Below are positions 1-37,314 of a stretch of DNA of 37,314 nt, piece by piece. The stretch covers positions 1-37,314 of the forward strand of contig NZ_JAUSUQ010000019.1 in NCBI RefSeq assembly GCF_030814135.1. The letters run 5' to 3'. This stretch comes from Caldalkalibacillus uzonensis (GTDB taxonomy: Bacteria > Bacillota > Bacilli > Caldalkalibacillales > Caldalkalibacillaceae). Position 1 is the stretch's first letter. The number at the start of each line of letters is the position of its first letter. Position numbers and translations under genes: made by a program. Below the pieces are notes generated by a model, which was not told the DNA's origin, did not search any database, and worked only from the letters and a program-made list of their open reading frames with translations.

Positions 1-42
1 TATCTAGTTGATTTTCTATTCCGGAATTTGTTACACTTGATA

Positions 43-112
43 CCATAAGGTAGGGTACTCCTTTCTCTTATGGAATCTGGACAATTCCGAGGATATCCTA
101 CCTATTTTTATT
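43..112 (+). terminator. Terminator or attenuator-like structure at the left edge
   Basis: AGGTAGG (48-54) can pair with CCTACCT (97-103), which is followed directly by a T-rich tract; an inner GGAAT/ATTCC hairpin (72-88) sits in the loop. A competing stem CCATAAG (43-49)/CTTATGG (67-73) overlaps the left arm, so two exclusive folds are possible. No rightward gene follows for 16 kb, so this is most simply the terminator of a gene lying left of the window. Seen by eye only; no folding was run. Confidence 0.4.
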
Positions 113-220
113 TTTTCAAGTGCTTACACAAAATATTGTACGTCATCTTCAAAATAGTGGATACAATATAAACATAGACATTTATTTTAGAAAATATTGT
201 ATACATCATTTTTTTTCATC
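113..220. other. AT-rich intergenic stretch with TATTGTA repeats
   Basis: No gene is visible. AATATTGTA occurs twice (near 132 and 192), and ATATTGTA (133-140) forms an inverted repeat with TACAATAT (162-169). This could be a binding region for a gene outside the window, or chance in AT-rich DNA. Confidence 0.25.
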
Positions 221-244
221 AAAAAACCCCCTGTTAAGGGGGCT
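221..244 (-). terminator. Rho-independent terminator of the symporter-nitrilase operon
   Basis: On the minus strand a GC-only stem of five pairs (CCCCC/GGGGG with a TTAACA loop) is followed by TTTTTT. It begins 12 bases after the nitrilase stop codon and closes the leftward transcript. Confidence 0.85.
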
Positions 245-255
245 GTAGATCATTT

Positions 256-1137
256 CTAATTTTTGGTCAGCGATTGAAAGGCACTTGGTTTTCGATCCAT
301 AAAGAAGGGATAAATCGATCTTGCTCTTAATATTGACTTAAAATTAAGCTCTGTAACCAGGACATCTTCTCTATCATGGGTAGATTCAGCTAATATTTCA
401 CCTAAGGCAGAAATGACCTTGCTTTCACCGAACCTTGACCAATACCCGACGTTTTTACCCATGTAATGCCTGCCAGAGGCATTACAAAAGATAACGTGAC
501 ATCCATTTTCCAAAGCACGCATCAGCGGAGCGGTCTGAAATATTCGCCGCTTGTTTTCTCCATCTCCAACCCCGCCTTCTTTTCCTCCCTTCCAAATGGA
601 ACCGATCACAACCAATATTTCGGCTCCTTTGGCAGCTAACACACGAGAGATTTCGGGGAAGAAGACATCATAGCATATAACCAATCCTATTTTTCCAAAT
701 GGCGTTTCGATAACTTCAGGCTCAGGGCCAGGAGTAAAGTAAAATTTTTCAATTTGTGGGAGATGTACTTTTCTTGTGACATGCACTTCCCCTGTTTTTG
801 AAATAAGCACTGCTACATTATAAATTTCTCCCTGTACTTCTGCCCTTTCAGCCATACCAACAACAAGAGAGATCCCGTATTTTTTAGCCGCCTCAGCTAA
901 CCGATTCGTTGTAGGCCCCGGTATGGGTTCAGCAGCTTCCCTCCAATATGTTTCCTTTTCTTCAGGTGTAAATTCTTTAACAAAACCGGTTAACCCTAGT
1001 TCCGGAAAAACAATCAGGTCAAGCCCTTGGCCCCCAAGTTCTTCAATTTTATTTAAAGTAAATAGTAAGTTTTCCTCTCTGTTCTCATAACCTACGCCAC
1101 TTGTTTGAACAACAGCTACTTTCACTTTTTCCTGCAT
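256..1137 (-). CDS. Nitrilase-superfamily carbon-nitrogen hydrolase
   Basis: A 293-residue CN-hydrolase that should hydrolyse an amide, nitrile or N-carbamoyl bond in the cytoplasm. The Glu-Lys-Cys triad is visible: Glu46 in FPELGLTGF, Lys123 in RKVHLP and Cys155 in ICYDVFFPE. The length is normal for the amidase/carbamoylase branch. I chose the ATG at 1137 because AAGGAG lies about 10 bases upstream; an in-frame ATG nine bases earlier is too close to that site. It is the last gene of the sigma-54-controlled unit after the symporter and the small membrane peptide, so the imported compound may carry an amide or carbamoyl group, or the enzyme may release ammonia from it. Family assignment is firm; the substrate is unknown. 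Confidence 0.88.
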   Translation of the reverse strand: MQEKVKVAVVQTSGVGYENREENLLFTLNKIEELGGQGLDLIVFPELGLTGFVKEFTPEEKETYWREAAEPIPGPTTNRLAEAAKKYGISLVVGMAERAEVQGEIYNVAVLISKTGEVHVTRKVHLPQIEKFYFTPGPEPEVIETPFGKIGLVICYDVFFPEISRVLAAKGAEILVVIGSIWKGGKEGGVGDGENKRRIFQTAPLMRALENGCHVIFCNASGRHYMGKNVGYWSRFGESKVISALGEILAESTHDREDVLVTELNFKSILRARSIYPFFMDRKPSAFQSLTKN

Positions 1138-1162
1138 AAAAAGCATACTCCTTTGCTCTGAT

Positions 1163-1288
1163 TTATTCTAAATTATTTTCACGATTGGTTTCATCAGGAC
1201 GATACCATACTAATAAGCTCACTACAATGACAAGCAATGAAAAGATAGTACCATATAGCCAGATGGTCATCATCTCATTGACCCACAT
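1163..1288 (-). CDS. 41-residue single-pass membrane peptide, probable symporter accessory protein
   Basis: An open frame begins upstream at 1366, but the convincing start is the ATG at 1288, preceded by AAGGAGG at ideal distance. It gives a 41-residue peptide with one transmembrane helix (about residues 9-28, rich in L, V, S and W) and a charged C-terminal tail. It starts 13 bases after the sodium:solute symporter stop, so the two are co-transcribed and probably translated together. Small one-helix partners encoded next to SSS-family symporters are known in bacteria; a role in stability or gating of the symporter is inferred from position and size only. Confidence 0.65.
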   Translation of the reverse strand: MWVNEMMTIWLYGTIFSLLVIVVSLLVWYRPDETNRENNLE

Positions 1289-1301
1289 ATTTTCTGCCTC
1301 C

Positions 1302-2792
1302 TTAAACTGATTTTTGACTAGGTTGTTCGGTTGCCACTCCTTTATTTCGAGTGGCAAATCCAACAATCAGCATGACAGTCACGCCAACCAACACCGCCCA
1401 TGCACCGGCAGCCATAGTACTTTGTTCCAGATCACCAATGAGAATAATTAAGTACGCAACAATACCAGCTACTAATGAACATTTTGCCGCCGTTGCAGTA
1501 GCCAAATTGGGGAAGAACAGGCCTACAATAAGGGGTCCAAGTGTGCCGGAAGCAACTCCAGAGATCCCGACCCAGATGAACATACCCATTGAAGCTGGCG
1601 GGTTTAAGACCAAGATGTATGAGATGACACCTACTACGATAACCGTATAACGGCTTAATTTAAGCGCCATCCGGTCCGCTTCTTCAGGTGTTGCTTTAAC
1701 AATGCCTCGTGGCACTAAAAATTTACGGTAGATATCATTGGCTACCAATGTCGACATCACAACAAAAATTCCGTCGGTAGTAGACATTGCTGCTGCAATG
1801 ACCACGATACCTAGAACAGCTGCCATAATGGGGGGAAAAGCTTCCGTCACATAAGTTAATAAAGCTTGATCGGGATGATCGACCGTGACTGTTACCGCCG
1901 CATAAAGTCCTCCCAGAACCACGAGCAAGAAACATAAGGCAGATACCACATAAACCAAAATCATTTTCCTCATGTCTCGTGGATCTTTTAAGGCAAGCAC
2001 TTTGTTAAACAATTGCGGCTGTGAAGAAAAGGCAAACTGAATAATGAAAGCACCAATGATGGCTGGAACGGCATAAAAAGCAGCAGAGTCTGGGTTTGTA
2101 AGGGCAACAAGATCTGCACTTCGTTCAGCTAAAGTGTTGTGAATGTGTGTGAAGGCTCCCGTAAATCCTCCGTGAAACATCCACAAAGCGGACAAAAATA
2201 CTAACAACCCCATAACGGCCATCGCTACAGCTTGGGCTGCATCTGTATAAATATCTGCAAAAGATCCACCCCAAAAGACATAAGCCACTACAAAGATGGC
2301 AATAATGGCTAAACCCAAAGAATATGGAATCCCAAGAAGCGTTTTAAAAATCCATGCTCCTGCTGCAAACTGGGCTGCAATATAAAAGATGTTAAATAAA
2401 CAAACCAAAGCAGTCCCTACACGGATAAAATCACTATTATACCGGTCTCCCAGCCAGTCTGCGAGAGAAAGAGACTTTTGCTTGATGTTCATCTCCCTCG
2501 CTCTTTTGGCCACGACAATTAAGCCAAGGGGTGAGGCAAAAATAAGGGTCATAAAGATCCATAGAGAAGAGAATCCCCATTGATAGGCCCAGCCAGGATA
2601 ACCAACAAACGTCGCTGCACTAAAGAAAGTTGCTGCAAAAGCAAGGCCGAGAACATATGGACCTAGGGAAGCACCGGCAATAGCAAAGTCAGAAACAGTC
2701 GACGTTCTTTTGTAACCCAAATAGCCAAGATAGGCGATAAGAATCAAAAAGAGAACTAAACCAATCCACATATAGATTTGAATCTCACTCAT
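1302..2792 (-). CDS. Sodium:solute symporter (SSS family)
   Basis: A 496-residue polytopic membrane protein of the SSS family (SLC5-like, LeuT fold), with about thirteen hydrophobic segments and family patterns such as FSAATFVGYPGWAY near the N-terminus, SLADWLGDRYNS and AAAMSTTDG. It should take up an organic anion or similar solute with Na+. The start at 2792 is preferred over the frame start at 2813 because a GGAGGTG site precedes it by ten bases, and that site would lie inside the longer form. It is the first gene of a three-gene unit with its own sigma-54-type promoter just upstream, under the likely control of the activator encoded next door. The exact substrate cannot be read from the sequence. 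Confidence 0.9.
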   Translation of the reverse strand: MSEIQIYMWIGLVLFLILIAYLGYLGYKRTSTVSDFAIAGASLGPYVLGLAFAATFFSAATFVGYPGWAYQWGFSSLWIFMTLIFASPLGLIVVAKRAREMNIKQKSLSLADWLGDRYNSDFIRVGTALVCLFNIFYIAAQFAAGAWIFKTLLGIPYSLGLAIIAIFVVAYVFWGGSFADIYTDAAQAVAMAVMGLLVFLSALWMFHGGFTGAFTHIHNTLAERSADLVALTNPDSAAFYAVPAIIGAFIIQFAFSSQPQLFNKVLALKDPRDMRKMILVYVVSALCFLLVVLGGLYAAVTVTVDHPDQALLTYVTEAFPPIMAAVLGIVVIAAAMSTTDGIFVVMSTLVANDIYRKFLVPRGIVKATPEEADRMALKLSRYTVIVVGVISYILVLNPPASMGMFIWVGISGVASGTLGPLIVGLFFPNLATATAAKCSLVAGIVAYLIILIGDLEQSTMAAGAWAVLVGVTVMLIVGFATRNKGVATEQPSQKSV

Positions 2793-2830
2793 CTCAGTCA
2801 CACCTCCTGCCATTTTTCTAAAAATTATAT

Positions 2831-2847
2831 TGCAAATAGCATGCCAA
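2831..2847 (-). promoter_or_regulatory. Sigma-54 (-24/-12) promoter of the symporter operon
   Basis: The minus strand reads TTGGCATGCTATTTGCA, with GG and GC separated by exactly ten bases, as in the consensus TGGCAC-N5-TTGCA. Transcription would start near 2820, leaving a leader of about 28 bases to the chosen symporter start. A sigma-54 activator gene lies immediately upstream. Confidence 0.85.
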
Positions 2848-2898
2848 TTATAACCCCCTATAGAATTAGCATTTTTTATAACTCTATAACTTTATGAA

Positions 2899-3015
2899 TA
2901 TGCACATATGCATAGCTTACTAAGTTCTGTTCACAATTTATTCACATTTTCGAATTGGTTTGAAAAGAGCAAAAACTATGCAACAAAGCATAAACTATTT
3001 ATGCATTATTGCATG
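2899..3015 (-). promoter_or_regulatory. Three upstream activator boxes TATGC-N6-GCATA
   Basis: Three 16-bp inverted repeats of one pattern lie at 2899-2914, 2977-2992 and 3000-3015 (the last lacks the final A). They centre about 86, 164 and 187 bases upstream of the predicted sigma-54 start, the usual range for enhancer binding. The third overlaps the 3' end of the activator gene. A further perfect repeat, GCATAAA-CTA-TTTATGC (2988-3004), bridges boxes two and three. Binding by the neighbouring Fis-type HTH protein is inferred. Confidence 0.7.
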
Positions 3016-4682
3016 GATAGTTTATATTTCCTCAATTTTCTACTGATAGTGGATTGATTCACACCCAACGCCTTTGCCATCTCAGTTGTGTTACCATATT
3101 TTTTTAACGCTTGTAGTAATATCTCCTTTTCAGTTTTTTCAACAGCCTCTTTTAATGTTAATAGCTCTGTATTATACTGTGTATATTTATGCTCTGATTG
3201 GCCTGCAATCAGGATAATGTCATCCATTGTCACCATATCATGTTCTGTCGTCACGATAATTCTTTCTATCATATTTTCAAGTTCACGAATATTTCCTGGC
3301 CAGTCATATTCCATTAAGTAGTTAAAAACTTCCTGACTAATGCTTTTGCTTTTATTGTATGTTTGATTATATTTATTTAAAAAAGTATAGATTAAGGTAA
3401 TAATATCTTCTTTCCGCTCCCTAAGAGGCGGAATATGAATGGGAATAACAGATAAGCGGTAGTAAAGATCTTCTCTAAAGGTCTTATTCTTCACCATCTC
3501 TTTCAAATCACGGTTAGTCGCCGCAATAATACGGACATCCGCTTGTTTAGGTTTGGTACCCCCAACTGGTATAAATGTTTTATCCTGTACTAACTGCAAT
3601 AGCTTAACTTGTAATCCCAGTGGTAACTCCCCAATTTCATCTAAAAAAAGTGTACCGCCTTCGGCCATATCAACCATTCCAGGCTTTCCACCCTTTTGTG
3701 CCCCTGTAAACGCTCCTTCTATATAGCCAAACAACTCTGATTCCAACAAGTTTTCTGGAATGCTCCCACAGTTTACCGTTATAAATGGTCCTTTAGCACG
3801 TTCACTGTTACTGTGAATAAAGCGGGCAAGAAAGCTTTTACCTACTCCAGTCTCACCTGTAATCAAAACAGTAGAATTCACTTGCGCTACCCGTAAAGAT
3901 AAATCATAAACTTTTTCCATTACACTGCTCCGCATTTCAAAAGGACGCTGTTCCCGTTTTAGTTTAATCAGTTCTTTCTCATATCTTTCCACCTGTTCCC
4001 GATAAAAGTTTAGTTCTTCTTTCAACCTGGTTTCTCCAGTTATATCACGAGACGTATTGATGACCCGGACTAATTCACCTGCATCATTGAACACGGGAGT
4101 TCCGGTCACATAGAGGCGTCGTCCCGTTTTAGTTTCCTGCAGTTGAGTGACTTGTCTCTTCTGTTCCAACACTAAACGGGTGACCGAAGGTTTAAACAAT
4201 CCTTCCTCTTCTAGTTCATAAACACTTTTACCAATAAAATATTGTGCAGGGTAACCCCAAAGCTTTTCACAAGCTGAACTAACTCGCAGCGTTGTTCCTT
4301 TTGCATCTGCAACAAAGATCACATCCCACGAAGATGAAAAAATAGCATTAAGATCCTCAGTAAGATACGTCGATTTCATCATTTCATCTTGAATAAATGG
4401 AAAATCAGACAGAGGCAAAAGACAAAATAGAAGATGATGATCCCATTGTTTTGCCCTTATAAAGAAAGAATGCTGTTTAAGATCGAACTTAGTAAAGCGA
4501 TGATCACGAAGAAGGGCATCCTTATTGGCCTGAATATAATTGAAAAACTCCTGTTCCAACCCACTAAGAGCCATTTGGGCATACTGATTCATTTCAAAAT
4601 CATGATTGGGTGAAAGGGCTACTAATCCAATGTTAAAAGCAGAGCTTCCCTCAAAGAAGTGCAGTAAACTCCGGTTCAACAT
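3006..4682 (-). CDS. Sigma-54-dependent transcriptional activator with PAS domain
   Basis: A 558-residue enhancer-binding protein. In order: an N-terminal region of about 100 residues without a recognised fold, a PAS sensor domain (about 110-220), a coiled coil (about 220-247), an AAA+ sigma-54 interaction domain with Walker A GETGVGKS (276-283), GAFTGA (323-328) and Walker B TLFLDE (344-349), and a C-terminal Fis-type helix-turn-helix (about 525-555). The intact GAFTGA loop shows it can activate sigma-54 polymerase. The ATG at 4682 follows AAGGAGG by five bases and lies 14 bases after the fumarase beta stop, so it is probably read with the catabolic string. Its likely target is the -24/-12 promoter downstream of its own gene. 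The PAS ligand is unknown; no response-regulator domain is present. Confidence 0.92.
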
Positions 4683-4696
4683 GCAGCCCTCCTTTT

Positions 4697-5251
4697 TTAC
4701 TCAATTCTATATTTTTCTGCCCCCTGCTGGTAGAGATCATTGCCGTGACAATCATTAATCACGGTCACAGGAAAATCCTGCAGTGTTAAGCGACGGATCG
4801 CCTCAGGCCCTAAGTCTTCATAAGCGATAATTTCCTGGTGTTTAATCGCCTTGGATAATAAAGCCCCGGAACCGCCTACGGCAGCAAAATAGACCGCTTT
4901 ATATTTGCAAATGGCCTCTTTGACTGCTTCGTTGCGATACCCTTTTCCAATCATCCCTTTTAAACCCAGGGACAAAAGGGCGGGGGTGTATTTATCCATG
5001 CGGCCGCTGGTCGTTGGCCCCGCTGACCCTATCACCTGACCGGGCTTAGCGGGAGTGGGGCCGACATAATAAATCGTTTCCCCTGCCAAGGAAATGGGGA
5101 GCTCTTCCCCTTTTTCGATCAGTTCCATTAACCTTTTGTGGGCTGCATCACGGGCAGCGAGCACACTTCCAGAGAGAAGGACACGATCCCCGGCCCGCAA
5201 ATCCTCAACTGCCTCATCAGTCAGCGGCAAACTAATTCTTTTGACACCCAA
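4697..5251 (-). CDS. Class I fumarase / tartrate dehydratase, beta subunit
   Basis: A 184-residue protein matching the C-terminal (beta) domain of two-subunit iron-sulfur hydro-lyases. Diagnostic stretches are [23 protein letters not shown] and [10 protein letters not shown]. With the alpha subunit it would reversibly hydrate fumarate, mesaconate or a related enediacid, or dehydrate tartrate. Translation appears to start at a TTG (5251), supported by AAGGAGG eight bases upstream. It follows the alpha gene by 56 bases. The sequence does not discriminate between fumarase, mesaconase and tartrate dehydratase. Confidence 0.88.
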
Positions 5252-5307
5252 AGCCGTTCCCTCCTTAAAAGTATAGTTTCATCTCTTGGTAGAAAAGCTG
5301 ACTTAGA

Positions 5308-6150
5308 CTATAAGATCACTTCCTTATGCCGACTGGCGTGACATTGGATGTTGACGGCGACGGGTAAAGAGGCAATATGACAGGGATAAACCTCTATCTT
5401 AACATCCAGTGCTGTGGTCGTGCCTCCCATGCCTTGGGGACCGATGCCAAGTTTATTGCATTCTTCCATCCATTCCCTTTCCAATTGGGCAATTCGTTCA
5501 TCCGGATGGCGCTCACCTACTTCACGGAACAGCGATTTTTTGGCCATGTAAGCGGACCGTTCAAAGCTGCCGCCCACGCCAACACCGACGATCATCGGCG
5601 GACAGGCATTCGGACCGGCCAACCTCACTGTTTCCAAAACAAACTGCTTGACACCATCCAGTCCATCGGAAGGCTTAAGCATTTTCAGACGGCTCATATT
5701 TTCACTTCCGCCTCCCTTGGCCGTCAACTTGATTTTCAAGCGGTCCCCATCCACCAACTCAACATACGTAATCCCCGGGGTGTTATCCCCTGTGTTTTGA
5801 CGGTCAAAAGGGTCCTTGACCATAGAGTGGCGCAAATAACCTTCTCCATAGCCCCGGCGTACACCTTCATTAATCGCCTCGTAAAGGCTCCCGCCGGTAA
5901 TTCGGCAATCATAACCAAGTTCCACGTAAAAAACGGCCAAACCAGTATCCTGACACATGGGGATGCGTTCTTTTTTGGCAATCTCAGCATTTTGGATAAG
6001 CTGCTCTAAAACATCCCGGCCAATCTCTGATTTCTCTTTTGCCAAAGATGTCTTAAAAGCGGTCAGCATATCTTCACCCAAATCAAAACTGGCGCTTTTG
6101 CACATCTCAGCGACCTTTTCCGTAATCTCACTCACATGAACTGCTCTCAT
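5308..6150 (-). CDS. Class I fumarase / tartrate dehydratase, alpha subunit
   Basis: A 280-residue iron-sulfur hydro-lyase alpha subunit. Three conserved cysteines that would hold the 4Fe-4S cluster are visible at about residues 66 (MCQDTG), 183 (NACPPM) and 270 (NIQCH), with the substrate-loop motif KGGGSENMS near 146-153. The start at 6150 is chosen for the AGGAGGT eight bases upstream; the gene then overlaps the preceding flavoprotein gene by 23 bases, which suggests translational coupling. Neighbouring CoA ligase and CoA-ester lyase genes suggest the product is malate or citramalate destined for CoA activation. Family certain, substrate open. Confidence 0.9.
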   Translation of the reverse strand: MRAVHVSEITEKVAEMCKSASFDLGEDMLTAFKTSLAKEKSEIGRDVLEQLIQNAEIAKKERIPMCQDTGLAVFYVELGYDCRITGGSLYEAINEGVRRGYGEGYLRHSMVKDPFDRQNTGDNTPGITYVELVDGDRLKIKLTAKGGGSENMSRLKMLKPSDGLDGVKQFVLETVRLAGPNACPPMIVGVGVGGSFERSAYMAKKSLFREVGERHPDERIAQLEREWMEECNKLGIGPQGMGGTTTALDVKIEVYPCHIASLPVAVNIQCHASRHKEVIL

Positions 6151-7708
6151 GGGCCTGTACCTCCTCATCATCTAACTGGCAGGGGCAAAAGGTGATCTCG
6201 TTTTTTTCAACTCTTAAGTAACCTTTCCATTTATCATTTTGCCGGGGATAATCCCGTCTGATATGTGCCCCGCGGCTTTCAGCCCTCTCTAGAGCTGATT
6301 TTGTTATCCAGTAAGCCATATGGATCATGTCCAACTCTATTTGTTTGATTCGCTGACCGGTGTTCTCCTCACATTGTGTTATAGCTTTAAGCTCTGTCAG
6401 CTTAGATAAAGCGTGCTCAAGGCCTTCTTTTGTCCGTTCTATGCCGACATAGTTCCACATCAGGGGCTGTATTTCTTTACGTACTTTGCGTACAGTTTGT
6501 CGCAAAAGTTGAACGGACCATTGAACATCAGTCTTTTCTATTAATCTGAATCCGGCATGCTCATGATGAACAGGTTTGCTCTCCCATGCCGCACATTCGC
6601 CAGCGCGCTTACCAAACACCAAGGCCTCAGTCAGAGCCCCTCCACCCAGGCGGTTAGCACCATGCAGTCCCCCTGAACACTCTCCACAGGCAAACAAGCC
6701 AGGAACATTGGTTCTCCCCCACTCGTCAATCTCAATGCCTCCTATGGAATAATGTTCCACAGGGGAGACTATGAGTTCTTGTTGCCCGTTGCGCTTAAGC
6801 AGTTGATAGAGTTTTGGACTTGCTTGACGCAGGTCCTCATCTTCCACTCTCGTGATATCCAAATACACCTTTCCCTGTTTAAACATTTCGTAGCTGAGGA
6901 TATCTCTGGTCTCCAGCTCCTGGCGAGGATAATGCTCCATAAACCGCTCGCCTTGTGCATTGCGCATGACGGCGCCTACAGCAAACAGTTTCGTGTATAA
7001 ATCAATATTTTGCGGTGAAATGAGACGATAAGGGTAAAACTGGATAAACTCGAGGTCCCTTAATCTGGCTCCCTTCCGCCAAGCCATGGCGATCACTTCG
7101 CCTGTGACATCATTAGGGTTATCCGTTTGATCATACAGTCCCCCTAAACCTCCTGAAGCCAAAATGACACTTCCTGCTGTAATCACAGTGAGGGTGTTAT
7201 GATGGATGGCCACCACCCCGGCCACTCTTTCCTCTTCCAGCAAATCGATCACTGTATAATGATCGAGCAACACAGCCCCTTTTTGAGCTGCCACTTCTCT
7301 TAACCGGCGGGTAATCTGAGACCCAACCGATTTGGGATGATAACAGCGGCGGGGATAGCTGTGACCAGGTGTGACCAACTCCCGCTCATACTCCAGGGGG
7401 ATGTGATACACTTCTGACAGTTCTTTAACCCTGGCCGTACATTCTTCAGCAAACACCTGAACCAAGCGCTTATGATTGATTTCTCTTCCCCCGGCCAGCA
7501 TGTCTTCAACCAATTGCCGGGGAGAATCACGATGATCCAGAAGGGCTGTATGAACCGCATCAGATATGGATGACGACCCGCCATAACCGATCTTACCTTT
7601 TGCTAAAACACCAACACGGGCACCTGCTTCACAGGAGGCAATGGCAGCCCTTAAAGCTGCCTGACCGCCCCCTACGATCAAAACATCAAATGTAACTGCC
7701 TGTGGCAT
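6128..7708 (-). CDS. FrdA / L-aspartate-oxidase-like FAD flavoprotein
   Basis: A 526-residue flavoprotein of the succinate dehydrogenase/fumarate reductase superfamily. It has an N-terminal dinucleotide-binding motif GGGQAA (13-18), a GGSSSISDAVHT segment (about 43-54), a second FAD motif ECSGGLHGANRLGG, and the C-terminal helical domain with ESRGAHIRRDYP. The histidine that carries covalent FAD in SdhA is absent, so FAD should be non-covalent, as in L-aspartate oxidase and soluble fumarate reductases. The tail ends in a cysteine-containing stretch (CPC near the C-terminus). It starts 14 bases after the SdhA paralogue. No iron-sulfur or membrane-anchor subunit is encoded nearby. It probably oxidises or reduces a dicarboxylate; the direction is unknown. 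Confidence 0.85.
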   Translation of the reverse strand: MPQAVTFDVLIVGGGQAALRAAIASCEAGARVGVLAKGKIGYGGSSSISDAVHTALLDHRDSPRQLVEDMLAGGREINHKRLVQVFAEECTARVKELSEVYHIPLEYERELVTPGHSYPRRCYHPKSVGSQITRRLREVAAQKGAVLLDHYTVIDLLEEERVAGVVAIHHNTLTVITAGSVILASGGLGGLYDQTDNPNDVTGEVIAMAWRKGARLRDLEFIQFYPYRLISPQNIDLYTKLFAVGAVMRNAQGERFMEHYPRQELETRDILSYEMFKQGKVYLDITRVEDEDLRQASPKLYQLLKRNGQQELIVSPVEHYSIGGIEIDEWGRTNVPGLFACGECSGGLHGANRLGGGALTEALVFGKRAGECAAWESKPVHHEHAGFRLIEKTDVQWSVQLLRQTVRKVRKEIQPLMWNYVGIERTKEGLEHALSKLTELKAITQCEENTGQRIKQIELDMIHMAYWITKSALERAESRGAHIRRDYPRQNDKWKGYLRVEKNEITFCPCQLDDEEVQAHESSSCE

Positions 7709-7722
7709 CCTTTTTCATCACC

Positions 7723-9483
7723 TTACTTTACCGGACTTGTTTCCTTAATGACATCATATCTGCGAGGACGTGGTTTAATTAATGAAACATCAACCGGTTC
7801 ATATGAGAAGACAGGACCGTCTCCTGTATAGGAAGCAATCGTTGTTTTGAGCCAGTTGTCATCATCACGATCCGGAAACTCGGGCTTATAATGCGCTCCC
7901 CTGCTTTCATTGCGGTGCAAAGCTCCAAGGGTAATAACCCTGGACAGCTCTAGCATATTCCACAGCTGTCTGGTGAAAGTCACAGCATGATTGTGATATC
8001 GGGCCGTATCTGCCACCCCGATCCGCTGCCAGCGTTCCATCAATTCTTGTATTTTGTCATCTGTTTCTTTCAATTTGTTGTTGTAGCGGACCACGGTGAC
8101 ATTGTCTACCATCCACTCACTCAACTCCAGGTGCAGTTGATAGGGATTTTCGTTTCCATCCATCTTATATATTTGATTCAGGTATGCTTCTTGTTTACGC
8201 CGTTCAGTTTCAAACAGAAGAGAGGAAAGATCAGCAGCAGATGTGCTTAAGCCATGAACATATTTCAGAGCGCTGGGACCTGCAACCATTCCTCCAAAAA
8301 TGGAAGATAATAGAGCGTTGGCCCCTAAACGGTTGGCCCCGTGATATTGATAGTCACATTCCCCGCAGGCAAATAGCCCGGGGATATTGGTCATTTGCTC
8401 ATAATCAACCCACAATCCTCCCATCGAGTAATGAACAGCAGGGAAAATTTTCATCGGGACTTTACGGGGATCTTCGCCCATAAATTTGTGGTAGATATCC
8501 AAAATGCCGCCTAGTTTCCGCTCTAGATATTCCTGGGGCAAATGGGATAAATCAAGATAGACCATATTTTCCCCGTTCACCCCTAGTTTTAGGTCCACAC
8601 AGACATGAAAGATCTCCCTTGTGGCGATATCCCGGGGAACCAAGTTACCGTAGGCAGGGTACTTTTCTTCAAGAAAATACCACGGTTTGCCGTCTTTATA
8701 GACCCACACCCGCCCTCCTTCACCCCGGGCCGATTCGGACATTAACCTCAATTTGTCATCTCCCGGGATGGCCGTCGGATGAACTTGAATAAACTCCCCG
8801 TTGGCATACTTAACACCTTGCCTGTAAGCAATGGCATGGGCACTTCCCGTATTAATCATGGAGTTCGTTGATTTTCTGAAAATATAACCTAACCCGCCCG
8901 TAGCCAGAATAACGGCATCGGCAGGAAAAGCATGGATTTCCATGGAGTGAAGGTCTTGAGCCACGATGCCCCGACAGATTTGTTCATCGTCTATAACCAG
9001 AGAAAGCAGTTCCCAATATTCGTATTTCTCAACGAGACCCTCGGCCTCATAACGTCTCACTTGCTCATCTAAGGCATAAAGGAGTTGTTGCCCCGTCGTG
9101 GAGCCGGCAAAAGCGGTACGGGAATATTTGGCACCACCCAGCCGCCGGAAATCAAGCAAGCCTTCAGGTGTACGGTTAAACATCACACCCATGCGATCCA
9201 GCAAATTGATGATGCCGGGAGCTGCCTCACACATGGCCTTAACAGGCGGCTGGTTGGCTAGAAAGTCCCCTCCGTAGATGGTGTCGTCGAAATGTTCCCA
9301 GGTGGAATCTCCTTCTCCTTTGGTGTTAACTGCGCCATTGATTCCACCCTGTGCACAAACTGAGTGCGAACGACGCACGGGAACTAGTGAGAAAAGCTGT
9401 ACTTTTTGTCCTGCCTCTGCAATTTTGATCGTAGCCATTAAACCGGCCAGTCCTCCGCCAACAACAATGTAACGTCCCCCCAT
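7723..9483 (-). CDS. SdhA-type succinate dehydrogenase/fumarate reductase flavoprotein, orphan paralogue
   Basis: A 586-residue protein, the same length as Bacillus SdhA and very like it throughout. GGGLAG (9-14) binds FAD, His40 in RRSHSVCAQGG is the covalent FAD ligand, and ARGEGGR, VPRDIATRE and ANRLGANALL line the active site. It should oxidise succinate or a substituted succinate. The start at 9483 is chosen because GGAGGGG lies just upstream and the protein then begins directly with the beta-alpha-beta fold; the open frame extends to 9519. No sdhB or sdhC flanks it, unlike the respiratory sdhCAB operon, so it may borrow the housekeeping partners, pair with the adjacent flavoprotein or act on another acceptor. 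Confidence 0.9.
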   Translation of the reverse strand: MGGRYIVVGGGLAGLMATIKIAEAGQKVQLFSLVPVRRSHSVCAQGGINGAVNTKGEGDSTWEHFDDTIYGGDFLANQPPVKAMCEAAPGIINLLDRMGVMFNRTPEGLLDFRRLGGAKYSRTAFAGSTTGQQLLYALDEQVRRYEAEGLVEKYEYWELLSLVIDDEQICRGIVAQDLHSMEIHAFPADAVILATGGLGYIFRKSTNSMINTGSAHAIAYRQGVKYANGEFIQVHPTAIPGDDKLRLMSESARGEGGRVWVYKDGKPWYFLEEKYPAYGNLVPRDIATREIFHVCVDLKLGVNGENMVYLDLSHLPQEYLERKLGGILDIYHKFMGEDPRKVPMKIFPAVHYSMGGLWVDYEQMTNIPGLFACGECDYQYHGANRLGANALLSSIFGGMVAGPSALKYVHGLSTSAADLSSLLFETERRKQEAYLNQIYKMDGNENPYQLHLELSEWMVDNVTVVRYNNKLKETDDKIQELMERWQRIGVADTARYHNHAVTFTRQLWNMLELSRVITLGALHRNESRGAHYKPEFPDRDDDNWLKTTIASYTGDGPVFSYEPVDVSLIKPRPRRYDVIKETSPVK

Positions 9484-9506
9484 ACTGCCCCTCCATTCCG
9501 TTACTT

Positions 9507-10841
9507 TTACTCGAACCATTCATCCAGCACACGTATCTGATCCAGTTTCATAATTTTATCTACCCAGCTGTTTGTTTGTTCAACGGAAAGTTTATCCTGG
9601 GTCATCCTTTTAAATTTGTTAATTAAGTCTTCTTTTGTCACGGGATTTTCTGGATCACCTTTGGGAAAATCAACGTGCTGGCTTAACTGTCGACCATCGT
9701 TCAGCTCCATTTCAACGAGCGAAGCCCATTTATGCGGATACTCTTCTTCAATCTCAGGATCAAGCACCACTTCTACTTTTTCCATCAAGTTCCGTATGTT
9801 CGGATCTTGTAAGTTGCGCTCATTAAAGTCATCCAAACCGGCACTTCCCTTTTCAAGAGCGACTGCCACACAATAGGGGATGCTAAATTTTGAAGCATAA
9901 ACACTTTCCGGATTGGCATAGCCGGCAATCTCGATGGCTGACTGGTATGTTCGGACCCGAATGTGTCTAATGTCTGCCGGAGCAATGTTGTAAGTTTTTT
10001 GCAGCTCCAGGACCACATCGATCGGTTGATGGGTGTGACGGCAGGAAGCATGGATTTTAAAAGAATTTTCCTTTATTTTAAATACCTCTCCCAACTGTTG
10101 GGTCACTTTGCTTTCGTCGGCCTCTTCGCACATGGCCTTAAAAAATCCCCGCGGTCCTTCCAATATCCGTTTGGCTCCTGTAAACCCTTTTTGTGCTGTG
10201 ATGGCCGCCAGCACACCCTCCATTGCCGCTTTGCCGGGATGTAACTGTTTTGTCATAGCCCCGTCATCAATAAATTGCCACAACCCAGCTGCTTGGGTTC
10301 CCGCAGTGCCCAGAGTATTGATAATCTGTTCCTCATCCAGCTCTAACAATTTGGCTGCAGCAGCCGCTGCACCAAATGTGCCACAAGTGGCTGTATTGTG
10401 CCAATATCTGTAATGGGAAGGACTGACCGCTTCCCCGATTCGAAAGGCAACATCATAGCCCACTACAACTGCGGTAATCAAATCTTGACCCGACTTCTGC
10501 CTGTATTCAGCTACAGCCACAGCAGCAGGTATGATCACAGTTGCAGCATGAATAATAGAGGCTTTATGGATATCATCAAGCTCAACCATATGGGACGAGG
10601 CCCCGTTCACCAAAGCGGCCTGGTAAACGGATGTTTTTCCTCCAGTCACCAAGGATGCCTGCGGGTTTCCTCCCATTTCGTCAATAAAAGCTTTCAAAAT
10701 TTGTACCGGTTTATAGTGAGAACCAGCAAGCGCCGACCCCAGCCAATCCAAAATACACAATTTGGTGAACTGAACCACATCTTCTTCCAAATACTCATAC
10801 TTTGTTCGGTGAATGAAAGAGGCCAAGGATTGGGATAACAT
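9507..10841 (-). CDS. MmgE/PrpD family protein
   Basis: A 444-residue MmgE/PrpD family member. Typical patterns are CILDWLGSALAGS, GASSHMVELDDIHK, HNTATCGTFGAAAAAAKLL and KIHASCRHTHQPID. The family includes 2-methylcitrate dehydratase, cis-aconitate decarboxylase and imidodisuccinate epimerase, all acting on polycarboxylates. There is no citrate-synthase-like or methylisocitrate-lyase-like neighbour, so a methylcitrate cycle is not supported. The ATG overlaps the stop of the ligase alpha gene by one base, and the gene ends 23 bases before the SdhA paralogue. It may feed the pathway by dehydration, decarboxylation or epimerisation; which one cannot be decided here. Confidence 0.88.
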   Translation of the reverse strand: MLSQSLASFIHRTKYEYLEEDVVQFTKLCILDWLGSALAGSHYKPVQILKAFIDEMGGNPQASLVTGGKTSVYQAALVNGASSHMVELDDIHKASIIHAATVIIPAAVAVAEYRQKSGQDLITAVVVGYDVAFRIGEAVSPSHYRYWHNTATCGTFGAAAAAAKLLELDEEQIINTLGTAGTQAAGLWQFIDDGAMTKQLHPGKAAMEGVLAAITAQKGFTGAKRILEGPRGFFKAMCEEADESKVTQQLGEVFKIKENSFKIHASCRHTHQPIDVVLELQKTYNIAPADIRHIRVRTYQSAIEIAGYANPESVYASKFSIPYCVAVALEKGSAGLDDFNERNLQDPNIRNLMEKVEVVLDPEIEEEYPHKWASLVEMELNDGRQLSQHVDFPKGDPENPVTKEDLINKFKRMTQDKLSVEQTNSWVDKIMKLDQIRVLDEWFE

Positions 10842-11752
10842 TATCTCACCGCCTTTCCTGTTAACACACTGTGTAAAACATTGATCATATCATCAAACCG
10901 CTCAACAACATGAGCACCGGCTTCGTGCAACTTTTTCATCTTGGTTGAAGGCCGCCCTTCACCGCCGGAAATCATCGTGCCGGCATGGCCGAAAACAGTT
11001 CCTTCCGGCATGTTCTCCGTAAACCGGCCGGCAATATAAGAGATTAATGGCTTGGAAAACCCGCCTTTTGTCAAGAATTCAGCGGCATCCTCTTCAAATG
11101 AAGTTCCCGGCTCAGAAAAGACAACAACCGCATCGGTATCATCATCTTTCTCAAACAAGGTTAATAAATCAACAATGTTACTGCCGATCAGCGCATCTCC
11201 TCCCATGCCGATACTGGTACTCACCCCAAAACCGGCCCTTTTCACCATCCATGACGTCTCGGCCGTCATGCCGCCGCTGCGGGAGATCACCCCGACACGT
11301 CCCGGGACAAAACAGCGCTCCGGATTGTCCCCACCGATTGATCCCAGTTTCATGCGGTCTCCCGGATTAATCATGCCTACTGTATTGGGCCCAATCAGAT
11401 GAACTCCGTTTTTTCTGGCCAGATGCAACATTTTAAGTACATCAAGTTGAGGAACATTTTCGGTGGTGACGACAATCACTTTGATACCACTGGCAATGGC
11501 CTCTTCCACGGCATCCAAAGCAAAGGGAGGCGGAACAACGATTAGACTGGTATTCACACCGTGCTGTTCAACAGCCTCCTTAACCGTGTCATAAACAGGA
11601 ACGCCATGAACATTCATACCTTTCTTGCCGGGGGTTACTCCGGCAAGCACTGGAGTACCGTAATCCAGCGTGTGCCGGGTAATCATGGAAGCTTCTCGTC
11701 CTGTAATACCTTGTATTAAAATTTTGGAATTTCGATCAATTAAAATAGCCAT
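10841..11752 (-). CDS. Succinyl-CoA-synthetase-like acid:CoA ligase, alpha subunit
   Basis: A 303-residue homologue of SucD / malate-CoA ligase alpha. It has an N-terminal CoA-binding Rossmann domain (GITGREASM near 15-23, VTPGKKG near 39-45) and a ligase domain with the phosphohistidine His256 in FGHAGTM. With the beta subunit it would form a CoA thioester of a dicarboxylic acid using ATP. It overlaps the beta gene by one base and the MmgE/PrpD gene by one base, so the three are tightly coupled. A CitE-like lyase next door points to malate or citramalate rather than succinate as the substrate; housekeeping sucCD would be elsewhere. Confidence 0.88.
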   Translation of the reverse strand: MAILIDRNSKILIQGITGREASMITRHTLDYGTPVLAGVTPGKKGMNVHGVPVYDTVKEAVEQHGVNTSLIVVPPPFALDAVEEAIASGIKVIVVTTENVPQLDVLKMLHLARKNGVHLIGPNTVGMINPGDRMKLGSIGGDNPERCFVPGRVGVISRSGGMTAETSWMVKRAGFGVSTSIGMGGDALIGSNIVDLLTLFEKDDDTDAVVVFSEPGTSFEEDAAEFLTKGGFSKPLISYIAGRFTENMPEGTVFGHAGTMISGGEGRPSTKMKKLHEAGAHVVERFDDMINVLHSVLTGKAVR

Positions 11753-12960
11753 TATTGCTGCACCTCTTTCATACGCTGAACCATCTTCTCGGCCGCCTGC
11801 ATCAACGTGATTTCTTCCCCGTAATATTCCACCCCTGCTTCAAGGAAAATCCGCCGGCCTTCCTCATCATTCACCCCTGCTTCCCGGACAACGACCGGGA
11901 ATTTACTTAAGTCGATATTCATGTCCTTTAAAGCACGAACAATTCCCCTGGCCATGACATCCACCTGCGTGTTGTTGGTAATGTTATGGGCCACAAACAA
12001 TCCCTTTACCCCTGGTTTGGACAAAATACCTTTTGTTAGTCCATACACCTTTTCCTCTGGCGGATTACCGCCCGTCTCTGTATAGTTAGCTGGTTGGCCA
12101 CCCAGATCCACCAGTGCATCAAAACTGAGCAGACTTCCGCCTCCCCCGCCGCACATAAAACCAATATTTCCGCCTTCCATCTCCGTATACCTCGCTGTCC
12201 CCCGGTAATCGGCATTGTTGATTTCTATCATTTTCTTCTCCAATTCTGTCAGCGGACGCCAGGCCCTTTCACTGCCCACTTCCACTTTACCTGCCAACTC
12301 CGGCTGGCGATACAGGGCTGAGTCGTCCACGCCCATCACTGACGCGGCAGCAACCACTGTTCCCTCTTCCGTTAAGACAAGAGGATTGATTTCCAGTAAA
12401 TAGGCGTCATAGGTGATAAACACATCATAAAGCTGCAGAAGAAGCTGTTGGGCCTGCAGCAGTTCCTTGCCTGTCAAGCCAAGCCGGCTCCAGATCTCCT
12501 TCGCTTCAAATGGCCTCAGTCCCCGGAAAATATCCACATGATGAGTAACAATGCGCTCGGGATGTGCCATGACCAGCTCCTCAACATCAACACCGCCATC
12601 CAAAGTGGCAACAATTACTGGTTTTTGCCTCTTTTTATCGATGGTAATGGAAACATACCATTCCTGTTTAATGGCCACTTTCTCTTCAACCAATACTTTT
12701 TCAACAGGGAAATGTCTGACAGTCATGTTCAACAATGACCGGCTTCTTTCATAGGCTTCCTGAGGGGTATCAGCAAACTTGATGGCACCTGCTTTGCCCC
12801 GCTTTCCTACTGGAACCAATGCTTTTAAAACAACGGGACATCCTAGTTCCTCCGCTGCTTTCATTGCCTCCTCCGGACTATTGGCCACCCTGTGCTCAGG
12901 TGTCGGTACCCCTCTTCGCCCAAGCAGGCGTTTACTCTCATGTTCAAGCACTCTTCCCAC
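11752..12960 (-). CDS. Succinyl-CoA-synthetase-like acid:CoA ligase, beta subunit
   Basis: A 402-residue ATP-grasp protein related to SucC and malate-CoA ligase beta. The N-terminal ATP-grasp part shows VVLKALVPVGKRGKAG (about 43-58) and EINPLVL; the C-terminal domain has the glycine-rich GFMCGGGGGSLL and ETGGNPPEEKV. It starts at a GTG (12960) with GGAGGAG about eight bases upstream. It lies between the CoA-ester lyase gene (44-base gap) and the alpha subunit (one-base overlap), the same ligase-lyase pairing as in the malate thiokinase/malyl-CoA lyase modules of methylotrophs. Substrate inferred only. Confidence 0.87.
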   Translation of the reverse strand: MGRVLEHESKRLLGRRGVPTPEHRVANSPEEAMKAAEELGCPVVLKALVPVGKRGKAGAIKFADTPQEAYERSRSLLNMTVRHFPVEKVLVEEKVAIKQEWYVSITIDKKRQKPVIVATLDGGVDVEELVMAHPERIVTHHVDIFRGLRPFEAKEIWSRLGLTGKELLQAQQLLLQLYDVFITYDAYLLEINPLVLTEEGTVVAAASVMGVDDSALYRQPELAGKVEVGSERAWRPLTELEKKMIEINNADYRGTARYTEMEGGNIGFMCGGGGGSLLSFDALVDLGGQPANYTETGGNPPEEKVYGLTKGILSKPGVKGLFVAHNITNNTQVDVMARGIVRALKDMNIDLSKFPVVVREAGVNDEEGRRIFLEAGVEYYGEEITLMQAAEKMVQRMKEVQQ

Positions 12961-13004
12961 TCTGTTCTCCTCCTTTTGATCATCAGATTCGTGCTGAGCC
13001 CCGG

Positions 13005-13883
13005 TTATGTCTGCTTGTTGATCTGTTCATACAGTTTCAAGACTTGCATCGCTTTGTGAACAACTGGGGGGTCAATCATTTTTCCGTTCAGTTGTATGGC
13101 AGCTTCTCCCCTGCTTCGTGCTTGCTCAAAAGCTTCTACAATTTGTCTGGCCTCTGTTACTTCTTGCTCGGAAGGGGTGTAGACAGCATTGACCGGGCCA
13201 ATCTGTTTAGGATGAATGACCAATTTGCCTTGAAATCCCATTTTTTTGGCCCGTTCCGTCTCCCTGATCAAACCCTCAATATTGTAAATATCGATGTAAA
13301 CGGTATCAATCGGCCCCCTGATTCCCGCTGCACGGCTGCTGTTGACCAGATGTGCCCTGGCATAATAGACCTCCCAACCTTCCTCCGTCATTTCCCCCTG
13401 GATATCAGCTGTGTAGTCAACGGATCCAAAAGCTAAATGCAGGACACGCTTGGAGGCCCGGGCAATATCATAACTGTTGTGTACACCAAGTGCTGTTTCT
13501 ATCTGGGGAACGATTTTAAAGTGACCAGGAGGAAGTTGCTTCTCCTTTTCCACCCGATTAAGGTACTCATCCAATTGTTTTATGTGAGCTGGGTCTTCTG
13601 TTTTGGGCAACATCACGCCTCCACATCCTGCCTGGGCCACCGCTTCCAGATCCTGTTGATAATCAGGTGTTGTCGCGCCATTAATGCGTACCACTCTCGT
13701 TTGCCCACTTGTGATCTGTTGCTGTAGCGCTTCGGCGACCTCTTGGCGAGCAACATCTTTCCTGCCCATCTCAACGGCGTCTTCCAGGTCATAAATAATT
13801 ACATCGGCATCCAACGTTAAAGCCTTTTGCATCGCTCTCTTGTTCGTCCCTGGTACAAAGAGCCAGGCACGGTGTTTATTCAT
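13005..13883 (-). CDS. CitE/HpcH/HpaI-family CoA-ester lyase (malyl- or citramalyl-CoA lyase-like)
   Basis: A 292-residue TIM-barrel protein of the CitE branch. Motifs seen are RAWLFVPGTN (5-14), YDLEDAV (31-37) with acidic residues near the metal site, RINGATTPD, PQIETALGVHN with the metal-binding Glu, FGSVDYTADI with the metal Asp, and VIHPKQIGPVN. The fold cleaves beta-hydroxyacyl-CoA esters such as malyl-CoA (to acetyl-CoA and glyoxylate) or citramalyl-CoA (to acetyl-CoA and pyruvate). No citF or citD is present, so it is not part of citrate lyase. The ATG follows GGAGGAGG. It is the first enzyme gene after the GntR regulator. Confidence 0.87.
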   Translation of the reverse strand: MNKHRAWLFVPGTNKRAMQKALTLDADVIIYDLEDAVEMGRKDVARQEVAEALQQQITSGQTRVVRINGATTPDYQQDLEAVAQAGCGGVMLPKTEDPAHIKQLDEYLNRVEKEKQLPPGHFKIVPQIETALGVHNSYDIARASKRVLHLAFGSVDYTADIQGEMTEEGWEVYYARAHLVNSSRAAGIRGPIDTVYIDIYNIEGLIRETERAKKMGFQGKLVIHPKQIGPVNAVYTPSEQEVTEARQIVEAFEQARSRGEAAIQLNGKMIDPPVVHKAMQVLKLYEQINKQT

Positions 13884-13903
13884 GATTAACTCCTCCTCCG
13901 GGT

Positions 13904-14578
13904 TTACGATGAACGCCCATTATTCTTGAGCATAAATGCTTTAAGGTCTTCACCTGTACGGTGAATGTGTTTAGCCATTAACCGAGTGGCCCGCCCGATA
14001 TCTTGCACCTTGATCGCTTCAACGATCGCCCGGTGTTCCTGATTGGATAAATGGATTTGTCCCTCTAACAAAAATGGCGTGTAGTTGGGGACACCATGAC
14101 TAAGCGAACGGATCAACCCTTTCAAACGCTGCCAGGAACACCCTTTAAACAGCAGCCGGTGAAACTGCATGTTAGCTTCTATAAACTGGTGGGCGTTATC
14201 TTTGCCCCCTTCCATCTTATGAAGCAAATGTTCAAGTTCTGCTATGTCTTCTGTTGTCAACAACGGAATACTCTTTTCCAAAGCCAGTGATTCCAACATG
14301 GCGCGCAAGGTATAAATCTCTTCAACTTCATGCAAGGATAACATTTTAACAATAGCACCTTTATGGGGTTCTAATACCACCAGGCCTTCTGACTCCAATT
14401 GCCGCAGCGCCTCCCGTACCGGCATACGGCTGACTCCAAGTTCTTGTGCCAGTTCATCCTGCACCAGCCTCTCACCAGGTTGAAAATCTCCTTTGAGAAT
14501 GGCTTCACGCAAAATGTTACATACCCTTTTCTGCAGTGTACTTCTGTCTTCAAGCTGCAATCCACGTTTTTGTTCCAT
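13904..14578 (-). CDS. GntR-family transcriptional regulator (FCD subfamily)
   Basis: A 224-residue regulator with an N-terminal winged helix (about 12-78; REAILKGDFQPGERL and SRMPVREALRQLES are family signatures) and a C-terminal helical FCD ligand domain with metal/ligand histidines (FHRLLF, HRAIVEAI, KHIHRTGED). FCD regulators usually sense organic acids and repress catabolic operons. It is the first gene of the leftward string, 20 bases before the lyase gene. A near-perfect 16-bp palindrome overlaps its -10 element, so autorepression with control of the whole string is likely. The inducer is probably the pathway substrate, which is unknown. Confidence 0.9.
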   Translation of the reverse strand: MEQKRGLQLEDRSTLQKRVCNILREAILKGDFQPGERLVQDELAQELGVSRMPVREALRQLESEGLVVLEPHKGAIVKMLSLHEVEEIYTLRAMLESLALEKSIPLLTTEDIAELEHLLHKMEGGKDNAHQFIEANMQFHRLLFKGCSWQRLKGLIRSLSHGVPNYTPFLLEGQIHLSNQEHRAIVEAIKVQDIGRATRLMAKHIHRTGEDLKAFMLKNNGRSS

Positions 14579-14639
14579 TTCTATCCCTGCCTTCGTACAT
14601 TTCGGATAAAGGATATTGGATCCGATTTGTTTTGCTGAA

Positions 14640-14668
14640 ATTATACTATAGTTTAACTTTTTTTAAAA
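14640..14668 (-). promoter_or_regulatory. Promoter and operator of the GntR-catabolic operon
   Basis: A perfect TATAAT (-10) lies at 14640-14645 on the minus strand, with a poor -35 (TTTTAA, 14663-14668) at 17-base spacing. The palindrome TTATACTATAGTTTAA (14641-14656, one mismatched pair) covers the -10 and spacer, a position suited to repression by the GntR/FCD protein. Confidence 0.6.
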
Positions 14669-14689
14669 GATAGATTTTTATTTACGCGC

Positions 14690-14724
14690 TTAAAAAAACG
14701 GGAAAAGAGGTTCCTCTTTTCCCT
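14690..14724 (-). terminator. Rho-independent terminator after the SLC13-type transporter
   Basis: On the minus strand GGGAAAAGAGG pairs perfectly with CCTCTTTTCCC, followed by a G and TTTTTTT. It ends the transporter transcript and separates it from the GntR operon promoter. Confidence 0.9.
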
Positions 14725-14733
14725 GATTACTGT

Positions 14734-16185
14734 TTAATACAGTCCCATCCATTGCCACCATGTCATCACAACAAGCACAACGATTAGGGTTGTCAACAAT
14801 GTAAGAATGATGCCCGGAATGTAAAAATCTTTTTGGCTTATTAGCCTTGTACTGTGAGCCAATACATTGGGGATCGTCTCCACGACCAGAATAAATCCTA
14901 ACACACTGGTAATTCCGGCAATCACAGCGAAAGCGATCGGATCAGCCGAAATTTGCAGCGCCACTGTCATAAATACTGGAACAATCGTTATCACAGCTGT
15001 GCCAACATTGGAGACTCCCAAATGGAAAAGCTGGACAATGATAACAATGGTAAAAACAGCTAATAAAGGGTGTTGTAAGAATGCCAAAAAAACATCGGAA
15101 AAGAGGATCGATGTCACATAATCGATCGAGCCTGTATCATTTAAGATGCGTCCAATTGATAATGTGACGCCAACCAGCAACAACATATTGACATCTATTT
15201 TTGATAATTGATCCCACCTGGCAATCCCTATTCCAGGAATGCCCATTAAAACGGCAGCAATCAATGCTGGAATAGCAGGGTGCAATCCATGAAGTCCCTG
15301 CGACACCCACAGCAAAACCGTTAGAAGGAGTATAACTAAACAGCGCTTATCCTTTGGACCCAACTTTCCTAGTTCTCTTATTTTAATCTCTAATTCTTTT
15401 CTTATATCCCTCAAATGAGTGAATTGAATAGGATAAGCCTTGTATACCACATACCAGGTCACTGGTATTGATAACAACCAAATCGGAAATGTATATAAAA
15501 ACCAGTCAAAGTAGGAAATAGTTGTACCGGTATAAATATAAACGATTTCCACCACCAACACATTTCCAATTGCTGCTGGGAGAAAACCTATTCCTGAAAT
15601 ATTTCCACCATATGCCACTGACAACATCATTTGTTTTTTATAGTTAACCTGATCTTGTAACTGCAAAATATTAATCAGTGCTAATATCACAGGCAGTACC
15701 AATGTTGTTCTTACACCGGTAGCAGGTATAAATAGGGAGAGAATTTGAGGAATCATGATGATACCAAACAGCAAAGCACCTGGTGAGTTTCCTGTCACCT
15801 TTAACATACTGTAAACCACTCGTTGACCTATTGTGGTACTATGCACGCCTTGAGCCATCATCATGCCGCCAACAATCAGAAAAGTCGCTCCAGTTGAAAA
15901 TCCGCTAAGCGCCTCGTCAATGGATACGGTCTGAAAGAGAACATAAAGTATTAAAATTAATAGGGAAGTGAGTCCAAAGGAAAAGAGCTCAAAGATCCAT
16001 AGTACAAGACCTAAAAATGTGATGGCTAAAGTGGCACGGATAGACCATGTCGTGTCAGGTATAAACAAGAGCATGAGAAAACCTAATAATCCAATAAATA
16101 GAGCAATAACCGTTTTGGTGTCAACTTTTTCATACACTTTAGAACTGATTTGTACGTTTTGATTTGCTATTTTTTTGGGTTCCAC
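14734..16185 (-). CDS. SLC13/DASS-type di- or tricarboxylate transporter
   Basis: A 483-residue integral membrane protein with about twelve hydrophobic segments, resembling the divalent anion:sodium symporter family (SLC13, CitT/SdcS-like). Family-like stretches are FIPATGVRTTLVLPVI near the first substrate loop and NVGTAVITIVPVF in the second repeat. It should import a dicarboxylate such as malate, tartrate, succinate or a methylated analogue. Translation starts at a GTG (16185) with a weak GGTTGTG site. It has its own terminator and faces the D-malate dehydrogenase gene across a 129-base divergent region, which suggests shared control. Confidence 0.8.
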   Translation of the reverse strand: MEPKKIANQNVQISSKVYEKVDTKTVIALFIGLLGFLMLLFIPDTTWSIRATLAITFLGLVLWIFELFSFGLTSLLILILYVLFQTVSIDEALSGFSTGATFLIVGGMMMAQGVHSTTIGQRVVYSMLKVTGNSPGALLFGIIMIPQILSLFIPATGVRTTLVLPVILALINILQLQDQVNYKKQMMLSVAYGGNISGIGFLPAAIGNVLVVEIVYIYTGTTISYFDWFLYTFPIWLLSIPVTWYVVYKAYPIQFTHLRDIRKELEIKIRELGKLGPKDKRCLVILLLTVLLWVSQGLHGLHPAIPALIAAVLMGIPGIGIARWDQLSKIDVNMLLLVGVTLSIGRILNDTGSIDYVTSILFSDVFLAFLQHPLLAVFTIVIIVQLFHLGVSNVGTAVITIVPVFMTVALQISADPIAFAVIAGITSVLGFILVVETIPNVLAHSTRLISQKDFYIPGIILTLLTTLIVVLVVMTWWQWMGLY

Positions 16186-16243
16186 TTAAAATCACAACCT
16201 AATAACGAAAATGTTTTTCAAAATTTGTTAACAATCTAAATTT

Positions 16244-16288
16244 ATGATACCATATCTAATAAATTTGGCTATTAATTCTTGAATTAAT
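16244..16288. promoter_or_regulatory. Divergent control region between transporter and D-malate dehydrogenase
   Basis: Two symmetric elements are visible. TATGATACCATA (16244-16255) shares the core ATAC-Y-ATA with the palindrome at the GntR promoter. The perfect inverted repeat ATTAATTCTTGAATTAAT (16271-16288) lies just ahead of the dehydrogenase start. Clear -35/-10 pairs could not be fixed in this AT-rich stretch. Common regulation by the GntR/FCD protein is an inference from the shared core. Confidence 0.45.
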
Positions 16289-16314
16289 CATTGTACGAAG
16301 GGATGATATCATTT

Positions 16315-17385
16315 ATGAAAAAGATTGAACTCGCCGTGATACCCGGAGATGGCATTGGTACAGAGGTCGTCCAGGAAGGATTAAAAGTGTTAGATGTCAT
16401 AGCAGAGCTACATGGGGGATTAACATTTGAAACAACAGAATTCCCCTGGGGATGCGAGTATTACTTGCAACATGGTAAAATGATGCCTGATAATGGACTT
16501 GATACGCTCAAAAATTTTGATCAAATCTTTCTTGGTGCTGTCGGCTTCCCAAGTGTCCCCGATCATATTTCTCTATGGGGATTACTCATCCCTATTCGCA
16601 GAACATTTCAACAGTATGTTAATTTAAGGCCTGTCAAACTATTGAGGGGAATGGACTCTCCTTTAAAAGGATATCAGGCTGGCGCCATTGATTTTATTGT
16701 GGTCAGAGAAAACAGTGAAGGGGAGTACTCCAGTATAGGCGGACGAATCCACCATGACACTCCCCATGAAACAGCTATTCAAGTCAATTATTTTTCCCGC
16801 TATGGGATAGACCGAACGATTCGTTATGCGTTTGAATTGGCTAAAAATTCTCCGCGCAAAAAATTGACATCAGCCACCAAGTCAAATGGTATCACCTTTA
16901 CAATGCCCTTCTGGGATGAAGAGTTTAAGCGTATTCAAGCAGACTATCCTGAAGTAGAAACGGAAATATTCCATATTGATGCGTTAGCAGCCTATTTTGT
17001 GACCAGACCGGAATCTTTTGATGTTGTTGTGGCCTCCAACCTCTTTGCCGATATATTAACTGACATTGGCGGGGCCATCATGGGCAGTATTGGGATTGCT
17101 CCTGCAGCAAATATTAACCCAGAAGGCAAGTACCCCTCGATGTTTGAACCGGTTCATGGTTCGGCTCCCGACATTGCCGGTAAAGGGATTGCCAACCCAA
17201 TTGGTCAAATTTGGACAGCCAAAATGATGCTGGATCATCTAGGGGAACATGATTTAGGAGAAAAGCTGCTCACAGTAATCGAAGAAACATTACTGGAGGG
17301 CATCAAAACGCCAGATTTGGGCGGCAAGGCCACCACAACAGAAGTGGGAGACGCCATTTGCGATAAGCTTCGCCGACTAGGATAA
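16315..17385 (+). CDS. dmlA: D-malate / tartrate dehydrogenase (decarboxylating, TtuC/DmlA-like)
   Basis: A 356-residue beta-decarboxylating dehydrogenase of the isocitrate/isopropylmalate family. PGDGIGTEV (N-terminus), GAVGFPSVPDHISLWGLL and VRENSEGEYSSIGGR are the pattern of the tartrate/D-malate branch rather than LeuB or Icd, and the NAD-site stretch FEPVHGSAPDIAGKG is present. It should convert D-malate to pyruvate, CO2 and NADH, and may also act on tartrates. The open frame begins at a TTG at 16291, but MKKIELAVIP at 16315, with GAAGGG about 12 bases upstream, is the usual N-terminus. It is transcribed away from the transporter. Substrate preference among D-malate, L-tartrate and 3-alkylmalates is not provable here. 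Confidence 0.87.
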   Translation: MKKIELAVIPGDGIGTEVVQEGLKVLDVIAELHGGLTFETTEFPWGCEYYLQHGKMMPDNGLDTLKNFDQIFLGAVGFPSVPDHISLWGLLIPIRRTFQQYVNLRPVKLLRGMDSPLKGYQAGAIDFIVVRENSEGEYSSIGGRIHHDTPHETAIQVNYFSRYGIDRTIRYAFELAKNSPRKKLTSATKSNGITFTMPFWDEEFKRIQADYPEVETEIFHIDALAAYFVTRPESFDVVVASNLFADILTDIGGAIMGSIGIAPAANINPEGKYPSMFEPVHGSAPDIAGKGIANPIGQIWTAKMMLDHLGEHDLGEKLLTVIEETLLEGIKTPDLGGKATTTEVGDAICDKLRRLG

Positions 17386-17652
17386 ACAAAGAGACGCTGT
17401 ATTGTTAGTCAGGCTATCTGTTTAAACTTATAAGTGGGGCTGCCTAAGTTAAGCCTTAGGACAGCCCCAGATTACTATAAGATATGGTGGGAATGTTCTT
17501 CAATAGCATTTTGTTGGACATTAAAAAATTGTTCTGCTCCGCATAAAAATGGCTTTAAAAGCCCCGTAAGTACATGACACTGAATTTTCTGGCGACCGAA
17601 AGGTCGCCATGCTTCTTTCATCTCACTCATCAAACATTACCCTGGCTCAGAA
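17386..17652. other. Intergenic region with two hairpins and no gene
   Basis: Between the convergent dehydrogenase and MerR genes I see only two stem-loops: one at 17435-17469 and GGCGACC-GAAA-GGTCGCC at 17591-17608, which carries a GNRA-type loop. The second may end the leftward MerR transcript, though a long T tract is missing on that side. Confidence 0.5.
17435..17469 (+). terminator. Stem-loop terminator candidate after dmlA
   Basis: TGGGGCTG pairs with CAGCCCCA and an inner CTAAG-type stem extends the hairpin. It lies 50 bases after the dehydrogenase stop. No good T tract follows, so termination would be weak or assisted. Confidence 0.45.
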
Positions 17653-18402
17653 TTAATTTTGATCATTATCCGCATAGATGGCCATCGCATCACGCATAAA
17701 TTTGGCCAACCCGTCACCGAATTGGTCAATGGTTTCGGTAAAACGTTCATCGTCCACATACATTTGACCCAGTCCTTTGAATGCCTCCAATGAGTAATGG
17801 CCGAAATTTTCATTTAAAAAGTCATACCATTCCTTAATCGCTGCCTGTGCCTCTTCTGATTCAGGTGAGCCATGACGTAAGGCGGCCAGTTTATTATAGA
17901 TCGCATTGGCAGTTTTTGACATGGCTTCTCGTTCTTCTGTAGACAGATTATTTATCTTGGCAGTCATGTTGTCAACAGCTTCATCTCCCCAGCGTTCACG
18001 TGCTTCTTGTTCGTACGGATTATGACTAAAGTCAAACCCCTCAAATTTCTCTTTGTTTGTCATTTGAATTTCTCCTTTCATATGTTGGATTGTTTTATCA
18101 ATCGTGTTGATCATCCTGTCGATCCGGCTGCGTTTCTCAAGCAACATTTTCCGATGTTGCTGTAACGCCTCCAGCCGGTTAAATGATGGACTACTGATAA
18201 TCTCTTTAATTTGCTTTAATGGAAAGCCAAGTTCTTTAAAAAACAAAATTTGTTGTAACGTCTCCAGATTATCGTCCGAATAGAGACGATACCCGGATGG
18301 GGTTGTCTCCTCAGGTGTTAACAATCCTATCTCATCATAGTAGTGCAACGTGCGTACGCTAATGCCTACTAAATCGGCCACTTCTTTCACACTCATTTTC
18401 AT
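17653..18402 (-). CDS. MerR-family regulator with TipAS antibiotic-recognition domain
   Basis: A 249-residue regulator. The N-terminal MerR winged helix (about 1-75) reads MKMSVKEVADLVGIS, RTLHYYDEIGLL and SGYRLYSDDNL; a long coiled-coil dimerisation helix follows (about 80-110), then a TipAS-like C-terminal domain (about 125-245) with YEQEARERWGDEA and MYVDDERFTETID. TipAS regulators such as TipA and Mta bind bulky antibiotics and activate their own promoter and efflux genes. The start at 18402 follows GGGGGTGG by six bases; the frame extends further but lacks support. No efflux gene is adjacent, so here it may control itself and distant targets. Confidence 0.88.
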   Translation of the reverse strand: MKMSVKEVADLVGISVRTLHYYDEIGLLTPEETTPSGYRLYSDDNLETLQQILFFKELGFPLKQIKEIISSPSFNRLEALQQHRKMLLEKRSRIDRMINTIDKTIQHMKGEIQMTNKEKFEGFDFSHNPYEQEARERWGDEAVDNMTAKINNLSTEEREAMSKTANAIYNKLAALRHGSPESEEAQAAIKEWYDFLNENFGHYSLEAFKGLGQMYVDDERFTETIDQFGDGLAKFMRDAMAIYADNDQN

Positions 18403-18426
18403 CGTTTTCCACCCCCTTCTGCAGTT

Positions 18427-18457
18427 ACTATAAAGTATCACGTGACGTGAGAGTCAA
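18427..18457 (-). promoter_or_regulatory. MerR-type promoter with 19-bp spacer and operator
   Basis: On the minus strand TTGACT (18452-18457) and TATAGT (18427-18432) are separated by 19 bases, the over-long spacing typical of MerR-activated promoters. The spacer holds a perfect inverted repeat TCACGT-C-ACGTGA (18438-18450). Autoregulation by the adjacent MerR/TipAS protein is expected. Confidence 0.8.
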
Positions 18458-18470
18458 CAGGTATTTTCAT

Positions 18471-18521
18471 TAAAAAAAGAGAAAGGCAGTTCCTTGAGTG
18501 TTCATTTTTCTGCCTTTCTCT
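18471..18521 (-). terminator. Rho-independent terminator of the opuA operon
   Basis: AGAGAAAGGCAG pairs perfectly with CTGCCTTTCTCT across a 20-base loop, followed on the minus strand by TTTTTT. It lies 13 bases after the opuAC stop. Confidence 0.85.
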
Positions 18522-18533
18522 TCGTCATCCTAT

Positions 18534-19466
18534 TTACTTTTGGCGAATCTCTTCAATGCTGTCAATATCAACGTAAGTGGGAACAACCAAACCGATTTTC
18601 GCTCCATCCAGGTTAGGTCCTAAATCCACAAAGTCATCTCTATAATCCTCATAGTAGGCAGCGTGTGTACCAGGCAGCCAGGCTGCAACCATTGCATCAG
18701 CTTCTCCGCTGGCCACCCCGGCGAACATCACCCCTGCTTCAACCGGTGTTAATTCCACTTCATAGCCGATTTCCTCTAAGACAAGGGCGATCACATGGCT
18801 GGAAGCAATTTCGGAATCCCAAGTCACATATACCAATTCCAGCTGTTCACCATCAACGGGTTCTACACCTTCAATCCAGCGATCCACAATGTCACGGTTA
18901 TTATTAATCCATTTTTGGGCAGCTTCAAATTCACCCATATCATTTTGGGCAATGTCCACCATGACCTGGTTCATATCATCTGGTGTCCAATAAAAGTTAT
19001 CCAACACTTGATAAGCACTGGGATGTTCTTCCTCAAGTCCTTGGCGAACCAATGTATGGATGCTTTCTTCTTCACCGTAGACCCCTTTAGGATCATCCAG
19101 ATATTTTAAATCGTAAGCGGCAAATTTCCAGTGCGGTGTCCAACCTGTCACCACGATCCACTCTTCATTTTCAATAGCAGCACCTAAGGCGGCAGTCATG
19201 GCTGCGCTTGAGCTGGGCACCAACTCAATATCCAGGCCGTATTCTTCAATCGCTTGTTCCGTGGCTTGCATAATACCTGCACCTGCATCAATACCGGTAA
19301 TATGCTCAAAACCTTTTTCCGTTTCTTGTACCGCTTCCCCACCGTTGTCAGCGCCAGTTTCTTCCGTACCGGTGGTTTCTTCAGAACCACACCCGGCAAC
19401 AATTAAAGCCAAGCTGAGCAGTACTGCCCACAATATAAATAATTTTTTACCTTTCAACACACTCAT
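18534..19466 (-). CDS. opuAC: Glycine betaine ABC transporter substrate-binding lipoprotein
   Basis: A lipoprotein of up to 310 residues: a hydrophobic signal segment ends in the lipobox IVAGCG (Cys about 26), followed by a Thr/Glu/Gly-rich linker and an OpuAC-type binding domain. GWTPHWKFAAYDLKYLDDPK and AWLPGTHAAYYEDY carry tryptophans and aromatic residues of the kind that cage the trimethylammonium group. It binds glycine betaine or a similar compatible solute outside the membrane. The ATG at 19466 touches the AAAGG site, so a GTG or TTG two to three codons later may be the true start. It follows opuAB by a few bases. Confidence 0.9.
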   Translation of the reverse strand: MSVLKGKKLFILWAVLLSLALIVAGCGSEETTGTEETGADNGGEAVQETEKGFEHITGIDAGAGIMQATEQAIEEYGLDIELVPSSSAAMTAALGAAIENEEWIVVTGWTPHWKFAAYDLKYLDDPKGVYGEEESIHTLVRQGLEEEHPSAYQVLDNFYWTPDDMNQVMVDIAQNDMGEFEAAQKWINNNRDIVDRWIEGVEPVDGEQLELVYVTWDSEIASSHVIALVLEEIGYEVELTPVEAGVMFAGVASGEADAMVAAWLPGTHAAYYEDYRDDFVDLGPNLDGAKIGLVVPTYVDIDSIEEIRQK

Positions 19467-19471
19467 CCTTT

Positions 19472-20323
19472 CTATGTTTGTTTTTGTTTATTGCCCATCA
19501 ATTGGGTAATACGATCCAACACAATCGCCAGGATCACAATGCAGAGTCCGGCTTCAAAGCCTTTGCCCATTTGGTTTTGGGTCACAGCTTGGTAGACATC
19601 ACGCCCCAGGCCCCGGGCCCCGATCATGGAGGCAATCACAACCATGGACAAGGCCAGCATAATGGTTTGGTTAATACCGGCCATAATGGTTCTCTTGGCT
19701 AACGGAAGCTGCACTTTAAACAATTTTTGATTACTGGTTGAACCAAAGGCATCGGCCGCTTCAATAATATCGACAGGTACTTGCTGGATACCCAAAATGG
19801 TGAGTCGGATAACGGGTGGCATGGAAAAGATAACGGAAGCCACCACACCCGGTACAGTGCCGATACCAAAGAAAAAGACAGCAGGGATCAGGTAGACGAA
19901 AGCTGGCATGGTTTGCATAAAATCGAGAACAGGGGTCAACATCTCTTTGATCCAAGTTTTTCTGGCAGCCAAAATGCCCAGGGGGATACCGATCACTACA
20001 GAGATGAGCGCTGCTGTCAAGACAAGAGACAAAGTATAAACCATATTGTCCCAGTAGCCCAAATTCCAAATCAAACTTAGACCGATTATGATAAAGATAG
20101 GTAATCCCCATTTTTTGCGCTTCCAGAAGACAGGTACAGCTAAAAGCAGAATCAGCAACCATTCCGGAAATAAAAAGAGCAAGGACTCGAAACTGTTGGC
20201 CACAGTAGAAATGATCCAATCTATTCCGTCAAAGAAAAATTTAAATTGTTTCAGCCAATCAACAAAATGCTCGAGCCAGTCTCCCAGGGGTATGCCTGCA
20301 GTCAGCCAATTATTCTCCATCAT
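19472..20323 (-). CDS. opuAB: Glycine betaine ABC transporter permease
   Basis: A 283-residue permease, close to Bacillus OpuAB in length, with about six to eight membrane helices and the binding-protein-dependent loop DAFGSTSNQKLFKVQLPLAKRT (EAA-type) in the C-terminal half. GINQTIMLALSMVVIASMIGARGLG is typical of the ProW/OpuAB branch. It forms the channel of the betaine importer. The gene overlaps the end of opuAA by 14 bases, so the two are translationally coupled. Confidence 0.92.
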   Translation of the reverse strand: MMENNWLTAGIPLGDWLEHFVDWLKQFKFFFDGIDWIISTVANSFESLLFLFPEWLLILLLAVPVFWKRKKWGLPIFIIIGLSLIWNLGYWDNMVYTLSLVLTAALISVVIGIPLGILAARKTWIKEMLTPVLDFMQTMPAFVYLIPAVFFFGIGTVPGVVASVIFSMPPVIRLTILGIQQVPVDIIEAADAFGSTSNQKLFKVQLPLAKRTIMAGINQTIMLALSMVVIASMIGARGLGRDVYQAVTQNQMGKGFEAGLCIVILAIVLDRITQLMGNKQKQT

Positions 20324-21509
20324 GTTTCACCCCATTTCCGGCCAGGGCAGCAAGGATCGCTCCCCGTACAACCACGCCGCGCAACCGCTTGTTGTGGTCA
20401 ATAACAGCCAGCGGGATGGCTGTGTCATACACCTGTTCAAATAATTCATGCAGAGGGGTTTCAGGATCTGACGTCGGGATGTCACGAATCATGATATCCT
20501 CCAGGCTTTCTTGCCCTTGCTTGATAGCCTGTGACGCTTGATCGGCAGATACGGCACCCAAGAGTACTTTATTGCGGTCAATGACATAAATGCTGGACAA
20601 GCCTTGGTCTTGCATCCGTTTTAAGGCCACGCGCAAGCCGTCTTTGCCTAAAGTGACCGCTTCTGCCCGTTTCATCACATGACCGGCAGTCAACACCTTG
20701 GATAAATCCACATCCTCCACGAAGCGTTCCACATAATGGTTGGCCGGGTTCATCAAAATTTCTTCCGGTGTGCCAATTTGGACAATTTGGCCGTCCTTCA
20801 TTAAGGCAATGCGGTCTCCCAGGCGCAGCGCTTCGTCCAAATCGTGGGTAATAAAAATAATCGTTTTCTTCATCTGAGATTGTAATTCGAGCAATTCGTC
20901 CTGCATGTCCTTACGGATTAAGGGATCCAAGGCACTGAACGCTTCGTCCATCAATAAAATATCCGGATCATTGGTCAAAGCTCTGGCCAGACCAACCCGC
21001 TGCTGCATGCCCCCGCTGAGCTGGTCGGGGTACTGCTGTTCCCAGTCCTTCAAACCCACCAGTTCCAAAGCTTTCAGGGCCGACTGTTCCCGTGCGGCTT
21101 TATCAACGCCTTGCACTTCCAAGCCATAGGCCGCATTTTCCAGCACGCTGCGGTGTGGAAACAAGGCAAAACGTTGGAAAACCATACTCACTTTTTTCCG
21201 CCGGACTTCCCTTAACTTATCCGGCTTCATTTGCACAATGTCTTCGCCGTCAATATGTATCGATCCGGATGTGGGATCAATCAGACGGTTTAACATACGT
21301 ACCAGGGTGGATTTACCGCTGCCCGACAAACCCATAATGACGAAGATTTCTCCTTCATTAACCTCAAACGTAGCGCGGTTAACACCAACGGTACAGCCTG
21401 TCTCCTGCAAGATTTCCGCTTTGGTTTTTCCCTGTTCCAAAAGCTGCATCGCCTTCTTGGTCTGTTTGCCGTATATCTTGGTTACTTCATGGACCGTAAT
21501 CTTTTTCAT
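20310..21509 (-). CDS. opuAA: Glycine betaine ABC transporter ATP-binding protein with CBS domains
   Basis: A 399-residue ATPase of the ProV/OpuAA type. Walker A GLSGSGKST (60-68), signature LSGGMQQRVGLARAL, Walker B ILLMDEAFSALDP and the switch His in FITHDLDEA are intact. A tandem CBS pair follows (about 275-395), which in OpuA senses ionic strength and the lipid surface. The N-terminal extension KAMQLLEQGKTKAEILQETG is also typical. It powers uptake of glycine betaine under osmotic stress. First gene of the operon; the ATG follows GAGGTGA. A GbsR-like repressor gene is divergent. Confidence 0.94.
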   Translation of the reverse strand: MKKITVHEVTKIYGKQTKKAMQLLEQGKTKAEILQETGCTVGVNRATFEVNEGEIFVIMGLSGSGKSTLVRMLNRLIDPTSGSIHIDGEDIVQMKPDKLREVRRKKVSMVFQRFALFPHRSVLENAAYGLEVQGVDKAAREQSALKALELVGLKDWEQQYPDQLSGGMQQRVGLARALTNDPDILLMDEAFSALDPLIRKDMQDELLELQSQMKKTIIFITHDLDEALRLGDRIALMKDGQIVQIGTPEEILMNPANHYVERFVEDVDLSKVLTAGHVMKRAEAVTLGKDGLRVALKRMQDQGLSSIYVIDRNKVLLGAVSADQASQAIKQGQESLEDIMIRDIPTSDPETPLHELFEQVYDTAIPLAVIDHNKRLRGVVVRGAILAALAGNGVKHDGE

Positions 21510-21757
21510 AACGTCACCTCAACTTTTCCCTTTCAACACTTTTCATGGTAACGTATGACCGAGCCCAAAAACAAAGGCCATATTTCAACATATATGCCCA
21601 TAAACTTTGTAAAGTTTTTTCTGTACAAACAAAACATACTGTATCCTTAGAATAACTCCGGTTTCCTATGATTTAGGACCCAATACCTCCGTTTCACTTT
21701 TATCAGCGGTTTGTTAAAATCAAAATAGCTTTGCCTTAAAAAGGAGGCACCAGGAAC
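21510..21757. promoter_or_regulatory. Divergent opuA / GbsR-like control region
   Basis: AAACTTTGTAAAGTTT (21602-21617) is a perfect 7-bp inverted repeat with a two-base centre and is the best operator candidate. For the rightward regulator, TTCACT and TAAAAT at 16-base spacing (about 21692-21719) could serve as -35 and -10. A clear leftward promoter for opuAA was not fixed by eye. Confidence 0.5.
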
Positions 21758-22318
21758 ATGCAAGATAAACAATGGCAGCACTGGCATGACACGCGTCAAA
21801 AAGTGATTCAAACCATTTCACAAAATATGCATTTATTTGGGATTACCCCTAGTGTGGGGCGATTGTACGGGATCATGTATTTTGAAGACCGGCCCATGAC
21901 ACTGGATGAAATGTGCGACGCGCTGGGGATGAGCAAAACCAGTATGAGCACCGGTGTGCGTGCCTTAATTGAAATACATATGGTTCATAAAATCTGGCAA
22001 AAAGGCGTTCGCAAAGACTTGTACCAGGTGGAGGAAGATTGGTACAAAACGTTTGTGGGCCTGTTTACCACCAAGTGGAGAAAAGCGCTGGAGAGTAATG
22101 AGCAGCAGGTACAGCAGGCTTATCAGGCATTATCCGACCTGTATAAGCAAACGGTAGATGAGCAGCTAAAAGATAAAATTGAAAAGGATCTGGATAAGTT
22201 GCAACATGCGATTGAATACTACGACTGGCTTAAACGTCTAGTGGAAAGTTTTGAGTCCGGACAGATCTTTGAATGGGTTCCGAAAACGGAGGGTAAGTCA
22301 GCTCAAGCTGAACGGTGA
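21758..22318 (+). CDS. GbsR/MarR-type transcriptional regulator
   Basis: A 186-residue winged-helix protein of the GbsR family: the HTH lies at about 40-95 (LDEMCDALGMSKTSMSTGVRAL), preceded by FGITPSVGRLYGIMYF and followed by a helical C-terminal region ending EYYDWLKRLVES. GbsR, OpcR and OpuAR proteins repress compatible-solute genes and sense choline or betaine. It is divergent from opuAA with 248 bases between, so it probably represses the importer. An AAAAAGGAGG site supports the ATG. Confidence 0.88.
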   Translation: MQDKQWQHWHDTRQKVIQTISQNMHLFGITPSVGRLYGIMYFEDRPMTLDEMCDALGMSKTSMSTGVRALIEIHMVHKIWQKGVRKDLYQVEEDWYKTFVGLFTTKWRKALESNEQQVQQAYQALSDLYKQTVDEQLKDKIEKDLDKLQHAIEYYDWLKRLVESFESGQIFEWVPKTEGKSAQAER

Positions 22319-22343
22319 GGACGATAGCGAGGAGGATGTAAGG

Positions 22344-22384
22344 AAAAAATGGGGATCTCTGACCAGCAGAGGTCCCCTTTTATC
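22344..22384. terminator. Bidirectional rho-independent terminator
   Basis: GGGGATCTCTG and CAGAGGTCCCC form an 11-pair stem with a five-base loop (22351-22377). TTTT follows on the plus strand and AAAAAA precedes it, so it can end both the GbsR-like gene and the convergent DUF2306-like gene. Confidence 0.9.
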
Positions 22385-22401
22385 TTATAGGTATTTTACT
22401 T

Positions 22402-23082
22402 TTAATGACTAAACTTCTTTGTATAGTATGTGGTAAATCCAATGATAACAGGCAGCATAACTATGGTCGGTATAAACCACAAAACAGGATGGGAACCAGC
22501 AATATTAAGCAGCTGAGGTGCACCAAACACTGTAAAAGCCGTAATCGTTGCAATACTGCAACTGAGCATACCCACGATATGTTCAATCAGCCATTGCCCC
22601 TTCATTTTTGGCACACGCAACCAATACCACAATTGTGATCCGCCCAAGAAGATACCTACCAACGGGAACCAAGCCAATAATGGAAAGTTAATGAAATGGC
22701 CATATATACTCATCCCAATGCCGCCCGATAGTAAAAGAAAAGGAAAAAGCAAATCAATGGAATGGCGGTGCCGGCTCTTTCTGTGCTTAAAACGAAGCAC
22801 CCGAATACCATACCAAGCGGTAGCCGCACTTAATAATCCGATATAAATGAGAAACCAGGCAAAGGAAATCACCTCAGAATCACTATAAGGAGAAAAGAAA
22901 ATGCGGTATAGGCCCATATACCACGCCGAAACACTGACAATGGCCATGGCAGACGTATAGATCCAGCCTATTCTGGTGTGTACCTTTCCGCCTTTTTTCG
23001 TTACAATAGGTATCCAAAAAGTGAATAGAGCTAAAAATCCGGCAACAATATGTACCCAGCGCATGCCCTCAAATAAAATCAT
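22402..23082 (-). CDS. DUF2306-like multi-pass membrane protein
   Basis: About 226 residues with seven hydrophobic segments. RWVHIVAGFLALFTFWIPIVTKKGGKVHTRIGWIY matches the start of DUF2306-type predicted membrane proteins, with conserved histidines in the first two helices (LHIVAG and KVHTRIG types). Function unknown. I prefer the ATG at 23082 or the GTG at 23091, downstream of AAAGG; the frame extends to 23208 but the extra 42 residues are not hydrophobic in pattern and resemble no known leader. It stands alone between opuA and the small ORFs. Confidence 0.6.
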   Translation of the reverse strand: MILFEGMRWVHIVAGFLALFTFWIPIVTKKGGKVHTRIGWIYTSAMAIVSVSAWYMGLYRIFFSPYSDSEVISFAWFLIYIGLLSAATAWYGIRVLRFKHRKSRHRHSIDLLFPFLLLSGGIGMSIYGHFINFPLLAWFPLVGIFLGGSQLWYWLRVPKMKGQWLIEHIVGMLSCSIATITAFTVFGAPQLLNIAGSHPVLWFIPTIVMLPVIIGFTTYYTKKFSH

Positions 23083-23329
23083 ATTGATCACTACGCCTTT
23101 CTCATTAATCATTGAGGTGGAGCACAAAACCATTTTTATTAGGGTAGGAATTAAAACACACCAATGCTGATTATTTTGAGAAAATCGAGGTCGCTTTTGA
23201 GTTTCCAAACTTTTATAGTTTAGCCGTTGTACCGCGCTTGAAAATCTCGTATTTTTTTGGCCCCCTCTATTCAGTTGCCAAAGAAAAGCCGCATGCTCAA
23301 CAGCCTTGCGCCCGGGAATGTTGTTATGA
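23083..23329. other. Upstream region of the DUF2306-like gene
   Basis: No convincing gene, promoter or RNA was seen beyond the unsupported 5' extension of the membrane protein frame. It ends at the stray CRISPR-repeat fragment. Confidence 0.4.
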
Positions 23330-23349
23330 GTTTCAATTCCTCAAGGTAG
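23330..23349. repeat. Isolated CRISPR repeat fragment
   Basis: GTTTCAATTCCTCA matches the first 14 bases of the array repeat exactly; the match resumes with AGGTA after loss of one base, then stops. It lies about 1 kb beyond the trailer end of the array, outside it and in the same orientation. A relic of a once longer array or of a recombination is the simplest reading. Confidence 0.7.
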
Positions 23350-23365
23350 CCCTTTCACCTAAGAG

Positions 23366-23773
23366 CTACTTCTGATGAAAGTAATTAAAGATGACAAATC
23401 CCAAAAACAGAAGAACTTCGTCTAAATCCTCAAGGTCGTTTACAAATTCAAGTTTATACGTCCACAATTTGATCCGCTTACCGATCGCAATTGTTTGGCC
23501 TGATTTATTTTCTATTTTGGTTTCTGATCCAATAACAAATGAGGAATAGTAGTAAGTTTCTCCGTATCTCAAGATGGTTTTTTCTTTAAGTGCTCTGGTG
23601 TTTTTCCAGGATAAATCGTTTTGGATTTCCCCGCGTTTTTCACCTTCAACTATAATATCCCAAAATACATTAGATCCTATTTTCTTATCTTTTTTCTTCG
23701 TTTCACGGATCTCGATCACAGATCCATTAAACAATTCAACCTTAAAATTTAGATAAAAACTATATTTAAACAC
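23366..23773 (-). CDS. Hypothetical protein, 135 residues
   Basis: A Lys- and aromatic-rich small protein with alternating beta-like stretches (FKVELFNGSVIEIRE, YYYSSFVIGSETKIENKSG, KIKLW-type) ending in a short hydrophobic tail (LLFLGFVIFNYF). I do not recognise the family; a tubby/LURP-like beta barrel anchored by a C-terminal helix is one possibility. The listed start is a GTG with no good ribosome site. The frame continues about 25 codons upstream, reading RRYYPNVWYWFLSSAVF, to a TAG without a start, so the gene may be 5'-broken. It follows another small ORF on the same strand. Confidence 0.4.
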   Translation of the reverse strand: MFKYSFYLNFKVELFNGSVIEIRETKKKDKKIGSNVFWDIIVEGEKRGEIQNDLSWKNTRALKEKTILRYGETYYYSSFVIGSETKIENKSGQTIAIGKRIKLWTYKLEFVNDLEDLDEVLLFLGFVIFNYFHQK

Positions 23774-23850
23774 AGCACTGGATAGAAACCAATACCATAC
23801 ATTAGGGTAATACCGTCGGTAAACGGCTACCTAATTACCATTCTTAAAGA

Positions 23851-24111
23851 TCATTTTCTCAGAAGTAGAAGCTCGACTGACGATACGAAATATAACACAT
23901 TCTTACCGTTAAAGAGTTCATTTTCTTCTCCTAAATTCGGCTGCTCTCGCTCTTTTTTCTTTACACACCTGTCGATGATTAGAATGAATAATATTCCCAG
24001 AGGGAACATCAGCAAAATATATAATTGGCCTATATCAAATTCACCTTTAATGATATACCTTAATAACATTCCTATTAAACCGGCCAGGAATAACAACAAT
24101 AATTCTGCCAC
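23851..24111 (-). CDS. Hypothetical small membrane protein, 86 residues
   Basis: Starts at a GTG with AAGGAG eight bases upstream. Two hydrophobic helices (about 2-20 and 30-47) are followed by a charged segment (DRCVKKKEREQP) and a second hydrophobic end. No family recognised. Together with the next ORF it may be the remains of one longer or two adjacent genes sitting between the CRISPR array and the stray repeat. Confidence 0.45.
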   Translation of the reverse strand: MAELLLLFLAGLIGMLLRYIIKGEFDIGQLYILLMFPLGILFILIIDRCVKKKEREQPNLGEENELFNGKNVLYFVSSVELLLLRK

Positions 24112-24351
24112 TAATGATGCTCCTTACTTTTTTCAACATGATTCTAGGTTCATTATTATTTGACCTGCATACAATGACCAATTTTCACTTTTACGTTTAA
24201 TAAACTTATAGTGTTGGAAACTTGTACTATTAATTCAGTAAAATGTTTTTGACGTGTCATGATCATCAACCCCCGATGTAATGTGTAATGACTACCTTAG
24301 TTGTATAATTCATAGGGGGGCTAATAAGTTTTGACATTCTTGAAGAACGGG
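24112..24351. other. Intergenic region at the trailer end of the array
   Basis: AT-rich, no gene seen. TTGACA at about 24333 and the bases before the first degenerate repeat do not form a convincing promoter. Confidence 0.4.
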
Positions 24352-26535
24352 GTATCAATTCCTCAAAGGTAAGATCCAAACATATAGTCCGTTCTGTTCA
24401 ATCTGAGCAATACCCGCCCGTTTCATAGGTAAGATCTAAACACATAAGGTCTGCGGGCTTAGTCACGTGAATGTCCGGGTTTCAATTCCTCATAGGTAAG
24501 ATCTAAACTCGAAAAATCCGGGAGGGAAAAGCGAGCTTGCGTCGAACTTGTGTTTCAATTCCTCATAGGTAAGATCTAAACTTTCCGATGTCGAATTGCT
24601 TTAAATCTGATTCGCCTGCGTTTCAATTCCTCATAGGTAAGATCTAAACGGGAGTACCGCATATTCCCGTCCATCACATTCCGTAGTTTCAATTCCTCAT
24701 AGGTAAGATCTAAACGCAAACGTTGAGATCATTTCCGCGTCCGGTTCTCGGGTTTCAATTCCTCATAGGTAAGATCTAAACCTGAACACGAGATTTTCCT
24801 TCATAAAAGATTTGCCACGTTTCAATTCCTCATAGGTAAGATCTAAACACGGATATGCCAGCAGTGCAAGGTTAACGCTGGACAAGTTTCAATTCCTCAT
24901 AGGTAAGATCTAAACTCGATAAGTTCTACTGTGAATCGTTCGTTGTGGCGTCTTTTTCAATTCCTCATAGGTAAGATCTAAACCATATTGGTTTCCAAAT
25001 GGGTTTCCATATTGGTTTCGTAGTTTCAATTCCTCATAGGTAAGATCTAAACGTGCATACTTCCACATCAAAAAAGGCCAACCATACCACGTTTCAATTC
25101 CTCATAGGTAAGATCTAAACAAATTCAACATCACACCTGCTGTATAAGAGAGGGTGAAAGTTTCAATTCCTCATAGGTAAGATCTAAACTGGCAAGTGTC
25201 ACAACATCTTCAACGCTGTCAGGGTGTTTCAATTCCTCATAGGTAAGATCTAAACTTTTCGCTCCATACCCGCCAGTCACTCCGGAATGTGCAGTTTCAA
25301 TTCCTCATAGGTAAGATCTAAACAAGGAGGCAACCCCTGTCAAAAATTCGCCTGAACGAGTTTCAATTCCTCATAGGTAAGATCTAAACCGGCGTTCAAG
25401 TTGTTTCAGTCCTTGGTTATCTCCAAGTTTCAATTCCTCATAGGTAAGATCTAAACGATCTGAGACAATGTCGAAGCATATGGCGGGATATGGTGTTTCA
25501 ATTCCTCATAGGTAAGATCTAAACGGTGCGGAACATACCGCAGACCACCTCCTTTCGTTAGCGAGTTTCAATTCCTCATAGGTAAGATCTAAACTTGCAA
25601 TAGATAATCACCTTGCCCGTCAGGGAGTCGAGTTTCAATTCCTCATAGGTAAGATCTAAACCGGGAAAAGGCCGAATCTAAAGGCGATGACGACGAAGTT
25701 TCAATTCCTCATAGGTAAGATCTAAACGTAGGATGAAATTTCTTTCCTTCCCCTTTACTTGAAAGTTTCAATTCCTCATAGGTAAGATCTAAACTCCCCG
25801 TAGGCCATAGCGTCACTCCTTTCATATTTCGGTTTCAATTCCTCATAGGTAAGATCTAAACCGTAGCCGATGCCGAACCTTTCCGTGCTGACCAAGTCGG
25901 TTTCAATTCCTCATAGGTAAGATCTAAACTTGTAAGTCCCGTTGATCCTAGCCAAAGGATCACCCCCGTTTCAATTCCTCATAGGTAAGATCTAAACTCA
26001 TCACGGCTTGCCTTTCTCTCAGCTTCTCTTGTGCGTTTCAATTCCTCATAGGTAAGATCTAAACCGGCTGTGCTGGATTCATACAATTCGTTGGTGATCA
26101 CAGTTTCAATTCCTCATAGGTAAGATCTAAACGAGGTGGATGTACAGAATGGGCCTGATCAAAGGAAGTTTCAATTCCTCATAGGTAAGATCTAAACCTG
26201 CCTACAACATATTTCCACCACTGTCTTGCCACCAGTTTCAATTCCTCATAGGTAAGATCTAAACTATACTCGATGAACGTCGGGTTTTGCGTGCGCCAAC
26301 GAGTTTCAATTCCTCATAGGTAAGATCTAAACATTACGCGAATGAAGGCGTGGATGGTTTTGAGCCATAGTTTCAATTCCTCATAGGTAAGATCTAAACG
26401 ACGAATATGATCGCCTAAAAGCGCAGGCGGAATAGGGGTTTCAATTCCTCATAGGTAAGATCTAAACCGACGAGGAAGGCAACGTCAAAGGCATCGATGA
26501 GGCGAGTTTCAATTCCTCATAGGTAAGATCTAAAC
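24352..26535 (-). CRISPR. Type I-B CRISPR array, 33 repeat units and 32 spacers
   Basis: A 30-base repeat, beginning GTTTCAATTCC and ending AGATCTAAAC on the plus strand, recurs at 66-73 base intervals; spacers are 35-43 bases. Read leftward the repeat ends in ATTGAAAC, the usual 8-base crRNA handle of type I-B. The left-most units are degenerate: 24352-24381 has three substitutions and 24420-24441 lacks eight internal bases; 24954-24983 has one substitution. Decay at the left and an AT-rich leader at the right both say that transcription runs leftward and new spacers enter near 26535. Spacers 25525-25564 and 25795-25831 read on the minus strand as a Shine-Dalgarno site plus ATG, and 26468-26505 reads DEEGNVKGIDEA, as expected for phage-derived pieces. 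Confidence 0.98.
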
Positions 26536-26659
26536 CCAAAAAGTGCTGATAATACAGTATTCGATCTATAACTTTAAAAATCCTCCTTCAATTTAAAGCT
26601 TTTAAACTTTGTTACATCAACCCTCTATCTATCTGGCTTCAAGGGTAATTTTTCATAAT
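26536..26659 (-). promoter_or_regulatory. CRISPR leader
   Basis: An AT-rich stretch of about 124 bases between the first intact repeat and the long inverted repeat. A candidate promoter on the minus strand is TTGATG (26615-26620) with TTTAAA (26592-26597) at 17-base spacing, which would start the pre-crRNA about 50 bases before the first repeat. An AAGGAGGA sequence lies in the leader without a usable start codon after it. Leader role is from position; promoter calls are by eye. Confidence 0.75.
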
Positions 26660-26717
26660 TTTCTGTGTCGTCGATCCCCGAGGTTTTTTGCACTACTTGG
26701 GATCGACGACACAGAAA
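26660..26717. repeat. 19-bp perfect inverted repeat between cas2 and the CRISPR leader
   Basis: TTTCTGTGTCGTCGATCCC (26660-26678) is matched base for base by its reverse complement at 26699-26717, with a 20-base loop that includes TTTTTT followed by GCAC. The stem is far longer than a normal terminator and has no T tract on either side. It lies 39 bases after the cas2 stop and 125 bases before the first repeat. It could separate cas mRNA from pre-crRNA, be an RNase III or Cas6 substrate, or mark the leader for spacer integration. Confidence 0.9.
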
Positions 26718-26756
26718 CTGTATAGACGCTATCTACTGAATACATCACCAAAATAT

Positions 26757-27020
26757 CTACAAAATATTCTCATCTCCACCCTTTTTTAATCCCATTTCTT
26801 CTCGTTTAGAATAACGCTTGGTTCTAAAAATATAAAAGACGACGGAGTCCTCCTCAGGATCAATCAAACGGCTAAGCTCAGTTTTCAATTTAACATAATT
26901 AGCTTGCGAGATCTCACCTTCAAACACCGAATTTTGAACCCAGTGCAAATATTTGCGGCAAATCTTCAGCGCCTTGGCTACTCTCTTCTCATTGAAATCA
27001 TACACCACAATGACAAACAC
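26757..27020 (-). CDS. cas2: Cas2, CRISPR adaptation endonuclease subunit
   Basis: 87 residues from the GTG at 27020. The ferredoxin-like core begins FVIVVYDFNEKR, with the conserved Asp at residue 8 after the first strand, then YLHWVQNSVFEGE and VVFYIFRTKRY. The open frame begins at 27089, but those extra residues overlap the end of cas1 and are absent from Cas2 proteins; GGGATGG lies about ten bases ahead of the GTG. Cas2 bridges two Cas1 dimers in the spacer integration complex. Last gene of the operon. Confidence 0.92.
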   Translation of the reverse strand: MFVIVVYDFNEKRVAKALKICRKYLHWVQNSVFEGEISQANYVKLKTELSRLIDPEEDSVVFYIFRTKRYSKREEMGLKKGGDENIL

Positions 27021-27051
27021 TGCTACAACACCATCCCTGCCTCTGTCCACC

Positions 27052-28059
27052 TTACCATAACGCCTGATAAGGCTCATATTCTTTTTCACCCAAAATATGC
27101 TTTTGAATTTTGTACAACTCCAAGCGCATTAACCGCCGGTAAGAGACGGAACGACCAAGGTGCCTGTGGCTAATAGTTGTCTTTAACCTCTTATCCATTT
27201 CGGCAACAAACGTCCGTTTTCCGCTTTCCGAAAGCAAAATACCACCTGTTTGCCGGTCAAATTCTTCCTTTGTAAGCATTTTCTTATTAAGCAAATAAAA
27301 AATCAGGCGGTCGACAAAAATTGGCTTAAAAATTTCAGCAAGATCCAGATTCAAAGAAAATCGTCTGAAATTTGTGGCATGCAAATAGCCGATACGGGGA
27401 TCAAGATACGTTTTGTAAATTTCACTCAATGCCATGGTGTAACACAGAGAGTTCCCAAAACTGATCAAGGCATTTAACCTGTTCAAGGGCGGACGCTGAC
27501 TTCTTTTTTCAAACCGAAAATCAGCATCCCCTATGATATAATCAAACGTACTGTAATAGGCTTCCCGGGCGTGGCCCTCCACAGCCATCAGTTCCTCTAC
27601 GCTTTTTTGCTGTGGAAGTATGTCCAAATGATGATCTAACCTGTCTATGCATTCCGTCAGTTGCTCTTGCCCGGATTTCACACGCGAAGTATAATACTTA
27701 ACCACCCTGCGCATCTGTCCAATGGAACCTTTAACAAACAAGCGAGCCAAAGTCAGTCTTTTTTCTTTGTCCAGATAATGCTCCGCCTGTTTTAGCACAA
27801 CATGTCCAGCATTAAGATGCTCACGGGGATAAAATGTGCCCATATAATAGCCATAATGATTAAAATAATGCACACAGATTTCTTTCTGCGAAGCAAATTC
27901 CAAAAAACGCTTGGTCACGTCCACTTCTCCAAAAATAAAAATATCGTTTGTATCTTCTACCGGTATAAATTTGCGCTGTCCGTCCGTTTCGAAATAGAGA
28001 CTATTATCTTTGCGCCGTAATTCGCCATTGTTAAAAATATACAGTGTTTTTTTCACCAT
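27052..28059 (-). CDS. cas1: Cas1, CRISPR integrase
   Basis: 335 residues from the ATG at 28059, which overlaps the cas4 stop (TGATG) and follows GGAGGAGG. The N-terminal beta domain begins KKTLYIFNNGEL; the catalytic residues are visible as Glu161 (AVEGHAREAYY), His227 (GYLHATN) and Glu242 (DLAEIFKP). Length and pattern fit the type I-B form. It cuts and joins new spacers at the leader end, together with Cas2 and probably Cas4. All catalytic residues are intact, so adaptation should be possible. Confidence 0.97.
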   Translation of the reverse strand: MVKKTLYIFNNGELRRKDNSLYFETDGQRKFIPVEDTNDIFIFGEVDVTKRFLEFASQKEICVHYFNHYGYYMGTFYPREHLNAGHVVLKQAEHYLDKEKRLTLARLFVKGSIGQMRRVVKYYTSRVKSGQEQLTECIDRLDHHLDILPQQKSVEELMAVEGHAREAYYSTFDYIIGDADFRFEKRSQRPPLNRLNALISFGNSLCYTMALSEIYKTYLDPRIGYLHATNFRRFSLNLDLAEIFKPIFVDRLIFYLLNKKMLTKEEFDRQTGGILLSESGKRTFVAEMDKRLKTTISHRHLGRSVSYRRLMRLELYKIQKHILGEKEYEPYQALW

Positions 28060-28589
28060 CAACCCTCCTCCGCCCAGCAATATTCCCGGTAAGCACATTT
28101 TTGGCAAAAGGGAATTTTTTTAGGAGGAGGGGGGACGGGAAAGCGAGCGATTTTCCGTATATCAGCAATAGCCTTGTCCAATTTTGTTTTCGCTTCAGGT
28201 GTCCATTCCACTATTTCCTTTCTGCGCTCTTTAGGAAAAAGAAGTTCACCCCTGGCTGTAATGCCCATTTGTCGCAAAGTATCTAGATAATACAAGAGTT
28301 GGTAACGCGCACTCTCCTTAAACCGGGACGACTTTTTCACTTCACCGATCACAAGTTCTCCTCGTTCTTCCCGCACACGATCAATTTTAATGTGACCAAA
28401 CGATAATTCTTTTTTATCACGCTGGTAGGTTTGATCATTGAAGAATCGTCCCAAATCAACGTTTTCATCATCCTGGTCGGCTGCAATTTGATGGACGATC
28501 AGCCACACTTCCCGCTTGCAGATGAAGTAATACCAAATGTGTACGCCAGTAACCGGCATCTCATAGGGAGCTGCCTTTACATCAGCCAT
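28059..28589 (-). CDS. cas4: Cas4, iron-sulfur nuclease for spacer processing
   Basis: 176 residues of the RecB-like Cas4 family. Cys24 (ICKREVWL) and Cys162, Cys165 and Cys171 near the C-terminus (FCQKCAYREYC) would bind a 4Fe-4S cluster; GEVKKSS carries the catalytic Glu-x-Lys. Cas4 trims prespacers and selects for the PAM, working with Cas1-Cas2. It starts after GGAGG and overlaps cas1 at its end. A 77-base gap separates it from cas3. Confidence 0.95.
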   Translation of the reverse strand: MADVKAAPYEMPVTGVHIWYYFICKREVWLIVHQIAADQDDENVDLGRFFNDQTYQRDKKELSFGHIKIDRVREERGELVIGEVKKSSRFKESARYQLLYYLDTLRQMGITARGELLFPKERRKEIVEWTPEAKTKLDKAIADIRKIARFPVPPPPKKIPFCQKCAYREYCWAEEG

Positions 28590-28666
28590 GCCTCTGCCTC
28601 CTCTGCACTACGCTTTACACCATTCTACGGCGCACCAGATGTGTCACCACAACAACTTTAGACTTT

Positions 28667-31042
28667 TTACCATATAGCGGTTACCCCTTCTGTAATAAAA
28701 CCCGTGTTTGGATCGTAATAGTCAGCAAGTGAATTGTACCCTACGTAAAAATGATCGTTAACCACCGGCGGACGGTTTTCCACTTTGGCCGGAACTGAGA
28801 CCACATATTCTTGAAACTTTATCTTTAACCTGGCCAACTGTTGGTACCTTTGAAGACTATTTTCCATGTCTATTATCTCTTCAAAGGAGGCCCAAATCCT
28901 TCTGGCTTCTTCATCTAGCTCAATAAAAATATCAATCTTAGGATACTCTTCTTCAATTAATTGAAAATCTGACACGGGAATACGTTCAGGATCTTCCTCC
29001 CCTGAAAAATAGAGAGTGCTTACAGCGTTTAAATATTTTATAGATTCACTCTTGCTCAGTTTTGTTTTGATGATCTCATAGTACTTCTCGATTAAGGGAA
29101 ACAACTCTTGTTCCTTAATTTCCTCAAATTGTTGCAACAACGCTTTTGTCTCTTCAATCGCCACTTTTGGATAAACCAACCCGGCGTAAGAGCCTTTTTT
29201 CCCATTCCACAAATGCATGATGTGAACCGTTCCTGTGCGCAATCCATTCCGGTTACAACGCCCAGATGATTGAACAATGCTTTCCATGGGAGACAGATCC
29301 CGATAAATCACATCAAAATCAATATCTACTCCTGCCTCAACAAGTTGAGTGCTCACCACAATCCGATATTTACCCGCTTTTATTTCCCTAATCCGTTTTA
29401 ATCTTTCTTTAGGTGGAATATGCGTAGATAAAAAGGCTATTGGCTCGTCAAATTTCGTTTTCAATTCAGCAAATAGTTCTTTGGCAGATGAAATGGTGTT
29501 CAATATAAATAAATAGGAACGCTCAGGATAAAGATTCAACCCTTCTACAAACTCTTCTATCGTTTGTTTTGTGGAAACATTCGGGAATAAACGAACCCTG
29601 TCCATCTGGTTGAAATACTTTTGCCGGTGGCACAACTCGATTAACCCGTCAGCTGGTTCAAATAACTTAGGCTGTGTTGCTGTTAACAGAATGACATCCG
29701 TATTCATCCCACGCGTCAATTCAAGCAACATCTCCCTCATCAAGGGCCAAAATTTTACAGGAACGGCCTGTATTTCATCGATGACCAAAATAGCATTCGC
29801 CAAACGGTGAAACTTCCGCATCGCACGATTGCGATTGCTAATCAGAGTTTGAAACAACTGAACAAACGTGGTGCAGATCAATTCTGATTGCCAGCCTTCC
29901 ATCAAAATACGGGCCTGATTCTCGTTAAAATCATACTCGGCATCACCGAACATCTCCTCATAGGGATCCACCATGGAGTGGTGTTTCATCAACATAAAAG
30001 GATCAACTGGAAAAGGCTGATATCGCAACACATTTTCAAACACTTTCGCATTTTGATCAATGACACTTAAAAATGGCAGAGCATAAATGATACGTGGGGC
30101 AATTCCTCTTTCACACTTTCTACGCTCTCTTAACTGCAAAGCTGCTTTCAGCGATATAATCGTTTTTCCCAGTCCTGTTGGTAAGTTTATGGAAAATAAC
30201 CGGCCCGGGGCTTGTTCCAGATTCTCCTTCACTTCACGATATGCCTGTTCACGCAGACGGTTAATCCCTGCTAAATTCCAATTTTGTTTGGCCCGATACT
30301 CATCTACACATAAAGAGTTTATATCTTTACGTTCGATTCTCAGCTTCTCCTGAAATGCTGCTTGATTTTTATCGGCATCCAACAAGAGGGAGTATAGAGA
30401 ACAATATTTGTAATAGAACTGGGTCGTTTGGACCGTTTGGGGTTTCAACTCTCTGCGGATTTTCCTGCGCCAATGGCGGATGTCCTTTTCGAAAAACGTT
30501 TCTACCCACTGTGTGACTTGTTCTTCTGTAAGGGGGTGTAAACTTTTGATTGTTTCAGGCAGAAAGGACGCCAAGTGAAACACAATGTCATTCCATCCAG
30601 CATAGTCAATCGCTTTTGCTTGTTCAAGCAGAGGATGGCGTTCTTCTTGAGGGATATTAACTTCTGAGAACAAATTGTTCATATTTCCATGATGCCGTTT
30701 GACGGCCAAAAATAAGAAAAGCGGTTCATAAGAAGCATGTTGCTGAGGTTCGAGATTTTTTTTCCCTATAAAATAGCTCACGATGGCTGATAAAAGGGAA
30801 TGTCTGTTTAGTGGCGTTTTCTTTTTATCTTCCGAAAGTATATAGTCTTGAAAATAAGATGTAGCTTTTGCGAAATCATGAAAAACGGCGGCCACGCACA
30901 ATAGGTCACGTAGCCTCCGCTTTTCTTCAGTTGTTTCCCAGCCGGTAAACTGACGCTGTTCCCACAGCTGCTGAACAGCTTTGAGCACTCCTGCCAAATG
31001 ATTTTGAAGTGATTGGTCGGGATGGGAATACAAGACATTCAT
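28667..31042 (-). CDS. cas3: Cas3, HD nuclease-helicase
   Basis: 791 residues. The N-terminal HD nuclease shows His55-Asp56 (VFHDFAKA), His81, His117-His118 (KRHHGN) and Asp222 (LLDADKN). The superfamily 2 helicase follows with Walker A LPTGLGKT (287-294), DEIQ (422-425), STQLVEAGVDID and the arginine-finger motif SGRCNRNG. It unwinds and degrades target DNA after Cascade binding. The ATG overlaps the cas5 stop (ATGA). All motifs are present, so interference should be possible if crRNA is made. Confidence 0.96.
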   Translation of the reverse strand: MNVLYSHPDQSLQNHLAGVLKAVQQLWEQRQFTGWETTEEKRRLRDLLCVAAVFHDFAKATSYFQDYILSEDKKKTPLNRHSLLSAIVSYFIGKKNLEPQQHASYEPLFLFLAVKRHHGNMNNLFSEVNIPQEERHPLLEQAKAIDYAGWNDIVFHLASFLPETIKSLHPLTEEQVTQWVETFFEKDIRHWRRKIRRELKPQTVQTTQFYYKYCSLYSLLLDADKNQAAFQEKLRIERKDINSLCVDEYRAKQNWNLAGINRLREQAYREVKENLEQAPGRLFSINLPTGLGKTIISLKAALQLRERRKCERGIAPRIIYALPFLSVIDQNAKVFENVLRYQPFPVDPFMLMKHHSMVDPYEEMFGDAEYDFNENQARILMEGWQSELICTTFVQLFQTLISNRNRAMRKFHRLANAILVIDEIQAVPVKFWPLMREMLLELTRGMNTDVILLTATQPKLFEPADGLIELCHRQKYFNQMDRVRLFPNVSTKQTIEEFVEGLNLYPERSYLFILNTISSAKELFAELKTKFDEPIAFLSTHIPPKERLKRIREIKAGKYRIVVSTQLVEAGVDIDFDVIYRDLSPMESIVQSSGRCNRNGLRTGTVHIMHLWNGKKGSYAGLVYPKVAIEETKALLQQFEEIKEQELFPLIEKYYEIIKTKLSKSESIKYLNAVSTLYFSGEEDPERIPVSDFQLIEEEYPKIDIFIELDEEARRIWASFEEIIDMENSLQRYQQLARLKIKFQEYVVSVPAKVENRPPVVNDHFYVGYNSLADYYDPNTGFITEGVTAIW

Positions 31043-31821
31043 AAAACCTCACCTTGTTGAACAACGCTTTCCGAAATACGCTCATTGAGGAAAACGTAAC
31101 GGTATATTGTCCCGTTATTTCCAGTTCCTTCATAATAATGGGCCACATCTGCTTCAATCGTTTGGCCGTTCATATCAAACAAACATTCTTCATAGGCCGA
31201 TACAATCCGGACATCATTCATATCCAAAGGAAGTCGTTCCTTTTTGTACCTTTTCCCCGGTTGGAGCCGAACCCCTTTATGCCGGATAAGAGATAACGGA
31301 ACCACCGTATGCATTTCTACAGGTTCGCCTGTTGACTTTTTCCAGTGGCCGTCTATTTCATCTACAAATTGAAAGTTAGCCAGTAACTCGCTCAAGCCAA
31401 GCGAAACTGTATAATATGTCTTATGTTGTTTGATATGACTAACCAGCTTGTTATATAGAGCTTCATCATCCATAGCAACGAATAATCGGAACCGGGCATC
31501 TTTCAAAAATTCTGTGCGGATCTGCGTTCTTGCACCTTCCCTCCGTTGTTTGGGCACCCATACATTCCCTTTGGTATTAATTAAGTTTAGACCAAACATG
31601 ATTTTCTTGACCGGATGGATTAAGCCAACTCCAATGCGCGTATGAGCCTCTTTTAATTGAGTTAGATACATGTTATTTTCCTTTGACAAGCCCAAGACAG
31701 CTCCAAGTATCCCATAAGCGGCTGTAGGTGGAAGAACAGAGAAAGTTAAGGGGGAGGAAGTTGAATAGTATTTCCGAAAGTGTCCCCACTCCCCCCATAT
31801 GTCAAAAATCAATGTTCGCAT
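31039..31821 (-). CDS. cas5: Cas5, Cascade subunit (type I-B)
   Basis: 260 residues of the Cas5 RAMP family. The N-terminal pattern LIFDIWGEWGHFRKYYSTSSPLTF is followed by PPTAAYGILGAVLG, which is typical of the I-B (Csh-type) branch. Cas5 caps the 5' handle of the crRNA and contacts Cas8b. It ends in a four-base overlap with cas3 and starts 14 bases after cas7. I see no sign that it has taken on an RNA-cleaving role as in type I-C, but the lack of a local cas6 makes this worth testing. Confidence 0.95.
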   Translation of the reverse strand: MRTLIFDIWGEWGHFRKYYSTSSPLTFSVLPPTAAYGILGAVLGLSKENNMYLTQLKEAHTRIGVGLIHPVKKIMFGLNLINTKGNVWVPKQRREGARTQIRTEFLKDARFRLFVAMDDEALYNKLVSHIKQHKTYYTVSLGLSELLANFQFVDEIDGHWKKSTGEPVEMHTVVPLSLIRHKGVRLQPGKRYKKERLPLDMNDVRIVSAYEECLFDMNGQTIEADVAHYYEGTGNNGTIYRYVFLNERISESVVQQGEVL

Positions 31822-31835
31822 GGCTGGCCACGCTC

Positions 31836-32792
31836 CTAATAGATGAGTTCTTGTGTTTTAATTCCAAGTCGATTCAACTCTTCAAGCAGGTTATGGGACA
31901 AATTCATTTGCGAATCAAACCGATATTGTACCTCTTGAATTTTGTCTCTCTCTTCTGCCAGTTTTTCTAACAACAGCGACAGATCCAACGTACCATCGGA
32001 TACATGACGAACTTCTTCTTCCGCTTTTTCAGTGTGGAAACGAATTAAGCGGTTTAACTCTCCGATATGGAAACAATCTTCACGATAAACCACACGCAGC
32101 AATAAGCGAGGTTGTTGCCCCACCTTACTGCGGGAGATCAAGTTTTTGGTTCCGTTCCAAAGGCCTTCCAGCAAAAGTGCAACATCCTCTTCAGTCATAT
32201 GGGTGTGTTCCGCCGCTTTTTCATTGATCACGCCATAAAAAGCAATTAAGGAATACGGAACAACATACTCTTCCCGAAACGTTTTCCGCGTTTGTTTATC
32301 TCCTGAAGCAAAAGCGCCAGTCCCCTTTATATATTCAAGCTTGACCCGGTGCAGGGATTGTCCCATTTGGAACTGAACGGGACCGGTCAAGGTAATGGAA
32401 CTTTTTTCTTTCGAACTTTTCTCAACGGGGATCGTTCCGCCGAAAAGCCGTACATCAATACATTCTCGAAGCAGATTCTCCTGAATCAAACGCTTCATCT
32501 CAGCAAGTTTCAGATTTGACTTGGATACCTTTTCACCATTTTCCCATAAAAAGTCTTCCGCCCGGTGCTTGGCATCCTGAATGATCCCTTCATCATCTGA
32601 TATCTCCCGGACAAAAATTTCTTTTCCCCGATACTCATGAAGATAATCACGAATCGTACGTTTGAGGCGAACATCAGTGACGATATTACGCCCTGTCTCT
32701 TCATCGATGCGCGGCTTGTTTTCATCCACCGGATCTCCGTTCGGATTTGTCCAACTGGCGTCATAAAGAAAGAGAATTTCAGAACGATTCAT
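31836..32792 (-). CDS. cas7: Cas7 (Csh2-type), Cascade backbone subunit
   Basis: 318 residues of the Cas7/Csh2 family. It begins SEILFLYDASWTNPNGDP, with DVRLKRTIRDYL and RLFGGTIPVEK further on, all characteristic of type I-B Cas7. Several copies coat the crRNA spacer. It starts two bases after the cas8b stop, so coupling is certain, and precedes cas5 by 14 bases. Confidence 0.95.
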   Translation of the reverse strand: MNRSEILFLYDASWTNPNGDPVDENKPRIDEETGRNIVTDVRLKRTIRDYLHEYRGKEIFVREISDDEGIIQDAKHRAEDFLWENGEKVSKSNLKLAEMKRLIQENLLRECIDVRLFGGTIPVEKSSKEKSSITLTGPVQFQMGQSLHRVKLEYIKGTGAFASGDKQTRKTFREEYVVPYSLIAFYGVINEKAAEHTHMTEEDVALLLEGLWNGTKNLISRSKVGQQPRLLLRVVYREDCFHIGELNRLIRFHTEKAEEEVRHVSDGTLDLSLLLEKLAEERDKIQEVQYRFDSQMNLSHNLLEELNRLGIKTQELIY

Positions 32793-32794
32793 CT

Positions 32795-34594
32795 TTATTT
32801 TTCCTCCCCTTCAGTGGTCTCTTCTCTTTTACCATACAAAATGTTCTCTATATGATGAACCAGGTTCATCCCGCTCACAAAACAAAAATTCATTTCATCG
32901 ACTGAAAGTTTCCATCCTGTCCCGGCCCGCAAAAAGAAGTCGGAAATCTCTTCAGCCAGTAACTGTTTCTTAGCATCAAACGCATTGTACTGCTGAAGCT
33001 TGTCCTGAACTTTGGGCAACAAGCCATGGAAATCTTTTTCCTGCATTTTTAAGCCTTTTAATTGTTTCAAGAAAGGCTGGGAGTTCCTTTCATACTGTTG
33101 TTTTTTAAGTAACATCTGGGTTAGGGCCCCTAAAAGGAATAGTGCTTTTTTCTCAGGACGGTCAAGATGGGGGCCATATAACTCAAAAATACCTTCAAAA
33201 TGTTTTGACGGCACAAAATTCCCCTCCCCGGTTTCCAATATCTTTAGTTCGTCAAAGAAAATCACATTCATCAACGCATCCCGGACGACATGAAAGATTT
33301 TATCGGTATCAGAACCCTCACCTTCCCGTTCAGAAGTACCGGCCACATGTTTGCGAATCTCCTGCATAAAGAATCTGGTTAAAAAGCGGATGTCAAGGGG
33401 TTGGCCGCGAAAGACAGCGGATGTAATCTCTAAAAAATATTTATCCAAATCCGATTGACGCTTGTTGTCATCGGATTTATTAAAGAAAGTCCTGATTCTC
33501 CCCAAGTGGTAGCGACGATATGGGCTCGGGCCTTCCTGCAACGGAAACCGTTGCTCTACCTGTTTTTTGGCCTCAAATATTTTCCGCAGACGGGAAGGGA
33601 TAACATCTTCAACCACCATCAGGATGCGCTCCGCAGACTGAACTTTCCTTAAAAACAAAAGGTGGAAAAGCACATCATCGTCAGCCTCTTGTAAGGCATC
33701 CAATATATCCTCTTCGTCTGCTAATGAGTTTTCAATTTGTTGTTGTGAATGCAACGTTTTGTATTTGTTCCCGCTTCTTAGAATTTCTGTGACTTCATCC
33801 CGGGTATCTGGCTCTCCGAATATAAACTCTGGTATTAGGTGATATTCGAGACCGTAAAAACGGAATTTAAGCCTGTTTTCCAAAAAACGTTTCCCTTCCT
33901 GAAGGCACAGATTACAGTCCATACAAACAGGGTGGTTTCGCCAGGCTAGCTCTTTATCAAATTCGCCACTGATAAAGCCTGGCTTATCATTGGTATAGAA
34001 TTTAAAAGCAGGTGACCCGGCCATAACGACATCTTGTCGGTGGCCACATACTGAACAGACCTGGTCTTTTGCTGAAACTTCACTGTCCTTTTCCTGAACC
34101 AACCGGGTAAAAAGAGAAACAAAAACAGGATCTTCTTTGAGATAATGACCGTTGATCTTTAAGGTCAAGACACAACCACCGTTTGTTTCGCTTAGTTTTG
34201 TTTCAAGAGTTCGATAAATATCATCCCGGTTTTTATGAATGATATTATAAATATTTTGTATATAAGAAATATCCGGTTCAGAAAAATTGGCTTTTTGTTT
34301 GATCACTTTGTCAAACCAGGCCATGAATTTTTTATCAAAAGTTTTCGCCAAATCGGTCACTATCGTTGTCGGAGAAAAATTGGGCCCGTTTGAAGCACCA
34401 CGACGATAAAGGTATTTGTGAGACTCCCCCTCCTCACATTCTTCCATTTCCACTTTCCACTGGTCATTTTCGATTTCAACAAGGAATACATGGGGATAAT
34501 TAGTTTCGGAGATGGGCTCGATTAGCACATCTAACGTCTCTTTCGATTCCTGTTGGAGAACCCACTTACCCAATTCCTGGACGGCAGTGATCAT
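32795..34594 (-). CDS. cas8b: Cas8b (Csh1-type), Cascade large subunit
   Basis: 599 residues. A zinc-ribbon-like set of cysteines lies at Cys180 and Cys183 (VCSVCGH) and Cys224, Cys227 and Cys230 (CMDCNLC), the hallmark of the Csh1 branch. The rest is mainly alpha-helical. It recognises the PAM and recruits Cas3. The ATG follows GAGGTGA. It is the first gene of the visible operon; type I-B operons usually have cas6 just ahead of it, but nothing like Cas6 is present upstream here. Confidence 0.93.
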   Translation of the reverse strand: MITAVQELGKWVLQQESKETLDVLIEPISETNYPHVFLVEIENDQWKVEMEECEEGESHKYLYRRGASNGPNFSPTTIVTDLAKTFDKKFMAWFDKVIKQKANFSEPDISYIQNIYNIIHKNRDDIYRTLETKLSETNGGCVLTLKINGHYLKEDPVFVSLFTRLVQEKDSEVSAKDQVCSVCGHRQDVVMAGSPAFKFYTNDKPGFISGEFDKELAWRNHPVCMDCNLCLQEGKRFLENRLKFRFYGLEYHLIPEFIFGEPDTRDEVTEILRSGNKYKTLHSQQQIENSLADEEDILDALQEADDDVLFHLLFLRKVQSAERILMVVEDVIPSRLRKIFEAKKQVEQRFPLQEGPSPYRRYHLGRIRTFFNKSDDNKRQSDLDKYFLEITSAVFRGQPLDIRFLTRFFMQEIRKHVAGTSEREGEGSDTDKIFHVVRDALMNVIFFDELKILETGEGNFVPSKHFEGIFELYGPHLDRPEKKALFLLGALTQMLLKKQQYERNSQPFLKQLKGLKMQEKDFHGLLPKVQDKLQQYNAFDAKKQLLAEEISDFFLRAGTGWKLSVDEMNFCFVSGMNLVHHIENILYGKREETTEGEEK

Positions 34595-34683
34595 ACGTTC
34601 ACCTCGCTTTTTCCCGCACCTTGGCTTAACCTCAAAAGAAAAACTTATCAGTCTGTATGAACCAATTTATGAACCAATGCGAA

Positions 34684-34710
34684 CTAACTATGGTTGTCCC
34701 AGGTCATCAC
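34684..34710 (-). other. Possible leader peptide in the cas 5' untranslated region
   Basis: After AAAAGGGGGGATC, a GTG-ATG pair opens a frame of eight codons (VMTWDNHS) that stops at 34684. The strong G-rich ribosome site is the only support. It would lie near the 5' end of the predicted cas mRNA and could regulate it or be chance. Confidence 0.25.
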
Positions 34711-34744
34711 TTATTAAGATCCCCCCTTTTTAAACCAGCCATTT

Positions 34745-34783
34745 ATCATAAATTTAACAGATGATTTTGACACATGCGTGTCA
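34745..34783 (-). promoter_or_regulatory. Promoter and palindrome of the cas operon
   Basis: On the minus strand GTGTCA (34768-34773) and TATGAT (34745-34750) stand 17 bases apart. The -35 is the right half of TGACACGCATGTGTCA (34768-34783), an inverted repeat of TGACAC with a four-base centre, suited to a dimeric regulator. The predicted start near 34738 leaves a 140-base leader that also contains ATGAACCAAT twice in direct repeat (34657-34678). Confidence 0.6.
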
Positions 34784-34976
34784 GGGAACATTAATTCGGT
34801 TTCTATAATACTGATTAACAGGTATAAAGACCTAAGCCAAAAAACCTATTTATTCCTTTCTATTCTTTTCTAAAAATTCCTGCTAAGGAAATGTTTTTTG
34901 AAATTTATTTTTAAAATTCAGATAAATCTGGATACCTAGAAACAAATGAGAGGTATCACCTTGGTTTACTGTTCAT
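34784..34976. other. AT-rich region upstream of the cas promoter, no gene
   Basis: This is where cas6 would be expected. Translating it leftward by eye gives only short frames broken by stops; no RAMP-type glycine-rich loop or other Cas6-like sequence was recognised. Confidence 0.5.
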
Positions 34977-35280
34977 TCAAGTCACTACTTCATGTTTGGT
35001 GCGTTTGCCGCTTTCTCCCAGCCTTGATGGACACTGACGGTTTTTTGATCTCTCTTCCTCTCTTGTTTTTCTCTCGTCTCTTTGTGTACAGTCCATCCAC
35101 TTCCACGAAAAGCACGTTCTGTTCGAACGGAGAAGGTTCCCCGGAGATGACTTCGGTGTTCAGAAGCTGTTGCCTATGACTTCATAACTGATGACACTAA
35201 TGTCGGGATAACCCAAAAGTTTCTCTGATACTCTTCGTGTTTGACGATAGGATGTGCCTGTCACTGCAAGTTCAATGGCC
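34977..35280 (-). pseudogene. ISLre2/UPF0236 transposase relic
   Basis: Conceptual translation leftward gives AIELAVTGTSYRQTRRVSEK and LLGYPDISVISYE in one frame, PSPFEQNVLFVEVDGLYTKR in a second, then SVHQGWEKAAN in a third. These pieces in this order match the middle part of ISLre2-family (UPF0236) transposases, which carry a VLFxEVDGLY motif and an xVHxGW motif. Frameshifts and stops break it, and both ends are missing, so it is dead. It lies directly upstream of the cas operon. Confidence 0.8.
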
Positions 35281-35439
35281 ATATTTTACACAACAGGACC
35301 CATCCTTTTTTGTTCGCCAAAAGCTAAATACTAATCCAGCAAACAGACTTAATGTCATGTTTTACGGTCTAGGTAATAATTTCTCCTCAGTTCTATGTGC
35401 TTGCAGCTATAAATCTGCGACCTTCATTCGTTACATAAC
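35281..35439. other. Short intergenic region, origin unclear
   Basis: No supported gene. A short leftward frame (MTLSLFAGLVFSFWRTKKDG) lacks a ribosome site. It may be part of the transposase relic's flank. Confidence 0.3.
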
Positions 35440-35874
35440 TTATTGTTTGAGTTCAACCGGTTGTGTTCTTTTCTCGTTTATGACCTGTACAAACTTTTCG
35501 ATATTTTCAGGTGCGATGATAGTATAATCGTACGTATTGTAATGCAGAATATACCGTTCTTTGGACAATGCAATCGAGGCGACTTGCTGGTACGTTTTCT
35601 CGATTTTTTTAATTGAAGCCAATGGAATCACGCGTTTAAACGGACCGAATCGAATAATCAACTCATTGTCTGTAACAATATAGATTGTACTGAACCATAG
35701 CCAAAAAATAAAAAAGCTGCTGATCCCGAAAAGCAGGAAAAAGAACAGGCTGACACCCAAACCGGCTTCGTAATAGACAGGTATGGCGAGACCTACGGCA
35801 AGTCCGGCGAAAAGCAGTCCTGACCCCCAAACGATTGTACGGTAAATTGTGTCTTTGCTGGCATTAAATTTCAT
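35440..35874 (-). CDS. Bacterial PH-domain membrane protein
   Basis: 144 residues from the ATG at 35874, with GGAAGG ten bases upstream. Two membrane helices (about 14-34 and 40-62) are followed by a PH-like beta domain: STIYIVTDNELIIRFGPFKRVIPLASIKKIEKT is the recognisable core, and YDYTIIAPENIEKFVQVI is the closing helix. Small proteins of this kind (YyaB/DUF1200-like) are common in bacilli; function unknown. It stands alone and appears intact. Confidence 0.75.
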   Translation of the reverse strand: MKFNASKDTIYRTIVWGSGLLFAGLAVGLAIPVYYEAGLGVSLFFFLLFGISSFFIFWLWFSTIYIVTDNELIIRFGPFKRVIPLASIKKIEKTYQQVASIALSKERYILHYNTYDYTIIAPENIEKFVQVINEKRTQPVELKQ

Positions 35875-35889
35875 CAATCACACACCTTC

Positions 35890-36250
35890 CTTTCATAAAA
35901 TGCTTTTTATGGCTATTTCAAAGACCACCGCAGAGATTGGAAACAGGAGTTATTGGCTGATGACCAGGCACAGTATCTGTAACGAGGGGCAAAAACAGGT
36001 TGTTGGTACCGAGCTGCATGATGAGGACAATGTAACATTTGTTTTCATTGGAACCCAGCCCCACGTCGGGTCTGATTTTAAAATCCATACACCACTTTAA
36101 TAAAACAATGTAAAAACAGCTGTTTTGCCTCAGTTGCTTATCTTTTGACAACGCGTATTCTATCGATGTCATCCCCGCGGTACGCCAATTCGGAGGGAAT
36201 GCCAATACAATCCTTCGCTGGGTCATAGCCACTTGTTTTTCTATTAAATT
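35890..36250. pseudogene. Decayed coding traces, family not identified
   Basis: On the plus strand about 35907-35982 reads YGYFKDHRRDWKQELLADD and stops, then about 35979-36100 reads VVGTELHDEDNVTFVFIGTQ and stops. On the minus strand about 36138-36225 reads CIGIPSELAYRGDDIDRIRV. These look like real protein pieces, without starts or ribosome sites. I do not recognise the families; they suggest remnants of lost genes. Confidence 0.3.
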
Positions 36251-36258
36251 TCTTGGGA

Positions 36259-36264
36259 TATAAT
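36259..36264 (+). promoter_or_regulatory. -10 element of the hepT-mntA promoter
   Basis: A perfect TATAAT lies 48 bases before the hepT start. The best -35 (TTGTTT, 36233-36238) is 20 bases away, so the promoter is weak or helped by a factor. Confidence 0.45.
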
Positions 36265-36311
36265 AATAGAAGCAAGTATATCGTGCGGTCGAGGAGGAGG
36301 CTTGTCTTATA

Positions 36312-36704
36312 ATGCAAGATATTCGTTGGAAGCAACGTTATGATAATTATCGCAAAGCCTTTCATCAATTAACGGAATTTATTACAAAAGGTGAGTTAAA
36401 CAAATTTGAAGTACAGGGGCTTATTCAATGTTTTGAATATACGTTTGAGCTTGGCTGGAAAACGATGAAAGACTATCTGGAACAAGAGGGGTTTAATGTT
36501 CCCAGTCCTCGCAAAGCCATTCAAACCGCCTTTCAATCACAATTAATAACAGATGGTCACACATGGATTGATATGCTGGAAAAAAGAAATTTGATGGCAC
36601 ACACATATAATGAAAAATATGCCGAGGAGGCAGAACGTCTGATCCGGGAAAGATACTACCTCGTTTTAAAGGAACTGTGTGAGAAGCTGGAGGTAGAAAG
36701 ATGA
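36312..36704 (+). CDS. hepT: HepT-like HEPN toxin (HI0074 family)
   Basis: 130 residues, all alpha-helical in pattern. The HEPN RNase motif RX4HXY is intact: Arg92, His97 and Tyr99 in KRNLMAHTYN. HI0074-type patterns FEYTFELGWKTMKDYL and PRKAIQTAF are present. The family cleaves RNA and is neutralised when its partner adds AMP to the motif tyrosine. The ATG follows GAGGAGG by 11 bases; the gene overlaps mntA by four bases (ATGA). It is read toward the window end, 1.7 kb from the cas operon. Confidence 0.85.
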   Translation: MQDIRWKQRYDNYRKAFHQLTEFITKGELNKFEVQGLIQCFEYTFELGWKTMKDYLEQEGFNVPSPRKAIQTAFQSQLITDGHTWIDMLEKRNLMAHTYNEKYAEEAERLIRERYYLVLKELCEKLEVER

Positions 36705-37033
36705 AATTTGGACTTAATGACCGGGACATGAACTTCATTGTTCAAACAATCTCCACATTCGATGAAATTGAAAAAGCTGTCCTTTTCGGTTCACGTGCCA
36801 AAGGAAACTATTCGGCTGGCTCCGATATTGATATCGCTATCTACGGTAAAAAGGTTGATATACACGTTGTCTCAAAACTACATTCATTGTTGGAAGATCA
36901 AAGCCACATGCCCTATTTGTTTGATGTGATTGATGGATCGCACCTTATGCATCAGGATTTAAAAGAGCACATTGAGCGTGTCGGTCAGGTGATATATGAG
37001 AAAAGTAGAGATGATTACCAGACAGAGGCATAG
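36701..37033 (+). CDS. mntA: MntA-like minimal nucleotidyltransferase antitoxin
   Basis: 110 residues with the minimal nucleotidyltransferase signature GSX10DXD: Gly30-Ser31 through Asp42-x-Asp44 in FGSRAKGNYSAGSDIDIAI. It should transfer AMP to the HepT tyrosine and so silence the toxin. Translational overlap with hepT (ATGA) and the toxin-first order are usual for this module. The ATG lies inside the end of hepT with GGAGG upstream. Confidence 0.87.
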   Translation: MKFGLNDRDMNFIVQTISTFDEIEKAVLFGSRAKGNYSAGSDIDIAIYGKKVDIHVVSKLHSLLEDQSHMPYLFDVIDGSHLMHQDLKEHIERVGQVIYEKSRDDYQTEA

Positions 37034-37062
37034 TAGCCGTAGAGTTGACTCATAGCAAACAG

Positions 37063-37314
37063 TCACAATCCTACTTGCTGAATGTTCTTGGCAGCATTGA
37101 TGTCCCAGTCATGGTGAATTCTACAGGCAGGACATGTCCATGCTCTCGCTTTAATTGCATTACACTCAGCGGCATTCGTCTGCGCCTGGTTTTTCATACA
37201 TTTCTTTTTGTTGTCGGAAATTGGCCCTGACATGACACAGTTTCCTTCGGCAGCTCACTTGTGTTCATGGGCAGGACTCGCCCCAGGGAATAACGAAAGT
37301 GCCGGAAAACGAAA
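37063..37314 (-). pseudogene. Degenerate tnpB (IS200/IS605-type) 3' end, runs off the window
   Basis: Read leftward, the last codons before the TGA at 37063 give ARAWTCPACRIHHDWDIN followed by AAKNIQQVGL, the C-terminal zinc finger and conserved D-x-NAAxNI tail of TnpB. The first CxxC pair of the zinc finger is replaced by unrelated residues and an in-frame stop lies near 37257, so this copy is broken or heavily decayed. No clear right-end hairpin was found between it and mntA. Confidence 0.75.

Follow-up and report, generated by a model that had tools for sequence, protein, structure and literature searches.

Cas6 is dispensable in some type I CRISPR systems, and most type III loci apparently make use of a Cas6 supplied in trans, according to the part of a published account that deals with this protein (PMC12669027). 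Passages of two other reports describe the sharing of Cas6 or of crRNAs between loci (PMC11127173, PMC5576922), and the authors of a further study propose, in the section concerned, that one Cas6 could serve type I-B arrays whose repeats are near-identical (PMC12596717). In type I-C systems Cas5 has been named, in an excerpt of an earlier paper, as the likely substitute for Cas6 (PMC3150331). A phrase search of the literature for orphan, stand-alone or solitary cas6 found no paper on such genes. Cas6 sharing between loci is already known, and the locus of Caldalkalibacillus uzonensis described here is a new example of it.

The type I-B operon and its array

The window, that is the whole stretch of DNA analysed (37,314 nucleotides), is contig C19 of a 3.88-Mb genome of 53 contigs, the completeness of which is rated 100%. 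It carries a type I-B operon in the order cas8b-7-5-3-4-1-2 (26757-34594, minus strand), and all seven genes are uninterrupted open frames that score above their NCBIfam cut-offs, in agreement with the intact gene set originally predicted. The features of the operon, its array and the stretch upstream of cas8b are given below, where C17 and C23 are two further contigs of the same genome.

24352-26535, crRNA sense on the minus strand: CRISPR array of 33 repeats, repeat end ATTGAAAC
26536-26756, minus strand: array leader, homologous by alignment to its counterparts at the C17 and C23 arrays, containing a 38-nt inverted repeat at 26670-26707
26757-27089, minus strand: cas2, frame as listed, with the family match beginning at residue 25 (TIGR01573, 44.6 bits)
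27052-28107, minus strand: cas1b, sole cas1 match of the genome (TIGR03641, 459.9 bits)
28059-28589, minus strand: cas4 (TIGR00372, 87 bits)
28667-31042, minus strand: cas3 (TIGR01587 and TIGR01596, both above cut-off)
31039-31821, minus strand: cas5b (TIGR02592, 117 bits; no match to TIGR01876)
31836-32792, minus strand: cas7, Csh2 (TIGR02590, 312 bits)
32795-34594, minus strand: cas8b of the TM1802 type (TIGR02556, 351.7 bits; Pfam PF09484), 87% identical to the Tuberibacillus calidus and Caenibacillus caldisaponilyticus copies
34595-34733, minus strand: retained cas6-cas8b spacer, alignable with relatives to 17 bases past their cas6 stop (alignment and shuffles)
34734-34987, no strand assigned: stretch between the retained spacer and the insertion sequence (IS) fragment, with no cas6 DNA recognised by Cas6 searches and shuffles
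35050-35396, minus strand: ISLre2-family transposase fragment with in-frame stops and a frame change (family match and tblastn)

The Cas8b signature of type I-B is present, with both TIGR02556 and TIGR02591 above cut-off, as are Cas7, Cas5b, Cas3 and the adaptation genes, each again above its NCBIfam cut-off; cas6, which is usual in type I-B though not strictly defining for it, is absent from the locus. A genome-wide search returned a single cas1 match, and there is likewise one TM1802-type Cas8b match in the genome, both located in the window.

The repeat reads GTTTCAATTCCTCATAGGTAAGATCTAAAC on the plus strand, and its ATTGAAAC end in crRNA sense is what we take to be the usual type I-B handle. 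The expected 33 units were recovered as 32 repeats found by pattern (30 exact, 2 variant) and one degenerate copy near 24412 in the register of family D3, the degenerate repeats lying mainly at the leader-distal end. The spacers of the array gave zero matches in the phage collection.

Upstream of the cas operon, at 36312-37033, a nucleotidyltransferase and its substrate-binding partner are encoded (PF08780, PF18765), presumably a pair like the MntA/HepT toxin-antitoxin pairs. The contig end at 37211-37314 is 97-98% identical to places on C33 and C23, that on C23 overlapping an IS110-like transposase frame, and 37055-37147 finds matches of about 74-77% at seven places in a genome of the same genus (G001). 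The end of the window from 37055 to 37314 is repetitive and probably represents mobile-element ends at which the assembly breaks.

The stretch upstream of cas8b

It had been predicted that the window holds no Cas6-like frame, and every search agreed with this. TIGR01877, applied genome-wide at E<=10, gave no match in the window and one elsewhere, on C17; a six-row Cas6 profile returned the same lone C17 match genome-wide, and tblastn of the window with three Cas6 proteins reached a best E of only 2.5. These searches gave no cas6 frame within the interval 34595-35440 named at the outset. A decayed cas6 was also sought in the 846 bases upstream of cas8b and was rejected, as the alignment to Caenibacillus cas6 DNA was equalled by 469 of 500 shuffles and the protein searches were empty.

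A scan of named genomes with Cas8b yielded two loci for comparison, those of T. calidus DSM 17572 (L027) and C. caldisaponilyticus B157 (L028), which differ little in this region and amount to a single comparison. Their type I-B loci resemble the window in the cas8b-to-cas2 gene order, with proteins 73-91% identical (the Cas8b proteins 87% in both cases), and in having the same repeat core, the ATTGAAAC end and the leader inverted repeat. They differ in that cas6 is present, ending 139 bases ahead of cas8b. The cas8b-upstream regions of these two near-identical relatives thus showed no native absence of cas6.

It was also observed that cas4, cas1 and cas2 (26757-28589) are 73-76% identical to those of the relatives, compared with 85-91% for cas8b, cas7, cas5 and cas3; the adaptation genes seem, on these identities, to have another history or a faster rate than the effector genes and cas3.

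The window retains about 139 bases of the spacer that separates cas6 from cas8b in the relatives. For its 60 cas8b-proximal bases none of 500 shuffles reached the alignment score, nor did any of 500 for bases 60-135; over a wider range, bases 60 to 406 upstream of cas8b, the score was reached by 30 of 500. Both named relatives carry cas6 at this place and the retained spacer ends just past the end of their cas6 (17 bases after the stop), so loss of cas6 from this operon lineage, as first proposed, is supported by these alignments over native absence.

An ISLre2 relic had been reported upstream of cas8b. Such a relic is real, with stops and a frame change, but it is partial, and the interval 34595-35280 includes bases that do not belong to it. 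The fragment corresponds to residues 79-193 of a 461-residue intact copy on contig C8 (tblastn E 1.7e-12); its family match, at 36.2 bits (E 8.2e-9), stays below the ISLre2 cut-off of 200. A weak further piece extending to 34988 (E 2.4) is insignificant alone. With this piece the fragment lies about 394-802 bases upstream of cas8b, and 455-802 bases without it, within the stretch occupied by cas6 in the relatives (140-901 bases upstream).

Of the proposed IS-linked loss of cas6, the loss is the part that stands; the link is unproven, as some 254 unassigned bases lie between the fragment and the point where the retained spacer stops; no junction showed an IS end, nor were the ends of the element found. 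The fragment as the cause of the loss is possible but unproven. In another genome of the class (G115; L102, contig C66, 13361-14051) the operon cas6 consists of only the C-terminal 113 residues, 92% identical to the operon Cas6 of G126, close to the end of the contig. The DNA before it, inspected by eye, resembles an IS transposase gene in the opposite orientation. By analogy with this shortened operon cas6 beside IS-looking DNA, IS-mediated loss of cas6 is plausible as a mechanism.

The Cas6 gene on contig C17

The remainder of the genome was searched for cas6 and a second array, as had been suggested, and this gave the C17 cas6, the C17 array and the C23 array. The C17 cas6 (L023:1171-1947, minus strand) is an open frame that scores 138 bits to TIGR01877 (cut-off 58.65). 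Behind it come a leader and an array with 13 repeats; compared with the window repeat, 12 of these carry one difference and the remaining one carries two. The main C17 repeat differs from that of the window at 1 of 30 positions, and the C23 array, with 47 repeats, at 2 of 30. The last 25 repeat bases in crRNA sense are identical in all three arrays; the C17 and C23 repeats are closer to each other than to the window repeat, both having GAAC at the plus-strand end. No two of the three arrays have a spacer in common (30, 12 and 46 compared for the window, C17 and C23), and one 22-base spacer match lies inside the C23 array. Among 12 proteins scanned of the 42 and 18 frames listed (20 kb of C17 and 12.5 kb of C23), Cas6 was the only Cas protein.

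Among solved Cas6 structures the C17 Cas6 has 6 matching sequences at E<=0.001 (best E 1.2e-17). In the alignment with structure chain 3pkm, its Tyr38, His51 and Lys63 fall opposite a Tyr, a His and a Lys; we take 3pkm to be Pyrococcus furiosus Cas6 and these to be its catalytic residues. Tyr38, His51 and Lys63, together with four glycines of the C-terminal G-rich loop, are invariant in an alignment of six Cas6 proteins. On these features the C17 Cas6 looks functional. Cas6 in trans calls for an intact Cas6 beside an array with a compatible repeat elsewhere in the genome, and this is what C17 holds; the suggestion that another locus supplies cas6 is supported in that C17, with its intact gene and near-identical repeat, could do so.

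The protein is 46-47% identical to the operon Cas6 of T. calidus and C. caldisaponilyticus and 40% to the Cas6 of G001. Since its identity to the relatives' operon Cas6 is that low, it is, judged by sequence, of a different Cas6 lineage from theirs. The possibility that it is the relocated operon gene was considered and rejected, the other operon proteins being 73-91% identical to those of the relatives. In a tree of 37 Cas6 rows it grouped loosely (84/87, branch not starred) with the proteins of G001, G292, G173 and G363, the Tuberibacillus/Caenibacillus pair lying apart from this group.

The leaders of the window, C17 and C23 arrays align, and each has a 38-nt inverted repeat at a like distance. 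This element, GTCGATC-N24-GATCGAC, occurs in CRISPR leaders. With one mismatch allowed it gave 33 hits in 97 fetched stretches, chosen around cas6, cas8b and arrays and so not a random sample (613,604 bases, some overlapping), and 0 in reversed controls; the distinct copies number 27, and for 26 of them a CRISPR repeat of the window kind lies at a distance of about 100-146 bases. Besides the window copy (26670-26707) the sites include L023:1148, L024:7741, L033:10633, L027:6068 and 17977, L028:3825 and 17977, L098:2790, L100:9449, L104:15309, L105:5827, L111:12692 and L112:1955, among others. Because the outer bases are nearly invariant and the position 6 pair is broken in 7 of 26, the element is better explained as a putative DNA site bound by a protein than as an RNA stem. 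Such a site might act in spacer acquisition or in the expression of the array; its novelty is not claimed.

A survey of the class covered 398 genomes, of which 28 had a TIGR02556 match at E<=0.001 (13 above cut-off) and 86 a Cas6 match. In 25 of the 28 a Cas6 match lies within 10 kb of Cas8b on the same contig and strand, upstream in 21 and about 6.1-6.2 kb downstream in 4; G115, with its shortened cas6, is counted among these 25. The three genomes without one are the window genome, G024 and G032, and the window genome is the only such case among the 13 above cut-off.

In G024, assembled as one contig, no Cas6 match accompanies the Cas8b operon and the sole match belongs to a second operon, at a distance of 41.6 kb. 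The two operons (L097 and L098; about 40 kb apart) have arrays nearby that share an identical repeat, with 73 and 39 copies in the parts fetched; the Cas8b of this genome falls below the cut-off of both Cas8b models. G024 is thus like the window genome in its Cas8b operon without cas6, its single Cas6 match elsewhere and the same repeat at both places; it is unlike it in the lender, which in G024 is a further operon containing cas3 and cas1 and here is a bare cas6-array piece. G032 has cas6, cas1 and an array at the end of contig C63 and, on C93, a Cas8b with a same-repeat array at the contig start; it was set aside as a second natural case, a contig break inside the array being likely. A cas6-less operon with Cas6 elsewhere was therefore seen twice in the survey sample, in the window genome and in G024.

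Explanations and comparison with known systems

Taken together, the type I-B operon of the window most probably had its cas6 deleted or replaced and stays functional through the only Cas6 detected in the genome, that of C17. Transcripts of all three arrays (window, C17 and C23) would be cleaved by this Cas6 at 8 nt from the end of the repeat, which leaves the ATTGAAAC handle; crRNAs from the window would load on a complex of Cas8b, Cas7 and Cas5, and Cas3 would destroy the target. In return, Cas1, Cas2 and Cas4 of the window would probably serve the C17 and C23 arrays. We infer both expression of the C17 Cas6 and its action on transcripts of the window array, as well as the exchange of adaptation proteins. 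Weighing against this explanation are the divergence of the C17 Cas6 from the Cas6 of the relatives, the differences between the repeats close to the crRNA-sense 5' end, which Cas6 proteins are able to recognise, and the 30 of 500 shuffles that reached the score in the wider spacer test; as to recent activity, the lack of phage matches of the window array also counts against it.

The operon may instead have arrived already without cas6, or with only its cas8b-to-cas2 part transferred, and have persisted through a resident Cas6 with a compatible repeat. This is a real possibility, though we lean against it, and it differs in history only, the working mechanism being identical. The matches of the flank at 34650-37314 in G001 are all short and repeat-like, with none in three other members of the order, and G001 itself, with its type I-C operon, gave no match to TM1802-type Cas8b; the lower identity of cas4, cas1 and cas2 than of cas8b, cas7, cas5 and cas3 (73-76% vs 85-91%) also points to locus parts with different histories. 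On the other hand, the ISLre2 fragment in the stretch expected for cas6 fits loss in place, and no donor is known. No empty site could be demonstrated from this flank in G001 and the three other order members searched.

It is improbable that the system is decaying, with the window array no longer processed and the C17 Cas6 serving the C17 and C23 arrays alone, as the absence of cas6 from the operon, the greater mutual likeness of the C17 and C23 repeats and the unmatched window spacers might suggest. The seven cas frames are uninterrupted, 30 of the 33 repeats are identical with the degenerate ones mainly leader-distal, and the sole cas1 and the sole TM1802-type Cas8b are in the window, so that the other arrays would be partnerless.

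Least likely is processing by Cas5 or a host RNase in place of Cas6, for which the use of Cas5 in type I-C (the excerpt in PMC3150331) and Haloferax interference without Cas6, achieved with specially made RNAs in the experiments excerpted (PMC4326828), could be adduced: the window Cas5 is of the Cas5b type, matching TIGR02592 and not the I-C model TIGR01876 (E<=0.001), which the I-C Cas5 of G001 does match at 131.7 bits; it is 88-89% identical to the Cas5 of cas6-bearing operons; the predicted repeat fold is weak (-1.8 kcal/mol vs -16.8 for the G001 I-C repeat); and with an intact Cas6 available in the genome, host RNase processing is not needed. The earlier proposal that Cas5 acts here as in type I-C is accordingly not upheld.

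Some observations bear on the origin of the lender. In G001 a cas6-leader-array piece was found, the upstream DNA of which is 87% identical over 363 bases to that upstream of the C23 array. The DNA before the G001 cas6 resembles the C23 leader at 80% over 97 bases (L033:9600-10834 compared with L024:7150-8000), ending about 10 bases before the first C23 repeat, and after this leader-like stretch cas6, leader and array follow in turn. Judging from this one pair, leader ends may be places at which cas6-leader-array pieces become joined. The type I-C operon of G001 is on another contig. In G363 cas6 is followed by arrays and preceded by RNase J and aspartate kinase genes; in G292 a cas6 is present and no array was found in the 16 kb fetched.

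A more general but doubtful proposal would be that cas6-leader-array pieces and cas8b operons are separate, interchangeable modules in these Bacillota, and that constancy of repeat core, handle and leader might allow an operon to give up its cas6 and rely on a resident gene from a different lineage. Signs in its favour are the cas6-array pieces of C17, G001 and G363, with no recognised effector gene adjoining among partly scanned frames, the leader junction in G001, and the operon cas6 losses in the window genome, G024 and G115, the last with an IS-like insert.

If, as we favour, the C17 Cas6 serves the window array, this locus is a clean example from nature of a type I-B operon, complete in effector and adaptation genes, that appears to depend on a Cas6 encoded at another locus and of another lineage. 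Two questions become testable: how far Cas6 and repeat may diverge and yet work together, and whether type I-B needs Cas6 as a bound partner or as a cutter only. The case also cautions that an operon should not be judged defective from a single locus.

As in the window genome, a cas6-less locus stands beside a cas6-bearing one where Cas6 is used in trans, that is in most type III loci and in cases from Sulfolobus islandicus and Pyrococcus furiosus, as the passages concerned describe them (PMC12669027, PMC11127173, PMC5576922). In the present case, by contrast, Cas6 would be borrowed by a type I-B operon that has adaptation genes of its own, and the lending locus consists of cas6 and an array, with no effector genes recognised alongside. 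The plasmid and provirus type I-B systems of Haloferax lucentense are similar in having near-identical repeats, with one Cas6 suggested for all arrays (PMC12596717, section concerned). Both of those loci, as described in the same section, retain cas6 and one is without adaptation genes (PMC12596717), whereas the window operon has kept its adaptation genes and is without cas6.
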